Source of the DNA: an uncultured Sphingomonadaceae bacterium
GTDB taxonomy: Bacteria; Pseudomonadota; Alphaproteobacteria; Sphingomonadales; Sphingomonadaceae
Length of the DNA stretch: 64,000 nt
Direction of reading: 5' to 3'
Assembly: GCA_947501325.1 (NCBI GenBank)
Contig: CANMVC010000001.1
Span: 1,178,001-1,242,000 of the forward strand
Below the pieces are notes generated by a model. It searched no databases and was not told the origin of the DNA. It saw nothing but the letters and a program-made list of their open reading frames with translations. The position numbers and the translations under genes are program-made. Below are positions 1 to 64,000 of this stretch, in pieces (the first letter of the stretch is position 1; each line of letters opens with the position of its first letter).

Positions 1-1521
1 CAGATGATAAGGCAGAATGAGCAGACATTCGATTAGTGAGAGCGCCAGAACGGCAATCACCACTAACGGAATATCGGCCACCAATTTGCCGATCACTCCG
101 CCAATCGCGAATAACGGAGAGAAAGCAGCGACAGTCGTCAACACGGCGAAAATCACCGGCACTGTAACCCGGCGGGCGCCCACGATAGATGCACCCAACC
201 CCGTGCGGCCTTTTTCGCGCTGCGCGTAGATATTCTCGCCCACCACAATCGCGTCATCAACCACCAGGCCAAGAGCAAGAATGAAACCGAAAAGCGAGAA
301 CATGTTGATACTGGAGCCAGCCAGATCGAGCAGATAAATCGCGCCGATAAAGGTAACGCCAATGCCAACCGCCGTCCACATCGCCAACCGGATATCGAGA
401 AAAAGCGTGAGTGCCAGCAACACCAGAAAAAGACCGATTGCCGCATTTTTGAGCAGCAGGCTTAGACGGTCATTGAGCAATTCGGAATCGTCACTCCAAA
501 TCGCATAGGAAACACCTGCTGGAAGCGTATCAACAAAATCATTTTCCAAATATTCTCGAACGGCCGTCGCCACATCGAGCACCCGTTCATCACTGGTTCG
601 AAAAACTTCCACGAACGCGACCGGTTTGCCATTATACAGCGGCAATAAATCGGCATCTTCAAAACCATCCTTGATCGTCGCGACCTGCCCAAGTCTTATG
701 AGCGCGCCATTTTCGTTGCTCACCAGCACAATATCTTCGAAATTCTGCTGGTTATAATTTTGTCCGATGGTGCGAACCCGCACTTCCTCGGTATCGGTAT
801 CAATCGAACCCGCCGGACTATCCAGGCTGCTCGCCGCGACCGTTTGCGAAATATCGTTCAGCGACAGACCAAAAGCCTGCAGCGTATTTTGAGGCACTTC
901 GATCGACAACTCATAGTCGCGAATGGAACTGGTATCGACAAAAGACACTTCATCAAGCGCTGCCAGTGAATCTTCCAACTGGTAAGCCACTTCTTTCAGC
1001 GCTGTTTCCGAAACATCACCAAATATCGCGATCCGTACAACACTTTGTCTGGTAGTCAGCTCCCGAACATCGGGTTCTTCCGCTTCATCGGGAAAGGTCT
1101 GGATCTGATCGATCTCCGCCTTCACATCGTCCAGCGCGCGGTCAATATCTGTACCCAATTCAAGTTCGACCGAAACCGTGCCTGATCCTTCATAGGCGTT
1201 GGCTTTCACTTTCTTAACACCGTCTACCGCTTCCACCGCTTCCTCGATTTTTTGAACAATCGATTCCTCGACTTCATCGGGTGTGGCACCGGGATAGGTG
1301 ACGCTGACCTGCACGGTATCGAGGCTGTTTTCCGGAAAAACTTCCTGCACAATCGTGCCGAACGAAGCGATTCCGGCAATGAAGAAGAACAGCATCAGCA
1401 AATTGGCAGCCACGCCGTTGCGCGCCATGAACGCGACAATGCCGCGCTGCTCCATCACTTCTTTGCTGGGCTTTTCCGGTCCTGAAGGCGGAGAACTGGA
1501 TTGATCTACCGGTGCGGTCAT
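1..1521 (-). CDS. RND efflux transporter permease, partial (C-terminus outside window)
   Basis: This is the N-terminal 507 residues of an inner-membrane resistance-nodulation-division (RND) permease of the AcrB/MexF superfamily, which exports substrates using the proton motive force. After a short polar leader, a first membrane segment starts near residue 30. A porter domain follows (TYPGATPDEVEESI is the usual post-TM1 motif), and TM4 carries the paired acids in LVVDDAIVVGEN near residue 420, which relay protons in this family. The frame stays open to the window edge. The start ATG overlaps the stop of the upstream adaptor gene (ATGA), so the two are translationally coupled. It is the last visible gene of an outer-membrane factor, adaptor, permease operon. 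The substrate cannot be told from sequence. Confidence 0.93.
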   Translation of the reverse strand, partial: MTAPVDQSSSPPSGPEKPSKEVMEQRGIVAFMARNGVAANLLMLFFFIAGIASFGTIVQEVFPENSLDTVQVSVTYPGATPDEVEESIVQKIEEAVEAVDGVKKVKANAYEGSGTVSVELELGTDIDRALDDVKAEIDQIQTFPDEAEEPDVRELTTRQSVVRIAIFGDVSETALKEVAYQLEDSLAALDEVSFVDTSSIRDYELSIEVPQNTLQAFGLSLNDISQTVAASSLDSPAGSIDTDTEEVRVRTIGQNYNQQNFEDIVLVSNENGALIRLGQVATIKDGFEDADLLPLYNGKPVAFVEVFRTSDERVLDVATAVREYLENDFVDTLPAGVSYAIWSDDSELLNDRLSLLLKNAAIGLFLVLLALTLFLDIRLAMWTAVGIGVTFIGAIYLLDLAGSSINMFSLFGFILALGLVVDDAIVVGENIYAQREKGRTGLGASIVGARRVTVPVIFAVLTTVAAFSPLFAIGGVIGKLVADIPLVVIAVLALSLIECLLILPYHL

Positions 1522-2912
1522 GGGGCTTTGTCAGCTCCCGATCTGGTGGCTTTTGTTTTACTCTTGCCGGGCTTGGTTTTGGATGAAGCCGTTTTCCTGT
1601 CTGCCGCAATCCGCACCTGCTGGCCATCTGTTGCCGTCTTTAACGCGCCCAATATAACAACAGGTTTTTCGCCTAAGCCAGCTGTCTCAATCAACGCCTC
1701 CTTGTCAGTGCGCTGCAATATATCCACATTGACGATGCGGAGCCTTCCCTCACGCACCAGCCATATCTGATTGCCCGGCCGCAGCGCAGCCAGGGGCAGG
1801 ACCGCATATTCATCAAGCGCCCGGCCTGTAATTTCCGCCTCGACAAAGCTCCCGACAAATAAGGGCGGTGCGCCGGATGCGCCGGCTGATTTCTGACCCT
1901 CTTTCTGGGTGACGGCCGGTGCGCCGCCGCGCAGCGGGTTCGGGATGCGCAAAAACACATCAATGGTCCGGGTTTGCGGATTAAGGACGCTGTTGGCGCG
2001 ATCCACAAAAGCCTGCCAGCGGTAGCGCGTCCCGCCATAGTCGGAATAGACCGACGCTTCGATACGATTGCTGCCAAGTCGCCATAGGGCCGGAATGAGA
2101 GCCGCTTCACTTTCCGAGAGCGGGATGACCGCTTCAAAATCAGCCGTGCCGACCATCGTTCCCAGTGACTGACCGGGCGTGACATAGCTGCCCAGCGCTA
2201 TATCTTCAGATCGCACGACGCCTGAAAATGGGGCGCGGACGGTCGTACGTTTCAACGCAGTTTGGGCGTCCGATAGCCCCGCTTGTGCGCGGCGAAGGGC
2301 TGCGCGGGCGGATTGTAATTGCGGTTCGCGCGTCGCCAAACCATTGGTGGGTGTGGCTGTGTTTCCTGGCTGGCCATTTGTGCCCTGGCCTTTCATATCC
2401 TGGCCTTTTGTCAACATATCGGGCGGTAAAATTCGTGCTGCATAGTCGCTGCTATCGACACTGGCATAGGCGTTGCTGCTAGCACCGCGCTGTTGAAAGC
2501 GTTCCAGCTCTGCTCTGGCCAGCGATACTTCTTCCCGCGCTTCCATGACCGCCACATTCTGCGAAGCCACGTCCGCCTGTGCGGTCTGGACAGCATTGCG
2601 ATAATCCGCCGTATCGATACGGAATAAAGTGGCGCCCCGCGCAACGCTTTGGCCTTCGCGCAGGTTTGGATTGACATAAACCAGCTTGCCCGCAACTTCG
2701 GCCGATAGCGTCAACTCTTCACGCGCGCGAACCGTGCCAGCCCCTTGCACCATCAAATTGCCGGATTTGATTTCCAGGGGCTGCGCCTGGACCAGCGGGA
2801 TATTTTCCTCGGGTGGCTTTTCTTCCGGCCCGCCGCGCAGAAAAATGAGCAGTGCGGCAATCACGATTGCTGCAAGCAGGATCAGGCCGCCAATAACGCG
2901 TTGCCGATGCAC
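1518..2912 (-). CDS. RND efflux periplasmic adaptor (membrane fusion protein)
   Basis: This 464-residue HlyD/AcrA-type adaptor would link the permease to the outer-membrane channel. An N-terminal membrane anchor (residues about 7-25) is followed by a lipoyl half, an alpha-helical hairpin, the second lipoyl half (VRAPFSGVV near residue 225) and beta-barrel and membrane-proximal domains. The start is GTG and shares one base with the upstream stop (TAGTG); the end overlaps the permease ATG by 4 bp. Two oddities stand out. Residues about 164-196, inside the hairpin, are a Gly/Gln/Asn/Thr-rich low-complexity insert with KGQ repeats. The C-terminus is a Lys/Thr/Ser-rich tail. Family membership is clear; the specificity is unknown. 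Confidence 0.93.
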   Translation of the reverse strand: MHRQRVIGGLILLAAIVIAALLIFLRGGPEEKPPEENIPLVQAQPLEIKSGNLMVQGAGTVRAREELTLSAEVAGKLVYVNPNLREGQSVARGATLFRIDTADYRNAVQTAQADVASQNVAVMEAREEVSLARAELERFQQRGASSNAYASVDSSDYAARILPPDMLTKGQDMKGQGTNGQPGNTATPTNGLATREPQLQSARAALRRAQAGLSDAQTALKRTTVRAPFSGVVRSEDIALGSYVTPGQSLGTMVGTADFEAVIPLSESEAALIPALWRLGSNRIEASVYSDYGGTRYRWQAFVDRANSVLNPQTRTIDVFLRIPNPLRGGAPAVTQKEGQKSAGASGAPPLFVGSFVEAEITGRALDEYAVLPLAALRPGNQIWLVREGRLRIVNVDILQRTDKEALIETAGLGEKPVVILGALKTATDGQQVRIAADRKTASSKTKPGKSKTKATRSGADKAP

Positions 2913-4408
2913 TATTCGTCTCCTCTAAATTCTGATTCAATGGCTGGCGCGGCCGATTTGCTTGACGCTGGCGCATCCCAACTGCCGCCCAGTGCCCGGT
3001 GTACCGCCAGCCGCGCCAATGCCACGTCACGCGCAGCTGAAGACAGGGCAGATTGCACCTGATATTGCGCGCGCAGAGCATCGAGATAATCGACATAGCT
3101 TCCAACACCTGTCGCAAAACGGCGCGATTGCAACTGCGCCGCAGCGGTTGCTTCGTCGAGCTGGGAAAAGAGAAAGCGATAGCGCTGCCGTTCTTCTTCA
3201 TAGCCCTCGATGGCAGCACCGACTTCTTGATAGGCGGTCAAAACCGTGCGCGCATAAACAGCCGCTTGCTGGGAATATTGCGCATCAGCGACATCAATAT
3301 TGGCCCTGATCCTGCCGCCTTGAAACAGGGGGGCGGTGAGGCCCGCTCCCAGATTCAATATCCACTTGTCGAAAATATCGAACAGCCCGGACGGGTTGCC
3401 CGCCTGTGTTCCGGTGCCTGCGGAAAGGCTGATCGATGGAAAGCGCTCGGCTTTCCGGGCGCCCAGAGTGAACCGCGCCGATTCAAGGCGCTGGCTTTCA
3501 GCGTAAATGTCCGGCCGCTGCGCCAGCAAGTCGATCGGCAGGCCGGAGGGGATGGACGTGAAAATCAGCCGTGGTGCCAGCTTTTGGCCCAGAAATTCTT
3601 CCATATTGTCGGAATAGCGCCCGACGAGAACCGCCAGCTGTCCTTCGGTGGCGGCCAGTTGCCTTTCGCGCTGTGGCAGGCCCGCTTGAATATTGCGAAA
3701 ATCCTGTCGCACCTGATAGAGCTCCAAGGATGTTGCCAAACCGCGGCGATAGCGGTTCTCGGTCTGCTCTACCCGGTCGCCCAGCACATCGATAATCTTG
3801 GTGGTCAGTGCGATTTGATCACGGGCATCTACGATATCGAAATAGCTGGTTATCGTTTCTGCTATCACAGCAAGGCGGGCAGCCTGCAGATCGGCAGCGG
3901 CGGCCGTTGCGTCCGCTCGCCCCGCTCGGGCATCATCGCGCAGCCTTCCCCAAAGATCGACCTCGTAGGAAAAGCCCAAGCTGGATGTGTAGCTTTCAAT
4001 CTGAAAACGGGATCCCCCGGCGGCTGCGCCAAAGCCCGTTCCATCCGTCGGTGTATCAGAATAGCTGCTGCCTGCTTCGGCATTAGTCTGAGGAAAGAGG
4101 CCGCTTTTCGACACACGCGCTTGCGCCTCTGCCGCGCGCAGCCGGGCGGTGGCTTCGGCAAGGTCGAGATTTTTGACCAATGCTTCATCAAGCAATGCGT
4201 TGAGAACAGGATCCTGAAAATTGGTCCACCATTGCGCCGGCTCATAAATACCGCCTGCATCCGTCTTGCTATATTGTTGCGGCACGCCAGCGGCTATTTC
4301 CGGCGCAGGGGAATCCGGCGCCATGCTGACGCAACCGCTCACCAGCAACGTGACGACGCCGGACAACATAAAATTTCTTACAAAGTGACTTTTCACAATA
4401 GGGGACAC
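2912..4408 (-). CDS. Outer-membrane efflux channel lipoprotein, NodT/TolC family
   Basis: This 498-residue protein is the outer-membrane factor of the tripartite RND pump. It begins with a lipoprotein signal ending in LLVSGC (lipidated Cys26), typical of the NodT/OprM branch. Two repeated outer-membrane efflux domains follow, rich in long Ala/Gln/Arg helices that form the periplasmic barrel. QYSKTDAGG and WWTNFQDPVLNALLDEAL near the N-terminus are typical of the family. The chosen start is GTG without a strong SD; ATG at residue 14 would shorten the signal peptide. It is the first gene of the operon and shares one base with the adaptor gene. The promoter side carries a palindrome facing the divergent TetR gene. 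Confidence 0.92.
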   Translation of the reverse strand: MSPIVKSHFVRNFMLSGVVTLLVSGCVSMAPDSPAPEIAAGVPQQYSKTDAGGIYEPAQWWTNFQDPVLNALLDEALVKNLDLAEATARLRAAEAQARVSKSGLFPQTNAEAGSSYSDTPTDGTGFGAAAGGSRFQIESYTSSLGFSYEVDLWGRLRDDARAGRADATAAAADLQAARLAVIAETITSYFDIVDARDQIALTTKIIDVLGDRVEQTENRYRRGLATSLELYQVRQDFRNIQAGLPQRERQLAATEGQLAVLVGRYSDNMEEFLGQKLAPRLIFTSIPSGLPIDLLAQRPDIYAESQRLESARFTLGARKAERFPSISLSAGTGTQAGNPSGLFDIFDKWILNLGAGLTAPLFQGGRIRANIDVADAQYSQQAAVYARTVLTAYQEVGAAIEGYEEERQRYRFLFSQLDEATAAAQLQSRRFATGVGSYVDYLDALRAQYQVQSALSSAARDVALARLAVHRALGGSWDAPASSKSAAPAIESEFRGDE

Positions 4409-4458
4409 CGTTTCAGCGGCTTAGACTCTACCAAGCCGTGCCAAATTGCCATCGAACC

Positions 4459-4499
4459 AAATGAACGTCAACGTTTTATTTGTACGATAGCGTTCATTT
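4459..4499. promoter_or_regulatory. Candidate TetR operator between efflux operon and its regulator
   Basis: A perfect 9-bp inverted repeat, AAATGAACG (4459-4467) and CGTTCATTT (4491-4499), is separated by 23 bp. It lies in the 124-bp gap between the divergently transcribed efflux operon and the TetR gene. Its position is where a TetR repressor would control both promoters. The spacer is longer than a minimal TetR site, so two overlapping half-site pairs are also possible. Confidence 0.6.
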
Positions 4500-4532
4500 T
4501 GCTATGAGATAACATCATCAAGGGGAACCGCC

Positions 4533-5174
4533 ATGTTAGATGCGGATATAAATCAGACACATAAGCTGATCGACAGACCAGCGAGTCAGCGTAAAATTGC
4601 CGATATTTTGGCAGCCGCGCGTGTTGAATTTTTTGCCAATGGCTTTTCGGCAGCCACAATCGAAGCGATCGCAGCGCGCGCGCAGGTGTCCAAAGTGACA
4701 ATTTACAGTCGGTTCAAGGACAAGGACAATCTATTCGGTCAAGTCGTGCGCGCAGAATGCGCCGATATGCGTAAAAATTTTACCGTCGAAAACCTGGAGA
4801 ACAAAAGCCTGCGGGATGTCTTGTTGCACGCCGCACTTGGCATGCTGGACTTTTTGATGCGGGATGAAATGATCCGTTTTGAACGTATATTGGCCGCCGA
4901 AGTCACCCGCGATCCCAAAATCGGTGAGCGCTTTCTCGACAATGGTCCGCGCCGATTGCTGCAAGATCTGACCAATTTGCTTCAACTGTCCCTCGAAAAG
5001 GGTGAGATAAAGAGCGATGATATAGTCGCTTCGGCGGAAATGTTCCCAGGATTGGTCATGGGGCGCATGGACCTGTTCATGCGCTATGGCCATAAAGTGA
5101 AACTGTCGGCAGCTGACAAACAAAAACGCGCGAAACGCGCCGTCGATGCGTGGATATTGATCCACCAACCCTGA
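4533..5174 (+). CDS. TetR/AcrR family regulator of the adjacent efflux operon
   Basis: This 213-residue one-component repressor has an N-terminal TetR helix-turn-helix at residues about 20-66 (ILAAARVEFFANGFSAATIE, then the recognition helix in VSKVTIYSRFKDKDNLF). Its C-terminal ligand domain resembles the AefR-like TetR_C group. The SD AGGGGA lies 7 bp before the ATG. It is divergent from the RND operon with a palindrome in the shared region, so control of that pump is the simplest reading. The effector is unknown. Confidence 0.9.
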   Translation: MLDADINQTHKLIDRPASQRKIADILAAARVEFFANGFSAATIEAIAARAQVSKVTIYSRFKDKDNLFGQVVRAECADMRKNFTVENLENKSLRDVLLHAALGMLDFLMRDEMIRFERILAAEVTRDPKIGERFLDNGPRRLLQDLTNLLQLSLEKGEIKSDDIVASAEMFPGLVMGRMDLFMRYGHKVKLSAADKQKRAKRAVDAWILIHQP

Positions 5175-5207
5175 GCCGGTCACGCGAATAAAAGGCTGGT
5201 CGCCGTG

Positions 5208-5903
5208 TTACGCCCCGACGAACTGCGCCCAGACCGGCAGGTGATCCGATGCCTTGCGCGCCGAAGCGCTCTCATGCACGCCGCCCGCAATCGCTTCAAG
5301 TTGATCACAATGCATGATCCGGTCGAGCCGCGCTATTGCGCCGCGCGAGTGGAAACTGCGACCGCAATCCACGAAATTATAGCTGCGTCCGAAATCCTTC
5401 AGGCATCCGCCCGATGCGCTCCATTCGTTCAGATCGCCCATCAAGATGGTCGGCCTTTCTTCCTCATGCTGTTTGGCGAGCTTGACGATCGCTGCCGCTT
5501 GCCGACGGCGCCAAAGGCCCGACAGATCAAGGTGCATGCCAAATATCGACAGGTCAAAGCCGTTTACTGCAATCTGCGCCATGACGGCCCCGCGCGGCTC
5601 GAGATAGGGAATATGCAAGATGTCCTGAGCCATGACCCGGGCGGACTTGCGCACCAAGATCGCATTGCCGTGCCAACCCATGGAATCGGTCTGCACATCC
5701 AGCGGAATGGCGCGATAGTCGCTATATTGTTCGAGCATCAGCGACGGTATCGCCGCCGCCCGTGCGCCAAAGCGCCGGTCGGCTTCCTGCAAGGTGATAA
5801 TATCTGCGTCCAGCTCATTAAGCACCTCTATGGTCCGTCCCGGATTGCGCCGCCGGTCGGTACCGATCGCTTTATGAATATTATAGCTGGCAACTTTTAG
5901 CAT
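5208..5903 (-). CDS. Endonuclease/exonuclease/phosphatase family protein
   Basis: This 231-residue protein has the DNase I-like metallohydrolase fold. Diagnostic motifs appear in order: ASYNIHKA at the N-terminus, the metal-binding Glu in LQEADRRFG (residue about 41), MGDLNEW (about 157) and the C-terminal catalytic SDHLPVWAQF. There is no signal peptide, so it is probably cytoplasmic. The substrate is not identifiable; the family covers nucleases, phosphoinositide phosphatases and sphingomyelinases. It is convergent with the TetR gene, with 33 bp between them. It seems to be a single-gene unit. Confidence 0.88.
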   Translation of the reverse strand: MLKVASYNIHKAIGTDRRRNPGRTIEVLNELDADIITLQEADRRFGARAAAIPSLMLEQYSDYRAIPLDVQTDSMGWHGNAILVRKSARVMAQDILHIPYLEPRGAVMAQIAVNGFDLSIFGMHLDLSGLWRRRQAAAIVKLAKQHEEERPTILMGDLNEWSASGGCLKDFGRSYNFVDCGRSFHSRGAIARLDRIMHCDQLEAIAGGVHESASARKASDHLPVWAQFVGA

Positions 5904-6031
5904 CGAAGAGTCTGCAATTATCCCGCGCCGATTCCATTAATTTTTCCCGATTTTCGACAGATCGGGTCGTGATCAAATTAGGGATATGCGACGATCATGC
6001 AAATAATATCTGCTGTGCGCAGTTTCAAAGT

Positions 6032-6802
6032 TCAGGGTACCGAATCCAGCAATCCGAATAGGGCACCTGTGGGATCCCGCAACAGCGCATAACGCCCCAT
6101 ATCATCCATAGTGCTGGGCGGGAGCATCATTTTTGCACCCAATGATTTGGCCTTTTCAGCAACGATATCGACGTCCGCGACACCAATATAGGGAACCCAT
6201 TGCACGGCGTGGTTCAACTCTTCCGGTATAGCCAATGCAGCTGCTACCGGACTGTCATCAGCTGATCCGAAACTGCTGTAAAAGGCTAAATCTCCAATAT
6301 CGGTTTGCTCGGAGGACCAGGCAAACAGGCCTTCATAGAAAACCCTGGCCCGCTGGATGTCCATGGTAAACAACGCCTCCCGCATGAAGACACCTGTCGG
6401 GGCCGGATAGTCGTGGCTGGCAACGAACGGACAGATCAACCCGCCCAGCGGATCCCGCACCACAGCGCTACGCCCAACCCCGGGAATATCAAATGCTGTT
6501 CTTTCGATTGTACCGTCCAGTTTCCGAGACCGTTTGACAGCAGCATCAACATCATCGACCGCGACAAAGGCCAGCCAGTGGGATTGCTGATCCGGCTCAA
6601 TCTCTATGAACCCGCCATGGGCTTCTCCTTCATGGAGAATGAGCGGATAGTCCGCCTCGCCGGATGTCCAGACGAATTCCGTCGCATGCTCCACTTCATA
6701 GTCCCACCCGAGCAAGTCCGTATAAAATTTACGGGCTTTGTCGACATCGGTGGTCAACAGGTCATGCCAAACAATATGACCGATCACAGATGGTTGAGCC
6801 AT
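6032..6802 (-). CDS. VOC family protein with two glyoxalase-fold modules
   Basis: This 256-residue protein has two vicinal-oxygen-chelate (glyoxalase/bleomycin-resistance) modules: residues about 1-120, beginning IGHIVWHDLLTTDVDKARKF, and about 130-256, with LRDPTGALFGLL at the end. Two-module proteins of this kind are common in actinobacteria and alphaproteobacteria and usually have unknown substrates. The start was set at the ATG preceded by AAGGAG with a 6-bp spacer; an open frame continues 22 codons upstream but has no SD. It stands alone, divergent from the antiporter gene. Confidence 0.85.
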   Translation of the reverse strand: MAQPSVIGHIVWHDLLTTDVDKARKFYTDLLGWDYEVEHATEFVWTSGEADYPLILHEGEAHGGFIEIEPDQQSHWLAFVAVDDVDAAVKRSRKLDGTIERTAFDIPGVGRSAVVRDPLGGLICPFVASHDYPAPTGVFMREALFTMDIQRARVFYEGLFAWSSEQTDIGDLAFYSSFGSADDSPVAAALAIPEELNHAVQWVPYIGVADVDIVAEKAKSLGAKMMLPPSTMDDMGRYALLRDPTGALFGLLDSVP

Positions 6803-7020
6803 GGTGTTCTCCTTCCGGCCGAGAGCCATCACCTCAGCGCGTTGTGACGCTGATTGTGCCAATGGCATGCAGCCATTCTATTGACGCAGATCAATCCAAT
6901 GGCCGTATGGGGATGATAGAAACGGCTATGGCATTAATTTGGGCATATCAAAACTAAGGGAATCGACTTAAAGTCAGCCCTCACGCCAAACCCCGTTAGC
7001 AACACAGCAGAGGCCTGACC

Positions 7021-8748
7021 GTGCATCCTGAAATCCCCTATCTTCGGGAAACTATCATCTTCCTGGTCGCCGCCGGATTGGTTGTTCCCCTGTTTCGCAA
7101 AGCCGGGATTAGTGCAGTTCTGGGCTTTCTGTTCGTCGGTCTGGTTATCGGTCCCTATGGTGTCGGGCGGCTCGTTGGTGAAACGCCGATACTCGAATTG
7201 ATGGTGATTGCAGACGTCGAAGGGGTCAGCCGCTTTGCCGAGCTTGGCGTCATATTCCTGTTGTTCACCATCGGCCTGGAACTCTCGATCGCGCAGCTTT
7301 GGGGCATGCGGCGACTCGTCTTCGGTTTCGGTACCGCGCAGGTCGCCATAAGCGCGCTGGTGATCGGAGCCATCGCTTATGCGTTCGGCAATAATCTCGT
7401 CGCTGCCACAATTTTCGGCCTGTGCCTTGCACTCTCGTCCACAGCGCTTGTCATGCAACTGCTCACAGAGACACGGAGGCTGAGTACGCCCGCCGGCCGC
7501 TCCAGTTTCGGAGTGCTGCTGCTGCAGGATCTGGCGGTGGTGCCGATATTGTTTTTCGTCGGCATAGCCGGTGCGACGATACAGGGGTCACTCGCTTTGG
7601 CGGCCCTGCAAGCCATTGGCGAAGCGGTGCTGGTGATAGCGCTCATCTTCCTGATCGGTCGCATTGCCGTCCGCCCCTTCCTGCGCTTTGTCGGGGGCAC
7701 CGGAAGCCGCGAAGTTTTTATGGCAGCCGTCATCCTGCTGGTCTTGATTACCGCGGCGCTGACAGCGCTGGCGGGGCTTTCCATGGCACTCGGCGCGTTT
7801 CTCGCCGGTTTGCTCTTTGCCGGAACAGAATATCGCCATCAGATTGCGAGCGACATTGAACCGTTCAAAGGCTTGCTGCTCGGCCTATTCTTTATCTCGG
7901 TCGGGATGAGCCTCGATATCCTGGCCGTCTGGGCGGATATCCAATGGGTCTTGCTGTCAGCACTGGGGTTGCTGGCGATCAAGGGCACCATCCTGTTCGC
8001 GCTGGCCCGTGCCTATCGCTTGCCCAGGGATGTTGCCGCGGAAACCGCCATATTGATGAGCCAGGGCGGTGAATTTGCCTTTGTGGTCATTGCCGCTGCT
8101 TTATCCTTTTCCCTGCTCGATCCGGACATTGCCCAGTTCATGTTGCTCGTCGTTATCGTCACCATGTTCCTGACCCCGCTGCTCGCCATAATCGGCAAGC
8201 GTGTGGGCGAAATATTGCGGCAACGAGAGGCCAAGAATGGCGAAGTACCAACCAGCATTGATGACGAACATCCCGTCATTATCGGCGGTTTCGGGCGCGT
8301 TGGCCGCTTGCTCGCACAGCTTCTGGACGAGCAGCGCATCCCCTATATCGCGATCGATAGCGATCCGGAGCTGGTGGCCACGCAGCGCGCCAAGGGGGCG
8401 GCAATATTTTTTGGCGATGCCAGTCAGCCGGAGCTGCTGCAACATCTGGGAATAGAAAAAGCCGCTGCCTTCGCCACGACCATGAATGCGCCCGAAGCGG
8501 CAGACCACGTGATCAAAGCCGTCCACAGAGACTGGCCCCATATCCCGATTATCGCTCGCGCCTGCGACGTGCCCCATGCGGAAGCTCTGCGTGCCAGCGG
8601 CGCCCGAAGCGCCGTGCCAGAAACGGTCGAAGCCAGTTTGGAACTATGCGAGCAATTGCTGACGAATATCGGTTTTCCTCAAGAAGCCGCCCGCTCCATC
8701 GTCGATGATCAACGGACCTGGCAAACAGGAAAAGAGACTGACGAATAG
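7021..8748 (+). CDS. Monovalent cation:proton antiporter, KefB/CPA2 type with TrkA-N domain
   Basis: This 575-residue protein has an N-terminal CPA2 antiporter domain of about 12 membrane segments (residues 1-385). A cytoplasmic TrkA-N/RCK nucleotide-binding domain starts at HPVIIGGFGRVGRLLAQ (about residue 420) with the Rossmann GxGxxG and a downstream acidic IDSD. This matches KefB/KefC-like K+ efflux systems and related Na+(K+)/H+ antiporters; the cation cannot be told from sequence. The start is GTG with AGAGG seven bases upstream. The universal stress protein gene follows 110 bp later on the same strand, which would fit an ion/stress response, but co-transcription is not shown. Confidence 0.92.
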   Translation: MHPEIPYLRETIIFLVAAGLVVPLFRKAGISAVLGFLFVGLVIGPYGVGRLVGETPILELMVIADVEGVSRFAELGVIFLLFTIGLELSIAQLWGMRRLVFGFGTAQVAISALVIGAIAYAFGNNLVAATIFGLCLALSSTALVMQLLTETRRLSTPAGRSSFGVLLLQDLAVVPILFFVGIAGATIQGSLALAALQAIGEAVLVIALIFLIGRIAVRPFLRFVGGTGSREVFMAAVILLVLITAALTALAGLSMALGAFLAGLLFAGTEYRHQIASDIEPFKGLLLGLFFISVGMSLDILAVWADIQWVLLSALGLLAIKGTILFALARAYRLPRDVAAETAILMSQGGEFAFVVIAAALSFSLLDPDIAQFMLLVVIVTMFLTPLLAIIGKRVGEILRQREAKNGEVPTSIDDEHPVIIGGFGRVGRLLAQLLDEQRIPYIAIDSDPELVATQRAKGAAIFFGDASQPELLQHLGIEKAAAFATTMNAPEAADHVIKAVHRDWPHIPIIARACDVPHAEALRASGARSAVPETVEASLELCEQLLTNIGFPQEAARSIVDDQRTWQTGKETDE

Positions 8749-8858
8749 ACTGGGCCTATCGAATAGCGCGGCTTCAATCGATTTAACCGCTTGATGAGCC
8801 CCGTGATACAAGCCGATACAACAAACCCACAAGCCCAGTTTTTTGGAAAGGCACCGCT

Positions 8859-9692
8859 ATGGCAACACAATCGAATCAAACCATTTTCCTCACCACCGAC
8901 CTTACCGCGCGCGCCGACCGGCCGATGGATCGCGCCATTCAGCTAGCCAAAGCGCGCGGCGCAAAGCTGGTCGTCTGCCATGTGTTGGAGAAAGGACGAC
9001 ACGACAAGGCCGCCGTCGATGCGGCCAAAGCTGAAATTGAACTGGATCTCGCCAGCTATAATATTGAGGCGAAGATCATCATTGAGCGGGGCGATGTCGT
9101 CAGCCAGATTGTCGACAATGCCGCAGCGAATAATGCTGCGATAATTGTCGCTGGCGTTGCCCGGATTGGCCGTTTGGGCGATCTGGTCATGGGCACGCAA
9201 CTGGAACGGATCATCCATCACAGCCCGCTGCCCGTCCTGATCGCCAAAAACCGCGCCACGACGCAATATGAGCGCCTGGTCGCGGCCAGCGATTTCTCGC
9301 CGCCTTCAGCCTATGCGATTGAACAGGGTTGCACGCTGTTTCCGGACCTGCTGACGCATATCATCAACGCCTTTCACGTTCCGTTCGAAGGCTTCCTGCA
9401 TTCCGACACCGTGACCGAAGAATTTCGAACCGAACAGCATTTGCAAATGACCAAGTTCATGGAAGATCTGAAACTTTCTCCCGATGTCCGTAAAAGCCTG
9501 ACTTACAGTGTGGAATATGGCGATACGTGCAGCGTGGTCATGCAGGCTTTAAAAAACCGGCACACCGATTTGGCGGTTATCGGCACCCACGGCACCAGCG
9601 GCTTTCGTGCGAATATGATGGGCAGCATGGCGCGCGCGCTGATAACCTACCTGCCCTGCGATATCTTGGCTGTGCGTCAACCGTTGGATTAG
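8859..9692 (+). CDS. Universal stress protein with two tandem Usp domains
   Basis: This 277-residue cytoplasmic protein has two UspA domains (residues about 6-130 and 140-276). The second keeps the ATP-binding signature G-x2-G-x9-GS in GTHGTSGFRANMMGS; the first has a similar GVARIGRLGDLVMG segment. Tandem UspA proteins of this size (UspE-like) occur in many proteobacteria. The SD is GGAAAGG upstream of the ATG. Its role in stress survival is inferred from the family only. Confidence 0.9.
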   Translation: MATQSNQTIFLTTDLTARADRPMDRAIQLAKARGAKLVVCHVLEKGRHDKAAVDAAKAEIELDLASYNIEAKIIIERGDVVSQIVDNAAANNAAIIVAGVARIGRLGDLVMGTQLERIIHHSPLPVLIAKNRATTQYERLVAASDFSPPSAYAIEQGCTLFPDLLTHIINAFHVPFEGFLHSDTVTEEFRTEQHLQMTKFMEDLKLSPDVRKSLTYSVEYGDTCSVVMQALKNRHTDLAVIGTHGTSGFRANMMGSMARALITYLPCDILAVRQPLD

Positions 9693-9785
9693 TTTTCCCG
9701 GCAAATAAACATTCATGCAAACTCATTGCTTGCCATCTAGCGTGCCGTGCTGTATTACAACGACAATACACACTGGAGGGTTACC

Positions 9786-10526
9786 ATGAAGAAATTATTG
9801 TTTGTCATTCCTTTTCTCGCGCTTGCTTCCTGCGACGGATCGATCGCCAGCGCTGTTGGCAATGCCGGAAAAAGCAGCTTCTCTGACGGCACAGCAATTC
9901 CTTCCACGGATACCAATCCCGGCACGTTTGATGGCGTCACTCTTGCGGGACCAGATAATGTCATCTTCACCACTGGATCGGAATTTTCGATCCGGGCCGA
10001 GGGCGACGCGGATTCGCTGGAACAGTTGCGCTATAAGATTACCAACGGGCAGCTGAAAATCGGGCGTGAAAATGGCGGCAGCATGTGGAAAGGTGGCTCC
10101 AGCGCTGCGGTCATCTATGTCAGTGCGCCCACACTGAAAAGTGCCAAACTGGCTGGATCCGGTGATATGCAAGTCGATAAGATGGACAGCGAAAGCGCGG
10201 CCCTGAGTATTGCCGGTTCTGGTAATATCAACATTGAACAATTGGAAACCGCATCGCTGAGCACCAAAATAGCCGGTTCCGGCGATTTGACCATGGCGGG
10301 AACAGCAGACAAGGTCACTATTTCGGTTGCGGGTTCCGGCAATATCAGTGGCAAGCAATTGAAAGCCGATAGCGCGACGATCAAAATAGCCGGTAGCGGT
10401 GATATTGCGCTCTCTTCGGACGGCACCGTAAACACCAAAATTGTCGGATCAGGAGATGTCCGGATTCACGGTAATGCGACATGCGAAACCAAAGCTGCAG
10501 GATCAGGCAAAGTGACCTGCGGGTGA
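9786..10526 (+). CDS. GIN-domain (DUF2807) lipoprotein
   Basis: This 246-residue exported protein has a lipobox LALASC (Cys16), so it is probably anchored in the outer membrane. The rest is a GIN/DUF2807 beta-helical domain of unknown function, once called a putative auto-transporter adhesin head domain. Seven copies of an (A/V)GSG(D/N/K) turn start at 10152, 10212, 10272, 10329, 10389, 10443 and 10497, giving an 18-20-residue rung period as expected for a right-handed beta-helix. The start was set at the ATG behind GGAGGG; the frame is open 13 codons further upstream without support. A second GIN protein lies 1 kb downstream. The function is unknown. Confidence 0.85.
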   Translation: MKKLLFVIPFLALASCDGSIASAVGNAGKSSFSDGTAIPSTDTNPGTFDGVTLAGPDNVIFTTGSEFSIRAEGDADSLEQLRYKITNGQLKIGRENGGSMWKGGSSAAVIYVSAPTLKSAKLAGSGDMQVDKMDSESAALSIAGSGNINIEQLETASLSTKIAGSGDLTMAGTADKVTISVAGSGNISGKQLKADSATIKIAGSGDIALSSDGTVNTKIVGSGDVRIHGNATCETKAAGSGKVTCG

Positions 10527-10602
10527 CAATCCCCCTCTGATTTCGCTTTCCTACAGGATCACCCTTCTGCTAGCCTAGGCTATAGCTTTGGGGGAGATTG
10601 CC

Positions 10603-10896
10603 ATGACAGCGCCAGATAATCATCCGATATATCACATGCTATGGGTGCCTGATCCTGCACGGCCAATTCCCGCAGAAAAAGAGGGTGTGGTCTGTGTGAA
10701 CTTTGGGGCGGAAAGATCATCACCTCGGCGCAAAAAAACATCTGTGATGTGTGTGAACTTTGAAAGCCCACATCGCGGCGACGAGCAGGCTGTGATCTGT
10801 GTGAACTTTGACACGCTCTATCACGGGATAAAAAGGGCTGTGAATTGTGTGAACTTTGGTGTGTCATCGCTGGGCGGGAGGATGTCTCATGCCTAA
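10603..10896 (+). CDS. Small protein with four CVNF repeats, unknown function
   Basis: This 97-residue ORF has a strong SD (GGGGGAG, 6 bp spacer) before the ATG. Its last codons overlap the first 8 bp of the methyltransferase gene, an arrangement seen in real operons. It holds four CVNF motifs at residues 31, 50, 66 and 82, spaced 19, 16 and 16 residues, each followed by G, E or D and separated by charged, unrelated linkers. All four motifs use the same codons (TGT GTG AAC TTT), so the repeat is conserved at the DNA level. No signal peptide or membrane segment is visible. No family is recognised. Alternatively, the DNA repeats are the functional element and the ORF is incidental. Confidence 0.55.
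   Translation: MTAPDNHPIYHMLWVPDPARPIPAEKEGVVCVNFGAERSSPRRKKTSVMCVNFESPHRGDEQAVICVNFDTLYHGIKRAVNCVNFGVSSLGGRMSHA
10685..10858 (+). repeat. Four regularly spaced copies of a ~21-bp repeat (TGTGTGAACTTTG core)
   Basis: The invariant 13-mer TGTGTGAACTTTG starts at 10693, 10750, 10798 and 10846. Copies 2-4 are also preceded by CTGTGATG, CTGTGATC and CTGTGAAT; copy 1 has the diverged GTGTGGTC. Unit starts at 10742, 10790 and 10838 are exactly 48 bp apart, and the first gap is 57 bp; all are multiples of three. The intervening 26-36 bp are unrelated to each other. I noticed no other copy of the 13-mer in the window. Confidence 0.9.
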
Positions 10897-11512
10897 TTTC
10901 TGGGAAAAGCACGCCGTTCCGCGGATCATAAAATTCGCATGCTCCCAACCCGCGGTGATGAAAGATCGCAGCGAAATCGTGCCCCGAGCCCAAGGCGAGG
11001 TTTTGGAACTGGGCTGCGGCGGCGGCATTAATCTGCAATTTTATGATCGGTCCAAAGTCGACAAGCTGACCGGGCTCGATCCTTCGGCCGAATTACTCGA
11101 CTATACGCGCAGCGAAGCCAAAGCGCTTGGGTTTGAGATGGATATATTAGATGGTATTGGCGAGGCTATGCCGTTCGAGAATGATAGCTTCGATACGGTG
11201 CTGACCACCTTTACTCTTTGTTCAGTACAAGATGGTAAACAAGTCCTGAAAGAAATGCGGCGGGTGCTGAAACCGGGCGGAAAAATCCTGTTCCTCGAAC
11301 ATGGACGCGCTCCCGATAAAGGCCCGGAAAAATGGCAGCAGCGGATCGAACCGATGTGGAAACACATTGCCGGCGGTTGCCATTTGCATCGCCCAGTCAC
11401 GAAACTATTCGAGGCCGAGGGGTTCGCGTTAAATCAAGAAGGCGGGCATTATGCCCCGAAGACGCCCAGATGGCTGGGATGGATGGAATTTGGAGAAGCA
11501 CGACCGCTATGA
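10889..11512 (+). CDS. Class I SAM-dependent methyltransferase
   Basis: This 207-residue protein is of the Methyltransf_11/UbiE type. SAM-binding motif I is VLELGCGGGINL (residues about 37-48), followed by the acidic GLDPSAELL of motif II and a post-motif LKPGGKILFLEHG. The C-terminal sequence around WKHIAGGCHLHRPVT resembles phospholipid or small-molecule methyltransferases, but the substrate is not identifiable. The start was set at the ATG with GGGAGG eight bases upstream; it overlaps the CVNF ORF by 8 bp. Its stop overlaps the next gene (ATGA). Translational coupling with both neighbours suggests a shared process. Confidence 0.88.
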   Translation: MPNFWEKHAVPRIIKFACSQPAVMKDRSEIVPRAQGEVLELGCGGGINLQFYDRSKVDKLTGLDPSAELLDYTRSEAKALGFEMDILDGIGEAMPFENDSFDTVLTTFTLCSVQDGKQVLKEMRRVLKPGGKILFLEHGRAPDKGPEKWQQRIEPMWKHIAGGCHLHRPVTKLFEAEGFALNQEGGHYAPKTPRWLGWMEFGEARPL

Positions 11513-12216
11513 AGAATCTTTTTATCATGCTTGCCCTCGGTTTTGCGGCAATGGCCGCACCGGTGCAGGCGGCAGAACGCACCTTTTCCATTTCAAGCTT
11601 TGAAGACGTCCGGATTATCGGCAGCGTTGATGTATTCATCTCCACCGATCGTGGCATATCGGCCAAAGCCGAAGCCGCCAACCGGGAAATATTGGATCGC
11701 GTGTCGTTGCGCAAAAGCGGTAGCCAATTGATCGTATCGGTCAAACCCAAGGCTGGAAATACTACCCGCTTTTCCGCCAATGAGCCGGTAACAATTACGC
11801 TCAGCAGCTATGTGGTCAAATCGATCACCCATTCCGGGTCGGGCAATGTATCGCTCGACAAGCTGGGTGGGCGCGATGCCAAGGCGCGACTCAATGGCTT
11901 TGGCGTGTTGACGATTAACGACGTCGATGCTGATACCCTTAACGTGGCCATGAATGGCGGCGGGCAAATTGTCATGGCGGGCCAGGCGGCAAAGGGGAAG
12001 ATCCAGCTGGTTGGTTCCAGCATATTCGACGGTTCGCAACTGACCTTGGAAACATTGGAACTGGTCCACCGCGGACCGGCCAGCAGCCATATCTTTGTCG
12101 AGAAAGAAGCCAATATTTCTAACAGCGGCACGGGCAGAATCCAGATTGACGGACGGCCCAATTGCAGCGTGAAATCCGGCGGATCAGCAGAGATTATCTG
12201 CGACCCCAAACGATAG
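11509..12216 (+). CDS. Secreted GIN-domain (DUF2807) protein
   Basis: This 235-residue protein has a cleavable signal peptide (MKNLFIMLALGFAAMAAPVQA, then AE) and one GIN/DUF2807 beta-helical domain. It lacks the lipobox of the paralogue at 9786-10526, so it is probably free in the periplasm or exported. It shares with it the ending pattern of a Cys-containing last rung (PNCSVKSGGSAEIICD here, ATCETKAAGSGKVTCG there), which would allow a closing disulfide. The ATG overlaps the methyltransferase stop by 4 bp, which fixes the start even though the frame is open upstream. The function is unknown. Confidence 0.85.
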   Translation: MKNLFIMLALGFAAMAAPVQAAERTFSISSFEDVRIIGSVDVFISTDRGISAKAEAANREILDRVSLRKSGSQLIVSVKPKAGNTTRFSANEPVTITLSSYVVKSITHSGSGNVSLDKLGGRDAKARLNGFGVLTINDVDADTLNVAMNGGGQIVMAGQAAKGKIQLVGSSIFDGSQLTLETLELVHRGPASSHIFVEKEANISNSGTGRIQIDGRPNCSVKSGGSAEIICDPKR

Positions 12217-12241
12217 GCTTTTTCCGGATTTTTACTTTTGA

Positions 12242-12263
12242 AACAGTGCTTTAGTGCACTGTT
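12242..12263. terminator. Possible terminator hairpin between convergent genes
   Basis: There is a perfect 8-bp stem, AACAGTGC and GCACTGTT, with a 6-base loop. It lies between the end of the GIN gene and the convergent small ORF and overlaps that ORF's TAA stop. There is no long T-run on either strand, so its strength is doubtful. Confidence 0.35.
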
Positions 12264-12460
12264 CCAATAGCCTGATCGATCGATAGCAATACGCAGAGCC
12301 GTTCAACCTGCCGCCATTTGCAATAATGAATATGGTTGCCGACAGCCCGGCTTTTATCGGCCCGGTTTGCAGCTTCAAGGCCGGCCTCTTCACCAAAATT
12401 GGTGATCAGATGTTCGGCGTCGGAAAAATTGGTGGAGTCTATAAATACGGGTAGTTGCAA
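12251..12460 (-). CDS. Small conserved-looking hypothetical protein (69 aa)
   Basis: This 69-residue soluble protein is Glu/Asp/Arg-rich (SDAEHLITNFGEEAGLEAAN, then HYCKWRQVERL). The layout recalls small alphaproteobacterial proteins of the kind A..RAD...DRGN...WR.V...I with unknown function; that likeness is from memory. The start is TTG, supported by CAGGAG with a 7-base spacer; no ATG exists in the frame. It is convergent with the GIN gene. The function is unknown. Confidence 0.6.
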   Translation of the reverse strand: MQLPVFIDSTNFSDAEHLITNFGEEAGLEAANRADKSRAVGNHIHYCKWRQVERLCVLLSIDQAIGTVH

Positions 12461-12650
12461 AACAGGCTCCTGCGTTAAAGGAACAGGTCTCTATCAACCC
12501 GCTCGGTAACGATGGGTGATACAGAGCAGGAATGGAAATTCCGTCAAAGCCGATGGTGAACAAAAGCTTATTCTTTGGTAAGCAGACGAATCTGGTCATT
12601 ACCGACAGAGCATGGCATGGCGGCGCAGAGACTATAAAACAGGGACTGCT

Positions 12651-12833
12651 ATGACGAACGAACAACAATCCGAAAACCGGTTCAACAAAAGTGCCGGTGG
12701 ATTTTTTCTGGCGATAGGATGTATCATCGGTGCCATTGTGGGCGGTCTGCTGGGTCAACCATCGATCGGCTTTCTCAGTGGACTGGCGGTCGGCGCGCTC
12801 ATTGCAACCGCCATCTGGTTTTACGATCGCTGA
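12651..12833 (+). CDS. Small two-helix membrane protein
   Basis: This 60-residue protein has a polar N-terminus (residues 1-16) and two closely spaced hydrophobic segments (about 18-36 and 41-57) rich in Gly and Ala with GG motifs, ending in WFYDR. It is probably an inner-membrane protein. The start was set at the ATG preceded by CAGGGA; the open frame extends 13 codons upstream without an SD. No family is recognised. It lies 96 bp upstream of the sorbosone dehydrogenase-like gene on the same strand. Confidence 0.6.
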   Translation: MTNEQQSENRFNKSAGGFFLAIGCIIGAIVGGLLGQPSIGFLSGLAVGALIATAIWFYDR

Positions 12834-12929
12834 AGGAAGCATCGCTTCGGCAAGCGAAATCGAAGGTTCCGGCATATCCCTGCCAATAGCGCGCTTGTCA
12901 TCAGACGCCGCGCTTCCTATTGTCTTCTC

Positions 12930-14291
12930 ATGCTAAAACATATTCGCAACTTCTCGATTCTAGTCATCCTGATCGTCATTGGTGCGGGCTATTATTTCAC
13001 CCGTGGCGATACCGCGCGCTTGCCCCTGGAGGCGACCACCGGCGTCGAACCAACGATCACCAATGTCCGGAAAGAAAATTTTCCGACCATTAACATCGCC
13101 GAGGCCGATCCGTGGAAACTTGGCCAAGCACCGGTGGCGGCCGAAGGACTGACGGTTGAACGATTTGCTGAAGGGCTGGATCATCCGCGCTCCATGCTGC
13201 GCTTACCCAATGGCGATATATTGGTGGCTGAAACCAATAGCCCGCCTCGAACCAATAGCGGTATCGAAGGCTGGATCATGCGTAACCTGATGAGCAAGGC
13301 TGGCGCTGGCACGCCATCTGCGAACCGCATCAGCTTGCTGCGCGACAGTGATGCGGACGGCAAGGTCGATGAAAAATTTGCCCTGCTCGAAAATCTCAAC
13401 TCCCCGTTCGGCATGGCTCTGGTTGAAGACACGCTTTACGTGGCAAACACCAATGAAGTGCTGGCCTTCCCCTATGCCGTCGGTGATACGAAAATTACGG
13501 ATGAAGGCCGAAAGGTCGCCAATCTCAACGCCATGGCCCCGAATAATCACTGGACCCGGAATCTCATTGCCAGCCCGGATGGCAAATATCTGTTTGTTGC
13601 AGTGGGATCGAACAGCAATATCGGCGAGAATGGGATGGAAACCGAAAAAGAGCGCGCCGCTGTATTGCGTATCGAACTGGCAACCAATGACAAGATAGTT
13701 TATTCCGACGGTCTGCGAAATCCTGTTGGCCTGGCTTATGAACCGGTTTCTGAAAAGCTATGGACGGTCGTGAATGAGCGGGACATGCTGGGTAGCGACA
13801 TGGTGCCGGATTACCTGACCGAAGTTCTCTTTGCTTCGCATTACGGATGGCCCTGGCATTTCTGGCGCGGTCATGTTGATCCGCGCGTCGAGCCCAAAAA
13901 TCTTGACCATCGGCAATATGAACGGCGACCCGATTACGGTCTCGGCGCGCATGTTGCGCCTCTTGGGCTGGCCTTTTCCCATGGTCAGGCGCTCGGCGCT
14001 CCGTTTGACAGCGGTGCCGTTATCGCACGGCACGGCTCCTGGAATCGCAAGCCGCTTTCCGGTTATGATGTCATTTACGTTGATTTCAATGAAAAGGGGA
14101 AGCCGCAAGGCAAACCCAAGACCATCCTCAGCGGCTTTGTAGATGAAGAGAAAAAGGCGCGCGGTCGCCCCACCATGGTCGAATTTGACCAGACCGGTGC
14201 CCTTTTGGTCAGTGATGATGTAGGCGGGATTATCTGGCGTGTATCGAAGCCCGGTTCGACAGCCTCAGTGCCAGAAGCAGAATCGGAATAA
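12930..14291 (+). CDS. Glucose/sorbosone dehydrogenase family (PQQ-type beta-propeller)
   Basis: This 453-residue protein has an N-terminal signal anchor (residues about 8-24) and a six-bladed beta-propeller of the glucose/L-sorbosone dehydrogenase type. Supporting segments are the start-of-blade GLDHPRSMLRLPNGDILVAE, YSDGLRNPVGLAYEP and RHGSWNRKPLSGYDV. Family members oxidise sugars in the periplasm with PQQ. No PQQ biosynthesis gene is in this window, so the cofactor is inferred from the family. It ends 1 bp before the stop of the convergent DUF815 gene. Confidence 0.87.
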   Translation: MLKHIRNFSILVILIVIGAGYYFTRGDTARLPLEATTGVEPTITNVRKENFPTINIAEADPWKLGQAPVAAEGLTVERFAEGLDHPRSMLRLPNGDILVAETNSPPRTNSGIEGWIMRNLMSKAGAGTPSANRISLLRDSDADGKVDEKFALLENLNSPFGMALVEDTLYVANTNEVLAFPYAVGDTKITDEGRKVANLNAMAPNNHWTRNLIASPDGKYLFVAVGSNSNIGENGMETEKERAAVLRIELATNDKIVYSDGLRNPVGLAYEPVSEKLWTVVNERDMLGSDMVPDYLTEVLFASHYGWPWHFWRGHVDPRVEPKNLDHRQYERRPDYGLGAHVAPLGLAFSHGQALGAPFDSGAVIARHGSWNRKPLSGYDVIYVDFNEKGKPQGKPKTILSGFVDEEKKARGRPTMVEFDQTGALLVSDDVGGIIWRVSKPGSTASVPEAESE

Positions 14292-14292
14292 G

Positions 14293-15135
14293 CTAGCCAA
14301 GCGCCTTTCCGGCACGGCCAGCCAGTTCGACGATATATTGCCAAGCGACGCGGCCTGACCGGCTACCGCGCTGTCTGGACCATTGAAGCGCGTCTTCCCT
14401 GTCGTAATCCAGCCCATAGACTGCGGCATAACGGTCTATCATCGCAAGGTAATCATCCTGTGAGGCGGCATGGAACCCCAGCCGCAAGCCGAAGCGATCC
14501 GATAGCGCCAGCTTGTCGTCCATTACATCACGGGGATTGATCGGGTCATCCTGCTCGGCCATTTGCCGCGGAACAATATGCCGCCGATTAGACGTCACAT
14601 AAAGACGTACATTGTCCGGTCGCGCCGCCACACCACCCTCCAGCATCGACCGCAGCAACCGCGGCGCAGCGCTGCCTTCTTCGAAGCCAATATCATCTAT
14701 AAACAATATACAAGCACGGTCGGCTTTACCCAAAATCGCGAACAGATCAGGCAGGCTCGCAAGCATATCAGCATGAACTTCCACGATGGCAATATCGGCT
14801 CCGGTGGCCTGGATTTCGCCGACAACCGACTTAACGAGGGCTGATTTGCCCATGCCCCGCGAACCCCATAGCAAAACATCGTGCGCAGCGAAACCGTTGG
14901 CCAACCGTTCGCTATTTGCAAGCAATCGGGCCTTCTGGTCGTCAATCCCGGTCAACATATCCAGCGCGATCGGCACAAAAGCCTCGATCACTCTTAAAGT
15001 TTTGCCATCCCAATGAAAGGCGGATCCATCCGCTAAATCGGCGGAAGACTGCGGCGCGGGAGAAAGGCGTTCCAGGGCATCTGCAATTCGTTGGAGCGTG
15101 GCCCCAATGTCCAAACTGCTCTCTCCGTCCGTCAT
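14293..15135 (-). CDS. DUF815 family AAA-type ATPase
   Basis: This 280-residue P-loop protein has Walker A GSRGMGKS (residues about 95-102), Walker B ILFIDDIGFE (about 142-151) and a sensor-like LYVTSNRRH. This order is typical of DUF815 proteins, which are widespread in proteobacteria and have no established role. It starts 1 bp after the stop of the acyl-CoA dehydrogenase gene and is probably co-transcribed with it. Confidence 0.87.
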   Translation of the reverse strand: MTDGESSLDIGATLQRIADALERLSPAPQSSADLADGSAFHWDGKTLRVIEAFVPIALDMLTGIDDQKARLLANSERLANGFAAHDVLLWGSRGMGKSALVKSVVGEIQATGADIAIVEVHADMLASLPDLFAILGKADRACILFIDDIGFEEGSAAPRLLRSMLEGGVAARPDNVRLYVTSNRRHIVPRQMAEQDDPINPRDVMDDKLALSDRFGLRLGFHAASQDDYLAMIDRYAAVYGLDYDREDALQWSRQRGSRSGRVAWQYIVELAGRAGKALG

Positions 15136-15136
15136 A

Positions 15137-16888
15137 TCAGGCGACCAGTTCCTCGCTATCGAGGCGGTATAATATATCCGCCCCGTCCATCGCGGCGGCC
15201 TTCAGCCCCATGGCTTCCGGGACCAAATGGTCCAGATAATAACGCGTTGTCACCAGTTTTGCTTTCAGGAACGGATCATGACCACCAGCCAGTTCCGCTT
15301 CGGCAATCCGCTGCTGCTTTTTCATCAACATGCCGCATGTGGCTGTCGCCAGCATCGTCATAAACGGATAGCTTCCCGCCAGACGGTCATCAATCGATGC
15401 ATCACCACTGGCCATCCATTTCGCAATATCTTCCACCGCCATCGCCAATGCCATCAAGGCATCTTCGTCTGCAGCCTCTGCCTTGATATCGGCAATAAGC
15501 CCCATCATCGCGTCGCCGCCATCCAGACCCAGTTTCCGGCCGACCAGGTCAGCTGCCTGGATGCCGTTAGTGCCTTCATAAATTGGCGCGATACGGGCGT
15601 CGCGGAAATGCTGGGCCGCTCCGGTTTCTTCAACAAAACCCATTCCGCCATGGACTTGCACCCCGATAGAAGCCACTTCGTTGCCGATATCCGTGCCATA
15701 GCCTTTGATTAGTGGTGTCAATATTTCAGCCCGCGATTTCGCGCCTTCAATGCCAAGCGTCGCACCATCGACATGTGATGTCGCGTAATAGAGCAACGCC
15801 CGCGCCGCCTGTGTGAGCGCTTTGGAACGCAAAATCATTCGCCGTACATCGGGATGCTCGATAATGGCCACAGGTTCCTTATTCCCGCTGCCAGCGCGAG
15901 CGGACTGCACCCGATCTGTTGCATAGTAGATAGCCTGCTGGGTCGCGCGTTCGGCAATCTGCACACCTTGCGAGCCTACATTGATACGAGCGTTATTCAT
16001 CATCGTGAACATCGCTTTCATGCCGCCAAATTCCCCGCCAATCATCTCGCCTATGCATGCGTCATTCTCGCCATAGGCCATGACGCAGGTCGGCGAGGCA
16101 TGGATGCCGAGTTTATGTTCAATTGATACGCAAGTCACATCATTGGGCGCAGCGCTATTCCCATCGGCGTCCAAATGGAATTTTGGAACAATGAACAAGG
16201 ATATACCGCGGGTTCCATCTGGCGCCCCGGGCGTGCGAGCCAGCACCAAATGAATGATATTGTCGGTCAGATCATGTTCGCCAAAGGTGATGTATATCTT
16301 CTGACCCTTGATCTTGTATTTCCCGGCATGCTCCCCTTCCGAAATCGGCTCGGCAGTGGCGCGCAAAGCACCGACATCGGAACCTGCCTGCGGTTCGGTC
16401 AGATTCATGGTACCGGTCCATGCGCCAGATATCATTTTCTCCAAATAGGTAGCTTTTTGCTCTTCACTGCCATGGGCGTGAATCGCTTCGACCGCACCAA
16501 AGCTCAGCATCGGGCAAAGTGTGAAAGCGAAATTGGCTGCGCCACAGGTTTCGAGAACCAGCGCGGACAGCGAATAAGGCAAACCTTGCCCACCAAATTC
16601 TTCGGGACCATCGATGGATGCCCAGCCGCCTTCGACAAATTGCCCATAAGCCTCTTTGAAACCGGCGGGCATGGTTACGCTGCCATCATTCCATTTCGCT
16701 CCAACCGTATCACCGATGCGATTAATCGGTGCAAATTCGCCTGCTGCAAACTGGCCGATGCCTTCGACGATCGCTTCGACCATATCTTCGCTAGCACCGG
16801 CAAAGCGCTCATGCTCGGCAAGCGCGCCGATATTGGCGATATGTTTCAGGACGAAATTCTGTTCTCTGCTGGGCGCTGTAAAGCTCAT
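15137..16888 (-). CDS. Acyl-CoA dehydrogenase, ~580-residue DmdC/FadE-like type
   Basis: This 583-residue flavoenzyme would oxidise an acyl-CoA thioester to the enoyl-CoA, passing electrons to ETF. It has an N-terminal domain, the middle beta domain (MNLTEPQAGSDVGALR; YKIKGQKIYITFGEHD) and the C-terminal helical domain with the catalytic Glu in IAPIYEGTNGIQA, followed by an extra C-terminal helical domain of about 120 residues. This long form includes 3-methylmercaptopropionyl-CoA dehydrogenase (DmdC) and its many paralogues; a DMSP-specific role cannot be claimed. The start was set at MSFTAPSREQ; the frame is open 18 codons upstream into the divergent Sua5 gene. Confidence 0.9.
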   Translation of the reverse strand: MSFTAPSREQNFVLKHIANIGALAEHERFAGASEDMVEAIVEGIGQFAAGEFAPINRIGDTVGAKWNDGSVTMPAGFKEAYGQFVEGGWASIDGPEEFGGQGLPYSLSALVLETCGAANFAFTLCPMLSFGAVEAIHAHGSEEQKATYLEKMISGAWTGTMNLTEPQAGSDVGALRATAEPISEGEHAGKYKIKGQKIYITFGEHDLTDNIIHLVLARTPGAPDGTRGISLFIVPKFHLDADGNSAAPNDVTCVSIEHKLGIHASPTCVMAYGENDACIGEMIGGEFGGMKAMFTMMNNARINVGSQGVQIAERATQQAIYYATDRVQSARAGSGNKEPVAIIEHPDVRRMILRSKALTQAARALLYYATSHVDGATLGIEGAKSRAEILTPLIKGYGTDIGNEVASIGVQVHGGMGFVEETGAAQHFRDARIAPIYEGTNGIQAADLVGRKLGLDGGDAMMGLIADIKAEAADEDALMALAMAVEDIAKWMASGDASIDDRLAGSYPFMTMLATATCGMLMKKQQRIAEAELAGGHDPFLKAKLVTTRYYLDHLVPEAMGLKAAAMDGADILYRLDSEELVA

Positions 16889-16940
16889 CTTCAATCTATC
16901 CGCTATTGCTTGAAATCTCGCTGGGCTATAGCGCCCTATC

Positions 16941-17894
16941 ATGTCCGGCTCAAATGATCATATTGACGATAAAGCGCGACGTTACGGCAAGCAGGCGATA
17001 GTCGCCGCTGCCGAGCGACTGCAATCGGGTGGACTGGTCGCTGTGCCTACCGAAACCGTCTATGGTTTGGCGGCCGATTCGACGAATGCCAGCGCCATTG
17101 CGGAAATCTACCGGACCAAGGGCAGGCCTGATTTCAATCCGTTGATTGTCCATGTGCCGGACTTGGACTCCGCACGCAAATTGGGGCTTTTTGATGGTCT
17201 AGCCATCCAATTGGCAGAAGGTTTCTGGCCCGGACCGCTTACAATAGTTGTGCCCAAGGCACCCGATTCCATCGTCGCACCTGCCGTGACTGCGGGCCTC
17301 GACACCATCGCGTTGCGATGTCCCGCGCATCCCCTGATGCAAGAATTATTGAAAGTTTCTGGACTCTTTCTTGCCGCACCCTCTGCCAATAAGAGCGGCA
17401 GCGTCAGCCCGACCATCGCGCAGCATGTCAAAAGCAGCCTGGGTGACCTAACACCCATGATACTGGATGGCGGCGCCTGTAAAAGCGGTATCGAGTCAAC
17501 CATCGTCGCCGTTAGAGGCGAAAATTATCAAATCCTGCGTCAAGGACCGATCACGTTAGAGGATTTAGAAACCTCTATTGGCAAAACTGGCATCACCGCC
17601 GATTTTGAACAGATTGAATCACCTGGCCAGCTATTGAGCCATTATGCGCCAACTAAACCCGTGCGCCTCGATGTTACTCGCGCCAATATCCAAGAATTTC
17701 ACATTGGTTTTGGTGCTATAGCAGGCCATTACAACCTTTCTGGCGCAGGAGACCTAGCAGAAGCGGCAAGCCATCTCTTTTCCGCAATGCATTTGGCCGA
17801 TTCCAGCGATAAGTCTGCTATCGCCGTTGCACCTATTCCAAAATACGGGATCGGTAGAGCGATCAATGATCGGTTGACCCGCGCCGCAACTTAA
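16941..17894 (+). CDS. L-threonylcarbamoyladenylate synthase (Sua5/TsaC, long form)
   Basis: This 317-residue enzyme makes threonylcarbamoyl-AMP from threonine, bicarbonate and ATP for the t6A37 modification of ANN-decoding tRNAs. The N-terminal YrdC domain (residues about 15-205) has GGLVAVPTETVYGLAADS and the FWPGPLTIVV segment; LFLAAPSANKSG is also conserved. After a linker (SPGQLLSHYAP), a C-terminal Sua5 domain makes this the long Sua5 type rather than short TsaC. It is divergent from the acyl-CoA dehydrogenase with 52 bp between starts. The function is confidently predicted. Confidence 0.94.
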   Translation: MSGSNDHIDDKARRYGKQAIVAAAERLQSGGLVAVPTETVYGLAADSTNASAIAEIYRTKGRPDFNPLIVHVPDLDSARKLGLFDGLAIQLAEGFWPGPLTIVVPKAPDSIVAPAVTAGLDTIALRCPAHPLMQELLKVSGLFLAAPSANKSGSVSPTIAQHVKSSLGDLTPMILDGGACKSGIESTIVAVRGENYQILRQGPITLEDLETSIGKTGITADFEQIESPGQLLSHYAPTKPVRLDVTRANIQEFHIGFGAIAGHYNLSGAGDLAEAASHLFSAMHLADSSDKSAIAVAPIPKYGIGRAINDRLTRAAT

Positions 17895-18012
17895 ATATTC
17901 CACAGTCAAATGTCTGATTTGGACGCAATTTCGTTTCAATTCGCAATTTTCTGTTGGTCAGGGCGATTTCGCAACTTATGAAGGGTCGTCTGGAGGGGAC
18001 AAGATAGAGAAT

Positions 18013-19065
18013 ATGGTGGGGCGCAATCAAAAATCTCTGGCGTTAATGGCAACTGCGTTGTTGTGGGGATGCAGCGGAACCGACACTGAAGAACAGCCCA
18101 AAGCCCGAAACCCAATTCCAGCGGCGACCATCACTGTCCATAGCGCCAGTCAGAATGAAACTATTACAGCCGCTGGCACCGTGCGCCTGCGCCGGGAAAC
18201 CGAGTTGGGCTTTACCACATCAGGTAAAGTCGCCTCTGTGCGCTATGAGGAGGGGGACCGGGTGAAGCGCGGCGCGTTGCTGGCAGCGCTCGACACCAGC
18301 ACGGTTTCGGCTGATCTGGAATCGGCAAAGGCCGAACGCGACCGCGCAGAAGCCGAATTTGGACGAATCCAGTCGCTCTATGCCGATGGTTGGGTCACCA
18401 AAGCGCGGCTGGAACAAGCCGAAGCCGCCTTGCGTTCGGCCAAGGCACAAGTCAATGCCAGCGGTTTTGCCAGTAGAACGGCACAGATTGTCGCTCCCAG
18501 CAATGGCATAGTCCTAACCCGCAATGTCGATTCGGGACAGATTGTGATGGCTGGTACCACCGCACTAGTGCTCGGCGAAACCGATAAGGGCTTCGTTCTG
18601 AAAGTTCCATTGACCGATGAAGATGCCTCCCGCGTTCGGGTCGGTATGCGCGCCAATGTCACAATATCTGCGGTATCCGACACGCCCTTTGAGGCTGTCG
18701 TCAGCGAAAAGGACGGTCGGGCAGACGAACGGACCGGGACTTTCGAAATCAGCTTCCTGCTGCCTGCCAATGAGCGGCTGCGGTCCGGTCAATTGGGGAC
18801 GGTTGATATAGAAGTTTCACGTAACAATGATGGTTCGATCGCCGTTCCGGCAACCGCAATATTTGGCGTGCGATCCGGCGAGGGACTGGTTTATGTCGTC
18901 GATGACAAAAAGCGCGTGAAACAGCGCAATGTCGTAATCGGCGAACTCACAGACGACAGCCTGGAAATTACCGCGGGCCTTAATGACGGCGATGTTGTTA
19001 TCACCCGCGGAGTTGAAAAGCTGCGTGATGGGGATCGCATACAACCGATCCGCACGGTTAAATGA
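18013..19065 (+). CDS. RND efflux periplasmic adaptor lipoprotein
   Basis: This 350-residue adaptor begins with a lipoprotein signal ending in LLWGC (Cys20), so it would be anchored by lipid rather than a helix. It then has lipoyl halves, a short helical hairpin (AKAERDRAEAEFGRIQSLYA) and a beta-barrel domain, ending with a membrane-proximal domain (KRVKQRNVVIGELTDDSLEI). It precedes an RND permease by 35 bp on the same strand. No outer-membrane factor gene is adjacent, so the pair may use a shared TolC-like channel, perhaps the one at 2912-4408, which is speculative. GGAGGGG lies rather far upstream of the ATG, so the start is not certain. Confidence 0.9.
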   Translation: MVGRNQKSLALMATALLWGCSGTDTEEQPKARNPIPAATITVHSASQNETITAAGTVRLRRETELGFTTSGKVASVRYEEGDRVKRGALLAALDTSTVSADLESAKAERDRAEAEFGRIQSLYADGWVTKARLEQAEAALRSAKAQVNASGFASRTAQIVAPSNGIVLTRNVDSGQIVMAGTTALVLGETDKGFVLKVPLTDEDASRVRVGMRANVTISAVSDTPFEAVVSEKDGRADERTGTFEISFLLPANERLRSGQLGTVDIEVSRNNDGSIAVPATAIFGVRSGEGLVYVVDDKKRVKQRNVVIGELTDDSLEITAGLNDGDVVITRGVEKLRDGDRIQPIRTVK

Positions 19066-19100
19066 TTTGGGCCCCATATTCTTTGGTGAGATTTTCGTAG

Positions 19101-22100
19101 ATGCTTGCTAAATTCGTCATCGAGCGTTGGCAGCTGGCCCTCATCCTATTCTCATTGCTGGTCGTACTGGGTATCAGCGCCCTTTCGAATATTACCCGGG
19201 CCGTTGATCCACATTTCCCCATTCCTGTGGTCAGCATCATCGCCATTCTGCCCGGTGCCGATGCTCAGGATATGGAAGAAACGATCGCCAAGCCGATCGA
19301 GGAGGCGGTCCAAAGTCTGGACGATATAAAGGAAGTTCGGTCCAACAGCACCGATGGTGGCAGCACCATCACCGTCGAATTTACCGATTGGAGTGGGGAT
19401 GTAGAGGGTTATTTCGACGATGTTGTCCGCGAAGTTAACGCCATTCGTGAGACATTGCCCCAAAATCTTCAGCGTTTGGAATTCCGCAAGGTCCGCACCA
19501 CCGAGGCAGCGGTGTTGCAACTCGCCCTGGTCAGTGAAACCGCATCATGGCGGCGGCTGGACAAATATGCCGATGATCTGGTTGATAATCTGACCCGCTA
19601 TCCCGGGGTGCGAGAAGCACGGATATTCGGTCTCCCGCAACCGGAAATTAGCGTTGAGATTGATCCAGCGCGCTTGTCAGAACTGCAAGTCCCGGCAAGC
19701 GCGGTTGCCGACGCTCTGAAACAGGGCGGGATAGAGCTTCCCGGGGGAGCTGTGCAAAGTGGTGATCGGCGACTCAATGTCAAAGCGGGCGGCGCTTTTC
19801 GCGATCTGGAAACCATTCGCAATTTGCCGCTGCGCGCAGCGGGAGGGGCTTTGCTGACCGTTCAAGATGTAGCAACCGTCAAATGGGGTGCCGCCGAGCA
19901 AATATATCGCACACGGCATAACGGCAAACGCGCCATAGTGGTAACAGCAACCCAAAAAGACGGCGTCGACGTGACCCGACTAAGGAAAGAATTGGATACA
20001 GAATTGGCCAATCAGCGGGCCACTTTGCCCCCCGATATCAAACTGGCGTTGCAATTTGATCAGAGCCGCGATGTTACGCGCCGTTTGAACGAATTGACAC
20101 GAGACTTTGCAATCGCCGTCGGTTTAGTCATTTTTACCTTACTACCGCTTGGTCGGCGCGCATCAGCAATGGTGATGATATCTATCCCCCTGTCATTGGC
20201 ATCAGGGCTGCTCGTTCTCTATGCAATGGGCTATAATCTCAGCCAGCTTTCCATCGCCGGTTTCATCGTCTCACTGGGCCTCTTGGTCGATGACTCTATT
20301 GTTGTTACCGAGAATATCGCACGCCATTTGCGCATGGGGAAAACACGAAAACAGGCGGCGATCGATGGCACTTTGGAGATCCGCAGCGCGGTTATCGGGT
20401 CAACTTTCGTTCTGATATTCGCTTTTGCGCCGCTGCTCTTTTTGCCGGGCGGGGCTGGCTCCTATACCCGTTCTTTCTATCTCGCGATCATGATGACGGT
20501 GGCCGCATCGCTGGTAATTTCACTATCCTTAATCCCTTTTGTCGCCAGCCGTTTTTTGCGCCGGGACGAGAATCCCGAGGGCAATGCCTTGCTGCGCTGG
20601 TTGAACGACAAAATCCAAACCTTCTATAGTCCGCTCTTGCATATCGCCCTGGGTGCGCCGCGGCGGACCGTTGCTATCGCAATGGTGCTATGTATATCCG
20701 CCTTTGCCCTTGTCCCATTAATGGGTTTCTCGCTTTTCCCGAATTCTGATTCCCCCTATTTCCGGGTGTCGGTGGAGACCGAACAAGGCAGCAGCCTGAA
20801 TCAAACCGACCAGATTGTCGGCCAGGTTGCCAAAATCATGGAGGCGGAACCATCGATAAAAGTCCGGGCCGAGAATATTGGTGCCGGTAATCCACAGGTA
20901 TTTTATAATGTTTTTGTCAGTGCAGAACGCACCAATTATGGTGAAGTGCTGGCGGTGCTCGATAAATGGGATGCGAATGACGGTCCAGAAATGGTCGAAC
21001 GCTTGCGGACAAAATTTGACGCCATTGCCGGCGCCCGCATAAAATTGGAACCCTTTCAAAATGGCCCCCCGATTGAAGCACCGGTCGCCATTGAGGTGTC
21101 GGGGCCGCAGCTCGATGTGCTGAAAGACCTGGCCGGTCAGATTGAGGATATCTTGCGCGACACGCCCGGTGCCAGAGACATCGACAATCCTATCAGAACA
21201 GACAAAATCGATCTTGATATCGGCCTGGATGAGAGAAAGGCGGCGTTGCTGAACATTCCGCCGGGCGAGGCGAGGCGGGCCATTCAATTGGCCATAAGCG
21301 GAGAACGCGCGGCGACTTTTCGAGATGCCGAAGGCGATAATTATCCGGTTACAGTGCGCTTGCCGCTGAAGGAAACACAGCCCGTTTCTGTTCTGGATGA
21401 TATCTATCTGGCTACGCGCAGCGGTGACCCTGTTGCGTTGTCACAAGTCACCAATCCAAAGCTGACCAACGTCTCCCCGCAGATTCAGCGCCGCCAGTTA
21501 GAACGCTCAGTTACTGTTACAGCGCAGCTTGAATATAATGAAGTGGCGTCCATTGTGACCAATGAGGCGGTGAAGGAAATCCAAAAAATCGATTTTCCCG
21601 AGGGTTACTCCTTCTCCATTGGCGGGGAAAGCGAATCTATTGGTGACACATTTGGTGATCTGGGGCCGATTGTATTCACCGCCATTCTTTTGATAATTGC
21701 AATTCTGGTTGCTGAATTTGGCCGCTTCAGAGAAACAATCGTGGTTGCAGGCGTCATTCCCTTGGGAACGTTTGGCGGATTGATCGCGCAATATCTGACC
21801 GGCAATTCGCTCAGCTTCATGGGTGTCATCGGGTTTATCGCATTGATTGGCATAGAAATTAAAAATTCCATCCTGCTTGTCGATTTCACCGCCCAATTGC
21901 GTAAACAGGGTATGCCTTTGCGGGAAGCTATTGAAAAAGCCGGTGAAGTACGGTTCCTGCCCGTATTGCTGACATCCGTTACCGCGATTGGCGGACTATT
22001 GCCGTTGGCTCTGCTGGGCGGGACGCTTTATGCGCCGGTTGCGATTATCATTATTGGTGGTTTGATAAGCTCGACCTTGCTTTCCCGCGTTGTGACCCCA

Positions 22101-22184
22101 GCTATGTACTTGCTTATCGCGCGCGGCGATGAGGAAAAAGAAAATGGCGGCGCCCCTGCCCACGACGACGTAGCGCCCGCCTAA
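19101..22184 (+). CDS. RND efflux transporter permease, AcrB/HAE superfamily
   Basis: This full-length 1027-residue inner-membrane permease has twelve predicted membrane segments in two repeats, each with a large periplasmic loop. TM1 (LALILFSLLVVLGISAL) is followed by the porter motif LPGADAQDMEETIAKPIEEA. TM4 has LVDDSIVVTENIARH with the proton-relay Asp pair near residue 400, and the second half ends IGIEIKNSILLVDFTAQLR and TLLSRVVTPAMYLLI. The group resembles proteobacterial RND pumps that export hydrophobic toxicants. The adaptor gene is immediately upstream; msrA starts 9 bp after the stop, behind its own SD. Confidence 0.94.
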   Translation: MLAKFVIERWQLALILFSLLVVLGISALSNITRAVDPHFPIPVVSIIAILPGADAQDMEETIAKPIEEAVQSLDDIKEVRSNSTDGGSTITVEFTDWSGDVEGYFDDVVREVNAIRETLPQNLQRLEFRKVRTTEAAVLQLALVSETASWRRLDKYADDLVDNLTRYPGVREARIFGLPQPEISVEIDPARLSELQVPASAVADALKQGGIELPGGAVQSGDRRLNVKAGGAFRDLETIRNLPLRAAGGALLTVQDVATVKWGAAEQIYRTRHNGKRAIVVTATQKDGVDVTRLRKELDTELANQRATLPPDIKLALQFDQSRDVTRRLNELTRDFAIAVGLVIFTLLPLGRRASAMVMISIPLSLASGLLVLYAMGYNLSQLSIAGFIVSLGLLVDDSIVVTENIARHLRMGKTRKQAAIDGTLEIRSAVIGSTFVLIFAFAPLLFLPGGAGSYTRSFYLAIMMTVAASLVISLSLIPFVASRFLRRDENPEGNALLRWLNDKIQTFYSPLLHIALGAPRRTVAIAMVLCISAFALVPLMGFSLFPNSDSPYFRVSVETEQGSSLNQTDQIVGQVAKIMEAEPSIKVRAENIGAGNPQVFYNVFVSAERTNYGEVLAVLDKWDANDGPEMVERLRTKFDAIAGARIKLEPFQNGPPIEAPVAIEVSGPQLDVLKDLAGQIEDILRDTPGARDIDNPIRTDKIDLDIGLDERKAALLNIPPGEARRAIQLAISGERAATFRDAEGDNYPVTVRLPLKETQPVSVLDDIYLATRSGDPVALSQVTNPKLTNVSPQIQRRQLERSVTVTAQLEYNEVASIVTNEAVKEIQKIDFPEGYSFSIGGESESIGDTFGDLGPIVFTAILLIIAILVAEFGRFRETIVVAGVIPLGTFGGLIAQYLTGNSLSFMGVIGFIALIGIEIKNSILLVDFTAQLRKQGMPLREAIEKAGEVRFLPVLLTSVTAIGGLLPLALLGGTLYAPVAIIIIGGLISSTLLSRVVTPAMYLLIARGDEEKENGGAPAHDDVAPA

Positions 22185-22193
22185 AAGGAGTTT

Positions 22194-22727
22194 ATGACTA
22201 TGCAGGAAGCGATTTTCGCCGGTGGCTGTTTCTGGTGCACCGAAGCGGTATTTAACGACATAGCAGGCGTCCACAGCGTCGAGAGCGGGTATATTGGCGG
22301 TGCCAATGCCAATCCCACCTATCGCCAGGTCTGTTCCGGCACGACTGGTCATGCCGAAGCAATCAAGATCGCCTTTGATCCCGAAGTGGTGAGCTATGAC
22401 GATCTGCTCGACATATTCTTTGCGACCCATGATCCGACCCAGCTCAACCGGCAGGGCAATGACATCGGAACGCAATATCGATCCGCTATCTTTCCTCTCG
22501 ACGACGACCAGCGCGCTGCGGCTGCCGCAGGCATAGAACGGGCGGGCGCAGACCGGTCGGAACCGATTGTGACCACGATAGAAGGACCGGCAACCTGGTA
22601 TGTAGCGGAGGATTATCACCAGCAATATTGGGCGGATGAAGGGCGCGGCAATCCTTATTGTGTTGCCACGATCCCACCGAAATTGCAGAAGCTGCGGACC
22701 AGTTTTGCGGATAAATTGAAGGATTAG
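22194..22727 (+). CDS. msrA: Peptide-methionine (S)-S-oxide reductase MsrA
   Basis: This 177-residue enzyme reduces methionine-S-sulfoxide in proteins, using thioredoxin. The active-site motif GGCFWC carries the catalytic Cys at residue 12, and the rest of the MsrA core is intact (VESGYIGG, SGTTGHAEAIKIAFDP, FFATHDPTQLNRQGNDIGTQYRS). The length is normal for a single-domain enzyme. The SD AAAAGGAG just before the ATG fixes the start. It follows the RND permease by 9 bp, an unusual link between efflux and oxidative repair, and precedes galU by 10 bp. Confidence 0.95.
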   Translation: MTMQEAIFAGGCFWCTEAVFNDIAGVHSVESGYIGGANANPTYRQVCSGTTGHAEAIKIAFDPEVVSYDDLLDIFFATHDPTQLNRQGNDIGTQYRSAIFPLDDDQRAAAAAGIERAGADRSEPIVTTIEGPATWYVAEDYHQQYWADEGRGNPYCVATIPPKLQKLRTSFADKLKD

Positions 22728-22737
22728 AACTATTTCC

Positions 22738-23607
22738 ATGCAACCGATCAAGAAAGCCGTCTTCCCCGTCGCAGGGATGGGCACCCGTTTCCTGCCAGCG
22801 ACCAAGGTCATGCCCAAAGAGCTGTTCCCGATCGTTGATCGCCCGTTGCTGCAATATGCAGTTGATGAAGCGCTGGAAGCTGGCATCGAACAGATGATCT
22901 TCGTCAATGGGCGCGGCAAGGGCATGATCGAGGACCATTTCGATCTGGCCTTTGAACTGGAGCGGAATATGGAGGATCGCGGCAAGGATCGCTCGGTTCT
23001 CGATGGCACACGCCTTAAGCCGGGCAATAGCGTCTTCGTGCGGCAACAGGAGCCGCTTGGTCTGGGCCACGCAATCTGGTGCGCGCGGGATATTATCGGT
23101 GACGAGCCGTTCGCGATCTTCCTGCCCGACGAGCTTATGGTCGGAAATCCCGGCTGCATGAAGCAAATGGTCAATGCCTATGACAAGCTGGGCGGCAATA
23201 TCGTCTGTGCGCTCGAAATCCCGATCGAAGATACACCCTCTTATGGCGTGATTGATCCAGGTTACCGCGACGGCCCGATCACCGAAGTCAAAGGTCTGGT
23301 CGAAAAGCCGGCCGCCGGCACCGCGCCATCCAATCTGATTCTGCCCGGTCGCTATATCCTGCAACCCGAAGTCATGCGTATTCTGGAGACTCAGGAAGCG
23401 GGCGCAGGTGGCGAAATCCAGCTGACCGATGCGATGGCGCAGATGATCGGCAAACAGCCCTTTCACGGCATGACTTTTGACGGGGCGCGCTATGATTGCG
23501 GATCGAAAGCCGGATATGTCGAAGCCAATCTGGCACTGGCACTGGCGCATCCCGAAATCGGCGATGACATTCGTGCCATGGCTGAGAATTTGCTCGCACA
23601 ATCATAG
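22738..23607 (+). CDS. galU: UTP-glucose-1-phosphate uridylyltransferase
   Basis: This 289-residue cytoplasmic enzyme makes UDP-glucose from UTP and glucose-1-phosphate, feeding exopolysaccharide, lipopolysaccharide and osmolyte synthesis. The nucleotidyltransferase signature is intact (PVAGMGTRFLPATK, then MPKELFPIVDRPLLQY), as are GLGHAIWCAR and the LPDELM metal-binding region. The length agrees with bacterial GalU. It starts 10 bp after msrA and could be in the same transcript. Confidence 0.95.
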   Translation: MQPIKKAVFPVAGMGTRFLPATKVMPKELFPIVDRPLLQYAVDEALEAGIEQMIFVNGRGKGMIEDHFDLAFELERNMEDRGKDRSVLDGTRLKPGNSVFVRQQEPLGLGHAIWCARDIIGDEPFAIFLPDELMVGNPGCMKQMVNAYDKLGGNIVCALEIPIEDTPSYGVIDPGYRDGPITEVKGLVEKPAAGTAPSNLILPGRYILQPEVMRILETQEAGAGGEIQLTDAMAQMIGKQPFHGMTFDGARYDCGSKAGYVEANLALALAHPEIGDDIRAMAENLLAQS

Positions 23608-23671
23608 GCTTGAGCTTCGTTCAGCGCGTCTTCATTGATCGGAGCGCACATATCCGCTTGAGGAGACCATC

Positions 23672-23941
23672 ATGCGCCTGACATCCGTTCTTATATCCGC
23701 CTTGGCCCTGACAATGGTCAGCGGCTGTGTGGCCAGCAAAATCGTCACGGCGCCGTTCAAGGCCGCCGGTACGGTTGTCGAAACCGCCGTCGATGCCTCC
23801 ACCCAAACCCAGTCAGAGCGAGAAGAGGACCTTGGCCGCCAGGTATTGGCGGAACGCAAACGCGAACGGGACGCCTGTCTCAAGCGAGCGCAGGATAAGG
23901 CCGAACGCAAACAATGCAAAAAGGCCTATGAGGACGACTAG
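23672..23941 (+). CDS. Small lipoprotein with charged coiled region
   Basis: This 89-residue protein has a lipoprotein signal ending in VSGC (Cys19). After a short spacer (VASKIVTAPFKAAGTVVE), a strongly charged Glu/Arg/Lys region (residues about 49-85) could form a helix or coiled coil, with two more Cys residues in RDACLKRA and RKQCKKAY. This pattern fits small proteobacterial lipoproteins of unknown function (the DUF6726-like type, from memory). The SD GAGGAG precedes the ATG. The function is unknown. Confidence 0.75.
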   Translation: MRLTSVLISALALTMVSGCVASKIVTAPFKAAGTVVETAVDASTQTQSEREEDLGRQVLAERKRERDACLKRAQDKAERKQCKKAYEDD

Positions 23942-23996
23942 GCCGGGTTCGTGTCCTGACTCTGCACCTTCACTCCGTTTCCATACCGATCCAGCT

Positions 23997-24068
23997 CCGT
24001 TCGTCCTGAGCCTGTCGAAGGACAGTTCCAGGACGCGCGACGCCCTTTGACAGGCTCAGTACGAACGG
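23997..24068. repeat. Dispersed sphingomonad-type palindromic repeat, paired arms
   Basis: The left arm, 23997-24021, is an inverted near-copy of the right arm, 24044-24068, with 23 of 25 bases complementary. The element holds the core CCTTTGACAGGCTCAGTAC and can form a long hairpin with a 22-base loop. It lies in the intergenic space between the small lipoprotein gene and the convergent M48 protease gene, so it may also act as a terminator. Single arms of the same family occur at 54144 and 59265. Confidence 0.85.
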
Positions 24069-24081
24069 CGGGACAAATTAT

Positions 24082-25119
24082 TCAATCTCTCCTTTCGGCT
24101 ATCAACAGCGGCGGCGGATATTTCCCGTCTATCGCTATCATCTGCTGCATCTTGGCAATTTCCTCTTCAAACAATTTCACCCGCTTCTTCCAGCGATAGT
24201 GAGTTGAGGCGGAAAATATCCCCTTGCCATATTGCTTGCCATAGCGGGTCCAGAAACCGATCGCGGCCTGCGGATCATAGCCGGCATTAGCCATCAGCCA
24301 GACCGACAGCCGGTCAGCCTCTATCTCGGCAGCCTTGATCCGTCCGGCGCTTTTGCCAAATTGGCCGAAAAATCCGCGATTGACCTTTTGCGCGTTGAGC
24401 CGATCGCGATGCTTGAGCAGGTTGTGCGCCAGTTCATGGGCAGCAATGGCGGCCAGCTCGTCGTCACTCAGCACATATTCGGCGAGGGTCGATGAAATGC
24501 TGACCATTTTCCCGTCGGCGGACGCCTCGCGATCCTTGCTCACCCGAATTTGAAATTGGCTGGCGCAAGTCTGCACCGCAGACAGTGTAATGTCCTGATT
24601 GATGCCGGCCCGCTGGATCGTCAAAATCACCCGGCCATCGTCAGCCGCATCGATGAGCTTCGCTTTCACGGCGGCAATCCGCCGATATTCCGGCTTCTCG
24701 CTGGCCAGCTGTTCTTCATCAACCGCAATATCCTCAACCCGAGCGCCATCAATCGCTATCACGCCATCGCCGGCTTCCAGCATGGCCGTGGCGGCGGGGC
24801 TGTCTGGCGCAACCGCGTTAATCGCTATCGGGCTGGCAAATCCATGAGCAAAGCGTGCGGTCGCCTGGTCGCCATATTGCGCGATATCATGCAACAGGAT
24901 CCCAAGATTGGGAACGGTCTCGGCACAATATTCCGCATTGGCGGCGACCAACCGAAAACCTGCCTCATATATGCGCTGGTCAAGCAGCTGCAGCGCTTTC
25001 AGCGCGAGCACGGACTCTGATTCTATATCCTGATCCTGTGCCTCTTGCGCCCATAGCGAGAGTGGCTGCACGGCCAACAACAAGGCGACAAATGATGAGA
25101 GAAAACGGAACATCAGCAT
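24082..25119 (-). CDS. M48 family metalloprotease with PDZ-like domain
   Basis: This 345-residue exported zinc peptidase has a signal peptide (residues about 1-24). A PDZ-like domain (IAINAVAPDSPAATAMLEAG, then DGVIAIDGARV) lies at residues about 90-175. The M48 catalytic motif HELAHNLLKHRD is near residue 230, with a distal Glu/Asp in IEADRLSVWLMANAGYDP. The layout suggests a periplasmic protease/chaperone for envelope quality control, like BepA/LoiP relatives, but with the PDZ placed before the catalytic part. An ATG two codons downstream is an equally good start. It begins 3 bp after the LysE gene, so the two are likely co-transcribed. Confidence 0.88.
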   Translation of the reverse strand: MLMFRFLSSFVALLLAVQPLSLWAQEAQDQDIESESVLALKALQLLDQRIYEAGFRLVAANAEYCAETVPNLGILLHDIAQYGDQATARFAHGFASPIAINAVAPDSPAATAMLEAGDGVIAIDGARVEDIAVDEEQLASEKPEYRRIAAVKAKLIDAADDGRVILTIQRAGINQDITLSAVQTCASQFQIRVSKDREASADGKMVSISSTLAEYVLSDDELAAIAAHELAHNLLKHRDRLNAQKVNRGFFGQFGKSAGRIKAAEIEADRLSVWLMANAGYDPQAAIGFWTRYGKQYGKGIFSASTHYRWKKRVKLFEEEIAKMQQMIAIDGKYPPPLLIAERRD

Positions 25120-25122
25120 GAC

Positions 25123-25803
25123 CTACCCGAGCAACCCTTTCGCGCCGTTGAACACCAGATCAATCCCGGCATCTTCAATATTCAAAAAAGCCATGACTAT
25201 CGCCACACAGATTAACACGGCGGCGGCGACATATTTGAAGACATCCTGCACCCGGTCGGCATTGCCCAAGCTCCGCGCCCGCGAAGCCAGAGCCGCATAA
25301 AAGGTCAGACCCGCAGTTTCAGTAAATATCGTCAGTCCGGCCAATATGCCAAATTGCACCCATAAATTGCCCGTGGGGTCCACAAAGGGCGGGATGATCA
25401 CGGTATAGAAAAACAGCGCCTTGGGGTTCGACATATGCACCGCGAGCCCGCTCAGGAAACCGCGCTGGAAACCCTCTGCCTTAGCCTTGGAGCCGCTGAG
25501 GTTCTGGCTCGCCCCGCGCAGCATCGCGATGCCCAGCCACGCCAGATAGGCGACACCGAGCCAGCGCAATACCGCATAGGCCGATGGGAAAGCCTGTATC
25601 ATCGCGATGAGTCCGAAAGCGGTCAGCGCATACCAGATGAAATTGCCGACATTGATCCCCACAATCGGCCCCAGCGCGCCGCGCATCCCGCCCTGTCGTC
25701 CCGGCGGCAAGGCGTGGCTGACGGTCACCATAGTCGCTGGCCCCGGCGTGAAGCAGAAGGTCAGGTCTGTGATCAGGAAGAGCAGGATAGTCTCAAGCGG
25801 CAT
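25123..25803 (-). CDS. LysE/RhtB family exporter
   Basis: This 226-residue inner-membrane protein has six predicted membrane segments and the LysE/RhtB motif region at the N-terminus (ITDLTFCFTPGPATMVTVSH), then GALGPIVGINVGNFIWY and the loop FLSGLAVHMSNPKALFFY. Members export amino acids or related small metabolites. The substrate is unknown. It is first in a two-gene unit with the M48 protease. Confidence 0.9.
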   Translation of the reverse strand: MPLETILLFLITDLTFCFTPGPATMVTVSHALPPGRQGGMRGALGPIVGINVGNFIWYALTAFGLIAMIQAFPSAYAVLRWLGVAYLAWLGIAMLRGASQNLSGSKAKAEGFQRGFLSGLAVHMSNPKALFFYTVIIPPFVDPTGNLWVQFGILAGLTIFTETAGLTFYAALASRARSLGNADRVQDVFKYVAAAVLICVAIVMAFLNIEDAGIDLVFNGAKGLLG

Positions 25804-26000
25804 ATTCAGGTTAACACCCCTTTAGATGAACCAGTTTCTACAGTTTCGACGCAGAAGCGCACAGAAATTTGCTTATTCTTCCCCCGGCGACACGGACATG
25901 CCACCCTGATCGGTCATCGGTAGAATGACCGCATCGGCGATATAATATCGAAAGCGGGTCATGTAGGACAGCGGAATTTTGGGGGCCAGGCCGAAACTGG
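25804..26000. other. Intergenic space without recognisable gene
   Basis: This is 197 bp between two minus-strand genes, the LysR regulator and the LysE exporter. I see no RNA gene, no convincing short ORF and no clear terminator hairpin. Confidence 0.5.
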
Positions 26001-26891
26001 TTAGCCGAGATGCGTCTTCATAAAATTTATCAGTGCGTCCACCCGCGCTGGGCGGTGCGGAGACGGCGGCATCACGAGATGGAGCGCGATCTCACCAAAG
26101 CGCCAGTCGGGCAAGATCGGCTGCAAGGCGCCGCTATCAATCGCGTCTTGGCATATAAAATCAGGCAGATAGCCAATCCCGCGTCCCGCAATCAGTGGCG
26201 GTAGCATGATATCCCCGTTATTGCTTTGAAACCGGCATTGCGGTCGCACTGATATTTTTCGGCCCTTTGGCCCTTTCATATGCCACATTTCCGGTGTGGC
26301 CTCGTTGGAATAGAGAAAACAATCATGCTCCGCGAGCTGTTCTGGCCGCGTCGGTGTGCCGCGTCTTGCCAGATAGGCCGGCGCTGCGATAAAATAGGCC
26401 TGCATGCTGCGAACGCGCAAGGCGCGCAAACTGCTATCGGGCAATTCGGCAATGCGAATGGCTACATCAAAGCCCTCTTCTATCAGATCCACGCGGGCAT
26501 CGCTCAGCTGCACATCGACCGTGATCTCAGGATATTCGCACATGAAGTCGGCGATAACCGGCGCGAGGTGAGACAGGCCAAAGCTTAATGGTGCCGCCAG
26601 CCGTACCTGGCCGCGCAGCAAATGAGCGGTCTCGCGTGCCGCCTCCATCGCGGCCTCTCCATCACGCGCGATCGTCTGGGCATGGGGCAGTAAGGCTTTG
26701 CCAGCAGTGGACAGAGAGATTTTACGAGACGTCCGATGGAACAATACCGTGCCGAGCGACTCTTCCAACCGCGTAATGGCCTTGGACACCGTCGGTTTGG
26801 AAATTGCGAGTTCATGGGAGACGGCGGTAAAGCTGCCGAGCCGTGCCGCCGCTGCAAATATCGCCCAGGCTTCAAAATCAGGAAGGTTCAT
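26001..26891 (-). CDS. LysR family transcriptional regulator
   Basis: This 296-residue regulator has an N-terminal winged helix-turn-helix (residues 1-60: LGSFTAVSHELAISKPTVSK, then LEESLGTVLFHRTSRKISLS) and a C-terminal substrate-binding-like effector domain. The sequence belongs to the CrgA/AaeR-like subgroup with LAPVIADFMCEYPEITVDVQ and DVAIRIAELPDSSLRALRV. It is divergent from the pirin gene, with a direct-repeat pair between them, so pirin and wrbA are the likely targets. Confidence 0.9.
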   Translation of the reverse strand: MNLPDFEAWAIFAAAARLGSFTAVSHELAISKPTVSKAITRLEESLGTVLFHRTSRKISLSTAGKALLPHAQTIARDGEAAMEAARETAHLLRGQVRLAAPLSFGLSHLAPVIADFMCEYPEITVDVQLSDARVDLIEEGFDVAIRIAELPDSSLRALRVRSMQAYFIAAPAYLARRGTPTRPEQLAEHDCFLYSNEATPEMWHMKGPKGRKISVRPQCRFQSNNGDIMLPPLIAGRGIGYLPDFICQDAIDSGALQPILPDWRFGEIALHLVMPPSPHRPARVDALINFMKTHLG

Positions 26892-26915
26892 GATTGCCTT
26901 ATTATATAATATTTG

Positions 26916-26959
26916 GAAACAATCAATTTCTCTATTTGATATTTAAGAAACAATGAATT
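26916..26959. promoter_or_regulatory. Direct repeats GAAACAATnAATT in LysR-pirin divergent region
   Basis: GAAACAATCAATT (26916-26928) and GAAACAATGAATT (26947-26959) are 31 bp apart, about three helical turns, in an AT-rich 130-bp gap between a LysR gene and its divergent neighbour. The position suits a regulator-binding region. Direct rather than inverted order is less usual for LysR sites. Confidence 0.45.
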
Positions 26960-27021
26960 CCCCCTATCTCATTCTCAAGCAGGACGGAAATAAGTGCCGT
27001 CCCATGAACAGGAGAATGACG

Positions 27022-27738
27022 ATGATCGAGAAACGCACTTTTGATGAGCTGGCCCATGTCAATCATGACTGGTTGCAGGCCCGGCACCATTTTTCCTTTG
27101 GCCGCTATTGGGATCCCGCCCGTATGGGCTTTGGTCCGATCCGCGTTTGGAATGACGACGAAATCGCCTCTCAAACCGGATTTCCGATGCACCCGCATCA
27201 GGATATGGAAATCATTACCTATGTCCGTCAGGGCGCCATTACCCATCGCGACTCTCTCGGCAATGAAGGCCGCACGGAAGCCGGTGATGTTCAGGTAATG
27301 AGCGCCGGAACCGGCGTGACCCACAGCGAGTATAATCTCGAAGACGAACAGACCCGCTTGTTTCAAATCTGGATCGAACCCCGCGCACCGGGCGGTGATC
27401 CGCGCTGGGATGCCAAAGCCTTTCCCAAAGGCGACCGGTCAGGCCAGCTGGAGATACTCGCCAGCGGTTTTGACGAAGATGTCGACAGCGGTGCTCTCAT
27501 GATCCGGGCGGATGCGCGGCTCTATGGTGCCACGCTGAAGGCCGGAACGACCATCGCGCACGATATTGCCGATGGCGCCCATGTCTATCTCGTCGGATCG
27601 GCGGGCAAATTGCGGATCAACGGGGAAGTTATCCATGCCCGCGATGCGCTGGCCATCCGTGATGTGGCGTCGCTGGAGATAGAAGCGCTGGACGATGCCG
27701 AACTGGTCTTTGTCGAGGCGTTTGACGCACAAAACTGA
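27022..27738 (+). CDS. Pirin family protein
   Basis: This 238-residue bicupin has an N-terminal cupin with the pirin signature (FPMHPHQDMEIITYVRQGAI; metal-binding His residues in this segment), the conserved VQVMSAGTGVTHSEYN, and a degenerate C-terminal cupin. Bacterial pirins include quercetinase-active members (YhhW) and regulators of pyruvate dehydrogenase. The start was set at the ATG seven bases after AGGAG; in-frame ATGs upstream lie inside or before the SD. It is followed on the same strand by wrbA, a pairing that suggests a redox or quinone stress response. Confidence 0.9.
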   Translation: MIEKRTFDELAHVNHDWLQARHHFSFGRYWDPARMGFGPIRVWNDDEIASQTGFPMHPHQDMEIITYVRQGAITHRDSLGNEGRTEAGDVQVMSAGTGVTHSEYNLEDEQTRLFQIWIEPRAPGGDPRWDAKAFPKGDRSGQLEILASGFDEDVDSGALMIRADARLYGATLKAGTTIAHDIADGAHVYLVGSAGKLRINGEVIHARDALAIRDVASLEIEALDDAELVFVEAFDAQN

Positions 27739-27748
27739 CACCCGCGAA

Positions 27749-27790
27749 GAAGGAGCGCTCCTCCGTCCCCTGAACCTGGAGCGCTCCTTC
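27749..27790. promoter_or_regulatory. Strong inverted repeat between pirin and wrbA
   Basis: A perfect 13-bp inverted repeat, GAAGGAGCGCTCC (27749-27761) and GGAGCGCTCCTTC (27778-27790), is separated by 16 bases. Each arm itself contains the palindrome GGAGCGCTCC, so the same 10-mer occurs twice, 26 bp apart. It has no T-run, so it is not a typical terminator. It may be a double operator or an RNA hairpin that masks or processes the wrbA leader; the wrbA SD lies 10 bp downstream. Confidence 0.6.
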
Positions 27791-27815
27791 ACTACCCCCA
27801 ATAAGGAGAATGAAC

Positions 27816-28412
27816 ATGACGAAAATACTGGTCCTCTATTACTCATCCTACGGACATGTACAGAGCCTGGCAGAAGCCATTGCCGGAGGCGCGCGAGAGG
27901 CTGGCGCTGAGGTTACCATTGGCCGGGTTCCAGAGACGGTGCCGGCGGATGTGGCCGAAGCATCTGGCTTTAGCGCCAATGACGAGCATCCGGTGATCGA
28001 ATCGGACAGCCTTGTCGATTATGATGGCATCATTGTCGGATCGCCCACCCGCTTTGGCCGGTTGTCGAGCCAGATGGCGTCCTTCTGGGACCGAACCGGC
28101 GGTTTGTGGATGAAAGGCGCTCTCGTCGGCAAGGTCGGCGCGTCCTTTACCTCCACCGGCTCGCAACATGGTGGTCAGGAAACAACCCAATATTCAATCC
28201 TCAGCAATCTGCTGCATCACGGCATGACGATAGTCGGGCTCGATTATGGCTTTGCCGGACAAATGAACAGCGAAGAGATAGTGGGCGGCTCCCCCTATGG
28301 CGCGTCAACCGTGGCTGGCGATGGCAGCCGCACGCCGCATGACATTGATCTCGACGGTGGCCGTTATCTGGGAGCAAAGGTTGCGCGAACGGCGGCCAAG
28401 CTGACCGCTTGA
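27816..28412 (+). CDS. wrbA: NAD(P)H:quinone oxidoreductase, WrbA type
   Basis: This 198-residue flavodoxin-fold enzyme is of the WrbA family, which uses FMN to reduce quinones by two electrons and limits redox cycling. Supporting motifs are the FMN phosphate loop [15 protein letters not shown] at the N-terminus, [18 protein letters not shown] (residues about 74-91), [15 protein letters not shown] and the Gly-rich [16 protein letters not shown]. The start was set at the ATG seven bases after AAGGAG. A strong bidirectional terminator follows. Confidence 0.93.
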
Positions 28413-28440
28413 CGCCGCAATCACCACCTAAAAACAACAA

Positions 28441-28475
28441 AAAGCCCCGCTGAATCATCTTCAGCGGGGCTTTTT
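28441..28475. terminator. Bidirectional rho-independent terminator (wrbA / rpoC)
   Basis: A 14-bp perfect stem, AAAGCCCCGCTGAA (28441-28454) with TTCAGCGGGGCTTT (28460-28473), has a 5-base loop. T-runs follow on the plus strand, and A-runs precede it that give U-runs on the minus transcript. It ends both the wrbA transcript and the rpoBC operon. Confidence 0.93.
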
Positions 28476-28495
28476 ATATATGTGGAAAGGAAAGC

Positions 28496-31400
28496 TTAGG
28501 CTTCCTCGTCCCCTTTGTCGGGCTGTGCCGCTTCGGTGTCGCTGGCTTCGATGCCTTCGCCCATGGTTTTTGCCATGTGGGAATCACCCGTCGCCGCGTC
28601 AGAACCCTGTGCCAGTTCAGCTTCATGCTGCTGTTCCGCACTATCGGGCGCGATCAAAGCTTCTTCAATCGGTGTTTCCGTAGCCGGTGCATCAAACACC
28701 TCTTCCGGCGCAGGAGCAGCCGCGGCGGCAGTTTCTGCAGCTTTCAGCTCTTGAGCAGCAGCCATCGCATCCACCATCTTCTGCTGCTGAGCGCGGAGCG
28801 CGGCGTCACGGCTGGTCGCCGCAATCCGTGCCCGGTTCATGCCAGCACCTGTACCGGCCGGGATCAAACGTCCGACAATGACGTTTTCTTTCAGACCGAT
28901 CAGCTGATCCTTCTTCCCTTCGACAGCCGCCTGGGTAAGCACCCGGGTGGTTTCCTGGAAAGAAGCGGCAGAGATGAAGCTACGCGTTTGCAAGCTTGCC
29001 TTGGTGATGCCCAGCAATACCGGCTTACCAACAGCAGGTTCCTGCTTTTTGGTCAGCTTGGCATTATATTCCAGCATCTCTTCCTTGTCGATTTGCTCGC
29101 CAGGAAGAAGCGTCGTGTCGCCGCCATTGGTGATTTCAACTTTCTGCAGCATCTGACGAACAATCGTCTCAATATGCTTATCGTTGATTTTCACGCCCTG
29201 CAGTCGATAGACTTCCTGAATCTCTGCAACCAGATATTCAGCCAAAGCTTCCACGCCCAAGACTTCAAGAATATCATGCGGATCAGGTGAACCGGATACG
29301 AGGTTATCGCCCTTCTTCACGAAATCGCCTTCTTGCACGTCGATGACTTTCGTCTTTGGTACGAGATATTCTACTGGTTCGCCTTCCTCGGGAACAATCG
29401 CGATCTTACGTTTCGCTTTATAATCGCGCAGATATTCAATCCGGCCCGATACTTTCGCGATAATCGAATTGTCTTTCGGAATGCGGGCTTCGAACAGTTC
29501 CGCAACCCGTGGCAGACCACCGGTAATATCGCGCGTTTTTGCCGCTTCACGAGACACACGAGCGATAACGTCACCCGCTTGCACTTCCTGACCATCGGTA
29601 GCGGAAAGCGTAGCGCCATTCGCCAGCAAATACCGACCAGCTTCACCGCTATTTTCGTCCAGCAAAGTCATGCGCGGACGCAGATCTTCTTTGTTGGCAC
29701 CGCGACCAGAAGCCCGATATTCGGTGATAACACGCTGAGCGATACCGGTTGCTTCATCGGTAATCTCGGACATGGTTTTGCCTTCGATCACGTCCTGATA
29801 TTTGATGACACCCGGCTTCTCGGTAATCATTGGCATGGTGAATGGATCCCATTCGGCCAGACGATCGCCCAGTTTCACCTTCGCGCCATCCTTGATCAGC
29901 ACGCTGGTACCATAAGGCACCTTATCAGCAGAGCGTTCGCGACCATCATTGTCGATAACGGCAATGATACCGCTACGCGCCAGGGACAGGAAGCGTCCGT
30001 TCTTGTCTTCGATGACCGGCATGTCACGATATTCAACCACGCCTTCGGCTACCGCCTCCAGATTGGATTGCTCGTTGAGCTGCGCCGCGCCGCCGATGTG
30101 GAAGGTCCGCATCGTTAGCTGCGTGCCTGGCTCACCGATCGACTGTGCCGCGATAACGCCAACAGCTTCACCGATATTCACCGGTGTACCGCGAGCAAGG
30201 TCACGGCCATAGCATGTGCCGCAGACGCCCATTTTGGATTCACAGACCAGAGGAGAGCGAATACGCGCGGACTGGATACCGAGTTCTTCGATCACCTTGA
30301 TGGCAGCTTCGTCCAGCAATGTGCCGGCTTTGACAACAACGCTATCGTCTTTGCTGTCGACAATATCTTCGGCCATGGTCCGGCCCAGGATACGCTCGCC
30401 AAGCGATGCGATAACCGAACCGCCCTGGACGATGGCTTTCATCTCCAGCGCATTTTCGGTGCCGCAATCATTTTCAACAATCGTACAATCCTGAGAGACA
30501 TCCACCAGACGCCGTGTCAGATAACCGGAGTTAGCGGTTTTCAGTGCGGTATCGGCAAGGCCTTTACGCGCACCGTGGGTCGAGTTGAAATATTCGAGAA
30601 CCGTCAGGCCTTCTTTAAAGTTCGAGATAATTGGCGTTTCAATAATCTCGCCCGAAGGTTTGGCCATCAGTCCGCGCATACCGCCCAGCTGTTTCATCTG
30701 GGCTGGTGAACCACGCGCGCCAGAGTGGCTCATCATGTAGATGGCGTTAATCTGACGCTCGCGGCCATGCTCGTCCTCTGGCGTCGCGGCCAGTTCGTCC
30801 ATCATGGCGTTCGCAACCTGATCACCACAACGGCTCCAGGCATCGATCACTTTGTTATATTTTTCCTGCTGCGTGATCAGACCGTCTTGATATTGCTGTT
30901 CATAGTCAGCAACCAGAGCGCGGGTCTCTTCCACCGTTTTATCCTTGGAATCCGGAATGATCATGTCATCCTTACCAAAGGAAATACCGGCTTTACAGGC
31001 GTGGCGGAAGCCAAGATCCATGATCGCATCGGCGAACAGGACCGTATCTTTCTGACCCGTGTGACGGTAAACTTGGTCAATCACGTCGCCGACCTCTTTC
31101 TTGGTCAGCAGGCGGTTCACGATATCAAACGGAACCTTGTGTGATTTCGGCAGACATTCCGCAATCAACAAACGACCCGGAGTGGTTTCGAAACGCTTGA
31201 GGATGGGCTTGCCTTCCTCATCGGTTTGCGGAACCCGGGTGGTGATTTTGGAGTGCAACGTCACCGCGCCAATTTCCAGCGCCTGATGCACTTCGGCCAT
31301 ATCAGCCAGGAGCATGCCCTCGCCCGGCTCGCCTTTGCGATCCATGGTGAGATAATAGATGCCGAGAACCATATCCTGTGACGGCACGATGATCGGTTTA

Positions 31401-32890
31401 CCATTGGCTGGTGACAGGATGTTGTTGGTCGACATCATCAAGACACGGGCTTCCAACTGCGCCTCAAGGCTCAGTGGAACGTGGACAGCCATTTGGTCAC
31501 CGTCAAAGTCGGCGTTAAACGCGGAACAGACCAATGGGTGAAGCTGAATCGCCTTCCCTTCGATCAGTACCGGCTCAAACGCCTGGATGCCCAAGCGGTG
31601 AAGCGTAGGTGCGCGGTTCAGCATCACAGGATGCTCGCGGATCACTTCTTCGAGAATATCCCAGACTTCCTTACGCTCTTTTTCGACCCATTTCTTGGCC
31701 TGTTTGAGCGTCATGGAAAGACCCTTCGCATCGAGGCGCGCGTAGATAAATGGCTTGAACAATTCCAAAGCCATTTTCTTCGGCAGACCACATTGATGCA
31801 ATTTCAGCTCAGGACCGGTCACGATAACCGAACGACCGGAATAGTCGACGCGCTTACCCAGAAGGTTCTGACGGAAACGGCCCTGCTTGCCTTTCAGCAT
31901 GTCGGACAAAGATTTCAGCGGGCGTTTGTTCGCACCGGTAATGGTACGACCACGACGGCCGTTGTCGAACAAGGCATCAACCGATTCCTGAAGCATGCGC
32001 TTCTCGTTACGGACAATAATATCCGGCGCGCGCAGCTCCATCAGGCGTTTCAAACGGTTGTTCCGGTTGATCACACGGCGATACAGATCGTTGAGATCAG
32101 ACGTTGCGAAACGGCCGCCATCCAGAGGCACCAGTGGGCGCAGCTCGGGCGGGATCACGGGAATGATTTCCAGGATCATCCATTCCGGTTTGTTGCCGGA
32201 ATCAATGAAGCTTTCGACCACTTTCAAACGTTTGATGATCTTCTTGGGCTTCAGAGTCGACTTGGTTGTCCGCAACTCTTCCATCAGATCATCGCGTTCC
32301 TGCTTCAGATCGAGATCCTGCAGCATGATCTTGACGGCTTCTGCACCGATGCCGGCGGAGAAAGCATCTTCGCCATATTCATCTTGTGCTTCCAGCATTT
32401 CGTCTTCGGTCAGCAGCTGGAATTTTTCCAGAGCGGTCAGACCGGGCTCGATGACGACGTAGCTTTCGAAATAGAGCACGCGCTCGAGTTGCTTGAGCTG
32501 CATGTCGAGAAGCAAACCGATGCGCGATGGCAGCGATTTCAGGAACCAGATATGGGCGACAGGAGCAGCCAGGTCGATATGACCCATGCGTTCCCGGCGA
32601 ACCTTGGTTACCGTGACTTCGACACCGCATTTCTCGCAAACGATGCCTTTATATTTCATGCGCTTATATTTACCGCACAGGCATTCGTAATCTTTGACCG
32701 GGCCAAAGATACGCGCACAGAACAGACCATCACGCTCTGGCTTGAACGTCCGGTAGTTGATGGTTTCGGGCTTTTTAATTTCACCGAATGACCAGCTGCG
32801 GATGCGCTCCGGTGAAGCCAGACCGATTTGAATCTGGTCAAATGTTTCCGGCTTTGCGATCGGATTTGCGAAATTTGTTACTTGGTTCAT
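28496..32890 (-). CDS. rpoC: DNA-directed RNA polymerase subunit beta-prime
   Basis: This 1464-residue catalytic subunit of RNA polymerase is full length. The N-terminal zinc finger is [20 protein letters not shown] (residues about 70-89). The Mg-binding catalytic loop is [12 protein letters not shown] (about 460), with the trigger-loop and bridge-helix region around [20 protein letters not shown], and a second zinc site ([16 protein letters not shown]) lies near residue 890. The C-terminal tail of about 70 residues is acidic and Ala/Glu-rich, beyond the conserved core. It follows rpoB by 62 bp and ends just before the bidirectional terminator. Confidence 0.98.
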
Positions 32891-32952
32891 TTTTTCTTCC
32901 TTCGGGGCCTAAGCCCAAAATTGAAATGCTAGGGGGAGTGAGTTTTAGACCT

Positions 32953-35900
32953 TCACTCCGCCGCTATCGCTACGCCATCATCACCGTCTTCATCTTCGTC
33001 ACCGAAGCTGGAGAGTTCGACATTGAGACCAAGCGAACGCATTTCCTTGACCAGAACGTTAAAGCTTTCGGGCACACCGGCTTCGAAAGTATCGTCACCT
33101 TTGACGATCGCTTCGTAAACCTTGGTCCGCCCGATCACATCATCCGATTTGACCGTCAGCATTTCCTGGAGCGTATAAGCCGCACCATAGGCCTGCAGCG
33201 CCCAGACTTCCATTTCCCCGAAACGCTGTCCGCCGAACTGCGCTTTACCGCCCAGTGGCTGTTGCGTGACGAGAGAATAAGGTCCGATCGAACGCGCGTG
33301 GATCTTGTCATCGACCAAGTGATGCAGTTTGAGCATGTAAATATAGCCCACTGTCACCTTGCGATCAAACTTGTCTCCGGTCCGTCCGTCGAACAGATCA
33401 ACCTGACCCGAACGATCAAGACCGGCAAGTTCCAGCATGTCGGAGACATCGCTTTCGTGCGCTCCGTCAAATACCGGCGTTCCCATCGGGACACCGTTGC
33501 GCAAGTGACCGACCATTTCGACAATTTCGGAAGTGTCGCGCGCATCAATATCTTCATGATATTGTTCGCCGTAGATGATCTTGAGCCGTTCTTTCACCGC
33601 GTCAGGTGGCGGAGCCGCCTGCGGATCGGGATTGGCCAGTTTCCATTCTTCCAGAGCTTTCGTTACCTGTTCGCCCAGACCACGTGCGGCCCAGCCCAAG
33701 TGGGTTTCAAAAATCTGACCCACGTTCATACGCGATGGCACGCCCAAGGGATTCAACACGATATCAACGGGCGTTCCGTCTTCCAGGAATGGCATATCTT
33801 CTTGTGGAAGAATGCGGGAGATAACCCCCTTGTTTCCGTGACGGCCGGCCATTTTATCACCAGGCTGCAATTTGCGTTTCACAGCGACAAAGACCTTGAC
33901 CATTTTCAGGACGCCTGGCGACAATTCGTCACCACGCTCCAGCTTCTCGCGGCGATCTTCGAAGCGGGCATTAATTTCCTGAATCGCTTCATCATATTGA
34001 CCACGAGTCGCTTCGAAATCGGACTGGACCTTGTCGTCCTTCACCGCGATTTTCCACCAGTCGGCATTTTCCAACTCGGACAGGCTTTCCTCGGTAATCT
34101 CGGCGCCTTTCTTCATTGGCTTGGGCGCGGAGGTGGCTGTCTGACCGATCAACATGTCTTTCAACGCGTTGAAGGTTGCGCGATTCAGAATGGCGCGTTC
34201 GTCATCCCTGTCTTTCGTGAAACGCGAAATTTCTTCGCGTTCAATCGCCAGCGCACGCTCGTCTTTGTCGATGCCGTGGCGGTTAAACACACGCACTTCA
34301 ACAACCGTTCCTGCGACACCGGGAGGCAGACGCAGGGACGTGTCACGAACATCCGAAGCTTTCTCACCAAAGATCGCGCGAAGAAGTTTTTCTTCCGGCG
34401 TCATTGGGGATTCACCCTTGGGCGTGATCTTGCCGACCAATATGTCGCCCGGCTCGATTTCTGCTCCGATGTAAACGATACCCGCTTCATCGAGGTTGCG
34501 CAGCGCTTCTTCACCAACATTGGGAATATCGCGGGTAATATCTTCAGGGCCCAGTTTCGTATCACGCGCCATGACTTCAAATTCTTCGATATGGATCGAA
34601 GTAAAGACATCGTCTTTCACGATACGCTCGGAAATAAGGATACTATCCTCATAGTTATAGCCATTCCACGGCATGAAGGCGACGAGGCTGTTTTTGCCCA
34701 GTGCCAATTCACCCATGTCGGTCGATGGACCGTCAGCAATAGTATCACCTTCCTGAACCATCTCACCCACTTTCACCAGCGGACGCTGGTTGATGCAGGT
34801 ATTCTGGTTGGAACGCTGGAACTTCTGAAGCGTGTAGATGTCAACGCCGGACTTGCCGGCTTCGACATCGCCCTGCGCACGGATCACGATACGGGTCGCA
34901 TCGACCTGATCAACAATACCGCCGCGGCGAGCCGCAATCGCAGCACCACTATCGCGGGCCACGGTTTCTTCCATGCCGGTTCCGACAAATGGCGCTTCGG
35001 CTTTAACCAGCGGCACAGCCTGACGTTGCATGTTCGATCCCATCAGGGCGCGGTTAGCATCATCATTTTCCAGGAACGGAATAAGCGAGGCCGCAACAGA
35101 CACAAGCTGCTTTGGCGAAACGTCCATCAGGGTGATCTGTTCGCGCTGAGCGATCAAAAATTCACCTGCTTCACGAGAAGAAACCAATTCTTCCACAAAG
35201 CTGCCGTCTTCGGTCAGTTCCGCGTTGGCCTGAGCCACGGTGTGCTTCTGCTCTTCCATCGCGGAGAGATAGACCACATCATCGGTCACCTTACCGTCTT
35301 TAATCTGACGATAAGGCGTTTCGATAAAGCCATATTTGTTCACGCGGCTAAACGATGCCAGTGAGTTGATCAGACCGATGTTCGGGCCCTCAGGCGTTTC
35401 AATCGGACAGATCCGGCCATAGTGAGTCGGGTGAACGTCGCGGACTTCAAAGCCGGCACGCTCACGCGTCAGACCGCCGGGCCCAAGCGCCGACACACGG
35501 CGTTTATGGGTGACTTCGGAAAGCGGGTTGGTCTGATCCATAAACTGGGACAGCTGAGAGCTACCGAAAAATTCACGGACGGTTGCAACAGCTGGCTTCG
35601 CGTTGATCAGGTCGTTCGGCATCACGGTCGAAACGTCAACGCTGGACATGCGCTCTTTAACCGCACGCTCCATGCGCAGCAGGCCAACGCGATATTGGTT
35701 CTCGAGAAGCTCGCCAACCGAACGCACACGGCGGTTGCCGAGGTTATCGATATCATCAACTTCGCCCTTGCCGTCTTTCAGATCGACGAGGGTTTTGACG
35801 ACGGCCAAAATATCTTCCTTGCGGAGAACCGTATAATCATCCGGCGCGTCGAGATCGAGGCGCATGTTGAGTTTGACACGGCCAACAGCGGACAGGTCAT

Positions 35901-37344
35901 AACGCTCAGGATCGAAGAACAGGCCTTCGAACAGAGCTTCAGCCGTTTCGCGGGTTGGCGGCTCGCCAGGACGCATGACACGGTAAATGTCGGACAGGGC
36001 GCCGTCACGGTCTTCCGCCTTGTCGACTTTCAGCGTGTTGCGGATCCAAGGACCGGTGGTCACGTGGTCTATGTCGAGCAGCTCCAACTGGTCAATGCCA
36101 GCACCATCAAGCTTCTCGAGATTCTCAACCGTTACTTCGTCGCCAGCTTCGATATAAATCTCGCCGGTTTTTTCGTTGATAAGGTCAAAAGCGCTGTAAC
36201 GGCCGAAAATTTCTTCGGTCGGAATAACGACAGATTTCATGCCATCTTTTTCAGCTTTGTTAGCGCTGCGTGGCGTGATCTTGTTGCCGCTGGCGAAAAC
36301 AACTTCACCGCTATCGGCATCGACAATATCAAAGGTCGGCTTCTGACCGCGCCATTGCTCGGCTACGAAAGGAATGGTCCAGCCGTCTTTCGCGCGCTTG
36401 TAAACGATGCGCTCGTAAAATTCGTTGAGAATATCTTCTTCGGAATAGCCCTGTTTCAGGATTCCGGTGATTTCCGCACTCTTGGTCCGGCCTTCATCTT
36501 CAATCTTACCCTGAATTTCGATCGCGCCCATAGGCTCCTTGATCGTGATCCGGTTGCCTTCAATCTCGGTGATTTCAGCTGGCTGCTTCATGCCAGCCAC
36601 GCGAACCATCTCGCCAACCTTGAACGGTGGCTTCTTCTCTTTCACTTCAATGATCGCATCACCCAAAGAACGCAGCAATGCGGTCACAGGCAGCTTGCGC
36701 TTGCGGTCGATACGCACGTTGACGATGTCTTTCGCGTCAAATTCGAAATCGAGCCATGAACCACGATAAGGAATAACGCGGGCGGCGAAGAGGAATTTGC
36801 CGGACGAGTGGGTCTTGCCGCGGTCATGGTCAAACAATACGCCGGGCGAACGGTGCATCTGGCTGACGATAACGCGCTCTGTACCATTGATGACGAACGT
36901 GCCGTTCTTGGTCATCAAAGGCATGTCGCCCATATAAACATCTTGCTCTTTAATATCGAGAACGGAGCGCGCTTCGGTTTCCGGATCGACTTCAAAGACG
37001 ATCAGGCGCAGCGTGACTTTCATCGGCGCAGCGTATGTGATGCCGCGCTGGCGACATTCTTCGACATTATATTTGGGATCTTCGAGCTGATAATTGACGA
37101 AATCCATTTCGGCGGTGCCGGCAAAATCGCGGATCGGAAAAACGCTGCGCAGCGTTTTTTCCAGACCGGAAACATAATCAATCGACGGATCAGAGCGCAG
37201 GAACTGCTCATATGATTCGCGCTGAACCTCAATGAGATTCGGCATTTCAATGACTTCATGAATGTCGCCAAAGATTTTGCGGATCCGTTTTTTGCGGGTC
37301 GGGGTGAGAGCCGTTGTTTTTACCGAAGATGCTTTCGTCGCCAT
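32953..37344 (-). CDS. rpoB: DNA-directed RNA polymerase subunit beta
   Basis: This 1463-residue RNA polymerase subunit is long, as usual in alphaproteobacteria. The rifampicin region reads [20 protein letters not shown] and [20 protein letters not shown], which appears wild type at the main resistance positions. [29 protein letters not shown] and the C-terminal [20 protein letters not shown] are intact. The ATG follows AGAAGG. Upstream there is no rplL; the nearest minus-strand gene is a predicted membrane protein, and the rplJL pair lies 12.4 kb away. The operon therefore probably needs its own promoter in the 252-bp gap upstream. Confidence 0.98.
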
Positions 37345-37596
37345 GTATTTTGCCTTCTCGCCATCACCGGATTTGCGCCACTTATGAAGCGCTTAGCCGG
37401 TGGAAAATCAATCATGTGGGGCGCTCCAGAACAAAAAGCCACGGCCTCTCAAACCCATATTTTCTGGGAGGAGAGTCGTAGCTTAGAGCGTCCTGAAAAC
37501 CGGTCAGACTTCATTTCTTTTGGCGCGCTGCGCAACTGCACGCCCTGTCTCGAAATCTGTGGTGAGCCGCTGATATAGTGAGATGCCCGCTATCGG
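37345..37596. other. Upstream region of rpoB (promoter/leader expected)
   Basis: This is 252 bp between rpoB and the next minus-strand gene. Since rplJL are not adjacent, an rpoBC promoter and leader should lie here, but I cannot point to convincing -35/-10 boxes or a clear hairpin. Open frames here have no coding support. Confidence 0.4.
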
Positions 37597-38340
37597 TCAA
37601 GGGGAGGATGCAGGCACTTCTGCTGCAGCGCTCGATTTGCCATCATACCAGCGGGTAGCCAAAACACGGACCAGCCAAAAGAGCATGATGGCCAGGATGA
37701 TTGGTTCTGGAGCGGACAACAAACCCGTGTCTCGAACGGCCTCGGGGAAAGCGGTTGCTCCGGGTCCGGTAAACAAGGAACCGGCGGCAATGAAATAGGC
37801 AAAGCACATTCGCCATAAATGCCGGGCGATGCGCTGTTTGCCGGAAATGCCCCGCCGGGCGATCACTGCTACATCTCCCGACGCGGCCAGCAGGGCAAGA
37901 CCTCCGAAGAAATAGTGCGGGAAAGCAGGCAATCCATCCTTCAACCCGTCAGGGCTCTTTTGCGCTTCCAGACCGAACCACAGTCCGCCAGCGGCAACGG
38001 CAAATGTCATGGCCAGCGCGACATAGTGAAGCAGGTGGAGCGTCTCGTCATGCCGTCGGGCGGCCATCCAGGATGTGACAACAAGGTAGATGGTGAAAAT
38101 CCCGACCAAAACCGAGATCGCCATTGGCAAAATGACGGCCAAATAGATTCCGGCGGCCGCCATTATCATCATCGTTATAAAGAAAATATTGCCGACGCCA
38201 CGATGGGCACGCGAACCTTTACGGACAAACAGGGCAGCAGCGCCAGCCAGCACGGCGATTGCGCCCATGGTGATATGAAGAAACATGATTGGTGACACAG
38301 GCGACATCCTCTTTTGAAGTTTCGAGACAGGATGGCTCAT
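37597..38340 (-). CDS. Multi-pass membrane protein, DUF2306-like
   Basis: This 247-residue inner-membrane protein has about seven hydrophobic segments starting near FLHITMGAIAVLAGAAALFV. RKGSRAHRGVGNIFF resembles the conserved R-x-HR-x-G loop of DUF2306/YozB-type proteins, whose role is unknown. The start is uncertain: ATG at 38340 has a weak SD, and ATG at 38307 or GTG at 38298 are alternatives. It is divergent from the DUF2975-Xre module across two palindromes and may belong to the same regulon. Confidence 0.72.
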   Translation of the reverse strand: MSHPVSKLQKRMSPVSPIMFLHITMGAIAVLAGAAALFVRKGSRAHRGVGNIFFITMMIMAAAGIYLAVILPMAISVLVGIFTIYLVVTSWMAARRHDETLHLLHYVALAMTFAVAAGGLWFGLEAQKSPDGLKDGLPAFPHYFFGGLALLAASGDVAVIARRGISGKQRIARHLWRMCFAYFIAAGSLFTGPGATAFPEAVRDTGLLSAPEPIILAIMLFWLVRVLATRWYDGKSSAAAEVPASSP

Positions 38341-38349
38341 AATCTCGAA

Positions 38350-38402
38350 TTTATTGATAATCAATAAAAGACTTGATGTTTATCGATATCTCTATATTGA
38401 TA
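38350..38402. promoter_or_regulatory. Two palindromes in divergent region, candidate operators
   Basis: A perfect 9-1-9 palindrome, TTTATTGATAATCAATAAA, spans 38350-38368. It is followed by a near-perfect one: TATCGATAT (38381-38389) and ATATTGATA (38394-38402), one mismatch, 4-bp spacer. Both contain ATTGATA-like half-sites. They lie between the DUF2306-like gene and the DUF2975-Xre genes, so the small Xre regulator at 39014 is a natural candidate to bind them. Confidence 0.6.
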
Positions 38403-38447
38403 AGCAACGAATCACATATTGCAAATCGATATTCACTGGAGACCATT

Positions 38448-39014
38448 ATGACAAATATCGCGACCAAGGGAGAGGAGGATCTCGTCCTTAAATCAGCACG
38501 CCTGCTGCTCGGCTTTTTCCGAATAGCGGTGATCTTCGCATCTGTAATCCTGATCCTGTCGCTCCCCATCATTGCGATTTTCGGTCAGGATATATTGGCC
38601 GAGGTGGGTGAGCAGTTTGTAAACCTGCCACCGACTGCGGTGCTATGGGTGTCGGCCGGGTTCGTCATGGTAATGCTTCTGATCATGCTGCTGAGCTATT
38701 TCACAATAGACCGGCTTCGTAAGATTCTGGCTTCTGTCCGTGAGGGCGACCCGTTCAACCGGACCAATGGCTTGCGCCTGCGCGGCATGGGCATTGCCAT
38801 TTTCGTGATCCAGATCCTGTCCGGCCTGCTTGGCGCACTTATCGGGGTGATCATCAGCCTTCTCGGCGAGGCGAAAGATGGCGAGCAGATTACCGTCGCG
38901 GGTGAATTCGGACTCTCGCTGTCCGGCATATTGCTGGTGTTGCTGCTCATCATCCTGGCCCGTGTCTTCGACCGCGGCGCTGATATGCGCGACGAGCTGG
39001 ACGGGACAATCTGA
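38448..39014 (+). CDS. DUF2975 membrane protein
   Basis: This 188-residue protein has four predicted membrane segments (residues about 20-45, 65-90, 120-145 and 160-180), with a conserved cytoplasmic stretch DRLRKILASVREGDPFNRTN as in DUF2975 proteins. In other bacteria this family is typically followed by a short Xre regulator of the YozG type, as here; the role is unknown. The start was set at the ATG six bases after GGAG; 25 upstream codons lack support. Its stop overlaps the regulator ATG by one base (TGATG). Confidence 0.82.
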   Translation: MTNIATKGEEDLVLKSARLLLGFFRIAVIFASVILILSLPIIAIFGQDILAEVGEQFVNLPPTAVLWVSAGFVMVMLLIMLLSYFTIDRLRKILASVREGDPFNRTNGLRLRGMGIAIFVIQILSGLLGALIGVIISLLGEAKDGEQITVAGEFGLSLSGILLVLLLIILARVFDRGADMRDELDGTI

Positions 39015-39238
39015 TGACCGTCCAAGTCAAGCTCGACGATCTGCTGCACGACAAGCGTATGACGTTAACCGAGCTCGCAGAGCGGGTGGACATCACCATC
39101 GCCAATCTGTCGATCCTGAAAACCGGCAAGGCGAAGGCAATCCGCTTCAGCACTTTGGAAGCCATCTGCCGGGAACTGAACTGCCAGCCGGGCGATCTGC
39201 TTACTTTTGAAGATGCGGAGGATGAATCAACGGCATGA
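39014..39238 (+). CDS. Small Xre/Cro-CI family regulator (YozG-like)
   Basis: This 74-residue protein is little more than one Cro/CI helix-turn-helix: DLLHDKRMTLTELAERVDIT, then IANLSILKTGKAKAIRFSTL, and ICRELNCQPGDLLTFE. It overlaps the DUF2975 gene by one base and the DUF4386 gene by four (ATGA), so all three are translationally coupled. The membrane partner may control it or be controlled by it. The palindromes at 38350-38402 are candidate sites. Confidence 0.88.
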   Translation: MTVQVKLDDLLHDKRMTLTELAERVDITIANLSILKTGKAKAIRFSTLEAICRELNCQPGDLLTFEDAEDESTA

Positions 39239-39951
39239 CTATAGATCAAAACAGATCAGCAGAACCCGAGGCGAAAGCATTAGCAAGAATTGTTGGTCTG
39301 TCTTTGTTGGCGACAATATTGGTCGGCATGTTGAGCGCGCTCACCGTCGGACAGGGCATTGATATCAATCTGTCAGCCGATGTCGTTGCAACCGCCCGAA
39401 ATATGCTGGAAGCCGAAACGGCGCTACGAGCCAAATCCTATATTGCGTTGTTGGTCTTTGCGCTGGAAGTCGTGATTGGCGCGGGTTTGTTTCTGCTACT
39501 CCGAAAGTCCGGCCCGTTGCTCGCGGCGTGGAGCCTGATCATTGGTCTTGGTGCAGCGCTACTGGTTCTGATGGGCGCATTGTTTAGCCTCAACGCTGCT
39601 GAAATTGCCGGGAATGTGGCTTATACCGAATTGGCGGATGAGAAGCAGAGATTGCTGCTGACGGGCTTGCAGGCAACGTCTGATTACACGTCCTTTCACC
39701 TCGGCTTGATCCTCACCAGCGTGGGTAATGCCGGGTTTGCTTACCTGTTCCTGCGCTCTGGATTAATCCCGAAGCTCATTGCCGGTTGGGGTGTCTTCGC
39801 CTTTTCTTTTGTCGCCATCGCCATTGTGGCGCGCGACTTTATTCCCATCATTGGGCATAGTGCGGTCACCCTTTCATTCATGGCGTCCAATCTCATTGCC
39901 TTGGTAGCTCTTGGATTATATCTCGCAATCAAGGGTGTTCGATCAGCCTGA
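39235..39951 (+). CDS. DUF4386 family membrane protein
   Basis: This 238-residue inner-membrane protein has about six hydrophobic segments (LARIVGLSLLATILVGMLS, then SYIALLVFALEVVIGAGLFL, and so on). The pattern of an Arg-rich start, GLSLL, a large loop before TM2 and conserved FHLGLILTSVGNAGFAYLFL fits DUF4386, of unknown function. It overlaps the Xre gene by 4 bp. Its 3' end overlaps the convergent TetR gene by 9 bp. Confidence 0.82.
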   Translation: MTIDQNRSAEPEAKALARIVGLSLLATILVGMLSALTVGQGIDINLSADVVATARNMLEAETALRAKSYIALLVFALEVVIGAGLFLLLRKSGPLLAAWSLIIGLGAALLVLMGALFSLNAAEIAGNVAYTELADEKQRLLLTGLQATSDYTSFHLGLILTSVGNAGFAYLFLRSGLIPKLIAGWGVFAFSFVAIAIVARDFIPIIGHSAVTLSFMASNLIALVALGLYLAIKGVRSA

Positions 39952-40581
39952 TTTTTTCGAACCAAACTCGGTCGACTGGACGACTTTCCGCACCATGTCC
40001 GGATCATATTCAACTTGTCCATCAAGAATCAGCATCGCCAATCCATGTACAAGTGACCAGGCATGCAAGGCGGCGATCGTGCGCTGTTCGCCGGACATGT
40101 TATCAGGCATCAGGGCTGTGATGCCCTTGCGCAATTGCAAAAAAGCCTCCCCCATTTCGGACGGATCATCCGCCTCCAGATCAACTTTGCCGACACGATC
40201 ATATATCAGGCGCACAAGGGCAGGATTCTCGACGGACCATTTCACATAGGTGACCCCCACATCGACAAAGCCTTCGCGCACATCGCTGGCGGCCTGCGCC
40301 GCGGTTGCCTGACTGATGCCTAAACGGTTGAGTGCTTCGAGAGCCAAAGCGTCCAGCAAAGCATCTTTGTTAGGAAAATGTCGATAGAGCGCAGTCGCCG
40401 AAACGCCCAGCTCCCGAGCCAGCGCGCGCAGCCCGAGATCGGGATGCGCCATGTCCTCAATCCGCTTCATTCCCGCCGCAATCGCCGCCGCGCGCAGATC
40501 ACCATGGTGATAGGCGCCGGAACCCTTGCCGGAAACCTCTGGCGAATCTTTAATGTTGACACTGTTACCTTTAACGCTCAT
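39943..40581 (-). CDS. TetR/AcrR family regulator
   Basis: This 212-residue repressor has the helix-turn-helix at residues about 20-65 (LRAAAIAAGMKRIEDMAHPD, then LGLRALARELGVSATALYRH and FPNKDALLDALA). The C-terminal domain contains the WSVENPALVRLIYD segment of the WHG-like TetR_C group. The start was set at MSVKGN. It is divergent from a small membrane protein and the carotenoid oxygenase, which are likely targets. Near-palindromic bases overlap its start codon, suggesting autoregulation. Confidence 0.88.
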   Translation of the reverse strand: MSVKGNSVNIKDSPEVSGKGSGAYHHGDLRAAAIAAGMKRIEDMAHPDLGLRALARELGVSATALYRHFPNKDALLDALALEALNRLGISQATAAQAASDVREGFVDVGVTYVKWSVENPALVRLIYDRVGKVDLEADDPSEMGEAFLQLRKGITALMPDNMSGEQRTIAALHAWSLVHGLAMLILDGQVEYDPDMVRKVVQSTEFGSKKSG

Positions 40582-40588
40582 GTTAACA
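40562..40588. promoter_or_regulatory. Imperfect palindrome over the TetR start codon
   Basis: CTGTTAC at 40562 and GTTAACAG ending at 40588 form an imperfect inverted repeat covering the start codon of the TetR gene, 43 bp from the divergent gene start. This is a plausible site for autorepression. Confidence 0.4.
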
Positions 40589-40631
40589 GCATAAACATTC
40601 TGAGTCGCGATGCCAAGTGGAGTTTGCGCCA

Positions 40632-41000
40632 ATGCTGATATTTGCAATTGCAACGGCCATCATCGCCGTGACCGTCGCGGCGGCTCATTACATCCTCGGT
40701 GAACGCGTGGTGCTGAAACGGCTTTTTGCGGAACCCACTGAAGGGTTGCTGTCCGCCCCCAGCATGCGCCGTCTGACCTGGGCGATGTTTCAACTGCATA
40801 GCCTGGTCTGGGCCAGCCTGGGCATCGCGGTTCTGCTGAACCGGCTGCAAGGTGGCAGCGACCTGATCGGATATCTCGCCATCCTGATTTTCACCACATC
40901 CGGCATCGGAAATTTTGCGGCCCTAAGGCGGCCCCATCCCGGTGGCATATTATTAATAATCGCAGCGGCCACGACCGCTGCCGATATCTGGTTTAACTGA
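40632..41000 (+). CDS. Small multi-pass membrane protein
   Basis: This 122-residue protein has four predicted hydrophobic segments (residues about 3-20, 48-66, 75-95 and 103-120) and the central polar loop ERVVLKRLFAEPTEGLLSAP. No family is recognised. The start is the ATG with GTGGAG upstream; a GTG five codons earlier is the alternative. It ends 13 bp before the carotenoid oxygenase ATG, so the two are probably co-transcribed and may be co-controlled by the divergent TetR protein. Confidence 0.65.
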   Translation: MLIFAIATAIIAVTVAAAHYILGERVVLKRLFAEPTEGLLSAPSMRRLTWAMFQLHSLVWASLGIAVLLNRLQGGSDLIGYLAILIFTTSGIGNFAALRRPHPGGILLIIAAATTAADIWFN

Positions 41001-41013
41001 AAAGGATTTGAAC

Positions 41014-42453
41014 ATGGCTTCCGTTATTGAAAATACCATCCGCTCGGCGGTCACCCCAGTCCTTGGCGCGGTCGCCAATTTCAACCGCAAGCGGATGAAA
41101 GCGCCAGCAACTGGACATCCCTATCTCACTGGCATTCACAAGCCGATGAGCGAAGAACTGACCCTTGCTGACTTGCAAGTAGAGGGTGAAATCCCGCAAC
41201 AGCTTGATGGCCGTTATCTGCGGATCGGACCCAACCCGGTAACCACAGCGCATGAGGCCAGCTATCACTGGTTTGTTGGCGACGGCATGGCCCATGGCCT
41301 GCGCATCGTCGATGGCAAGGCGCAGTGGTATCGCAATCGCTGGATCCGTTCTAATGCGGTTAGTGAAGCGCTTGGAGAACCTCCCAAGCCTGGCACCCGC
41401 AAACCCCGGACGGACACCGCCAATACCAATATCGTGAAAATCGGTGGACGGACCTTTGCCATTGTCGAAGCGGGCGGCTTTCCCGTCGAGCTCACGGATG
41501 ACCTGGAAACGGTGGCGCATAATCCGTTTGACGGGACTTTACATAATGCTTTTTCTGCGCACCCTCATCTCGATCCCAAAACCGGTGAGATGCATGCCAT
41601 CTGCTACGATGCACCAGAGATGGAAACCGTTTGGCATGTCGTGCTGGGGCCGGATGGCAAGGTGAAGCGGGAAGAACCGATTGCGGTCACAGAAGGACCG
41701 TCGATTCATGATTGCCAGATTACCGACAACCATGTGCTGATATTCGACTTGCCCGCTACATTTTCGGTGAAGCGCATGCTCGCAGGTTTTGCGTTCCCCT
41801 ATGACTGGAACCCGGAACACAAAGCGCGCGTAGGCCTGTGCCCCCGCAATGGATCGGGTACTGACACTATCTGGTGCGATGTCGAACCCTGTTATGTCTA
41901 TCACGCTGCCAATGCTTTTGAGACGGAAGAAGGCAAAGTCATTGTCGATGTCGTGGTCCATGAAAGCACCTATGCGCGGACCACCTTTGGCCCAGGCGGT
42001 GAATGGTCGCGGCTGGAACGCTGGACCGTTGATCCGGTCACGAAGAAAGTCGATCGCAAAATCCTGAATGATCGCGCGCAGGAATTCCCGCGCTATGACG
42101 AACGGCTTACGAGCAGCGACTATCGCTACATCTACAGCATCGCACTGGCCGGAGAACCGGACCAGCTCGACATGGCGGGCAATGAATTGTTCAAGCATGA
42201 TCTGAAAACGGGCGACACCGCGATCCGCCATTTTGGCGATAACCGTCACCCGGGCGAATTTGTCTTTGTGCCGCGATCGCCGGACGCCGATGAAGACGAT
42301 GGCTGGCTGATCGGCCTCGTGATCGACATGAACAAAGACACCACCGAGCTGCAAATTCTGAAAGCCAATGATTTTACCGGCGAGCCGCAAGCGGTGATCC
42401 ACGTCCCGCATCGCATTCCTCCCGGCTTTCACGGCAATTGGGTGGCCAGCTAA
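41014..42453 (+). CDS. Carotenoid oxygenase family protein (carotenoid/lignostilbene cleavage)
   Basis: This 479-residue seven-bladed propeller dioxygenase would bind Fe(II) with four His. Candidates are visible in the expected segments: FSAHPHLDP (residue about 187), EGPSIHDCQIT (about 232), a middle blade VVVHESTYART, and the C-terminal RIPPGFHGNW. The N-terminus has ADLQVEGEIPQQLDGRYLRI, then GPNP, as in the family. Members cleave carotenoids or stilbenes; the substrate is open, but a yellow-pigmented sphingomonad host makes carotenoids plausible. The SD AAGGA lies seven bases before the ATG. Confidence 0.92.
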   Translation: MASVIENTIRSAVTPVLGAVANFNRKRMKAPATGHPYLTGIHKPMSEELTLADLQVEGEIPQQLDGRYLRIGPNPVTTAHEASYHWFVGDGMAHGLRIVDGKAQWYRNRWIRSNAVSEALGEPPKPGTRKPRTDTANTNIVKIGGRTFAIVEAGGFPVELTDDLETVAHNPFDGTLHNAFSAHPHLDPKTGEMHAICYDAPEMETVWHVVLGPDGKVKREEPIAVTEGPSIHDCQITDNHVLIFDLPATFSVKRMLAGFAFPYDWNPEHKARVGLCPRNGSGTDTIWCDVEPCYVYHAANAFETEEGKVIVDVVVHESTYARTTFGPGGEWSRLERWTVDPVTKKVDRKILNDRAQEFPRYDERLTSSDYRYIYSIALAGEPDQLDMAGNELFKHDLKTGDTAIRHFGDNRHPGEFVFVPRSPDADEDDGWLIGLVIDMNKDTTELQILKANDFTGEPQAVIHVPHRIPPGFHGNWVAS

Positions 42454-42524
42454 GTACAGCGCTTGACTTGCCGCTTCGCAGGCTTGAAGGTCTGCGCGAT
42501 GGAGCGGAATGTCAGGAGTTTGCG

Positions 42525-43046
42525 ATGATCGCCTTTACCTCTAAAAACCACCTATTGCTCTGGATAATATTAGGCTTCAGTCTGATAATTGGCACGACGG
42601 CGCATGCCGCGACCGGCTATCAACCCGGCCATACCGCTCTGGAAGTATGGAATGCCGAAGGACAGGCTAACGCGCCGCAATGGGTGCAGATTTGGCTGAT
42701 GATCATGCTGGCGAGTTTTGCGCTCGGCCTTTTATTCGTGTGGAAGCGCGTCGAGGCGCGTTGGGTTGTCGGTGGCTTCATTGCCAGCATACTCGTCAGC
42801 GGTTTCGTCATACCAGCCATGGGGCTGGTATCCCTATCCGGCCTGATCGCACTGATGCATCTGATCTTCTGGTCACCGGGACTGTATCTCTTGCTCAAAA
42901 ACCGGCCATTTATGAAAGAGCGATCTTTCTACGCCGTCTGGTCTGGACTGATCACCGCCGTGATCCTCTTCTCGTTCATTTTCGATATCCGCGATGCGGC
43001 GATCTATCTCGATCATATCCTCGGGATGGGTATTTTTTCGGCCTAG
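42525..43046 (+). CDS. Predicted membrane protein, unknown
   Basis: This 173-residue protein has five hydrophobic segments; the first (residues about 10-27) ends in AHAATG and could be a signal sequence. A soluble loop, YQPGHTALEVWNAEGQANAP, comes before TM2. No family is recognised. The start was set at the ATG six bases after AGGAG. It lies 71 bp downstream of the carotenoid oxygenase and 70 bp upstream of the SDR gene, all on the same strand. Confidence 0.65.
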   Translation: MIAFTSKNHLLLWIILGFSLIIGTTAHAATGYQPGHTALEVWNAEGQANAPQWVQIWLMIMLASFALGLLFVWKRVEARWVVGGFIASILVSGFVIPAMGLVSLSGLIALMHLIFWSPGLYLLLKNRPFMKERSFYAVWSGLITAVILFSFIFDIRDAAIYLDHILGMGIFSA

Positions 43047-43116
43047 CAAAAGCACCGATTGCCGCTTTCCTGAAGGTGTTAGACATTCGCGATTTATCAG
43101 ATAGCGAGAGACGGAC

Positions 43117-43833
43117 ATGAGAACAGCGATAGTCACAGGGGCATCCAGCGGTATCGGCGAAGCAACCGCCCGCAAATTGGTGCAGTCGGGATATAATGTC
43201 ATGCTCGCCGCCCGGCGGGCAGATCGTCTGGAAGCCATTGTCGAAGAGTTGGGCGAACAAGCGGCCTTTCATGTGACGGATGTAAGCAGTCAGGCGGATC
43301 AGCAAGCACTGGCAGCAGCGACCGTCGAAAGATTCGGTCAGGTCGATGCATTGATCAGCAACGCTGGAATCATGCCGGTGTCGCTCATCGAAAAAGGTGA
43401 TGTCGAAGATTGGGACCGGATGATCGATGTCAACCTTCGCGGTGTGCTTTATGGCATCCACGCCGTGCTGCCGCAGATGGTTGAACGCAAGGACGGGCAT
43501 ATCATCATCATCTCGTCCATCGCAGCGCTGGAAACATTCCCCTCAAGCGCAGTCTATTCCGCCACAAAGTCCGGGGTACGCTCGTTAAGCGATACGCTGC
43601 GAAAGGAAATGACCGCTCATGGGGTCCGCGTCACAACGATCTTTCCTGGCGGCGTCAAGACGGAATTGGGTGGCAGCATCAAGGACCAATCAGTGCTGGA
43701 AATGATGGGCGCGGCGTTTAATTTTGAGTTTCTCGAACCGGAAAACCTTGCTGACAGTATCGCCTATGTGCTGGGCCAGCCGCCTTCCGTCTGTGTTGGG
43801 GAATTAATGATCCGACCAACTGGCCAGCCGTAA
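43117..43833 (+). CDS. Short-chain dehydrogenase/reductase
   Basis: This 238-residue classical SDR oxidoreductase has the cofactor motif VTGASSGIGEATARKL at the N-terminus, structural ISNAGIMPV (residues about 83-91) and the catalytic triad Ser (IISSIAAL), Tyr and Lys (VYSATKSGVRS, Y-x3-K). RADR after the second strand suggests NADP preference. It is closest in style to YdfG-like or clavaldehyde-type SDRs of broad specificity; the substrate is unknown. It is convergent with the desaturase gene. Confidence 0.92.
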   Translation: MRTAIVTGASSGIGEATARKLVQSGYNVMLAARRADRLEAIVEELGEQAAFHVTDVSSQADQQALAAATVERFGQVDALISNAGIMPVSLIEKGDVEDWDRMIDVNLRGVLYGIHAVLPQMVERKDGHIIIISSIAALETFPSSAVYSATKSGVRSLSDTLRKEMTAHGVRVTTIFPGGVKTELGGSIKDQSVLEMMGAAFNFEFLEPENLADSIAYVLGQPPSVCVGELMIRPTGQP

Positions 43834-43842
43834 TTTGCCGGC

Positions 43843-44703
43843 CTAGATGTCTTGCAACCGGCAACCCCGCTGCGCCAATATATCCCGCATCTCGCGATAG
43901 GCGCGCGGCGTGTCGGTGAGCGGAATATAAGGGTGCAGGTGGTGCACAATATGATATTGCATACCCATGGATCCGATATTCCCCCATGCGCTTTTAAAGG
44001 CGCGGGTATCTTTATAACGGCCAATCCCGTCAGCAGGGTGATGCGGTGCCCAGCTGAGAAAAAACTGGATATAGGTCAGACCAATTTGCCGGGGTAGCCA
44101 CCACAGCAAGGCCGCTTCCAGCGCATAGCCAGACCAGGCCAGCGCGATTAATATCCCGAAATGGGCGAGTTGAAACAATGCGCCATCGAGCAAGGCATCC
44201 GGCCGACCAATATCCCGCAGTACATCGCCATATTTGTTAAAACCACCATCTGCGCCGGGCTGGCGGTTCTGGATGGACTTCCAGATCGCCTGCCAAGGAC
44301 CGCTGGCCATGCTGCTATAATCGGGATCAAGATCAGGTTTATTGGCATGCAGGTGATGCTGGATATGGGTCAGCTTGGCAACGCGGTAGGGCAGTACCAA
44401 CGGGATGGTGGATACATGCCCGACCAGTTCATTCAACCAGCGCCATTTGGTGCCCTTGCGCCCGATAATATCATGCTGCGCCTCATGCGATGGCAGATAG
44501 CAGAGCATAACATTGAGCGTGGCAATGATGAAACCCAGCCATAGCGGTAGAAACTCCAAAAAGACCAAGGGCCAAAGCGACAACCAGACCAGCAAGTTAC
44601 CCAATCCCCATGCCACGGCTTCCCAAGGCAAGCGGCCTGCATATTTGCGGGCAATCGCTATTTCCTGTTTGCGCAGGTCGTTTTGGTTCACAGTTCCGCT
44701 CAT
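43843..44703 (-). CDS. Fatty acid desaturase / hydroxylase superfamily protein
   Basis: This 286-residue membrane di-iron enzyme has three histidine boxes: HEAQHD (residue about 78), HIQHHLH (about 112) and HIVHHLHP (about 255), with an extra APHHP segment. Hydrophobic pairs lie between the boxes. The superfamily includes acyl-lipid desaturases and carotenoid hydroxylases/ketolases. Given the carotenoid oxygenase 1.4 kb away, a carotenoid substrate is possible, but this is weak inference. The start was set at the ATG that overlaps the upstream small gene (ATGA); the open frame runs 71 codons further but through that gene. Confidence 0.88.
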   Translation of the reverse strand: MSGTVNQNDLRKQEIAIARKYAGRLPWEAVAWGLGNLLVWLSLWPLVFLEFLPLWLGFIIATLNVMLCYLPSHEAQHDIIGRKGTKWRWLNELVGHVSTIPLVLPYRVAKLTHIQHHLHANKPDLDPDYSSMASGPWQAIWKSIQNRQPGADGGFNKYGDVLRDIGRPDALLDGALFQLAHFGILIALAWSGYALEAALLWWLPRQIGLTYIQFFLSWAPHHPADGIGRYKDTRAFKSAWGNIGSMGMQYHIVHHLHPYIPLTDTPRAYREMRDILAQRGCRLQDI

Positions 44704-44894
44704 ATCCAACGGCCTGTAAACTGCGCGAAAGCACCCCACGCGCCGCCAATGATCAAGCCCAATGTCATCGGAGCGAGCCCCAGCGGAGCCTGCCAGTCCA
44801 GCATCTGAATGATTTGCGCAAACAGCGGTCCCAAAAACCCGATACCGAAAATCAGGGGCATGAAATGAAGAATGTTTTTCAGTACAAATTGCAC
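44700..44894 (-). CDS. Small membrane protein coupled to the desaturase
   Basis: This 64-residue protein has two hydrophobic segments (residues about 10-28 and 41-60, ending FAQFTGRWI). The start is GTG, supported by AAGGA with a 6-base spacer. Its stop overlaps the desaturase ATG by 4 bp, so it is probably made at a fixed ratio with the desaturase and may be an accessory subunit; that role is inference. No family is recognised. Confidence 0.65.
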   Translation of the reverse strand: MQFVLKNILHFMPLIFGIGFLGPLFAQIIQMLDWQAPLGLAPMTLGLIIGGAWGAFAQFTGRWI

Positions 44895-44942
44895 GGCACG
44901 TCCTTGGCAAAGACAAAGATTACCGCAGCAAGGCCGAATAAT

Positions 44943-44959
44943 CAATATTTACAATATTG
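44943..44959. promoter_or_regulatory. Palindrome CAATATT-N3-AATATTG upstream of desaturase unit
   Basis: A perfect 7-3-7 palindrome lies 49 bp upstream of the small membrane protein/desaturase operon and 28 bp downstream of the GGDEF-EAL gene stop. It is a possible operator or part of the promoter. It is AT-rich, so chance cannot be excluded. Confidence 0.35.
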
Positions 44960-44986
44960 TCAGTAACTCGACCGGTAGCGGAACCA

Positions 44987-47395
44987 TCAACCGGTCTTTC
45001 TTCGCCGGACTTTTCGGGCCGCTTTGATGCGCGCCGGTTTGGCGCTTTGCTCACCAATGTCGCTAGCCTGTGCTCCCACATGAGTGCTCGTTTCGACACG
45101 CCCTTCGACATTTTCGGCTGGCATGGCTTGGCTGAACAAATAGCCTTGCACCTGAATGCAGCCTTCCGCTTTAAGCTGGCTGAGCTGATCGCTCCGTTCA
45201 ACCCCTTCGGCCGTTGTCACCATGCCAAGGCTGGAAGCCAGACCAGTCACCGCGCGAATGATCGCCCGGCAATCTTCACGGCTGTCCACTTCCTCAACAA
45301 AGCAGCGGTCAATCTTGATCTTGTCAAACGGGAAGCTGCGTAAATAGTTGAGCGAGCTATAACCGGTGCCGAAATCATCCAGCGCAATCCGCACACCCAG
45401 CGAGCGAATCTTGTGGAGCAATTCCACATTGGACTGATTATCATTCATCAACACTGATTCCGTGATTTCCAGCTCGAGCCGGTGCGGGGCAACGCCGGTC
45501 GCGGCCAAGGCGTTGATAATTGTCGGCATCAGATTGGGGCTGCGCATTTGGGTCGGCGAGAGGTTAACAGCGACGCTCAGATGCTCTGGCCATTTGGCGA
45601 CTTCATAAAGAGCGGAGCGGACCACCCATTCGCCGAGCTGGACGATCAGCCCGGTATCCTCTGCCACCGGAATAAACACATCCGGCATGATCAGGCCTTT
45701 TTCGCTATGATGCCAGCGCAGCAGGGCTTCATAGCCAATGGTCTCGCTGGTCTCGATATTGACCAAGGGCTGGTAATAAAGTTCCAGCTCATTGCGCCGC
45801 AAAGCTGCGCGCAGGTCCATCTCGATATTGCGCCGATCCTGTACCGCCTCATGCATGGATTTTTCGAACATGGAGGCGCAGCCACGGCCATTTTCCTTGG
45901 CATGATACAGCGCTATGTCGGCATGTTTGATCAGCTCTTCGGCATCATCATCACAGTCGCTGGACAGGGCAATACCGATACTGACCCCGGTAGCCGCAGG
46001 CTGACCCTCCACCATCACCGGTTCAGACAGCTTTGCGATCAAATGCTGCGCCGTGCGATGGACTTCTTCTTCCGATTCCACGTTGCGCAGCGAAATGGCA
46101 AATTCATCACCACCTAACCGCGCGACAAAATCTTCCATGCCGATATTTCGTTCCAGACGGTTGGCGACCGCTTTCAACACGAGATCACCGGCACCATGCC
46201 CCAAGGTATCGTTGATCGTCTTGAAATGGTCGAGATCAAGATAGAGCACCGCAAGCTGCTGGGCCGGTTTCATTCGGGCAAGCGAGCGTTGCAACGACTG
46301 ATTGAACAGCGCGCGGTTAGGCAAGTCGGTCAGACTGTCAAAATGGGCGAGATGGGCAACCCGCTCCTCTGCTTTTTTGGCGCTGGTAATATCTGCTGCA
46401 ACACCGCGAATATGGTCTTTCTGGCCCTTGACTGTCTTGATGTGCCGCCCGGACAATTTCCACCAATGCCGCTCTCCGCCCAATTTGATGGGCACATGAA
46501 TTTCACGGAACATCTGGCCAGACGAAAGGCATTGCGCAAGCTGGTTGCGTTCGGTTGATTCCTCGAACAAGTCAACAAATGGCATATTGCGCAAGTCACG
46601 AATTTCCATATTCACCGCTGTTGCAAAACGGGCCGACGGGTTCACGATCAGGAGACGCTCGTCCACTTCCCAAAGCCAGTCGGAACTCTGCTCGGAATAG
46701 TCGTGCAGCAACAGTCGCACCGTTTCGGCAGCGTTTCTGAGTTTGGCCCCATGCAAATGGCGCTGGACAAAGTTGAAGAAAAATAGCCGGTAAATATAGT
46801 CAATGCAAAGCGCGAAAAAGATCAGCAAGACCACCGTACTGATTGCATCAGCCTGCCCCGCCATTAGAAAACTGATCGCGTAGACCAGGGTGGTGATGCT
46901 CATATTATAGGTCTGGGCGCGCGGGATGCTACCGAACACAAAACCGCCAATCACCAAACCACCCATCGCCAGCAAGGCCAGGTCCATCGTGTAGGGAATC
47001 TGTCCGTAGGCCAGCGGAATAGCGACGATACAACTGAACCCAAGCGCGCTGACTATGCTTTCGATATGGATCGCCTTGATGGACCGTTTATAGTCGGCCA
47101 GTTCCGCATCAATTCGGGATTGCCGGATAAAATTGCGAATGGTCAGAAACGCCGCGATCGCCGAATAGAAACAGGCCACAGCAATAAAGGCAGGATCCGC
47201 ATGGAGGAACAGCTTGATCATGACATAAACGGTCAAAGGCAACACGGCCAATGACCCGATTCGTGATAGCTGACCGATAGACTTCAACTGTTCACGGGCC
47301 ACGAGCTCCGTGGTCTCAGGATCCGCGTTAATCCTGAAGTTCCAGACTTTTTTCTGCATTTCCAGCAGCCGCTGCAGCGTAATTGTCTCGCCCAT
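44987..47395 (-). CDS. Membrane-bound PAS-GGDEF-EAL cyclic-di-GMP protein
   Basis: This 802-residue signalling protein has an N-terminal membrane domain with about six segments (residues 45-215, not a named MASE by eye). A PAS domain follows (about 240-345, from SSDWLWEVDERLLIVNPSAR). The GGDEF diguanylate cyclase has an intact ARLGGDEFAISL (about 435). The EAL phosphodiesterase has GYEALLRWHH (about 560) and LDDFGTGYSSLNYLRSFPFD with metal-binding residues present. Both catalytic motifs look functional, so it may make and break c-di-GMP depending on its signal. It ends with a short basic tail. It appears to be a single-gene unit. Confidence 0.93.
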   Translation of the reverse strand: MGETITLQRLLEMQKKVWNFRINADPETTELVAREQLKSIGQLSRIGSLAVLPLTVYVMIKLFLHADPAFIAVACFYSAIAAFLTIRNFIRQSRIDAELADYKRSIKAIHIESIVSALGFSCIVAIPLAYGQIPYTMDLALLAMGGLVIGGFVFGSIPRAQTYNMSITTLVYAISFLMAGQADAISTVVLLIFFALCIDYIYRLFFFNFVQRHLHGAKLRNAAETVRLLLHDYSEQSSDWLWEVDERLLIVNPSARFATAVNMEIRDLRNMPFVDLFEESTERNQLAQCLSSGQMFREIHVPIKLGGERHWWKLSGRHIKTVKGQKDHIRGVAADITSAKKAEERVAHLAHFDSLTDLPNRALFNQSLQRSLARMKPAQQLAVLYLDLDHFKTINDTLGHGAGDLVLKAVANRLERNIGMEDFVARLGGDEFAISLRNVESEEEVHRTAQHLIAKLSEPVMVEGQPAATGVSIGIALSSDCDDDAEELIKHADIALYHAKENGRGCASMFEKSMHEAVQDRRNIEMDLRAALRRNELELYYQPLVNIETSETIGYEALLRWHHSEKGLIMPDVFIPVAEDTGLIVQLGEWVVRSALYEVAKWPEHLSVAVNLSPTQMRSPNLMPTIINALAATGVAPHRLELEITESVLMNDNQSNVELLHKIRSLGVRIALDDFGTGYSSLNYLRSFPFDKIKIDRCFVEEVDSREDCRAIIRAVTGLASSLGMVTTAEGVERSDQLSQLKAEGCIQVQGYLFSQAMPAENVEGRVETSTHVGAQASDIGEQSAKPARIKAARKVRRRKTG

Positions 47396-47676
47396 ATCTA
47401 CCTGCGCCCCATTGCTATCCTCGCCATGTAAAAGAACGTAAACACAACTCGTATGGAACAGGTTAACGGCGAATCGATAGCCGGGATTTGGCCGTTTATG
47501 TCAAAGTCAGCCTATCCCAGAATAGCCTCCGGTCTCCCATCGTTAAGGTGTGTCGATCCATCCGGCCCAATAAGAGACTGGGTCACAGCTCTACTTCCCT
47601 AAGGTGAGAAGCAAACCTATAGCCCAATGCATCAGGCCGGGCTCGGGCGGTCAGGCGGCAGCAGGAGGCCGCATAT
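47396..47676. other. Intergenic region between divergent GGDEF-EAL and PagL-like genes
   Basis: This is 281 bp holding the promoters of two divergent genes. I recognise no RNA gene, riboswitch or clear operator. A run of G/C-rich sequence sits just before the AGGAGG SD of the PagL-like gene. Confidence 0.4.
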
Positions 47677-48216
47677 ATGAAGCTTTTTTATACATTGGCT
47701 CTAGCCATTTTCGCTCTTTTTGCAGACGTCACTCCGGCGCTCGCGCAAGAGATATTTCTGGGCGTTGCAGCCCATGAGGTCGATACTCCCCTGTCATTCA
47801 AAATATACGAAGAGGGTGTCGATTTCCAAGCCGGTTATCGTGGAAAGCGGATCGAGGCCCTGTCCGTCATCGGCGCGCCCTCGCCCTATATTTTCGCGTC
47901 GATAAACAGTGCCGGTGACACCAGTCTGGTGGCAGCCGGTCTCAGCTGGAAAATCGGCAACAAATTTTACGTTCGCCCCGGCATTGGTCTTGCCATTCAT
48001 GACGGCCCAGCCTTGCGCTTTGCCCCTGATGGCTCACAAACCCAACTGGGATCGCGCATATTATTCGAGCCCGAACTGGCCATCGGCGTGCAGTTATCAA
48101 AGCGCATCGATATCGAAGCGAGCTGGGTGCATGTAAGCCATGCACAAATCTTCAACCGCAATCAAAATCCCGGCCTTGATATCATCGGCGCGCGGCTGGT
48201 GATTAAACTGCCTTGA
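47677..48216 (+). CDS. PagL-like lipid A deacylase (acyloxyacyl hydrolase family)
   Basis: This 179-residue outer-membrane barrel protein has a signal peptide (residues 1-23, ending PALAQ) and a beta-strand-rich body. The C-terminal part has WVHVSHAQIFNRNQNPGLDI, which fits the PagL active-site pattern H-x-S-x-A followed by N-x-N-P-G; His and Ser are the PagL catalytic pair. PagL removes the 3-O acyl chain from lipid A in the outer membrane. Many sphingomonads have glycosphingolipids in place of LPS, so the substrate here may differ. The SD AGGAGG fixes the start. Confidence 0.78.
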   Translation: MKLFYTLALAIFALFADVTPALAQEIFLGVAAHEVDTPLSFKIYEEGVDFQAGYRGKRIEALSVIGAPSPYIFASINSAGDTSLVAAGLSWKIGNKFYVRPGIGLAIHDGPALRFAPDGSQTQLGSRILFEPELAIGVQLSKRIDIEASWVHVSHAQIFNRNQNPGLDIIGARLVIKLP

Positions 48217-48225
48217 CATCTCAAA

Positions 48226-48249
48226 ATATATGTAACAACTTACATATAT
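48226..48249. promoter_or_regulatory. Perfect inverted repeat overlapping the MarR start codon
   Basis: ATATATGTAA (48226-48235) and TTACATATAT (48240-48249) form a 10-4-10 perfect palindrome whose right arm contains the A and T of the MarR ATG. MarR proteins bind about 20-bp AT-rich palindromes, so this is a strong candidate auto-operator. No SD is visible because the palindrome occupies its place. Confidence 0.72.
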
Positions 48250-48745
48250 GAAAAATGATTATCTTCGCGACGCAGGAATAAAGACGCTCGGTACACGTAT
48301 CAGGCGTCTGTTTGAACGGCTGAACGGCAATGTGACCGAAGTCTACCGGCGCGAGCTGGGCTTTGAACAGCGCTGGTTTGCGCTAGGCATGCTGCTCAAC
48401 GATCACGGTCCGATGAACAGCCGGGATGCCACCAAAATGCTCGGCCAAAGCCATGTTGCGATGGTTCAGGTCGTTCGCGCCATGGAGCAGGCAGGCCTTC
48501 TGGAACGCAAGACCGATCCGGTGGATGCGCGTAGCAAGATATTGCACCTGACCGCTGCTGGGTCAGAGAAGCTGATCAAGGTTTCCACGATATCGCAGAT
48601 AGTGGACCAGGCCGCCGCTGAGCTGCTTGCAGAAGCCGCTCCTGATTTTCTCCAGCAGCTTGATGCGCTGGATGATGCTCTCGATCGGCGTGACTTCGCG
48701 GATCGTATCGAGACGGCATTTGCAGAGAAAGGCCCGAACAGATGA
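48248..48745 (+). CDS. MarR family transcriptional regulator
   Basis: This 165-residue protein has a winged helix-turn-helix in the middle (residues about 45-115: MNSRDATKMLGQSHVAMVQV, then MEQAGLLERKTDPVDARSKI with the conserved wing DxRSK). The N- and C-terminal helices would form the dimer interface. It overlaps the S41 peptidase gene by 4 bp (ATGA). Its start codon is inside a perfect palindrome, implying tight autoregulation. The lack of a visible SD raises the possibility of leaderless translation. Confidence 0.88.
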   Translation: MKNDYLRDAGIKTLGTRIRRLFERLNGNVTEVYRRELGFEQRWFALGMLLNDHGPMNSRDATKMLGQSHVAMVQVVRAMEQAGLLERKTDPVDARSKILHLTAAGSEKLIKVSTISQIVDQAAAELLAEAAPDFLQQLDALDDALDRRDFADRIETAFAEKGPNR

Positions 48746-49710
48746 TCGCAGCACTATTACTGGTCGTGCAACCCGTACCGGAAAATTGCTCCGACGAACA
48801 TGCGGCCATCGCCGAAATAGCGGACGCGATTGAACAAAAATATGTCCTTGTCGATACGGCGAAACGCTCGGCTGCGACCGTCCGAAGCAAACTGGAACAA
48901 GGCACATTTTATCAGGATTGCGGCGATAGTGAAGCCTTTGCAAAGCACATGACGAAACAGCTGCGCGCGATCCTGAACGATGGTCATGTGTTCGTTGAAT
49001 ATGCCCCAAATTCGTCCCTGGCTGGGGAAGGTGACTGGCTGGAGAAATGGAGGAATGGCGCGTCGGCTAGAGGATTTGGCGTCAGACAAGTGGAGCGGAT
49101 AACGGGCAATATATCCTATCTTCACCTGACCGATTTTTTCGAATTTTCAGCTGCTGAAAAAGCACTGACGGCGGCTTTTGAACTGGTCAGCAGCAGCGAC
49201 GGCCTGATACTGGATCTCCGCCTAAATCCTGGCGGGTCACCGGAAACCGAATGGCCTGTGCAATGGACCTTCATGGCACCGGGCTCCCAAACCCCGCTCC
49301 ATCGCGAAACCCGCCATGGCAAGAAACCGGATCTGTTGGAACCGACGCTGCCATGGCCACGATACGGAACCGAAAGACCGCTGGCCATCATTGTCGATAA
49401 AACGACATTTTCCGCACCAGAGGCTGTCGCCTATTCGCTGCAGGCGCAAGGCAGGGCGGTTATATTTGGTTCCCCTAGCGGCGGCGGGGCGCATATGCTG
49501 GGAGATGCCGTACCCCTGACTGGTGGTTGGCACATAGTCATTCCGGAAACGAGACCCTATAGCCCGCATACTGGTGGCAATTGGGAAGGAATTGGCGTGA
49601 TCCCCGATTTTCCGGCTTCCAAAGAAGACGCTATTCAAATCGCGCAAAAATGGGTCACCGGCAAACTGGAATCAAAAAGGGCGGCCTCCAATACGGAAAC
49701 CGCCCCTTAA
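48742..49710 (+). CDS. S41 family peptidase
   Basis: This 322-residue serine peptidase is of the C-terminal processing/tail-specific protease superfamily. A short hydrophobic N-terminus (residues 1-11) may be a weak signal. The N-terminal helical part (IAEIADAIEQKYVLVDTAKR) matches the IRBP-like S41 branch without a PDZ domain. The catalytic domain shows DGLILDLRLNPGGSPETEWP and the nucleophile Ser in TFSAPEAVAYSLQAQGRAVI. Coupling to a MarR gene suggests induction by a small molecule; the substrate is unknown. Its 3' end lies inside the rplL-side terminator stem. Confidence 0.85.
   Translation: MIAALLLVVQPVPENCSDEHAAIAEIADAIEQKYVLVDTAKRSAATVRSKLEQGTFYQDCGDSEAFAKHMTKQLRAILNDGHVFVEYAPNSSLAGEGDWLEKWRNGASARGFGVRQVERITGNISYLHLTDFFEFSAAEKALTAAFELVSSSDGLILDLRLNPGGSPETEWPVQWTFMAPGSQTPLHRETRHGKKPDLLEPTLPWPRYGTERPLAIIVDKTTFSAPEAVAYSLQAQGRAVIFGSPSGGGAHMLGDAVPLTGGWHIVIPETRPYSPHTGGNWEGIGVIPDFPASKEDAIQIAQKWVTGKLESKRAASNTETAP
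49674..49708 (-). terminator. Rho-independent terminator of the rplJL transcript
   Basis: Read on the minus strand, AAGGGGCGG pairs with CCGCCCTT (one bulged base) and is followed by a U-run. It lies 42 bp after the rplL stop and within the last codons of the convergent S41 peptidase gene. It would end the rplJL transcript and so separate it from rpoBC. Confidence 0.75.
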
Positions 49711-49749
49711 TCTTGTCAATAAGCCGAACGGCTTATTTCGGTGAACCTA

Positions 49750-50124
49750 TTACTTAAGTTCAACCGTACCGCCAGCTGCTTCGATCTTGGTTTTGATCTC
49801 TTCAGCTTCAGCTTTGTTAACGCCTTCTTTAATTGCTTTAGGCGCGCCTTCGACGAGAGCTTTCGCGTCGGTCAAACCAAGCTGGGTGATCGCACGAACT
49901 TCTTTAATCACCTGGATTTTCTTGCCGCCGTCGCCGGTCAGAATAACGTCAAATTCGCTCTGCTCTTCAGCAGCTTCGCCGCCGCCACCAGCAGCCGGTC
50001 CAGCAACTGCAACAGCAGCTGCAGCAGAAACGCCCCACTCTTCTTCAAGAGCTTTAGACAGTTCAGCCGCTTCCATAACGGTAAGTTTCGATAGTTCTTC
50101 AACCAATTTAGCAATATCAGCCAT
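49750..50124 (-). CDS. rplL: 50S ribosomal protein L7/L12
   Basis: This 124-residue stalk protein recruits translation factors to the ribosome. It has an N-terminal dimerisation helix ([20 protein letters not shown]), an Ala/Gly-rich hinge (residues about 36-52) and the C-terminal factor-binding domain (EKSEFDVIL-type start, then [20 protein letters not shown] and [15 protein letters not shown]). The length is standard. It follows rplJ by 47 bp. A terminator follows, and rpoB is 12.4 kb away. Confidence 0.97.
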
Positions 50125-50171
50125 GTTATTTACGCTCCAAATTTTCTAATCAATGTTTGAGTAATAAGTAG

Positions 50172-50684
50172 TTATTCACCCGTAGCGGCAAAGGCGCCGA
50201 CTACACGTGCAAGGGCTCCAGCTGGTTCTTTGACAACCCGCGCGATTTTCGTTTGTGGTGCAACAAGCAGACCAACAATCGTACCGCGAAGTTCATCAAG
50301 AGAAGGCATGGAGGCCAGGGACTTAACGCCAGCTTCGTCCAGAAGAGTGTCGCCCATTGCGCCACCAACAATCTCAAGACGATCATTGGTTTTTGCAAAT
50401 TCAACTGCGATTTTCGCAGCCGCCACCGGATCATCCGATGTGGCAAGTGCGACCGGGCCTGACAGCAAATCTGCTATCGGGGCATAGTCGGTTCCTTCCA
50501 GAGCGAGTTTGGCAAGGCGGTTTTTCGAGACTTTGAAACTCGCACCGGCTTCCCGCATCTTTCCGCGCAGCTCAGTAGACTGAGATACGGTGAGACCCAG
50601 ATTGCGTGTTACCACAACAACCCCAGCCTCTTTGAAAGTCGCGTTTAGCGCAGCAACGGCTTCGGTCTTTTGACCACGATCCAT
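50172..50684 (-). CDS. rplJ: 50S ribosomal protein L10
   Basis: This 170-residue stalk-base protein anchors L7/L12 dimers. MDRGQKTEAVAALNATFKEA is a typical L10 start; VVVTRNLGLTVSQSTELRGK and KVSKNRLAKLALEGTDYA match the RNA-binding domain, and the Ala-rich C-terminal helix (RVVKEPAGALARVVGAFAAT) binds L12. The start was set at the ATG with AAGGAG six bases upstream; the long upstream open frame is the leader. L10-L12 normally represses its own mRNA through the leader, which here can form two hairpins. Confidence 0.97.
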   Translation of the reverse strand: MDRGQKTEAVAALNATFKEAGVVVVTRNLGLTVSQSTELRGKMREAGASFKVSKNRLAKLALEGTDYAPIADLLSGPVALATSDDPVAAAKIAVEFAKTNDRLEIVGGAMGDTLLDEAGVKSLASMPSLDELRGTIVGLLVAPQTKIARVVKEPAGALARVVGAFAATGE

Positions 50685-50701
50685 ATTTTGCTCCTTCACG
50701 T

Positions 50702-50765
50702 GGATTGCGTTTTTAAGGCGCAATCCGCTTTCTTCAATAACGCCATTCCGGCGCGAACCGGAATG
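50702..50765 (-). promoter_or_regulatory. rplJ leader with two stem-loops (candidate L10 leader)
   Basis: Two perfect 8-bp inverted repeats lie just upstream of rplJ: GGATTGCG/CGCAATCC (50702-50709 with 50719-50726) and CATTCCGG/CCGGAATG (50744-50751 with 50758-50765). The first ends 17 bases before the rplJ start. In many bacteria the rplJ leader folds to bind the L10-L12 complex; the position and paired stems fit, though no match to the known consensus was tested. The rest of the 356-bp gap up to the GFA gene (50766-51040) holds nothing else I recognise; the rplJ promoter should lie there. Confidence 0.55.
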
Positions 50766-51040
50766 ACGAGCGAAAGGAATGATCGAAACCATTCCTGTAT
50801 AATCCGAAGGGGGGTTTTGGCTGCCGTGTCGCGATAGAAACGCTGACTGCAAACCCGTGTGTTTCCACACGAAAAAAAACTGATCCCCGTCTAGGCTGGA
50901 AATTAAGAGAGGCATATTCCCCTCACCGGCTGTCTCGGACGGAAATTGTGGTCCGTTTGACGGAACCGCAATTTGTGTCAGTGCCATTAGCGGGAATAGC
51001 CCGGATGTCAAGCGTTTTGGGGAGCGATTGGGTCGCGAGG

Positions 51041-51433
51041 TTACTGATCTTTCTGTAACACACCATCTTCGATTTTATAATAGTCGCCTTTGTCGGCCAC
51101 AAAAATATGGCTCCACAGCGTCGTTCCGGTGGCGCCTTCAAACACCCCCATTGCGACGGCTATCTTATCGTGATGAATCGGATCCCAGAACAGCGTTGAC
51201 CCGCAAGTCCCGCAAAACCCGCGTCGAACTTTTTCAGAGGACGGGTACCAGCGGACATGCTCCTCTCCATCAATGGTCAATGCGCTTTCCGGCACATCGG
51301 TGCTGGCAAAATAATGCCCGGTTTGCTTGCGGCATTGCGTGCAATGACAGGCATCCGGTTGAGGCAAATCGCCGGTGACCATTATGCTAACTGTGCCGCA
51401 CAGGCAGGAGCCTTTATGTACCGTGTCTTTCAT
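51041..51433 (-). CDS. GFA family protein (glutathione-dependent formaldehyde-activating-like)
   Basis: This 130-residue zinc-binding protein has the Cys pattern of the GFA family: SCLCGTV (residues about 9-15), CHCTQCRK (about 30-37) and CGTCGS (about 77-82). These would hold two zinc ions. The family was named after a glutathione-formaldehyde adduct enzyme, but most members have no proven activity. The start was set at MKDTVHKG after GGAGAGGAC; the open frame extends 45 codons upstream. It lies between rplJ and rplA with no evident relation to either. Confidence 0.88.
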   Translation of the reverse strand: MKDTVHKGSCLCGTVSIMVTGDLPQPDACHCTQCRKQTGHYFASTDVPESALTIDGEEHVRWYPSSEKVRRGFCGTCGSTLFWDPIHHDKIAVAMGVFEGATGTTLWSHIFVADKGDYYKIEDGVLQKDQ

Positions 51434-51543
51434 GTCCTCTCCTTTATTTCCACCGCTGTGTAACCGGATGTCGATTGCATGCGAAAACTGTCTGTCCCCC
51501 AACGCTAATAGTTGCCGCAACGCAGCACAGAAAGATAACAGAA

Positions 51544-52314
51544 ATGCACAAAAAATATACATTGCCATCCATCGCCTTGATCGGTGCTGTTTCCAGCCTT
51601 ACGCTCGCTGGTCAGGCGCAAGCCCAGACTGAAAATGAACGGGAAGAAGGCTTTTATCTCTCTGCAACAGCAGGCGCCGACTTTCTCAATGACAGTGATT
51701 TTGTCGGAACCCAAAATCCCGACGCCGGCGTTCCTGGCGTTGCTGGTGCGCCCGCCAATGTGAATGTACGCTATGATACCGGCTTCGCCATCAGAGGCGC
51801 AGTTGGATATAAATTGAAAAAGGGTTTGATCAGTTTTCTCAAGCCGCGTTTTGAACTGGAAGTCGGCTATTCCGAATCCGATGTCAGCGGCGGCAGCTTC
51901 AATGATGGCGACCAGACTTTTGGCGGCGACCTGAGCAAGCTGACCGTTACAGCCGCGGCCTATAGCGATGTTATCTGGTCAGCCAATCAAAAGATTATTC
52001 CCTATTTCGGAAGCGGTATCGGCATTGGTGTTGTCGATGCGAATATCAATTACTTCCCCAATAACGGGGTGGCCGCGGCCCCCACATTCGGTGTGCAAGG
52101 CAACCGCACCGCCTTGGTAACGTTCAACGCCATTGGTACCACCGTGAAGGCCAGCGAGAAGATCGATATATTTGCGGAAGGCCGTTATACAAACGTCCGG
52201 CGGCGTAACTTTGACCGGCGATTTATTGCTGGCGGTGCAGACGGCTTTAACGCCCGGTTGCGCGATGACACCGAATCCTTTGGAGTCGGCATTGGGGTTC
52301 GCGCCAAATTCTGA
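51544..52314 (+). CDS. Outer-membrane beta-barrel protein
   Basis: This 256-residue protein has a signal peptide (residues 1-27, ending LAGQAQAQ) followed by alternating beta strands (GFYLSATAGADFL; FAIRGAVGYKL; RFELEVGYSESDVSGGS; IIPYFGSGIGIGVVDANINY) and a C-terminal Phe (GVRAKF) that marks barrel insertion. This suggests an 8-stranded porin-like or OmpA-like barrel of unknown function. The ATG has no strong SD. It is the first of two plus-strand genes inserted between rplJ and rplA. Confidence 0.83.
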   Translation: MHKKYTLPSIALIGAVSSLTLAGQAQAQTENEREEGFYLSATAGADFLNDSDFVGTQNPDAGVPGVAGAPANVNVRYDTGFAIRGAVGYKLKKGLISFLKPRFELEVGYSESDVSGGSFNDGDQTFGGDLSKLTVTAAAYSDVIWSANQKIIPYFGSGIGIGVVDANINYFPNNGVAAAPTFGVQGNRTALVTFNAIGTTVKASEKIDIFAEGRYTNVRRRNFDRRFIAGGADGFNARLRDDTESFGVGIGVRAKF

Positions 52315-52409
52315 ATTTGCAGACCAGCGGATAGAGTTTTGACAGGGTGGCTAGCGCAAGAACTGGCCATCCTGTCGGAACATAACCGTACAATGAGCGT
52401 TGACAGTGC

Positions 52410-52925
52410 ATGTTTACGCCCAAATATATCGTCATATTTTCGTATATAATTATAGCATTATCGGCAGCCAGCCTTTCCGGTCTTTTGCTTGCCGACACAG
52501 TGCTGGACAACATGAAGGAGCAGCAGATAGCATCTGCGCCGACCGACCCGGTAGAGCGTTTCCGATTAGGTCAAAATGCTTTTGATCCCCCCTCAAATAC
52601 AAGAGCCACCGCTATCCAGACTGTCAGAAGCGTATCATTCAATCAGAATGACAAAATCGGGCTTTATCAAAACGGATTCAGATTACTGGTTCCAAATGAA
52701 CCAGCCTTGAAAACCGAGCGTTTGCGGCTCGAGCAAGAGGAAAAATGGTATGACGAATATTTCGCAAATGCCGATGATTTTTCTTCTGAATATCAACAGG
52801 CGCAAGCCAACTGGCCTGACGAAACAGAACCAGCGCGTGAAATTGAATTGGGTCATGTTTCCACTGTCGAAGACGGTAATATTGTCCCAGCAGCAGGCAA
52901 AGAAACCATCGCGCTGCCTGAATAA
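52410..52925 (+). CDS. Unknown protein with N-terminal membrane anchor
   Basis: This 171-residue protein has an N-terminal hydrophobic segment (residues about 6-28, FSYIIIALSAASLSGLLLAD), probably a signal anchor. The rest is acidic, Glu/Gln/Asn-rich and low in Gly, with a helical charged stretch TERLRLEQEEKWYDEYFANA. It is AT-richer and richer in A-ending codons than its neighbours, which could mean recent acquisition or low expression. No family is recognised. A shared bidirectional terminator separates it from rplA. Confidence 0.6.
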   Translation: MFTPKYIVIFSYIIIALSAASLSGLLLADTVLDNMKEQQIASAPTDPVERFRLGQNAFDPPSNTRATAIQTVRSVSFNQNDKIGLYQNGFRLLVPNEPALKTERLRLEQEEKWYDEYFANADDFSSEYQQAQANWPDETEPAREIELGHVSTVEDGNIVPAAGKETIALPE

Positions 52926-52926
52926 G

Positions 52927-52958
52927 AAAAGGGCCAGAAGTCTCCCTCCGGCCCTTTT
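52927..52958. terminator. Bidirectional rho-independent terminator (rplA / unknown gene)
   Basis: AAAAGGGCC (52927-52935) pairs with GGCCCTTTT (52950-52958) over a 14-base loop, flanked by A-runs and T-runs suited to both directions. It ends the rplKA transcript and the plus-strand gene at 52410. Confidence 0.85.
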
Positions 52959-52981
52959 AATTTATCTAATGACTGAGAGGT

Positions 52982-53683
52982 TTATGCGCCTTCAATCTCG
53001 CTGAGATCGATTTTCAAGCCAGGGCCCATGGTCGAACTCAGACCGATTTTCTTGACATATTTGCCTTTCGCGCCGGTTGGCTTGGCTTTCACAACAGCGT
53101 TGACCAGAGCATCGAAATTCTTGCGCAGGTCTGCTTCCTTGAAGCTGGCTTTGCCGATGCCGTTATGGATAATACCCGCTTTTTCCACGCGATATTCGAT
53201 CTGGCCGCCCTTGGCGTCTTTGACCGCTTGCGCGACATTCGGGGTAACCGTGCCGAGTTTCGGGTTAGGCATCAGGCCTTTAGGACCAAGAACCTTACCG
53301 AGACGGCCAACAACGCCCATCATGTCCGGCGTTGCGATGATACGGTCATAGTTGAGATCGCCGCCTTGCATGGCTTCCATCAGATCTTCTGCGCCAACAA
53401 CGTCTGCGCCAGCTTCTTTGGCTTCGTCCGCTTTCGCGTCTTTGGCGAACACAGCAACACGGGTTTCTTTACCGGTGCCTGCAGGCAGAGAAATCACGCC
53501 GCGAACCATCTGGTCCGCATGACGCGGGTCAACGCCGAGGTTGATTGCAACGTCGAGTGTTTCGTCAAATTTTGAATTGGAAGCGAGTGATTTCAACGCC
53601 TTGATCGCTTCATCAATGCCGTAGAGCTTGTTGCGATCAACCGCTTCGTTGGAAGCTTTTGCGCGTTTGGTGAGTTTAGCCAT
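52982..53683 (-). CDS. rplA: 50S ribosomal protein L1
   Basis: This 233-residue L1-stalk protein, which in many bacteria represses its own operon by binding mRNA, has the family signature in full: [54 protein letters not shown] and [20 protein letters not shown]. The length is standard. It starts 3 bp after rplK, with which it is co-transcribed. A terminator follows rather than rplJ. Confidence 0.97.
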
Positions 53684-53686
53684 GTC

Positions 53687-54118
53687 TTATCCCTCCACCA
53701 CATCGATGCCCATCGAACGGGCGCTGCCCGCGATGATTTTAATGGCTTGCTCAGGCGTATTTGCATTGAGATCGGCCATTTTCAATTCTGCGATTTCTTT
53801 CAGCTGCGATGTTTTGATCGTGCCGCCGGAAACTTTACCAGGTTCGCTGGAGCCTTTTTTCAGCTTCGCGATTTTCTTGATGAAATAGCTGGCTGGTGGG
53901 CTTTTGGTTTCAAAGGTGAAGCTGCGATCCGCATAGACCGTAATCTTGGTCGGGATCGGTGCGCCTTTTTCCATCTTGTCTGTAGCCGCGTTAAACGCCT
54001 TACAGAATTCCATGATGTTAACGCCGCGCTGACCCAGTGCCGGGCCGATTGGCGGGGATGGATTTGCAATACCGGCAGGTACTTGCAAATTGATGTAGCC
54101 ATCAATTTTTTTAGCCAT
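53687..54118 (-). CDS. rplK: 50S ribosomal protein L11
   Basis: This 143-residue protein is part of the GTPase-associated centre. [20 protein letters not shown] and [20 protein letters not shown] are the conserved N-terminal domain; the C-terminal rRNA-binding domain ends [20 protein letters not shown]. It lies 167 bp downstream of nusG, a gap that contains one arm of the dispersed palindrome. Confidence 0.97.
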
Positions 54119-54143
54119 TTGGCTGTCCTTTCATTCTATCGGT

Positions 54144-54168
54144 CCTTCGACAAGCTCAGGATGAGCGG
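54144..54168. repeat. Single arm of the dispersed palindromic repeat
   Basis: A 25-bp match to the right arm of the element at 23997-24068, with core CCTTCGACAAGCTCAGGAT, lies in the nusG-rplK gap. There is no second arm nearby. Being within the leader of rplKA, it could influence that transcript, but this is untested. Confidence 0.7.
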
Positions 54169-54285
54169 GTCTATGGATCCTCAAATTAAGCGGTCAAACA
54201 GATGATCCGAAAATCATCCTCCCACATTGGTGATCCAGTGGCTCAAAGCCGCTGGGGTTTATCCGGTGGCAAGCCACCAAATCTC

Positions 54286-54819
54286 TTATTTCGCGACTTC
54301 TACCTGTTCAAAATCCAGTTCGACAGGGGTCGCGCGGCCAAAGATCGATACGGATACTTTGACGCGGTTTTTCTCGAAATCCAGTTCTTCGACAATGCCG
54401 TTGAAGCTGGCGAAGGGGCCATCCAGCACTTTAATCTGATCGCCAATTTCGTAGTTGACGGTGATCCGCTGTTTCGGCGCGTTGGCAGCTTCCTCTTTGG
54501 TGTTGAGGATGCGCGCTGCTTCGGCTTCGCTAATCGCTTGCGGCTTGGTGGTGCCTAGAAAACCGGTTACTTTCGGTTGATCCTTGACCAGATGATAAAC
54601 ATCATCGGTCATTTGCAATTTCGCGAGCACATAGCCGGGGAAAAATTTCCGCTCCGACTGTACTTTCTTGCCGCGGCGCACTTCGGTGATGGTTTCGGTC
54701 GGGACTTCGATTTCCTCGACCAGCTGGGTCAGACCCAGACGCTTGGCATCCGCCTCAATGGCTTCTTTGACCTTATGCTCAAAGCCTGAATAAGCGTGAA
54801 TGATATACCAGCGTGCCAT
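54286..54819 (-). CDS. nusG: Transcription termination/antitermination protein NusG
   Basis: This 177-residue elongation factor has an N-terminal NGN domain ([40 protein letters not shown]) and a C-terminal KOW domain ([40 protein letters not shown]). It contacts RNA polymerase and couples to Rho or ribosomal S10. It follows secE by 38 bp, the standard arrangement. Confidence 0.97.
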
Positions 54820-54857
54820 CTATAAATAACCTGTTCTAATTTACGTTTCGCAAGGAG

Positions 54858-55061
54858 TTAACCGCCCTTGGCGAGATTAAGGAGCCAACCAACGACACCA
54901 TTGAAAACCGAATCGATGGCTAGGAAAAACAGCGCCAAGATCGTGGTCATGATCAACACCATGATCGCGGTGCGGACCGTGTCGGGCCATGTCGGCCAGA
55001 CAACCTTGCTGTTTTCGGCACGGACTTGCCGCATAAATTCGCCGGGATTGACTTTCGCCAT
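54858..55061 (-). CDS. secE: Preprotein translocase subunit SecE
   Basis: This 67-residue single-span SecE is the short form usual in alphaproteobacteria. An amphipathic N-terminal helix (FMRQVRAENSKVVWPTWPDT) carries the conserved KVVWP motif, and one membrane segment (residues about 34-56) follows. It clamps SecY in the translocon. The start was set at the ATG with AGGA upstream; 13 extra codons upstream have no support. It is first of the secE-nusG pair. Confidence 0.93.
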   Translation of the reverse strand: MAKVNPGEFMRQVRAENSKVVWPTWPDTVRTAIMVLIMTTILALFFLAIDSVFNGVVGWLLNLAKGG

Positions 55062-55207
55062 GGTTCGATTCCTAAATTTCTGTTTCCCCAAACCCGGCAT
55101 AAACTCCGGGTGTCAGTCTGTCGACTGGGATCGGATATATGCATGATTTCGGAAAGAACCAGCCCTTTAGCCGGTGATTCCCGATTCCGCAAGAAAAGAG
55201 TGGGCTA

Positions 55208-55783
55208 TTACGCGCCCTGCTCCGCCGCAACAAGCGACCGTATCCAGGGCAGATGTTCGCGCCCCAGAAATAGCTGGTCGGCGATCAGATAAGAGGGTGC
55301 TTCAAATACACCCGATTCCTCGGCCTGATCCCGGATAGCGGCCAGCTTTGTGCGCGCCGCATTCCAATCAGGCCGATCCATTTCGGCCGATAGCAGCAGC
55401 GCCTCGACCACCGCTTCATCGGCCAGGTCCGCTTGCTCGGCCCAATAGGCGGCAAAGGCGGCGCGCAGGAACGGCACCGGATCGCCTTCCATCACAGCCA
55501 ATGCTGCCAACGCAGCGTCAGAGCCGGCTGGCGTTTCGGCAAAGCGCATGTCCCGCCCTTGCACAGCGGCATAGTGCAGATGAACATCCCGCTGGGCCGC
55601 CGCACGGACGCGGCGATGACGCTCACCAACGGTTTCTTCCACCTGTTCCTCCGGCACGGAAAAAGGCCGCACAGAAAACGGGCGCCAGTCTATGGCAACG
55701 CCGGTTTTCTGGGCCAATTCCAATGTCGGCTCAAGCGCCAGATAGGACGCCGCCGATTTGAAATCGATATAGAGCGTCAGCAT
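55208..55783 (-). CDS. DsbA/2-hydroxychromene-2-carboxylate isomerase-like protein (short)
   Basis: This 191-residue thioredoxin-fold protein is of the DSBA/HCCA isomerase family. It has the YIDFKSAASYLALEPTLELA start with Ser in place of the DsbA active-site Cys, as in kappa-class GST-like isomerases, and the C-terminal FEAPSYLIADQLFLGREHLP. It is shorter than its upstream neighbour, lacking part of the helical insert, and overlaps it by 7 bp. The pair probably arose by tandem duplication. HCCA isomerase acts in naphthalene degradation, but no other gene of that pathway is next to it. Confidence 0.8.
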   Translation of the reverse strand: MLTLYIDFKSAASYLALEPTLELAQKTGVAIDWRPFSVRPFSVPEEQVEETVGERHRRVRAAAQRDVHLHYAAVQGRDMRFAETPAGSDAALAALAVMEGDPVPFLRAAFAAYWAEQADLADEAVVEALLLSAEMDRPDWNAARTKLAAIRDQAEESGVFEAPSYLIADQLFLGREHLPWIRSLVAAEQGA

Positions 55784-56469
55784 GACATTGCTCCCGCACT
55801 GTCAATCTCATAGGCCATATCTGGCGCAGGCCCTTCCCGACCCTGTAAGTGCCAACGCACATAGGGTAGATGTTCACGGCCAAACAGGATAGTGCCGTCC
55901 ATCACATAAGTTGGCACACCATATATACCGCTGGGATGCAGTTGAGGCTGGAGCTTGTCATGTTGAATACGGCCTTCGCCTCCAGCAAATTCCGCAAACC
56001 CGTTCGAATCAATTCCGGCTTTTTCCAGACAAGCCTCGACCACCGCCAAATCTTCAATATCGAGTTCCCGCCTCCAGAACGGCGGATAGACCGCTTCAAA
56101 ATAATCACCGAGCCGATCGCGGGCCGTCTGCATGGCCCATAAAATACCGATATTGGGGAGCGTCGAGTCCCAGATTTTTTCAGTACCTTTGAGCATCAGC
56201 CCCTGCCGTTCCGCATAGCGACGCGCATCGCGATACGCATATTTGACCCAGCTCCATTGGCTGGTGCTGCGCGTGCTTTCGACGACCTTGCCCTGTTTTT
56301 TACGTGCCGAACCCAGATAGCTGGGGATATCAAGCGTTAGCGGCCGCCAGTCAAAGCGCAGGCCCAACTCTTTTTCGAGAGCCAATGTTGGTCGGATGGC
56401 GACAAAAGCATAGGGGCTTTTAATGTCGACATAGACAATCAGTGGCGCGTCACTCTCCAAGGCTTTCAC
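55777..56469 (-). CDS. 2-hydroxychromene-2-carboxylate isomerase / DsbA-like protein
   Basis: This 230-residue member of the same family has YVDIKSPYAFVAIRPTLALE at the N-terminus (the Ser of DIKSPYA is the glutathione-activating position in HCCA isomerases), a helical insertion domain in the middle, and GIYGVPTYVMDGTILFGREH with the conserved cis-Pro near the C-terminus. It probably uses glutathione. It is co-transcribed with the shorter paralogue. The true substrate is unknown. Confidence 0.85.
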   Translation of the reverse strand: MKALESDAPLIVYVDIKSPYAFVAIRPTLALEKELGLRFDWRPLTLDIPSYLGSARKKQGKVVESTRSTSQWSWVKYAYRDARRYAERQGLMLKGTEKIWDSTLPNIGILWAMQTARDRLGDYFEAVYPPFWRRELDIEDLAVVEACLEKAGIDSNGFAEFAGGEGRIQHDKLQPQLHPSGIYGVPTYVMDGTILFGREHLPYVRWHLQGREGPAPDMAYEIDSAGAMSC

Positions 56470-56508
56470 ACGATATCTCCTTGGATAATGGATGGATAAG
56501 CGAGCAGT

Positions 56509-57387
56509 TTAACTGGCCAGCGCCCGGCCCGGATGCATGCCATCAACATAGCCCATGAAAGGCTCGTGAATCGAATAGCCGAGCAGCTCCTGCGCGCGTT
56601 TCGGCAAGGCGACCGCTTTCTCGGGTGGCACCGCGAGCAGCATGGTTTCCAATGGCCGCATCCAGCCCGGACAATATTGCGGCGTAACGATCAGTCGTGG
56701 GCTGTCCGAGCGGTTGGCACCGCCACGATGCCACAAATTCCCCTTGGCAATCATCAACGAGCCCGCTGGCATGATCGCCTTCACGGCGTCTGGATGCGCA
56801 CCGGGGTCATCATTATCCTCCAGCAGGGATGTGTTGGAAAAATGAGACGATTCATTGGCGCCCTCCGGTTTCACCGGACCCCATTTATGGCTGCCGGGAA
56901 TCACCTCGGTCGCACCGTTATCTTCGGTCATTGGATCAATGGTCCAGAAGGTGCTGACTCCAAAGGCCTTGCGCGGCATTTTCTGGCGGCAATGGTCATC
57001 ATCCATATGCCATGGCTGCACAGTTTCGCCCGGATGCAAGTTGATCGCGAGACAGGCAGATAGCAAACAGGTTGCGCCCAATTCCCGCTCTGCAAAAGCC
57101 AGTTGTAGAGGGTGGATGATCAGGTCCGCGAATATCGGATCTTTGCCCAGCATCGCATAAATGCGGTTGGACTGGACGCCTTCAAACACGTTGCGACCGC
57201 GAATATCGGCTTCGATAAAGGGCTCGAGTGCGGCACGTTGCTCTGCCACCTGATCAGCCGGCATGATTCCCGGGAAAATCACATAGCCATCAGTTTCATA
57301 TTGTTCCCAGCATTGCTCGAAACTTCTGCCGCCCAAATAGGGTTCCAAAGCGTCCTTGTCGGTCGCTGCGATTTGCTGTTCCATCAT
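56509..57387 (-). CDS. Phytanoyl-CoA dioxygenase (PhyH) family protein
   Basis: This 292-residue Fe(II)/2-oxoglutarate-dependent oxygenase has metal ligands H-x-D in PWHMDDDHC (residue about 127) and a distal His in GNLWHRGGANRSDSPR (about 220), with the Arg that holds 2-oxoglutarate following. GYVIFPGIMPADQVAEQRAA at the N-terminus is typical. PhyH proteins hydroxylate varied substrates including acyl-CoAs, ectoine and secondary metabolites. An ATG one codon downstream is equally likely as the start. It stands 39 bp upstream of the isomerase pair and may be in one unit with it. Confidence 0.88.
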   Translation of the reverse strand: MMEQQIAATDKDALEPYLGGRSFEQCWEQYETDGYVIFPGIMPADQVAEQRAALEPFIEADIRGRNVFEGVQSNRIYAMLGKDPIFADLIIHPLQLAFAERELGATCLLSACLAINLHPGETVQPWHMDDDHCRQKMPRKAFGVSTFWTIDPMTEDNGATEVIPGSHKWGPVKPEGANESSHFSNTSLLEDNDDPGAHPDAVKAIMPAGSLMIAKGNLWHRGGANRSDSPRLIVTPQYCPGWMRPLETMLLAVPPEKAVALPKRAQELLGYSIHEPFMGYVDGMHPGRALAS

Positions 57388-57453
57388 GGGTTGATTATGG
57401 CAGAAAACAGCGATTCAGGCAATTTTCTGTGGTGACGCTACGGCATGGCATTA

Positions 57454-57843
57454 CTAATGCCGCTCGATCAGATCCCATTTATTACCAAATGGGTCGCGAA
57501 AGACGACAACTTTGCCATAGCTTTCGACTCGGGGCTCCTCGATAATGTCGACACCCGCACGCTCCATGAGCGCCAAATCACCGTCAAAATCGTAGGTTTC
57601 GAGGAACAGGAACACCCGGCCACCGGCTTGTTCGCCAACAACCTCTTCCTGTGCTTCATTGCTGGCCTTAGCCAATAACAACCGTGTTTCGGTGCTGCCC
57701 GGAGGCGCTACCAATACCCAGCGCTTGTCTTCGGAAAGCTCAGTATCTTCAATCAGATCAAAGCCCATTAGCCCGACATAGAAGCCGATGGCCTGATCAT
57801 AATCTGGCACAATCAAAGAGATAGCGGAAATAAACTGAGTCAT
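57454..57843 (-). CDS. VOC family protein (single glyoxalase-like unit)
   Basis: This 129-residue protein has one glyoxalase/bleomycin-resistance fold unit: ISAISLIVPDYDQAIGFYVG at the start, RVFLFLETYDFDGDLALMER in the middle and the closing VVVFRDPFGNKWDLIER with the conserved metal Glu. Proteins of this size act as dimers. No substrate is evident. Confidence 0.86.
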   Translation of the reverse strand: MTQFISAISLIVPDYDQAIGFYVGLMGFDLIEDTELSEDKRWVLVAPPGSTETRLLLAKASNEAQEEVVGEQAGGRVFLFLETYDFDGDLALMERAGVDIIEEPRVESYGKVVVFRDPFGNKWDLIERH

Positions 57844-57872
57844 GTTTTCGGACCGCCATTATCGGGAAAAAG

Positions 57873-57948
57873 TGGCAGGGGCGCACGGGATCGAACCGTG
57901 GGCCTTCGGTTTTGGAGACCGACGCTCTACCATCTGAGCTACACCCCT
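57873..57948 (-). tRNA. tRNA-Trp (anticodon CCA)
   Basis: This 76-nt cloverleaf is on the minus strand. The acceptor stem is AGGGGTG with CGCCCCT, and the 3' GCCA is encoded. The D arm contains TAGCTCAGATGGTAGAGC, the anticodon loop CTCCAAA has anticodon CCA, and the T arm contains GGTTCGATCC. A tRNA-Trp upstream of secE-nusG is common in bacteria; here it is 2.8 kb upstream, separated by four genes. Confidence 0.96.
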
Positions 57949-58205
57949 ATACCGGCTCATCAACACGAAGCTGAATCAACCATTGCGCGCGCATTAGCGT
58001 TATGTGAAGCCAAGGGCAAGCGCCATTCTGCACCCCGGTTCAAAACCGCTTATCAATAGTCTCCTGAACCATCATCATAGTTAATTTTTGCCGAATCCCT
58101 GTTTACCGAGCGAAAGAAGGGGTGGTTTACCCGCCCGTGGGAAAAGCGGTTTGTCGGTGCACACCCAAGTATCGGCAAATGGTCCTTACTACCAAGGAGT
58201 TTCCT
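57949..58205. other. Intergenic region between tRNA-Trp and PilZ gene
   Basis: This is 257 bp that should hold the tRNA promoter (minus) and the PilZ promoter (plus). I recognise no further gene, hairpin or repeat. Confidence 0.4.
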
Positions 58206-58577
58206 ATGACCCATATACAAACTGAGAAAACGCATATTCCGCCCACCATAGCGCCCTATGCGTTTATGGCAGAAGAAGACCGCTGCGCCCCGCGGCACAA
58301 GGTCGCGATTCCTGCGAGAATGCGGTTTTCCGGTTCGAGCAGCTTTGCCTCGGAAGTGGGGAATCTGTCATTGGCCGGTTTCGCCTGCGACGCTCTGCTG
58401 CAAGCCCATCCCGGCACCAGGTGCTGGCTCACCTTGCCCGGTCTGGCGCCGCTGGAGGCAGAAGTCATTCATCGCAAGGAAGCCGGCTTAGGCTGCGCGT
58501 TTCGCAATATGCTGAACCCGGCTGTGCTTGACCGTTTTATCGCAAGCTACCCTCCACGCGATTCGGTTCCGACCTAA
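58206..58577 (+). CDS. PilZ domain protein
   Basis: This 123-residue protein appears to be a lone PilZ domain, a c-di-GMP receptor. The RHKVAIPARMRFSG segment (residues about 38-51) resembles the RxxxR switch, and NLSLAGFACDA corresponds to the D/NxSxxG motif. The first Arg pair (DRCAPRHK) is present in modified form, so nucleotide binding is likely but not certain. The SD AAGGAG lies six bases before the ATG. Its signal could come from proteins such as the GGDEF-EAL enzyme at 44987. Confidence 0.82.
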   Translation: MTHIQTEKTHIPPTIAPYAFMAEEDRCAPRHKVAIPARMRFSGSSSFASEVGNLSLAGFACDALLQAHPGTRCWLTLPGLAPLEAEVIHRKEAGLGCAFRNMLNPAVLDRFIASYPPRDSVPT

Positions 58578-58652
58578 CCCCCCGGATCTACAACTGTTCC
58601 CCCGGCGCGCCTACGCTGCTATAACATTCTCCAAACTGGTCCGGAGAATGAT

Positions 58653-59219
58653 ATGACTGATGCCTCCCCCCCACGAAAAGGCTCAGAAACTGTAGGCGAA
58701 AAACCCGAGCCGCTGAAAGTCCTGCGCATCTTCCGCAAAGAAGAGGCGCAGGACTTTGGCGATGCGGGACACATGTCTTATGTTGATGATGCTCCGGTCA
58801 TCCTCGATGGCCTGACAAAAATGGGCGATGCAGGCGTGGCTGACGGCTATAAAGGCACTTGCCTGTTCAGTGGCTTTGGCTTCTCGCTCCACCATTTCTG
58901 GTTCAAGCCCGGCTATCCGCTGCCTCTGCATAGCCATGACAGCGATTGTCTCTATTACGTCGTCGCCGGCGATATCCGTATGGGCACCGAGGAAATGGGC
59001 CCGGGCGACGGTTTCTTCCTGCCTGCTGAAACGCCCTACACCTACACGATTGGTGAGAAAGGCGTCGAAATTCTCGAATTTCGGACAGCAGAGGATTTTA
59101 ATATCCAGTTCAAGGGCAAGACCGAAGCCTATTGGGAGAAGATGCTGGAGCGGTTACGGAACGAGCGGCCCAAATGGCAGGAAGCCCTGCCACCCAGCCG
59201 CGATTTCCGGAATGCTTGA
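58653..59219 (+). CDS. Cupin domain protein
   Basis: This 188-residue protein has one cupin barrel in the C-terminal half. GYPLPLHSHDSDCLYYVVAG holds the H-x-H and downstream Glu/Asp region of cupin motif 1, and MGPGDGFFLPAETPYTYTIG is motif 2. An N-terminal segment of about 75 residues (PLKVLRIFRKEEAQDFGDAG) is not recognised. The substrate is unknown. It is followed by a dispersed repeat arm and the convergent Rieske gene. Confidence 0.85.
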   Translation: MTDASPPRKGSETVGEKPEPLKVLRIFRKEEAQDFGDAGHMSYVDDAPVILDGLTKMGDAGVADGYKGTCLFSGFGFSLHHFWFKPGYPLPLHSHDSDCLYYVVAGDIRMGTEEMGPGDGFFLPAETPYTYTIGEKGVEILEFRTAEDFNIQFKGKTEAYWEKMLERLRNERPKWQEALPPSRDFRNA

Positions 59220-59264
59220 CCGATCCCGCATGTGGGACCACGCCTGCTGATTATCGGCAAACGT

Positions 59265-59289
59265 CCTTCGACAGGCTCAGGACGAAAGG
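59265..59289. repeat. Single arm of the dispersed palindromic repeat
   Basis: A 25-bp copy with core CCTTCGACAGGCTCAGGAC lies between the cupin gene and the convergent Rieske oxygenase gene. It matches the expected arm of the element at 23997-24068 at all but about one base. A short partial inverse follows (AGGTCCTTTG). Confidence 0.75.
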
Positions 59290-59305
59290 TCCTTTGTTCA
59301 ATCGC

Positions 59306-60526
59306 TTATTCGGCCGCCTGTAACTGCGGCGCAAACATCGCATCCAACTCCGCGTCATCGGCCTTGATCAGCCGATCGGCCCATTGATGGAAAACCTGAC
59401 CGCCGCCTTCATTGCGACCAAACCAGACTTTATCAATCAATCCTGATTGCAGCGACTCATGCTGGCGTTTGCCAGTCGAATAATCTTCATCTGCGACCAC
59501 GGTTTCCAGAAACGCAAATTGTTCCTGTGCACCTTTACGGACGGCATCGTCTGTCGGCTCATGTTCCATCACGTAAAATTGTGTCGTGAAACTCTCACCT
59601 ACGGTTTTGCCCGGGAACAGCTGAGAGATCATAGCGCCCCGTCCGCCGCCACCGTAAAAGCTCGCGATGGAGATATGCGGGAAGATTGTCCAGACGCCCT
59701 GCAACAAGGCATCAATCGGCCAGTCTTTTTCGTCCATTTCGGTCAAGTCGAGCTGCTCATCGCTGCCGGTCTTCTGCACAAACTTGGAGGGCGCAGACAG
59801 CCTTTGATGGGGACCCCAGGCAAAATAATTGGCCTGATTGAAAAAGTCGGCCCCGAAAGTGTCTTTATGCAGCACCGGCAGGTGATAGAAATCCAGATAA
59901 CCATCATAAGCGGTTTTCCAGTTCGGCCCCGGAATCGTGCGCTGGTCAAACAGGTGCCAGGTCTTGAAACCGAAATGCTCCAGCAGCTCATCATAGCCGC
60001 AGAGATATGCCGCGATGTCGAGCGTGCTTTCTGGATCCAGCGTCGCCCAGATCAATCCCGCCCGTTCCAGAGTCGGGAATTTTTTCAGGCAAAATGCAGC
60101 TTTATCGACCGTACCAAAGTCTTTTGGAGACGCTATCGCCAGCAAGTCGCCATTATTCTTGAACGTCCAGCCATGATAGCCACAGGTAAAGCGGGTCGCA
60201 TTGCCGCTGCCCTGGGCCACCGGATTACCGCGATGCGTACAGCTGTTCAGAAATGCTTGCGCCGTGCCGTCTTTCTGGCGGGTGACCAGAACCGGGATGC
60301 CGGCAATGTCCATCGCCTTGTAGCAGCCAGGCTCCGGCAATTCGCAGGACGGCGCGACCATGAGCGGGAGCCGCTTGAAAATGCGCTCCTTTTCCAGCTC
60401 GAAGCGGTCTTCATCGGTATAATCGGAAGCAGGCACGGCGACCACGTCATCCACCAGTTCCATCGTGCCCGCTGCGCCATGGTCTACCAGGGACCGGGTC
60501 ATTTCGAGTAATTTTTGCCGTGACAT
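59306..60526 (-). CDS. Aromatic ring-hydroxylating (Rieske) oxygenase alpha subunit
   Basis: This 406-residue oxygenase component has an N-terminal Rieske [2Fe-2S] domain with the four ligands in CTHRGNPVAQGS (C-x-H, residues about 91-93) and CGYHGWTFKN (C-x2-H, about 110-113). The C-terminal catalytic domain has the mononuclear iron ligands in GYLDFYHLPVLHKDTFG. No reductase, ferredoxin or beta-subunit gene is next to it, so partners are encoded elsewhere. Substrates in this family range from aromatics to carnitine-like amines and sterols; none can be named here. Confidence 0.9.
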   Translation of the reverse strand: MSRQKLLEMTRSLVDHGAAGTMELVDDVVAVPASDYTDEDRFELEKERIFKRLPLMVAPSCELPEPGCYKAMDIAGIPVLVTRQKDGTAQAFLNSCTHRGNPVAQGSGNATRFTCGYHGWTFKNNGDLLAIASPKDFGTVDKAAFCLKKFPTLERAGLIWATLDPESTLDIAAYLCGYDELLEHFGFKTWHLFDQRTIPGPNWKTAYDGYLDFYHLPVLHKDTFGADFFNQANYFAWGPHQRLSAPSKFVQKTGSDEQLDLTEMDEKDWPIDALLQGVWTIFPHISIASFYGGGGRGAMISQLFPGKTVGESFTTQFYVMEHEPTDDAVRKGAQEQFAFLETVVADEDYSTGKRQHESLQSGLIDKVWFGRNEGGGQVFHQWADRLIKADDAELDAMFAPQLQAAE

Positions 60527-60576
60527 GTCTCTCTCCAGATTTTGCCGGAGAATATCAAAATATCGCGGTAATCACA

Positions 60577-60990
60577 CTATTCTTTATGCGGAGACTCTTC
60601 GTCTTTCGGAGCTTCTACGACGGATTCCGGTGCCGCATCGGGCTCGTTACGCGTCCATATCCACGTGCCGCAGATGAGCGCCGCTGCCACGGGGATCAGG
60701 TTCCACGGCATTTTCAGGAATATCAGCGCGACCACGATGCTGACCGCAAAGGCGGCAATCGCGGCCCTTTTGCCGCGCTTGGTTATCGCGCGCCGGTCCC
60801 GCCAATTGCGGATATGCAACCCAAAAACATGGTGGTCGAGCAACCAGGCCTCCAGACGGGGGCTGCTGCGCGCAAAGCAGAAGGCAGCCAGGATAACAAA
60901 GGGCACCGTCGGCAACAGGGGCAGGACAACCCCAATGCTGCCAAGTGCCAGCGCGGTAAAGCCGCCAGCCAGATAGAGATGCCGTTTCAT
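60577..60990 (-). CDS. DUF454 (YbaN-like) membrane protein
   Basis: This 137-residue inner-membrane protein opens with the DUF454 pattern LYLAGGFTALALGSIGVVLP, then LLPTVPFVILAAFCFARSSP, and HVFGLHIRNWRDRRAITKRG in the loop. A second hydrophobic pair (residues about 76-110) is followed by an acidic tail. E. coli YbaN is the best-known relative, and its function is unclear. The start was set at MKRHLY; an ATG five codons upstream is possible. Confidence 0.85.
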   Translation of the reverse strand: MKRHLYLAGGFTALALGSIGVVLPLLPTVPFVILAAFCFARSSPRLEAWLLDHHVFGLHIRNWRDRRAITKRGKRAAIAAFAVSIVVALIFLKMPWNLIPVAAALICGTWIWTRNEPDAAPESVVEAPKDEESPHKE

Positions 60991-61058
60991 GGCCTGCGGT
61001 ATCATGGATCGCGCGCCGCAGAGCAATCTATTTTCCGGCAGACACTATATTGGACCGT

Positions 61059-62240
61059 TTATTTTGTGGCGGCGCTTGTGGAGCCTGCAAACCGGAGGAT
61101 CAGAAACCCGAGCACGCCGGATACCAGAGACCCGCTGATCACGCCCAATTTTACCGTTTCAATCTGAGCCGGGTCGACAAATGCAAGGTTGCCGATAAAC
61201 AGGCTCATCGTGAAACCAATTCCGGTGAGACAGGCCAAGCCATAAAGCTGCATCCACGAAACACCCATGGGACGCCGCACCAGACCGATTTTGGTCGCAA
61301 CAAACATGAAACCGAACACACCAATTTGTTTGCCGATCACCAGGCCAGCAGCAATGCCGAGCGCTAGTGGCGCAAAGAGGTCGCTGATTTGCAGGCCAGC
61401 CAGCGAAACGCCAGCGTTAGCGAACGCGAAGATGGGGAGCACCATAAAGGCTGTCCATGGATGCAATATATGTTCGAGATGCTTGAGCGGCGAGGTGCCA
61501 TCTTTTGCATTGAGTGGAATGGAGAGCGCCGCGATCACCCCGGCCAGCGTGGCGTGAACGCCAGATTTCAAGACGCAGATCCAGAGAAAAGTGCCCACCA
61601 GAATATAAGGCGCCACCCGAACCACGCCGAGCCTGTTCATCAGGACCAGGACCACGATCCCGACAGCCGATAGCATGAGTGAAAAGCTCGAAACCTCAGC
61701 AGTATAGAATAAAGCAATGATGATGATCGCGCCGATATCGTCGATAATCGCTATGGCGAGCAGGAGTATTTTTAGAGACAAGGGCGCATGTTTGCCCAGC
61801 AATGCAAGTACGCCCAAGGCAAAGGCAATGTCGGTTGCCGCTGGGATGGCCCAGCCAGTGATGTTGGCATCAATGCCCCAGTTGAAATAGAGGAAAACGG
61901 CAGCCGGTATGGCCATTCCGCCGACTGCAGCTATGGCAGGCAAAGCGGCCTTATTGATGCTTGATAGCTGCCCCTCGACAACCTCTCTTTTCACCTCGAG
62001 ACCAACCAGGAAAAAGAATATCGCCATCAGACCGTCGTTGATCCACAAGGACAAAGGCTTGGCAATTTCCAAAGCGCCAAACTGAGCCACTACCGGGATA
62101 TTTAAAAAAGCCAGATAATAAGGGCTAAACGCGCTGTTCACCGCAATCATGGCAAGCAGAGCGGCGACGAATAGCACAATGCCCGCGCTGGTTTCGCGGG
62201 CAACGAATTCCATCAGCGCCGTGCGCATTTTTACAACCAT
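61059..62240 (-). CDS. nhaA: Na+/H+ antiporter NhaA
   Basis: This 393-residue inner-membrane antiporter exchanges two protons for one sodium ion and supports pH and salt homeostasis. The ion-binding Asp pair is present in AIPAATDIAFALGVLALLG (residues about 135-153), and unwound TM4/TM11 segments (WAIPAATD; TGIGFTMSLFIG) match the family. The length agrees with E. coli NhaA (388). An NhaA here fits a marine or salt-exposed host. It is a single-gene unit. Confidence 0.95.
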   Translation of the reverse strand: MVVKMRTALMEFVARETSAGIVLFVAALLAMIAVNSAFSPYYLAFLNIPVVAQFGALEIAKPLSLWINDGLMAIFFFLVGLEVKREVVEGQLSSINKAALPAIAAVGGMAIPAAVFLYFNWGIDANITGWAIPAATDIAFALGVLALLGKHAPLSLKILLLAIAIIDDIGAIIIIALFYTAEVSSFSLMLSAVGIVVLVLMNRLGVVRVAPYILVGTFLWICVLKSGVHATLAGVIAALSIPLNAKDGTSPLKHLEHILHPWTAFMVLPIFAFANAGVSLAGLQISDLFAPLALGIAAGLVIGKQIGVFGFMFVATKIGLVRRPMGVSWMQLYGLACLTGIGFTMSLFIGNLAFVDPAQIETVKLGVISGSLVSGVLGFLILRFAGSTSAATK

Positions 62241-62383
62241 GATATTGCTTTCGAAAGTGAGTTGATAAAGGGTATTGGTAGATCATTGTCCAAGAACAAT
62301 GCAAACCCTATGACAAAAAAATGGGGCAGCAGCGGAAAGAGGGAAAGCTGCCACCCCAGTTCGGGGGGTAAAGGGACTGTCGT

Positions 62384-62551
62384 TTATGTCATTCGGCGTT
62401 CAGGGCCGCGCCGAAGTCGGGTAATATGGTCTTTCAAATTCAGCCGCAGCCGTTTCATGTCCCGAAGCTGATCCTTATTGATCCGGGCTTCGGAAATTTG
62501 TTTGTCGAGCATGCGATGTTTACGGACCAGACTGCTTAGATATTTTTTCAT
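62384..62551 (-). CDS. DUF465 (YdcH-like) small protein
   Basis: This 55-residue, very basic helical protein (KYLSSLVRKHRMLDKQISEA, RLRLNLKDHITRLRR) matches the DUF465/YdcH pattern of a short helical hairpin ending in basic residues. The function is unknown. The start was set at the ATG with AGGAGA upstream; 24 upstream codons lack support. It is divergent from the OxyR-like regulator. Confidence 0.82.
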   Translation of the reverse strand: MKKYLSSLVRKHRMLDKQISEARINKDQLRDMKRLRLNLKDHITRLRRGPERRMT

Positions 62552-62646
62552 GTCTCTGTCTCCTTTTCTGTCATCTTTGCTTCGGTTGACCTTGATATTG
62601 CAAAAGGTTGGTGATATTTCCAATCGAATGAAAATTGAATAATCAA

Positions 62647-62660
62647 TAGATAGCGTCTAT
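62647..62660. promoter_or_regulatory. Possible LysR-type site upstream of the OxyR-like gene
   Basis: ATAG-CGT-CTAT (62650-62660), nested in TAGA-N5-TCTA, forms an inverted repeat just 21 bp before the regulator's ATG and in the divergent gap with the DUF465 gene. OxyR sites are built from ATAG/CTAT elements, although with wider spacing than seen here. It is a candidate autoregulatory site. Confidence 0.35.
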
Positions 62661-62681
62661 AATCAAAGAAGGTATCCCCCT

Positions 62682-63605
62682 ATGCCAACTCTCCGTCAGT
62701 TCCAATATCTTGTCGCAGTCGCCGATCACCGGCATTTCGGCCGTGCGGCGCAGGCCGCTGGCGCCTCGCAGCCGACCTTGAGCCATCAATTACGGGCGCT
62801 CGAAGCCCGGCTGGGCGTCACGTTGGTCGAGCGCCGGACCCACGGCGCGGAATTGTCCCCGATTGGCCGTGAAATCGCAGAGCGCGCCAGAAGCGTGCTT
62901 GTTCAAGTGAAAGATATTCGCGATCTTGCCGAACGCGCAAGCGAAAGCCTCGCGGGAACATTGCGTTTTGGAGTATCGCCGACGCTCGGACCCTATTTAA
63001 TGCCGCCGGTTATCGCGGCCCTTCACCGGGCGCAGCCCGATCTGCGCTTCTACATGCGGGAGGGCATTCCCGACCTACAGGCCATGGAACTGGTCAAAGG
63101 CGCGATCGATATGTTGCTCGGCCCGTTGCCGATCGAAGGAGAAAATCTGACGATGGAACCTTTGTTTCGTGAACCTTTGATATTGGTCGCTCCCCCCGAT
63201 CATCCGCTGGCGACGCAGAAAAGAGTCACCAAGGCCGATCTTTACAATGCTCCCGTTCTCAGCCTGGATCGTCGGCACCATCTGCACCGGGATGTCGCCG
63301 AACAATGCCGCAAGCACGGCATGCATTTGTTGCAGGATTATGAGGGCACCAGTCTCGACAGCGTGCGCCAGATGGTTGCTTCCGGTCTGGGACTGGCGAT
63401 TCTACCAGCGCTTTATGTTCGGTCCGAATTATCTCATGGCGGTGACGTCGCGCAGCTTCAGATCGAAGATTGGTCGGCCTCACGCAGTATCGGTATCGCC
63501 TGGCGCACTGGCGCCGGTTTTGCTGACGAATATATGGCCGTTGCGCAGCGAATTGCTGATGAAGCCAAAATTTTGCTGAGCACCCCGATTAACCGGCAGC
63601 ACTAA
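62682..63605 (+). CDS. OxyR-like LysR family regulator
   Basis: This 307-residue regulator has the LysR helix-turn-helix at residues 1-60 (HFGRAAQAAGASQPTLSHQL, RALEARLGVTLVERRTHG) and an effector domain that aligns with OxyR (PTLGPYLMPPVIAALHRAQP; TSLDSVRQMVASGLGLAILP). In E. coli OxyR the peroxide-sensing cysteines are nine residues apart (C199, C208). Here the aligned segment is RHHLHRDVAEQC, so the second Cys is present but the first position appears to be His. Either sensing works differently or this is an OxyR paralogue. Its TAA overlaps the aat ATG (TAATG). Confidence 0.85.
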   Translation: MPTLRQFQYLVAVADHRHFGRAAQAAGASQPTLSHQLRALEARLGVTLVERRTHGAELSPIGREIAERARSVLVQVKDIRDLAERASESLAGTLRFGVSPTLGPYLMPPVIAALHRAQPDLRFYMREGIPDLQAMELVKGAIDMLLGPLPIEGENLTMEPLFREPLILVAPPDHPLATQKRVTKADLYNAPVLSLDRRHHLHRDVAEQCRKHGMHLLQDYEGTSLDSVRQMVASGLGLAILPALYVRSELSHGGDVAQLQIEDWSASRSIGIAWRTGAGFADEYMAVAQRIADEAKILLSTPINRQH

Positions 63606-64000
63606 TGGCGATTGAACTTGAACTGCTGTTGAAAGCTTATGCGTCGGGTATTTTTCCGATGGCCGATGCGCGTGATGATCCCGAAACATTTTGGGTCGAA
63701 CCGAAAACCCGCGCGATATTGCCGCTTGATGGCTTTCGCATGTCCCGCTCTCTGCGCAAGACCATCCGATCCGGTCGGTTCGAGGTAACGGCCGACACTG
63801 CTTTTGCGGACGTGATTGCCATTTGCGCGGAATCCGCGAGTGACCGGCGCGAAACCTGGATCAATCGGGATATTGAAGAGGCCTTTTGCCAGCTCCATGA
63901 TCTCGGCCATGCCCATAGCGTCGAATGCTGGTCGATAGATGATGCTGGCCAGAAAAAACTAGTTGGCGGGCTTTATGGCCTGGTCATTGGCGGCGCCTTT
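63605..64000 (+). CDS. aat: Leucyl/phenylalanyl-tRNA-protein transferase, partial
   Basis: These are the first 132 residues, cut by the window edge. The enzyme adds Leu or Phe to N-terminal Lys/Arg of proteins for the N-end rule (ClpS/ClpAP) pathway. LLLKAYASGIFPMADARDDP, then FWVEPKTRAILPLDGFRMSR, RRETWINRDIEEAFCQLHDL, GHAHSVECW and LVGGLYGLVIGGAF match the alphaproteobacterial form, which lacks the longer N-terminus of E. coli Aat. The start overlaps the upstream stop by one base, so it is coupled to the OxyR-like gene. Confidence 0.95.
   Translation, partial: MAIELELLLKAYASGIFPMADARDDPETFWVEPKTRAILPLDGFRMSRSLRKTIRSGRFEVTADTAFADVIAICAESASDRRETWINRDIEEAFCQLHDLGHAHSVECWSIDDAGQKKLVGGLYGLVIGGAF

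Follow-up and report, generated by a model that had tools for sequence, protein, structure and literature searches.

In-frame repeats upstream of a methyltransferase gene in a Sphingomonadaceae genome are one of about 30 clusters of a 20-bp DNA signal with an 11.3-bp spacing period

The window analysed here, a stretch of 64,000 nucleotides from the genome of an uncultured Sphingomonadaceae bacterium (hereafter G000), contains a small ORF that carries a short repeat four times and runs into the start of a methyltransferase gene. The features of the locus are as follows:

9786 to 10526, plus strand: upstream gene, DUF2807 (head GIN domain; Pfam PF10988, 146.6 bits)
10546 to 10554, plus strand: P motif CTTTCCTAC, -35-like, also found in 10 window orthologues with A sites and in L106
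10571 to 10576, plus strand: -10-like TAGCCT of a putative promoter, 18 bp after TTTCCT, at a position that agrees with the TATGATA/GATAAT-like hexamers of P-boxA units
10603 to 10896, plus strand: small ORF of 97 aa, open in the 10 orthologues read that keep the methyltransferase, overlapping the methyltransferase start by 8 nt
10686 to 10705, plus strand: A site 1, TGTGGTCTGTGTGAACTTTG (PWM 31.4 bits; one mismatch to the consensus)
10743 to 10762, plus strand: A site 2, TGTGATGTGTGTGAACTTTG (PWM 35.6 bits)
10791 to 10810, plus strand: A site 3, TGTGATCTGTGTGAACTTTG (PWM 36.2 bits)
10839 to 10858, plus strand: A site 4, TGTGAATTGTGTGAACTTTG (PWM 34.5 bits)
10889 to 11512, plus strand: class I SAM-dependent methyltransferase, 3' of the array (Pfam Methyltransf_11, 78.5 bits)

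Adhesin-like look-alikes at 9786–10526 (DUF2807) and 11509–12216 (judged by eye) flank the ORF/methyltransferase pair. The sole Rfam match in the window is a tRNA at 57876–57948 on the minus strand, with none at the array.

The first-pass annotation of this locus had described four copies of TGTGTGAACTTTG at positions 10693, 10750, 10798 and 10846 of the plus strand, at steps of 57, 48 and 48 bp, each encoding CVNF when read in the ORF 10603–10896, which has an ATG start and an SD-like GGGGGAG on its 5' side. This observation was confirmed, and the interpretation attached to it is partly supported by the analysis below. The 7–8 conserved bases that had been noticed before copies 2–4 turned out to belong to a longer site of 20 bp, TGTGA-NN-TGTGTGAACTTTG, of which they form the first half; it was designated site A. 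No further match to TGTGTGAACTTTG was found in the 64-kb window even when two mismatches were allowed, a setting at which chance gives a mean of 1.04 and four matches were reached in one of 100 shuffles.

The consensus of site A, TGTGAWYTGTGTGAACTTTG, is asymmetric and non-palindromic, consisting of two direct half-sites 9 bp apart, with the 13-mer TGTGTGAACTTTG as its core. Searching the whole of G000 with up to three mismatches returned 63 copies of the 20-mer, compared with none for a reversed control, and the 11-mer core TGTGAACTTTG occurs exactly 61 times, compared with once for its control. These sites form about 30 mostly intergenic clusters of one to four sites each, and the repeats of the window are one of these scattered clusters; the layout is not peculiar to one gene. 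According to a home-made gene caller, 53 of the 61 core matches are intergenic, a figure that includes the four sites of the window because the caller missed the small ORF. A PWM run on 241 kb of G000 returned 60 sites, of which 59 scored more than 27 bits and the remaining one 14.3 bits, so that hardly any gradient of decay is visible in this genome. In 179 non-redundant sites drawn from 263, an A-rich stretch (50–60% A) lies 6–8 bp upstream of the site, with about four G/C-rich bases in between, and the degeneracy is mostly strand-symmetric (W at positions 3 and 6, S in the flank), which fits a predicted reading of base pairs.

Site A is distributed unevenly among relatives. Among 32 genomes of the genus, the core is present in 11–70 copies in 13 and in 0–3 copies in the remaining 19. 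Eleven of the 13 A-rich genomes, G000 included, are those nearest to G000 by their methyltransferase (89–100% identity), which was not found in the other two (G046 and G047); in the 19 A-poor genomes its identity is 80–87%. A scan of public sequences for the core matched at least 105 stretches, and 62 of the 80 among the matches listed belong to Sphingomonadaceae, with Sphingorhabdus sp. EL138 and a number of uncultured isolates among them, and the remaining 18 are single matches in unrelated taxa; we estimate the chance expectation for the core in the whole public collection at about 30. In the portions of the open-licence literature that could be searched, nothing on site A was found, and the only paper containing the 12-mer was one on a Salmonella plasmid.

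To compare loci, 153 clusters were assembled (29 from G000, 30 from G040, 27 from G006, 4 from G018 and 63 from 62 public loci), and these fell into 35 locus groups, some of which fuse neighbouring loci, the largest (21 clusters) being joined by REP-like and HTH paralogy. Of the 27 groups with several members, 24 hold at least two of G000, G040 and G006, and 16 hold all three. When orthologous arrays of equal layout were aligned, leaving out the largest group, identity was 0.944 for the sites (n=62) and 0.733 for the spacers (n=36). Two families of REP-like palindromes (CTTCGACAAGCTCAGGACGAACGG and GTGCTCCGCACTTGATGCGGAGC types) lie between or beside A sites in both orientations, at L018, L020, L031, L033, L034, L042, L043, L184, L204 and L205. 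At L040:3038–3057 an A site is located inside the 3' end of the upstream coding sequence, where it reads VNCVNFG, and this placement is kept in a group of seven clusters (orthologues L195, L229, L057, L072, L092 and L096); we take the coding sequence to be RadA-like, with a presumably CvpA-like gene about 53 bp after the A site.

The distances between neighbouring A sites follow a regular pattern. None of the 114 neighbouring pairs is opposed, all being arranged head to tail, and the spacings range from 44 to 324 bp, with no near-constant spacer length. They cluster at 44–48, 56–59, 67–69, 80–81, 91–93, 100–105, 113–116 and 123–125 bp and onward. The best period is 11.3 bp (bootstrap 11.2–11.45), with R=0.80 over the 74 of 85 non-redundant spacings that are below 130 bp; none of 1000 jittered sets exceeded 0.39, and R falls to 0.42 at a period of 10.5 and to 0.22 at 3.0. 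With near-equal spacings counted once per orthologous group, R was 0.68 (n=50), a value reached in 0 of 2000 null sets. A few long spacers (132, 154, 167 and 173) are off phase. Steps in multiples of three, which the first-pass annotation had emphasized, are thus a property of the window and not of the other loci, the 85 non-redundant spacings being distributed 40/19/26 over remainders 0/1/2.

Phasing extends to a further element. At many loci the last A site is followed by a divergent site B (TGTGCACTTTGTGAACTTCG in G006, TGTTCACTTTGTCAACTTCG in G000), and the interval from the last A to B is phased (n=19, R=0.70, 3 of 2000 null sets). Weak phasing was detected from the P motif to the first A (R=0.38 for n=51, a value matched in 27 of 2000 null sets) and from P to all A sites (n=72, R=0.37, 2 of 2000), and none from P to B (n=10, 1415 of 2000). 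Moreover, orthologous arrays differ in 11-bp steps (for example, 81 versus 159, or 57,45 versus 57,159), the length differences of orthologous intervals being less sharply phased than the spacings themselves (R=0.40 at 11.3, best 0.48 at 11.1; n=70). Studies of lac looping agree with this period, giving in-vivo helical repeats of 11.08 and 11.60 bp per turn, compared with about 10.5 in solution, according to PMC1762422. We interpret the period of the A-A spacings as the helical repeat of DNA in living bacteria. Read in this way, an A array would consist of repeated sequence-specific sites separated by integral numbers of turns, that is, it would have the form of a phased operator.

A recent local expansion of the repeat, one of the explanations offered at first, was not borne out. 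Sites within a cluster differ by 1.94 mismatches, compared with 1.83 between clusters, and the spacers hold no 11-bp internal repeat, since self-matching has no peak at lag 11 (0.272; other lags 0.237–0.277). As sites of the same array are no more alike than others and an 11-bp internal repeat is absent, duplication fails to explain the steps, and recent tandem duplication was rejected on both counts.

The surroundings of the clusters suggest how they relate to transcription. A k-mer scan near A sites, with orthologues included, recovered CTTTCCTAC 51 times against 0.58 expected and TCTTTCTCA 23 times against 0.21 expected. Together with a TATGATA-like hexamer, CTTTCCTAC forms a promoter-like element, P, and the motif occurs 75 times in G000, compared with 16 for the reversed control. 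It lies upstream of A on the same strand, within 260 bp, in 95 of the 153 clusters (26 of 35 groups, leaving 9 without P), and in none of the 153 was it found downstream or on the opposite strand within that distance. Some 38–39 bp past the -35-like element follows GCTCTTTCTCAATTTTGAATAT, which we take to resemble boxA of rrn leaders; boxA is present in 31 of 153 clusters and 13 of 35 groups. P-boxA units were detected in 29 of the 32 genomes of the genus, with 25 in G000 and none in the control. A boxA-like sequence at a fixed place after a putative promoter is therefore found in the genome, and it is absent from the window locus itself. A further common motif, GGCCGAAAATGTCAAA, was seen between boxA and the first A site at L029, L041, L099 and L102.

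Gene context was counted for the 86 clusters of G000, G040 and G006, orthologues being counted apart. The downstream gene is antisense in 19 of 22 clusters with P and boxA, and sense in 27 of 36 with P only; among the 28 clusters without P, the upstream gene is co-directional in 22 of the 23 that have one called. From these counts and from the side and strand of P, site A points along the likely transcript, and boxA accompanies the untranslated ones, the P-boxA-led RNAs with an antisense gene downstream being probably untranslated as judged by gene order. No Rfam match was obtained in 20 P-boxA loci, which hence contain no rRNA; with an rRNA-leader reading of these units in view, 16S was sought in the genome assembly searched and was not found. 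A likeness of A to boxC of rrn leaders was considered and dropped. The leaders that carry A arrays include those of the housekeeping genes secG, rpsF and msrB (Pfam), and one precedes what is presumably an fmt-like gene.

At the window locus, the array coincides with a reading frame that is itself conserved. The methyltransferase is present in 30 of the 32 genomes of the genus (E ≤ 1e-20), and in 10 of these 30 loci P and one to four A cores lie within 500 bp upstream, both being absent within that distance from the other 20 (G018 and the A-poor genomes). In all 10 genomes with array and methyltransferase, frame 0 of the small ORF is open, preceded by an SD-like motif and overlapping the methyltransferase start by 8 nt; the ORFs measure 46–110 aa, are 1 mod 3 in length, and have 3–11 and 1–4 stops in the other two frames. 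Two public loci duplicate the ORFs of G020 and G045. An eleventh case, L106 (4300–4800, minus strand), has a methyltransferase reduced to remnants and an ORF that has lost its ATG and acquired in-frame stops; what persists despite the broken genes is P, together with three A sites that are intact and spaced at 47 and 48.

These orthologues bear on the reading of the repeats as protein, which the first-pass annotation had tied to steps divisible by three and to a frame free of stops in relatives. The former expectation does not hold, since array steps of 47, 48, 65 and 75 occur in relatives, with one to four copies, and the same site is read there as CDxCELW or as VxCVNFG; the latter fails in L106 but stands in 10 of 10 genomes where the methyltransferase is retained behind an array. 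Each of these has an open frame that runs 8 nt into that gene, so the ORF is probably translated in them. Taken together with L106, the 10 orthologues indicate that translation is kept alongside the methyltransferase, that the peptide is not conserved, and that the DNA sites are kept either way. The in-frame, codon-conserved repeats would then arise because two constraints act on one stretch, and CVNF would be a by-product, as the repeats are read in either of two frames.

We consider it most likely, with a probability of about 0.6, that the A arrays serve as operators for a sequence-specific DNA-binding protein whose copies all sit on the same face of the helix. The original suggestions had included selection acting on the DNA itself, at silent positions, for example as a protein-binding array, and this idea is well supported by the recurrence of the site across the genome, the conservation of its loci and the helical phasing of its spacings. 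In the proposed mechanism, a sequence-specific protein would bind each 20-bp A site, and the bound copies would line up along the same side of the supercoiled double helix, making contact over the spacers; the transcribed leader would thereby be bent or looped, which would set the amount of RNA polymerase that gets through. The array of the window would tune the small-ORF/methyltransferase operon; since this array must also remain open as a coupled leader ORF, its reading frame would be the fitting one of the two without stops, and CVNF would be a consequence of the DNA site and the open frame rather than their purpose. Where boxA follows P at once, the arrays would lie in likely untranslated RNAs, mostly aimed at the 3' end of a convergent gene. 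Several findings count against this reading. As would be expected of an RNA signal, A occupies the sense strand of likely transcripts; the distances from P to A are weakly phased and those from P to B are not phased; the length differences between orthologous intervals are less sharply phased than the spacings; a few long spacers fall off phase; and 9 of 35 locus groups have no P.

An element acting in the transcript, such as the site of an RNA-binding protein for which boxA-led RNAs are decoys and 5' leaders are targets, would account directly for the same-strand, upstream position of P in 95 of 153 clusters and its absence elsewhere within 260 bp, as well as for the antisense (19/22) and sense (27/36) gene contexts counted with orthologues apart. 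A-form RNA likewise has about 11 bp per turn. However, single-stranded RNA offers no easy explanation for phasing maintained over 45–160 nt across spacers of unrelated sequence, the degeneracy at several positions is W/S and not R/Y, and the A sites are no more accessible in native than in shuffled sequences (0.413 versus 0.405, p=0.50, 80 sites). These points, together with the lack of an Rfam match at the array or in the 20 P-boxA loci, make an RNA-level element unlikely in our judgement, and a known structured RNA was rejected for the missing Rfam match and accessibility signal. A spread of A without benefit to the cell, as a mobile or selfish repeat of REP/MITE-like or CRISPR-like kind, appears less probable still. 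Copy number does vary strongly between species, REP-like palindromes occupy long spacers in both orientations, and in one group of 21 clusters, 13 are preceded by paralogous HTH genes; yet orthologous loci are conserved (27 of 35 groups with several members, 24 with at least two of G000, G040 and G006), 59 of 60 PWM sites exceed 27 bits with no gradient of decay, phasing and orientation are strict, and copies share little beyond the site and its A-rich/GC-rich upstream flank. A mobile element in viruses was dismissed, with a single match on a single viral contig.

The least probable account, which we give very little credence, is that the ORF encodes a repeat protein rich in Cys, either a RiPP-like precursor or a metal binder, in which CVNF is functional. 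The frame is open and overlaps the methyltransferase start in 10 genomes with both array and methyltransferase, and all four window copies read CVNF, but orthologues have one to four copies read in either frame in ORFs of 46–110 aa, the window ORF has no Pfam or NCBIfam family match, and L106 retains intact sites in a broken ORF. Furthermore, this DNA site is found at some 30 loci, most of them between genes, at steps that are not multiples of three. A protein repeat or RiPP was therefore rejected as a general account, the site being mostly intergenic, read in two frames and able to survive a broken ORF.

If a DNA-binding protein occupies the A arrays, one family may be considered as the factor. 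An HTH protein of 250–264 aa, one copy being a fragment, precedes 13 of the 21 clusters of the largest group, and each of the 11 copies that were read ends in a TGA stop codon that forms part of an A or A-like site. As an example of the family, at L020:3120–3869 (minus strand) and its paralogues CTTTCCTAC lies upstream and the stop codon falls inside an A site. At all nine HTH loci of G000, CTTTCCTAC precedes the protein match by 50–175 bp and shares its strand. Close copies (at least 75% identity) are present in all 11 genomes with at least 28 A cores, G018 set aside; G019 has a single truncated copy (73%) with a stop, and A-poor genomes have relatives of at most 57% identity. The HTH region (residues 29–126) matches the phage terminase small-subunit family phrog_4044 (E 5e-12) in 11 of 11 members. 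Pfam and NCBIfam gave nothing useful, matches among PDB sequences were not meaningful (best E 0.12), and the predicted model is poor (mean pLDDT 52.1). G018 is a counter-example, with 50 core matches (perhaps 25 sites, mostly overlapping pairs among the matches listed) and no HTH match. Location and co-occurrence thus make the HTH protein a tentative candidate for the binder of A, possible but rather doubtful. A copies that may have been duplicated together with HTH genes can explain at most 13 of the 153 clusters.

Possible traces of an older form of the site were found in A-poor genomes, where some P-boxA units are followed by a tandem 9-mer, TGTAAAGTT-TGTAAAGTT-C. It is exact in L264 and L277 and present in near forms in L267, L268, L270, L272, L274 and L279; behind the P-boxA of L261, L263, L265, L266, L269 and L273 it was not recognised. 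G041 has three exact copies. Tandems of the TGTCAACTT type occur in 4 of 149 sampled genomes, from four other genera, behind P and boxA (L290), P alone (two) or variant forms of both (one), and TGTGAACTT-TGTGAACTT-TG was found in four of five stretches examined in G018. The G018 sites seen (L217–L219, L259 and L271) are single and lie inside a longer common block, GGCGGAAA...GCGGTTCCTTGGTGTGAACTTTGTGAA, rather than in arrays. Since tandem 9-mers occur behind P/boxA in A-poor genomes, site A seems to derive from an older tandem site and to be an expanded version particular to one clade, a suggestion based on few sequences.

Loss of A sites could be followed in G019, which is near to G000 (methyltransferase 96%) yet has 10 A sites and two P-boxA units. 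Queries with 16 neighbour genes located 15 orthologous loci, all of which have A in G000, and in the 420–520 bp examined beside each gene an intact A site was found at one of the 15 (L320). PWM remnants were detected at three others: TCAGAATTGTGTGAACTCCG (14.5 bits) behind a recognisable boxA, CGTGATTTACGTGAACTTCGG (12.1 bits), and a third of 4.5 bits behind an intact P and boxA. Two further remnants were judged by eye, and at nine of the 15 loci no remnant was found within the 420–520 bp. The simplest reading of these sequences would be relaxed selection on the whole module in G019, and the nine remnant-free loci may have lost A by deletion.

A broader proposal, which we regard as speculative and unlikely to be right in full, would unite these elements in a dedicated system comprising the promoter class P, boxA-led untranslated RNAs, helix-set arrays of tandem 9-mers and a domesticated, terminase-related HTH family. 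Close to gene ends and leaders, the protein would assemble with transcribed DNA into nucleoprotein rings or filaments that block, loop or insulate transcription, and single TGTNAANTT-tandem sites, ancestral in the family, would have expanded to about 30 arrays in one clade. That such a system of P, boxA-led RNAs, A arrays and an HTH family has not been described before is a claim we make with equally little confidence.

If the operator reading is true, the arrays would provide a natural, replicated record of the helical phase of DNA in vivo, in which dozens of independent spacers, drawn from several species, have converged on multiples of about 11.3 bp, and helical phasing would become readable from genomes, beyond results obtained with reporter plasmids. 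It would also mean that a common environmental family harbours an unrecognised regulatory network that spans about 30 loci, among them antisense boxA-led RNAs and housekeeping leaders. A caution for annotation follows: what looks like a peptide repeat kept in frame can be a side effect of DNA sites.

Among known systems, the A arrays are best filed as a variant of phased operator arrays, with a putative protein. The operator pair of the araI-araO2 loop is helically phased, as the A sites appear to be. Like lac O1–O3, which according to PMC1762422 require integral in-vivo turns of about 11.1–11.6 bp for their action, the A sites would be sequence-specific sites near a promoter; unlike the lac and ara loops, A has about 30 loci, with up to four head-to-tail sites in a presumed transcribed region. 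The A-linked boxA differs from rRNA-type boxA leaders in lying very close to the presumed start and in often being followed by A or B sites. Like REP/BIME elements, A sites are repeats scattered between genes and here and there interspersed with REP-like palindromes, but they are non-palindromic, phased and stay at orthologous loci. The arrangement of short conserved repeats and unique spacers behind a leader recalls CRISPR arrays, from which the A arrays differ in their spacers of 24–304 bp, mostly in 11-bp steps, in their many small clusters and in the divergence of orthologous spacers (0.733). Finally, unlike a phage terminase small subunit, the HTH protein belongs to a chromosomal multicopy family, its likeness lying in the HTH region.
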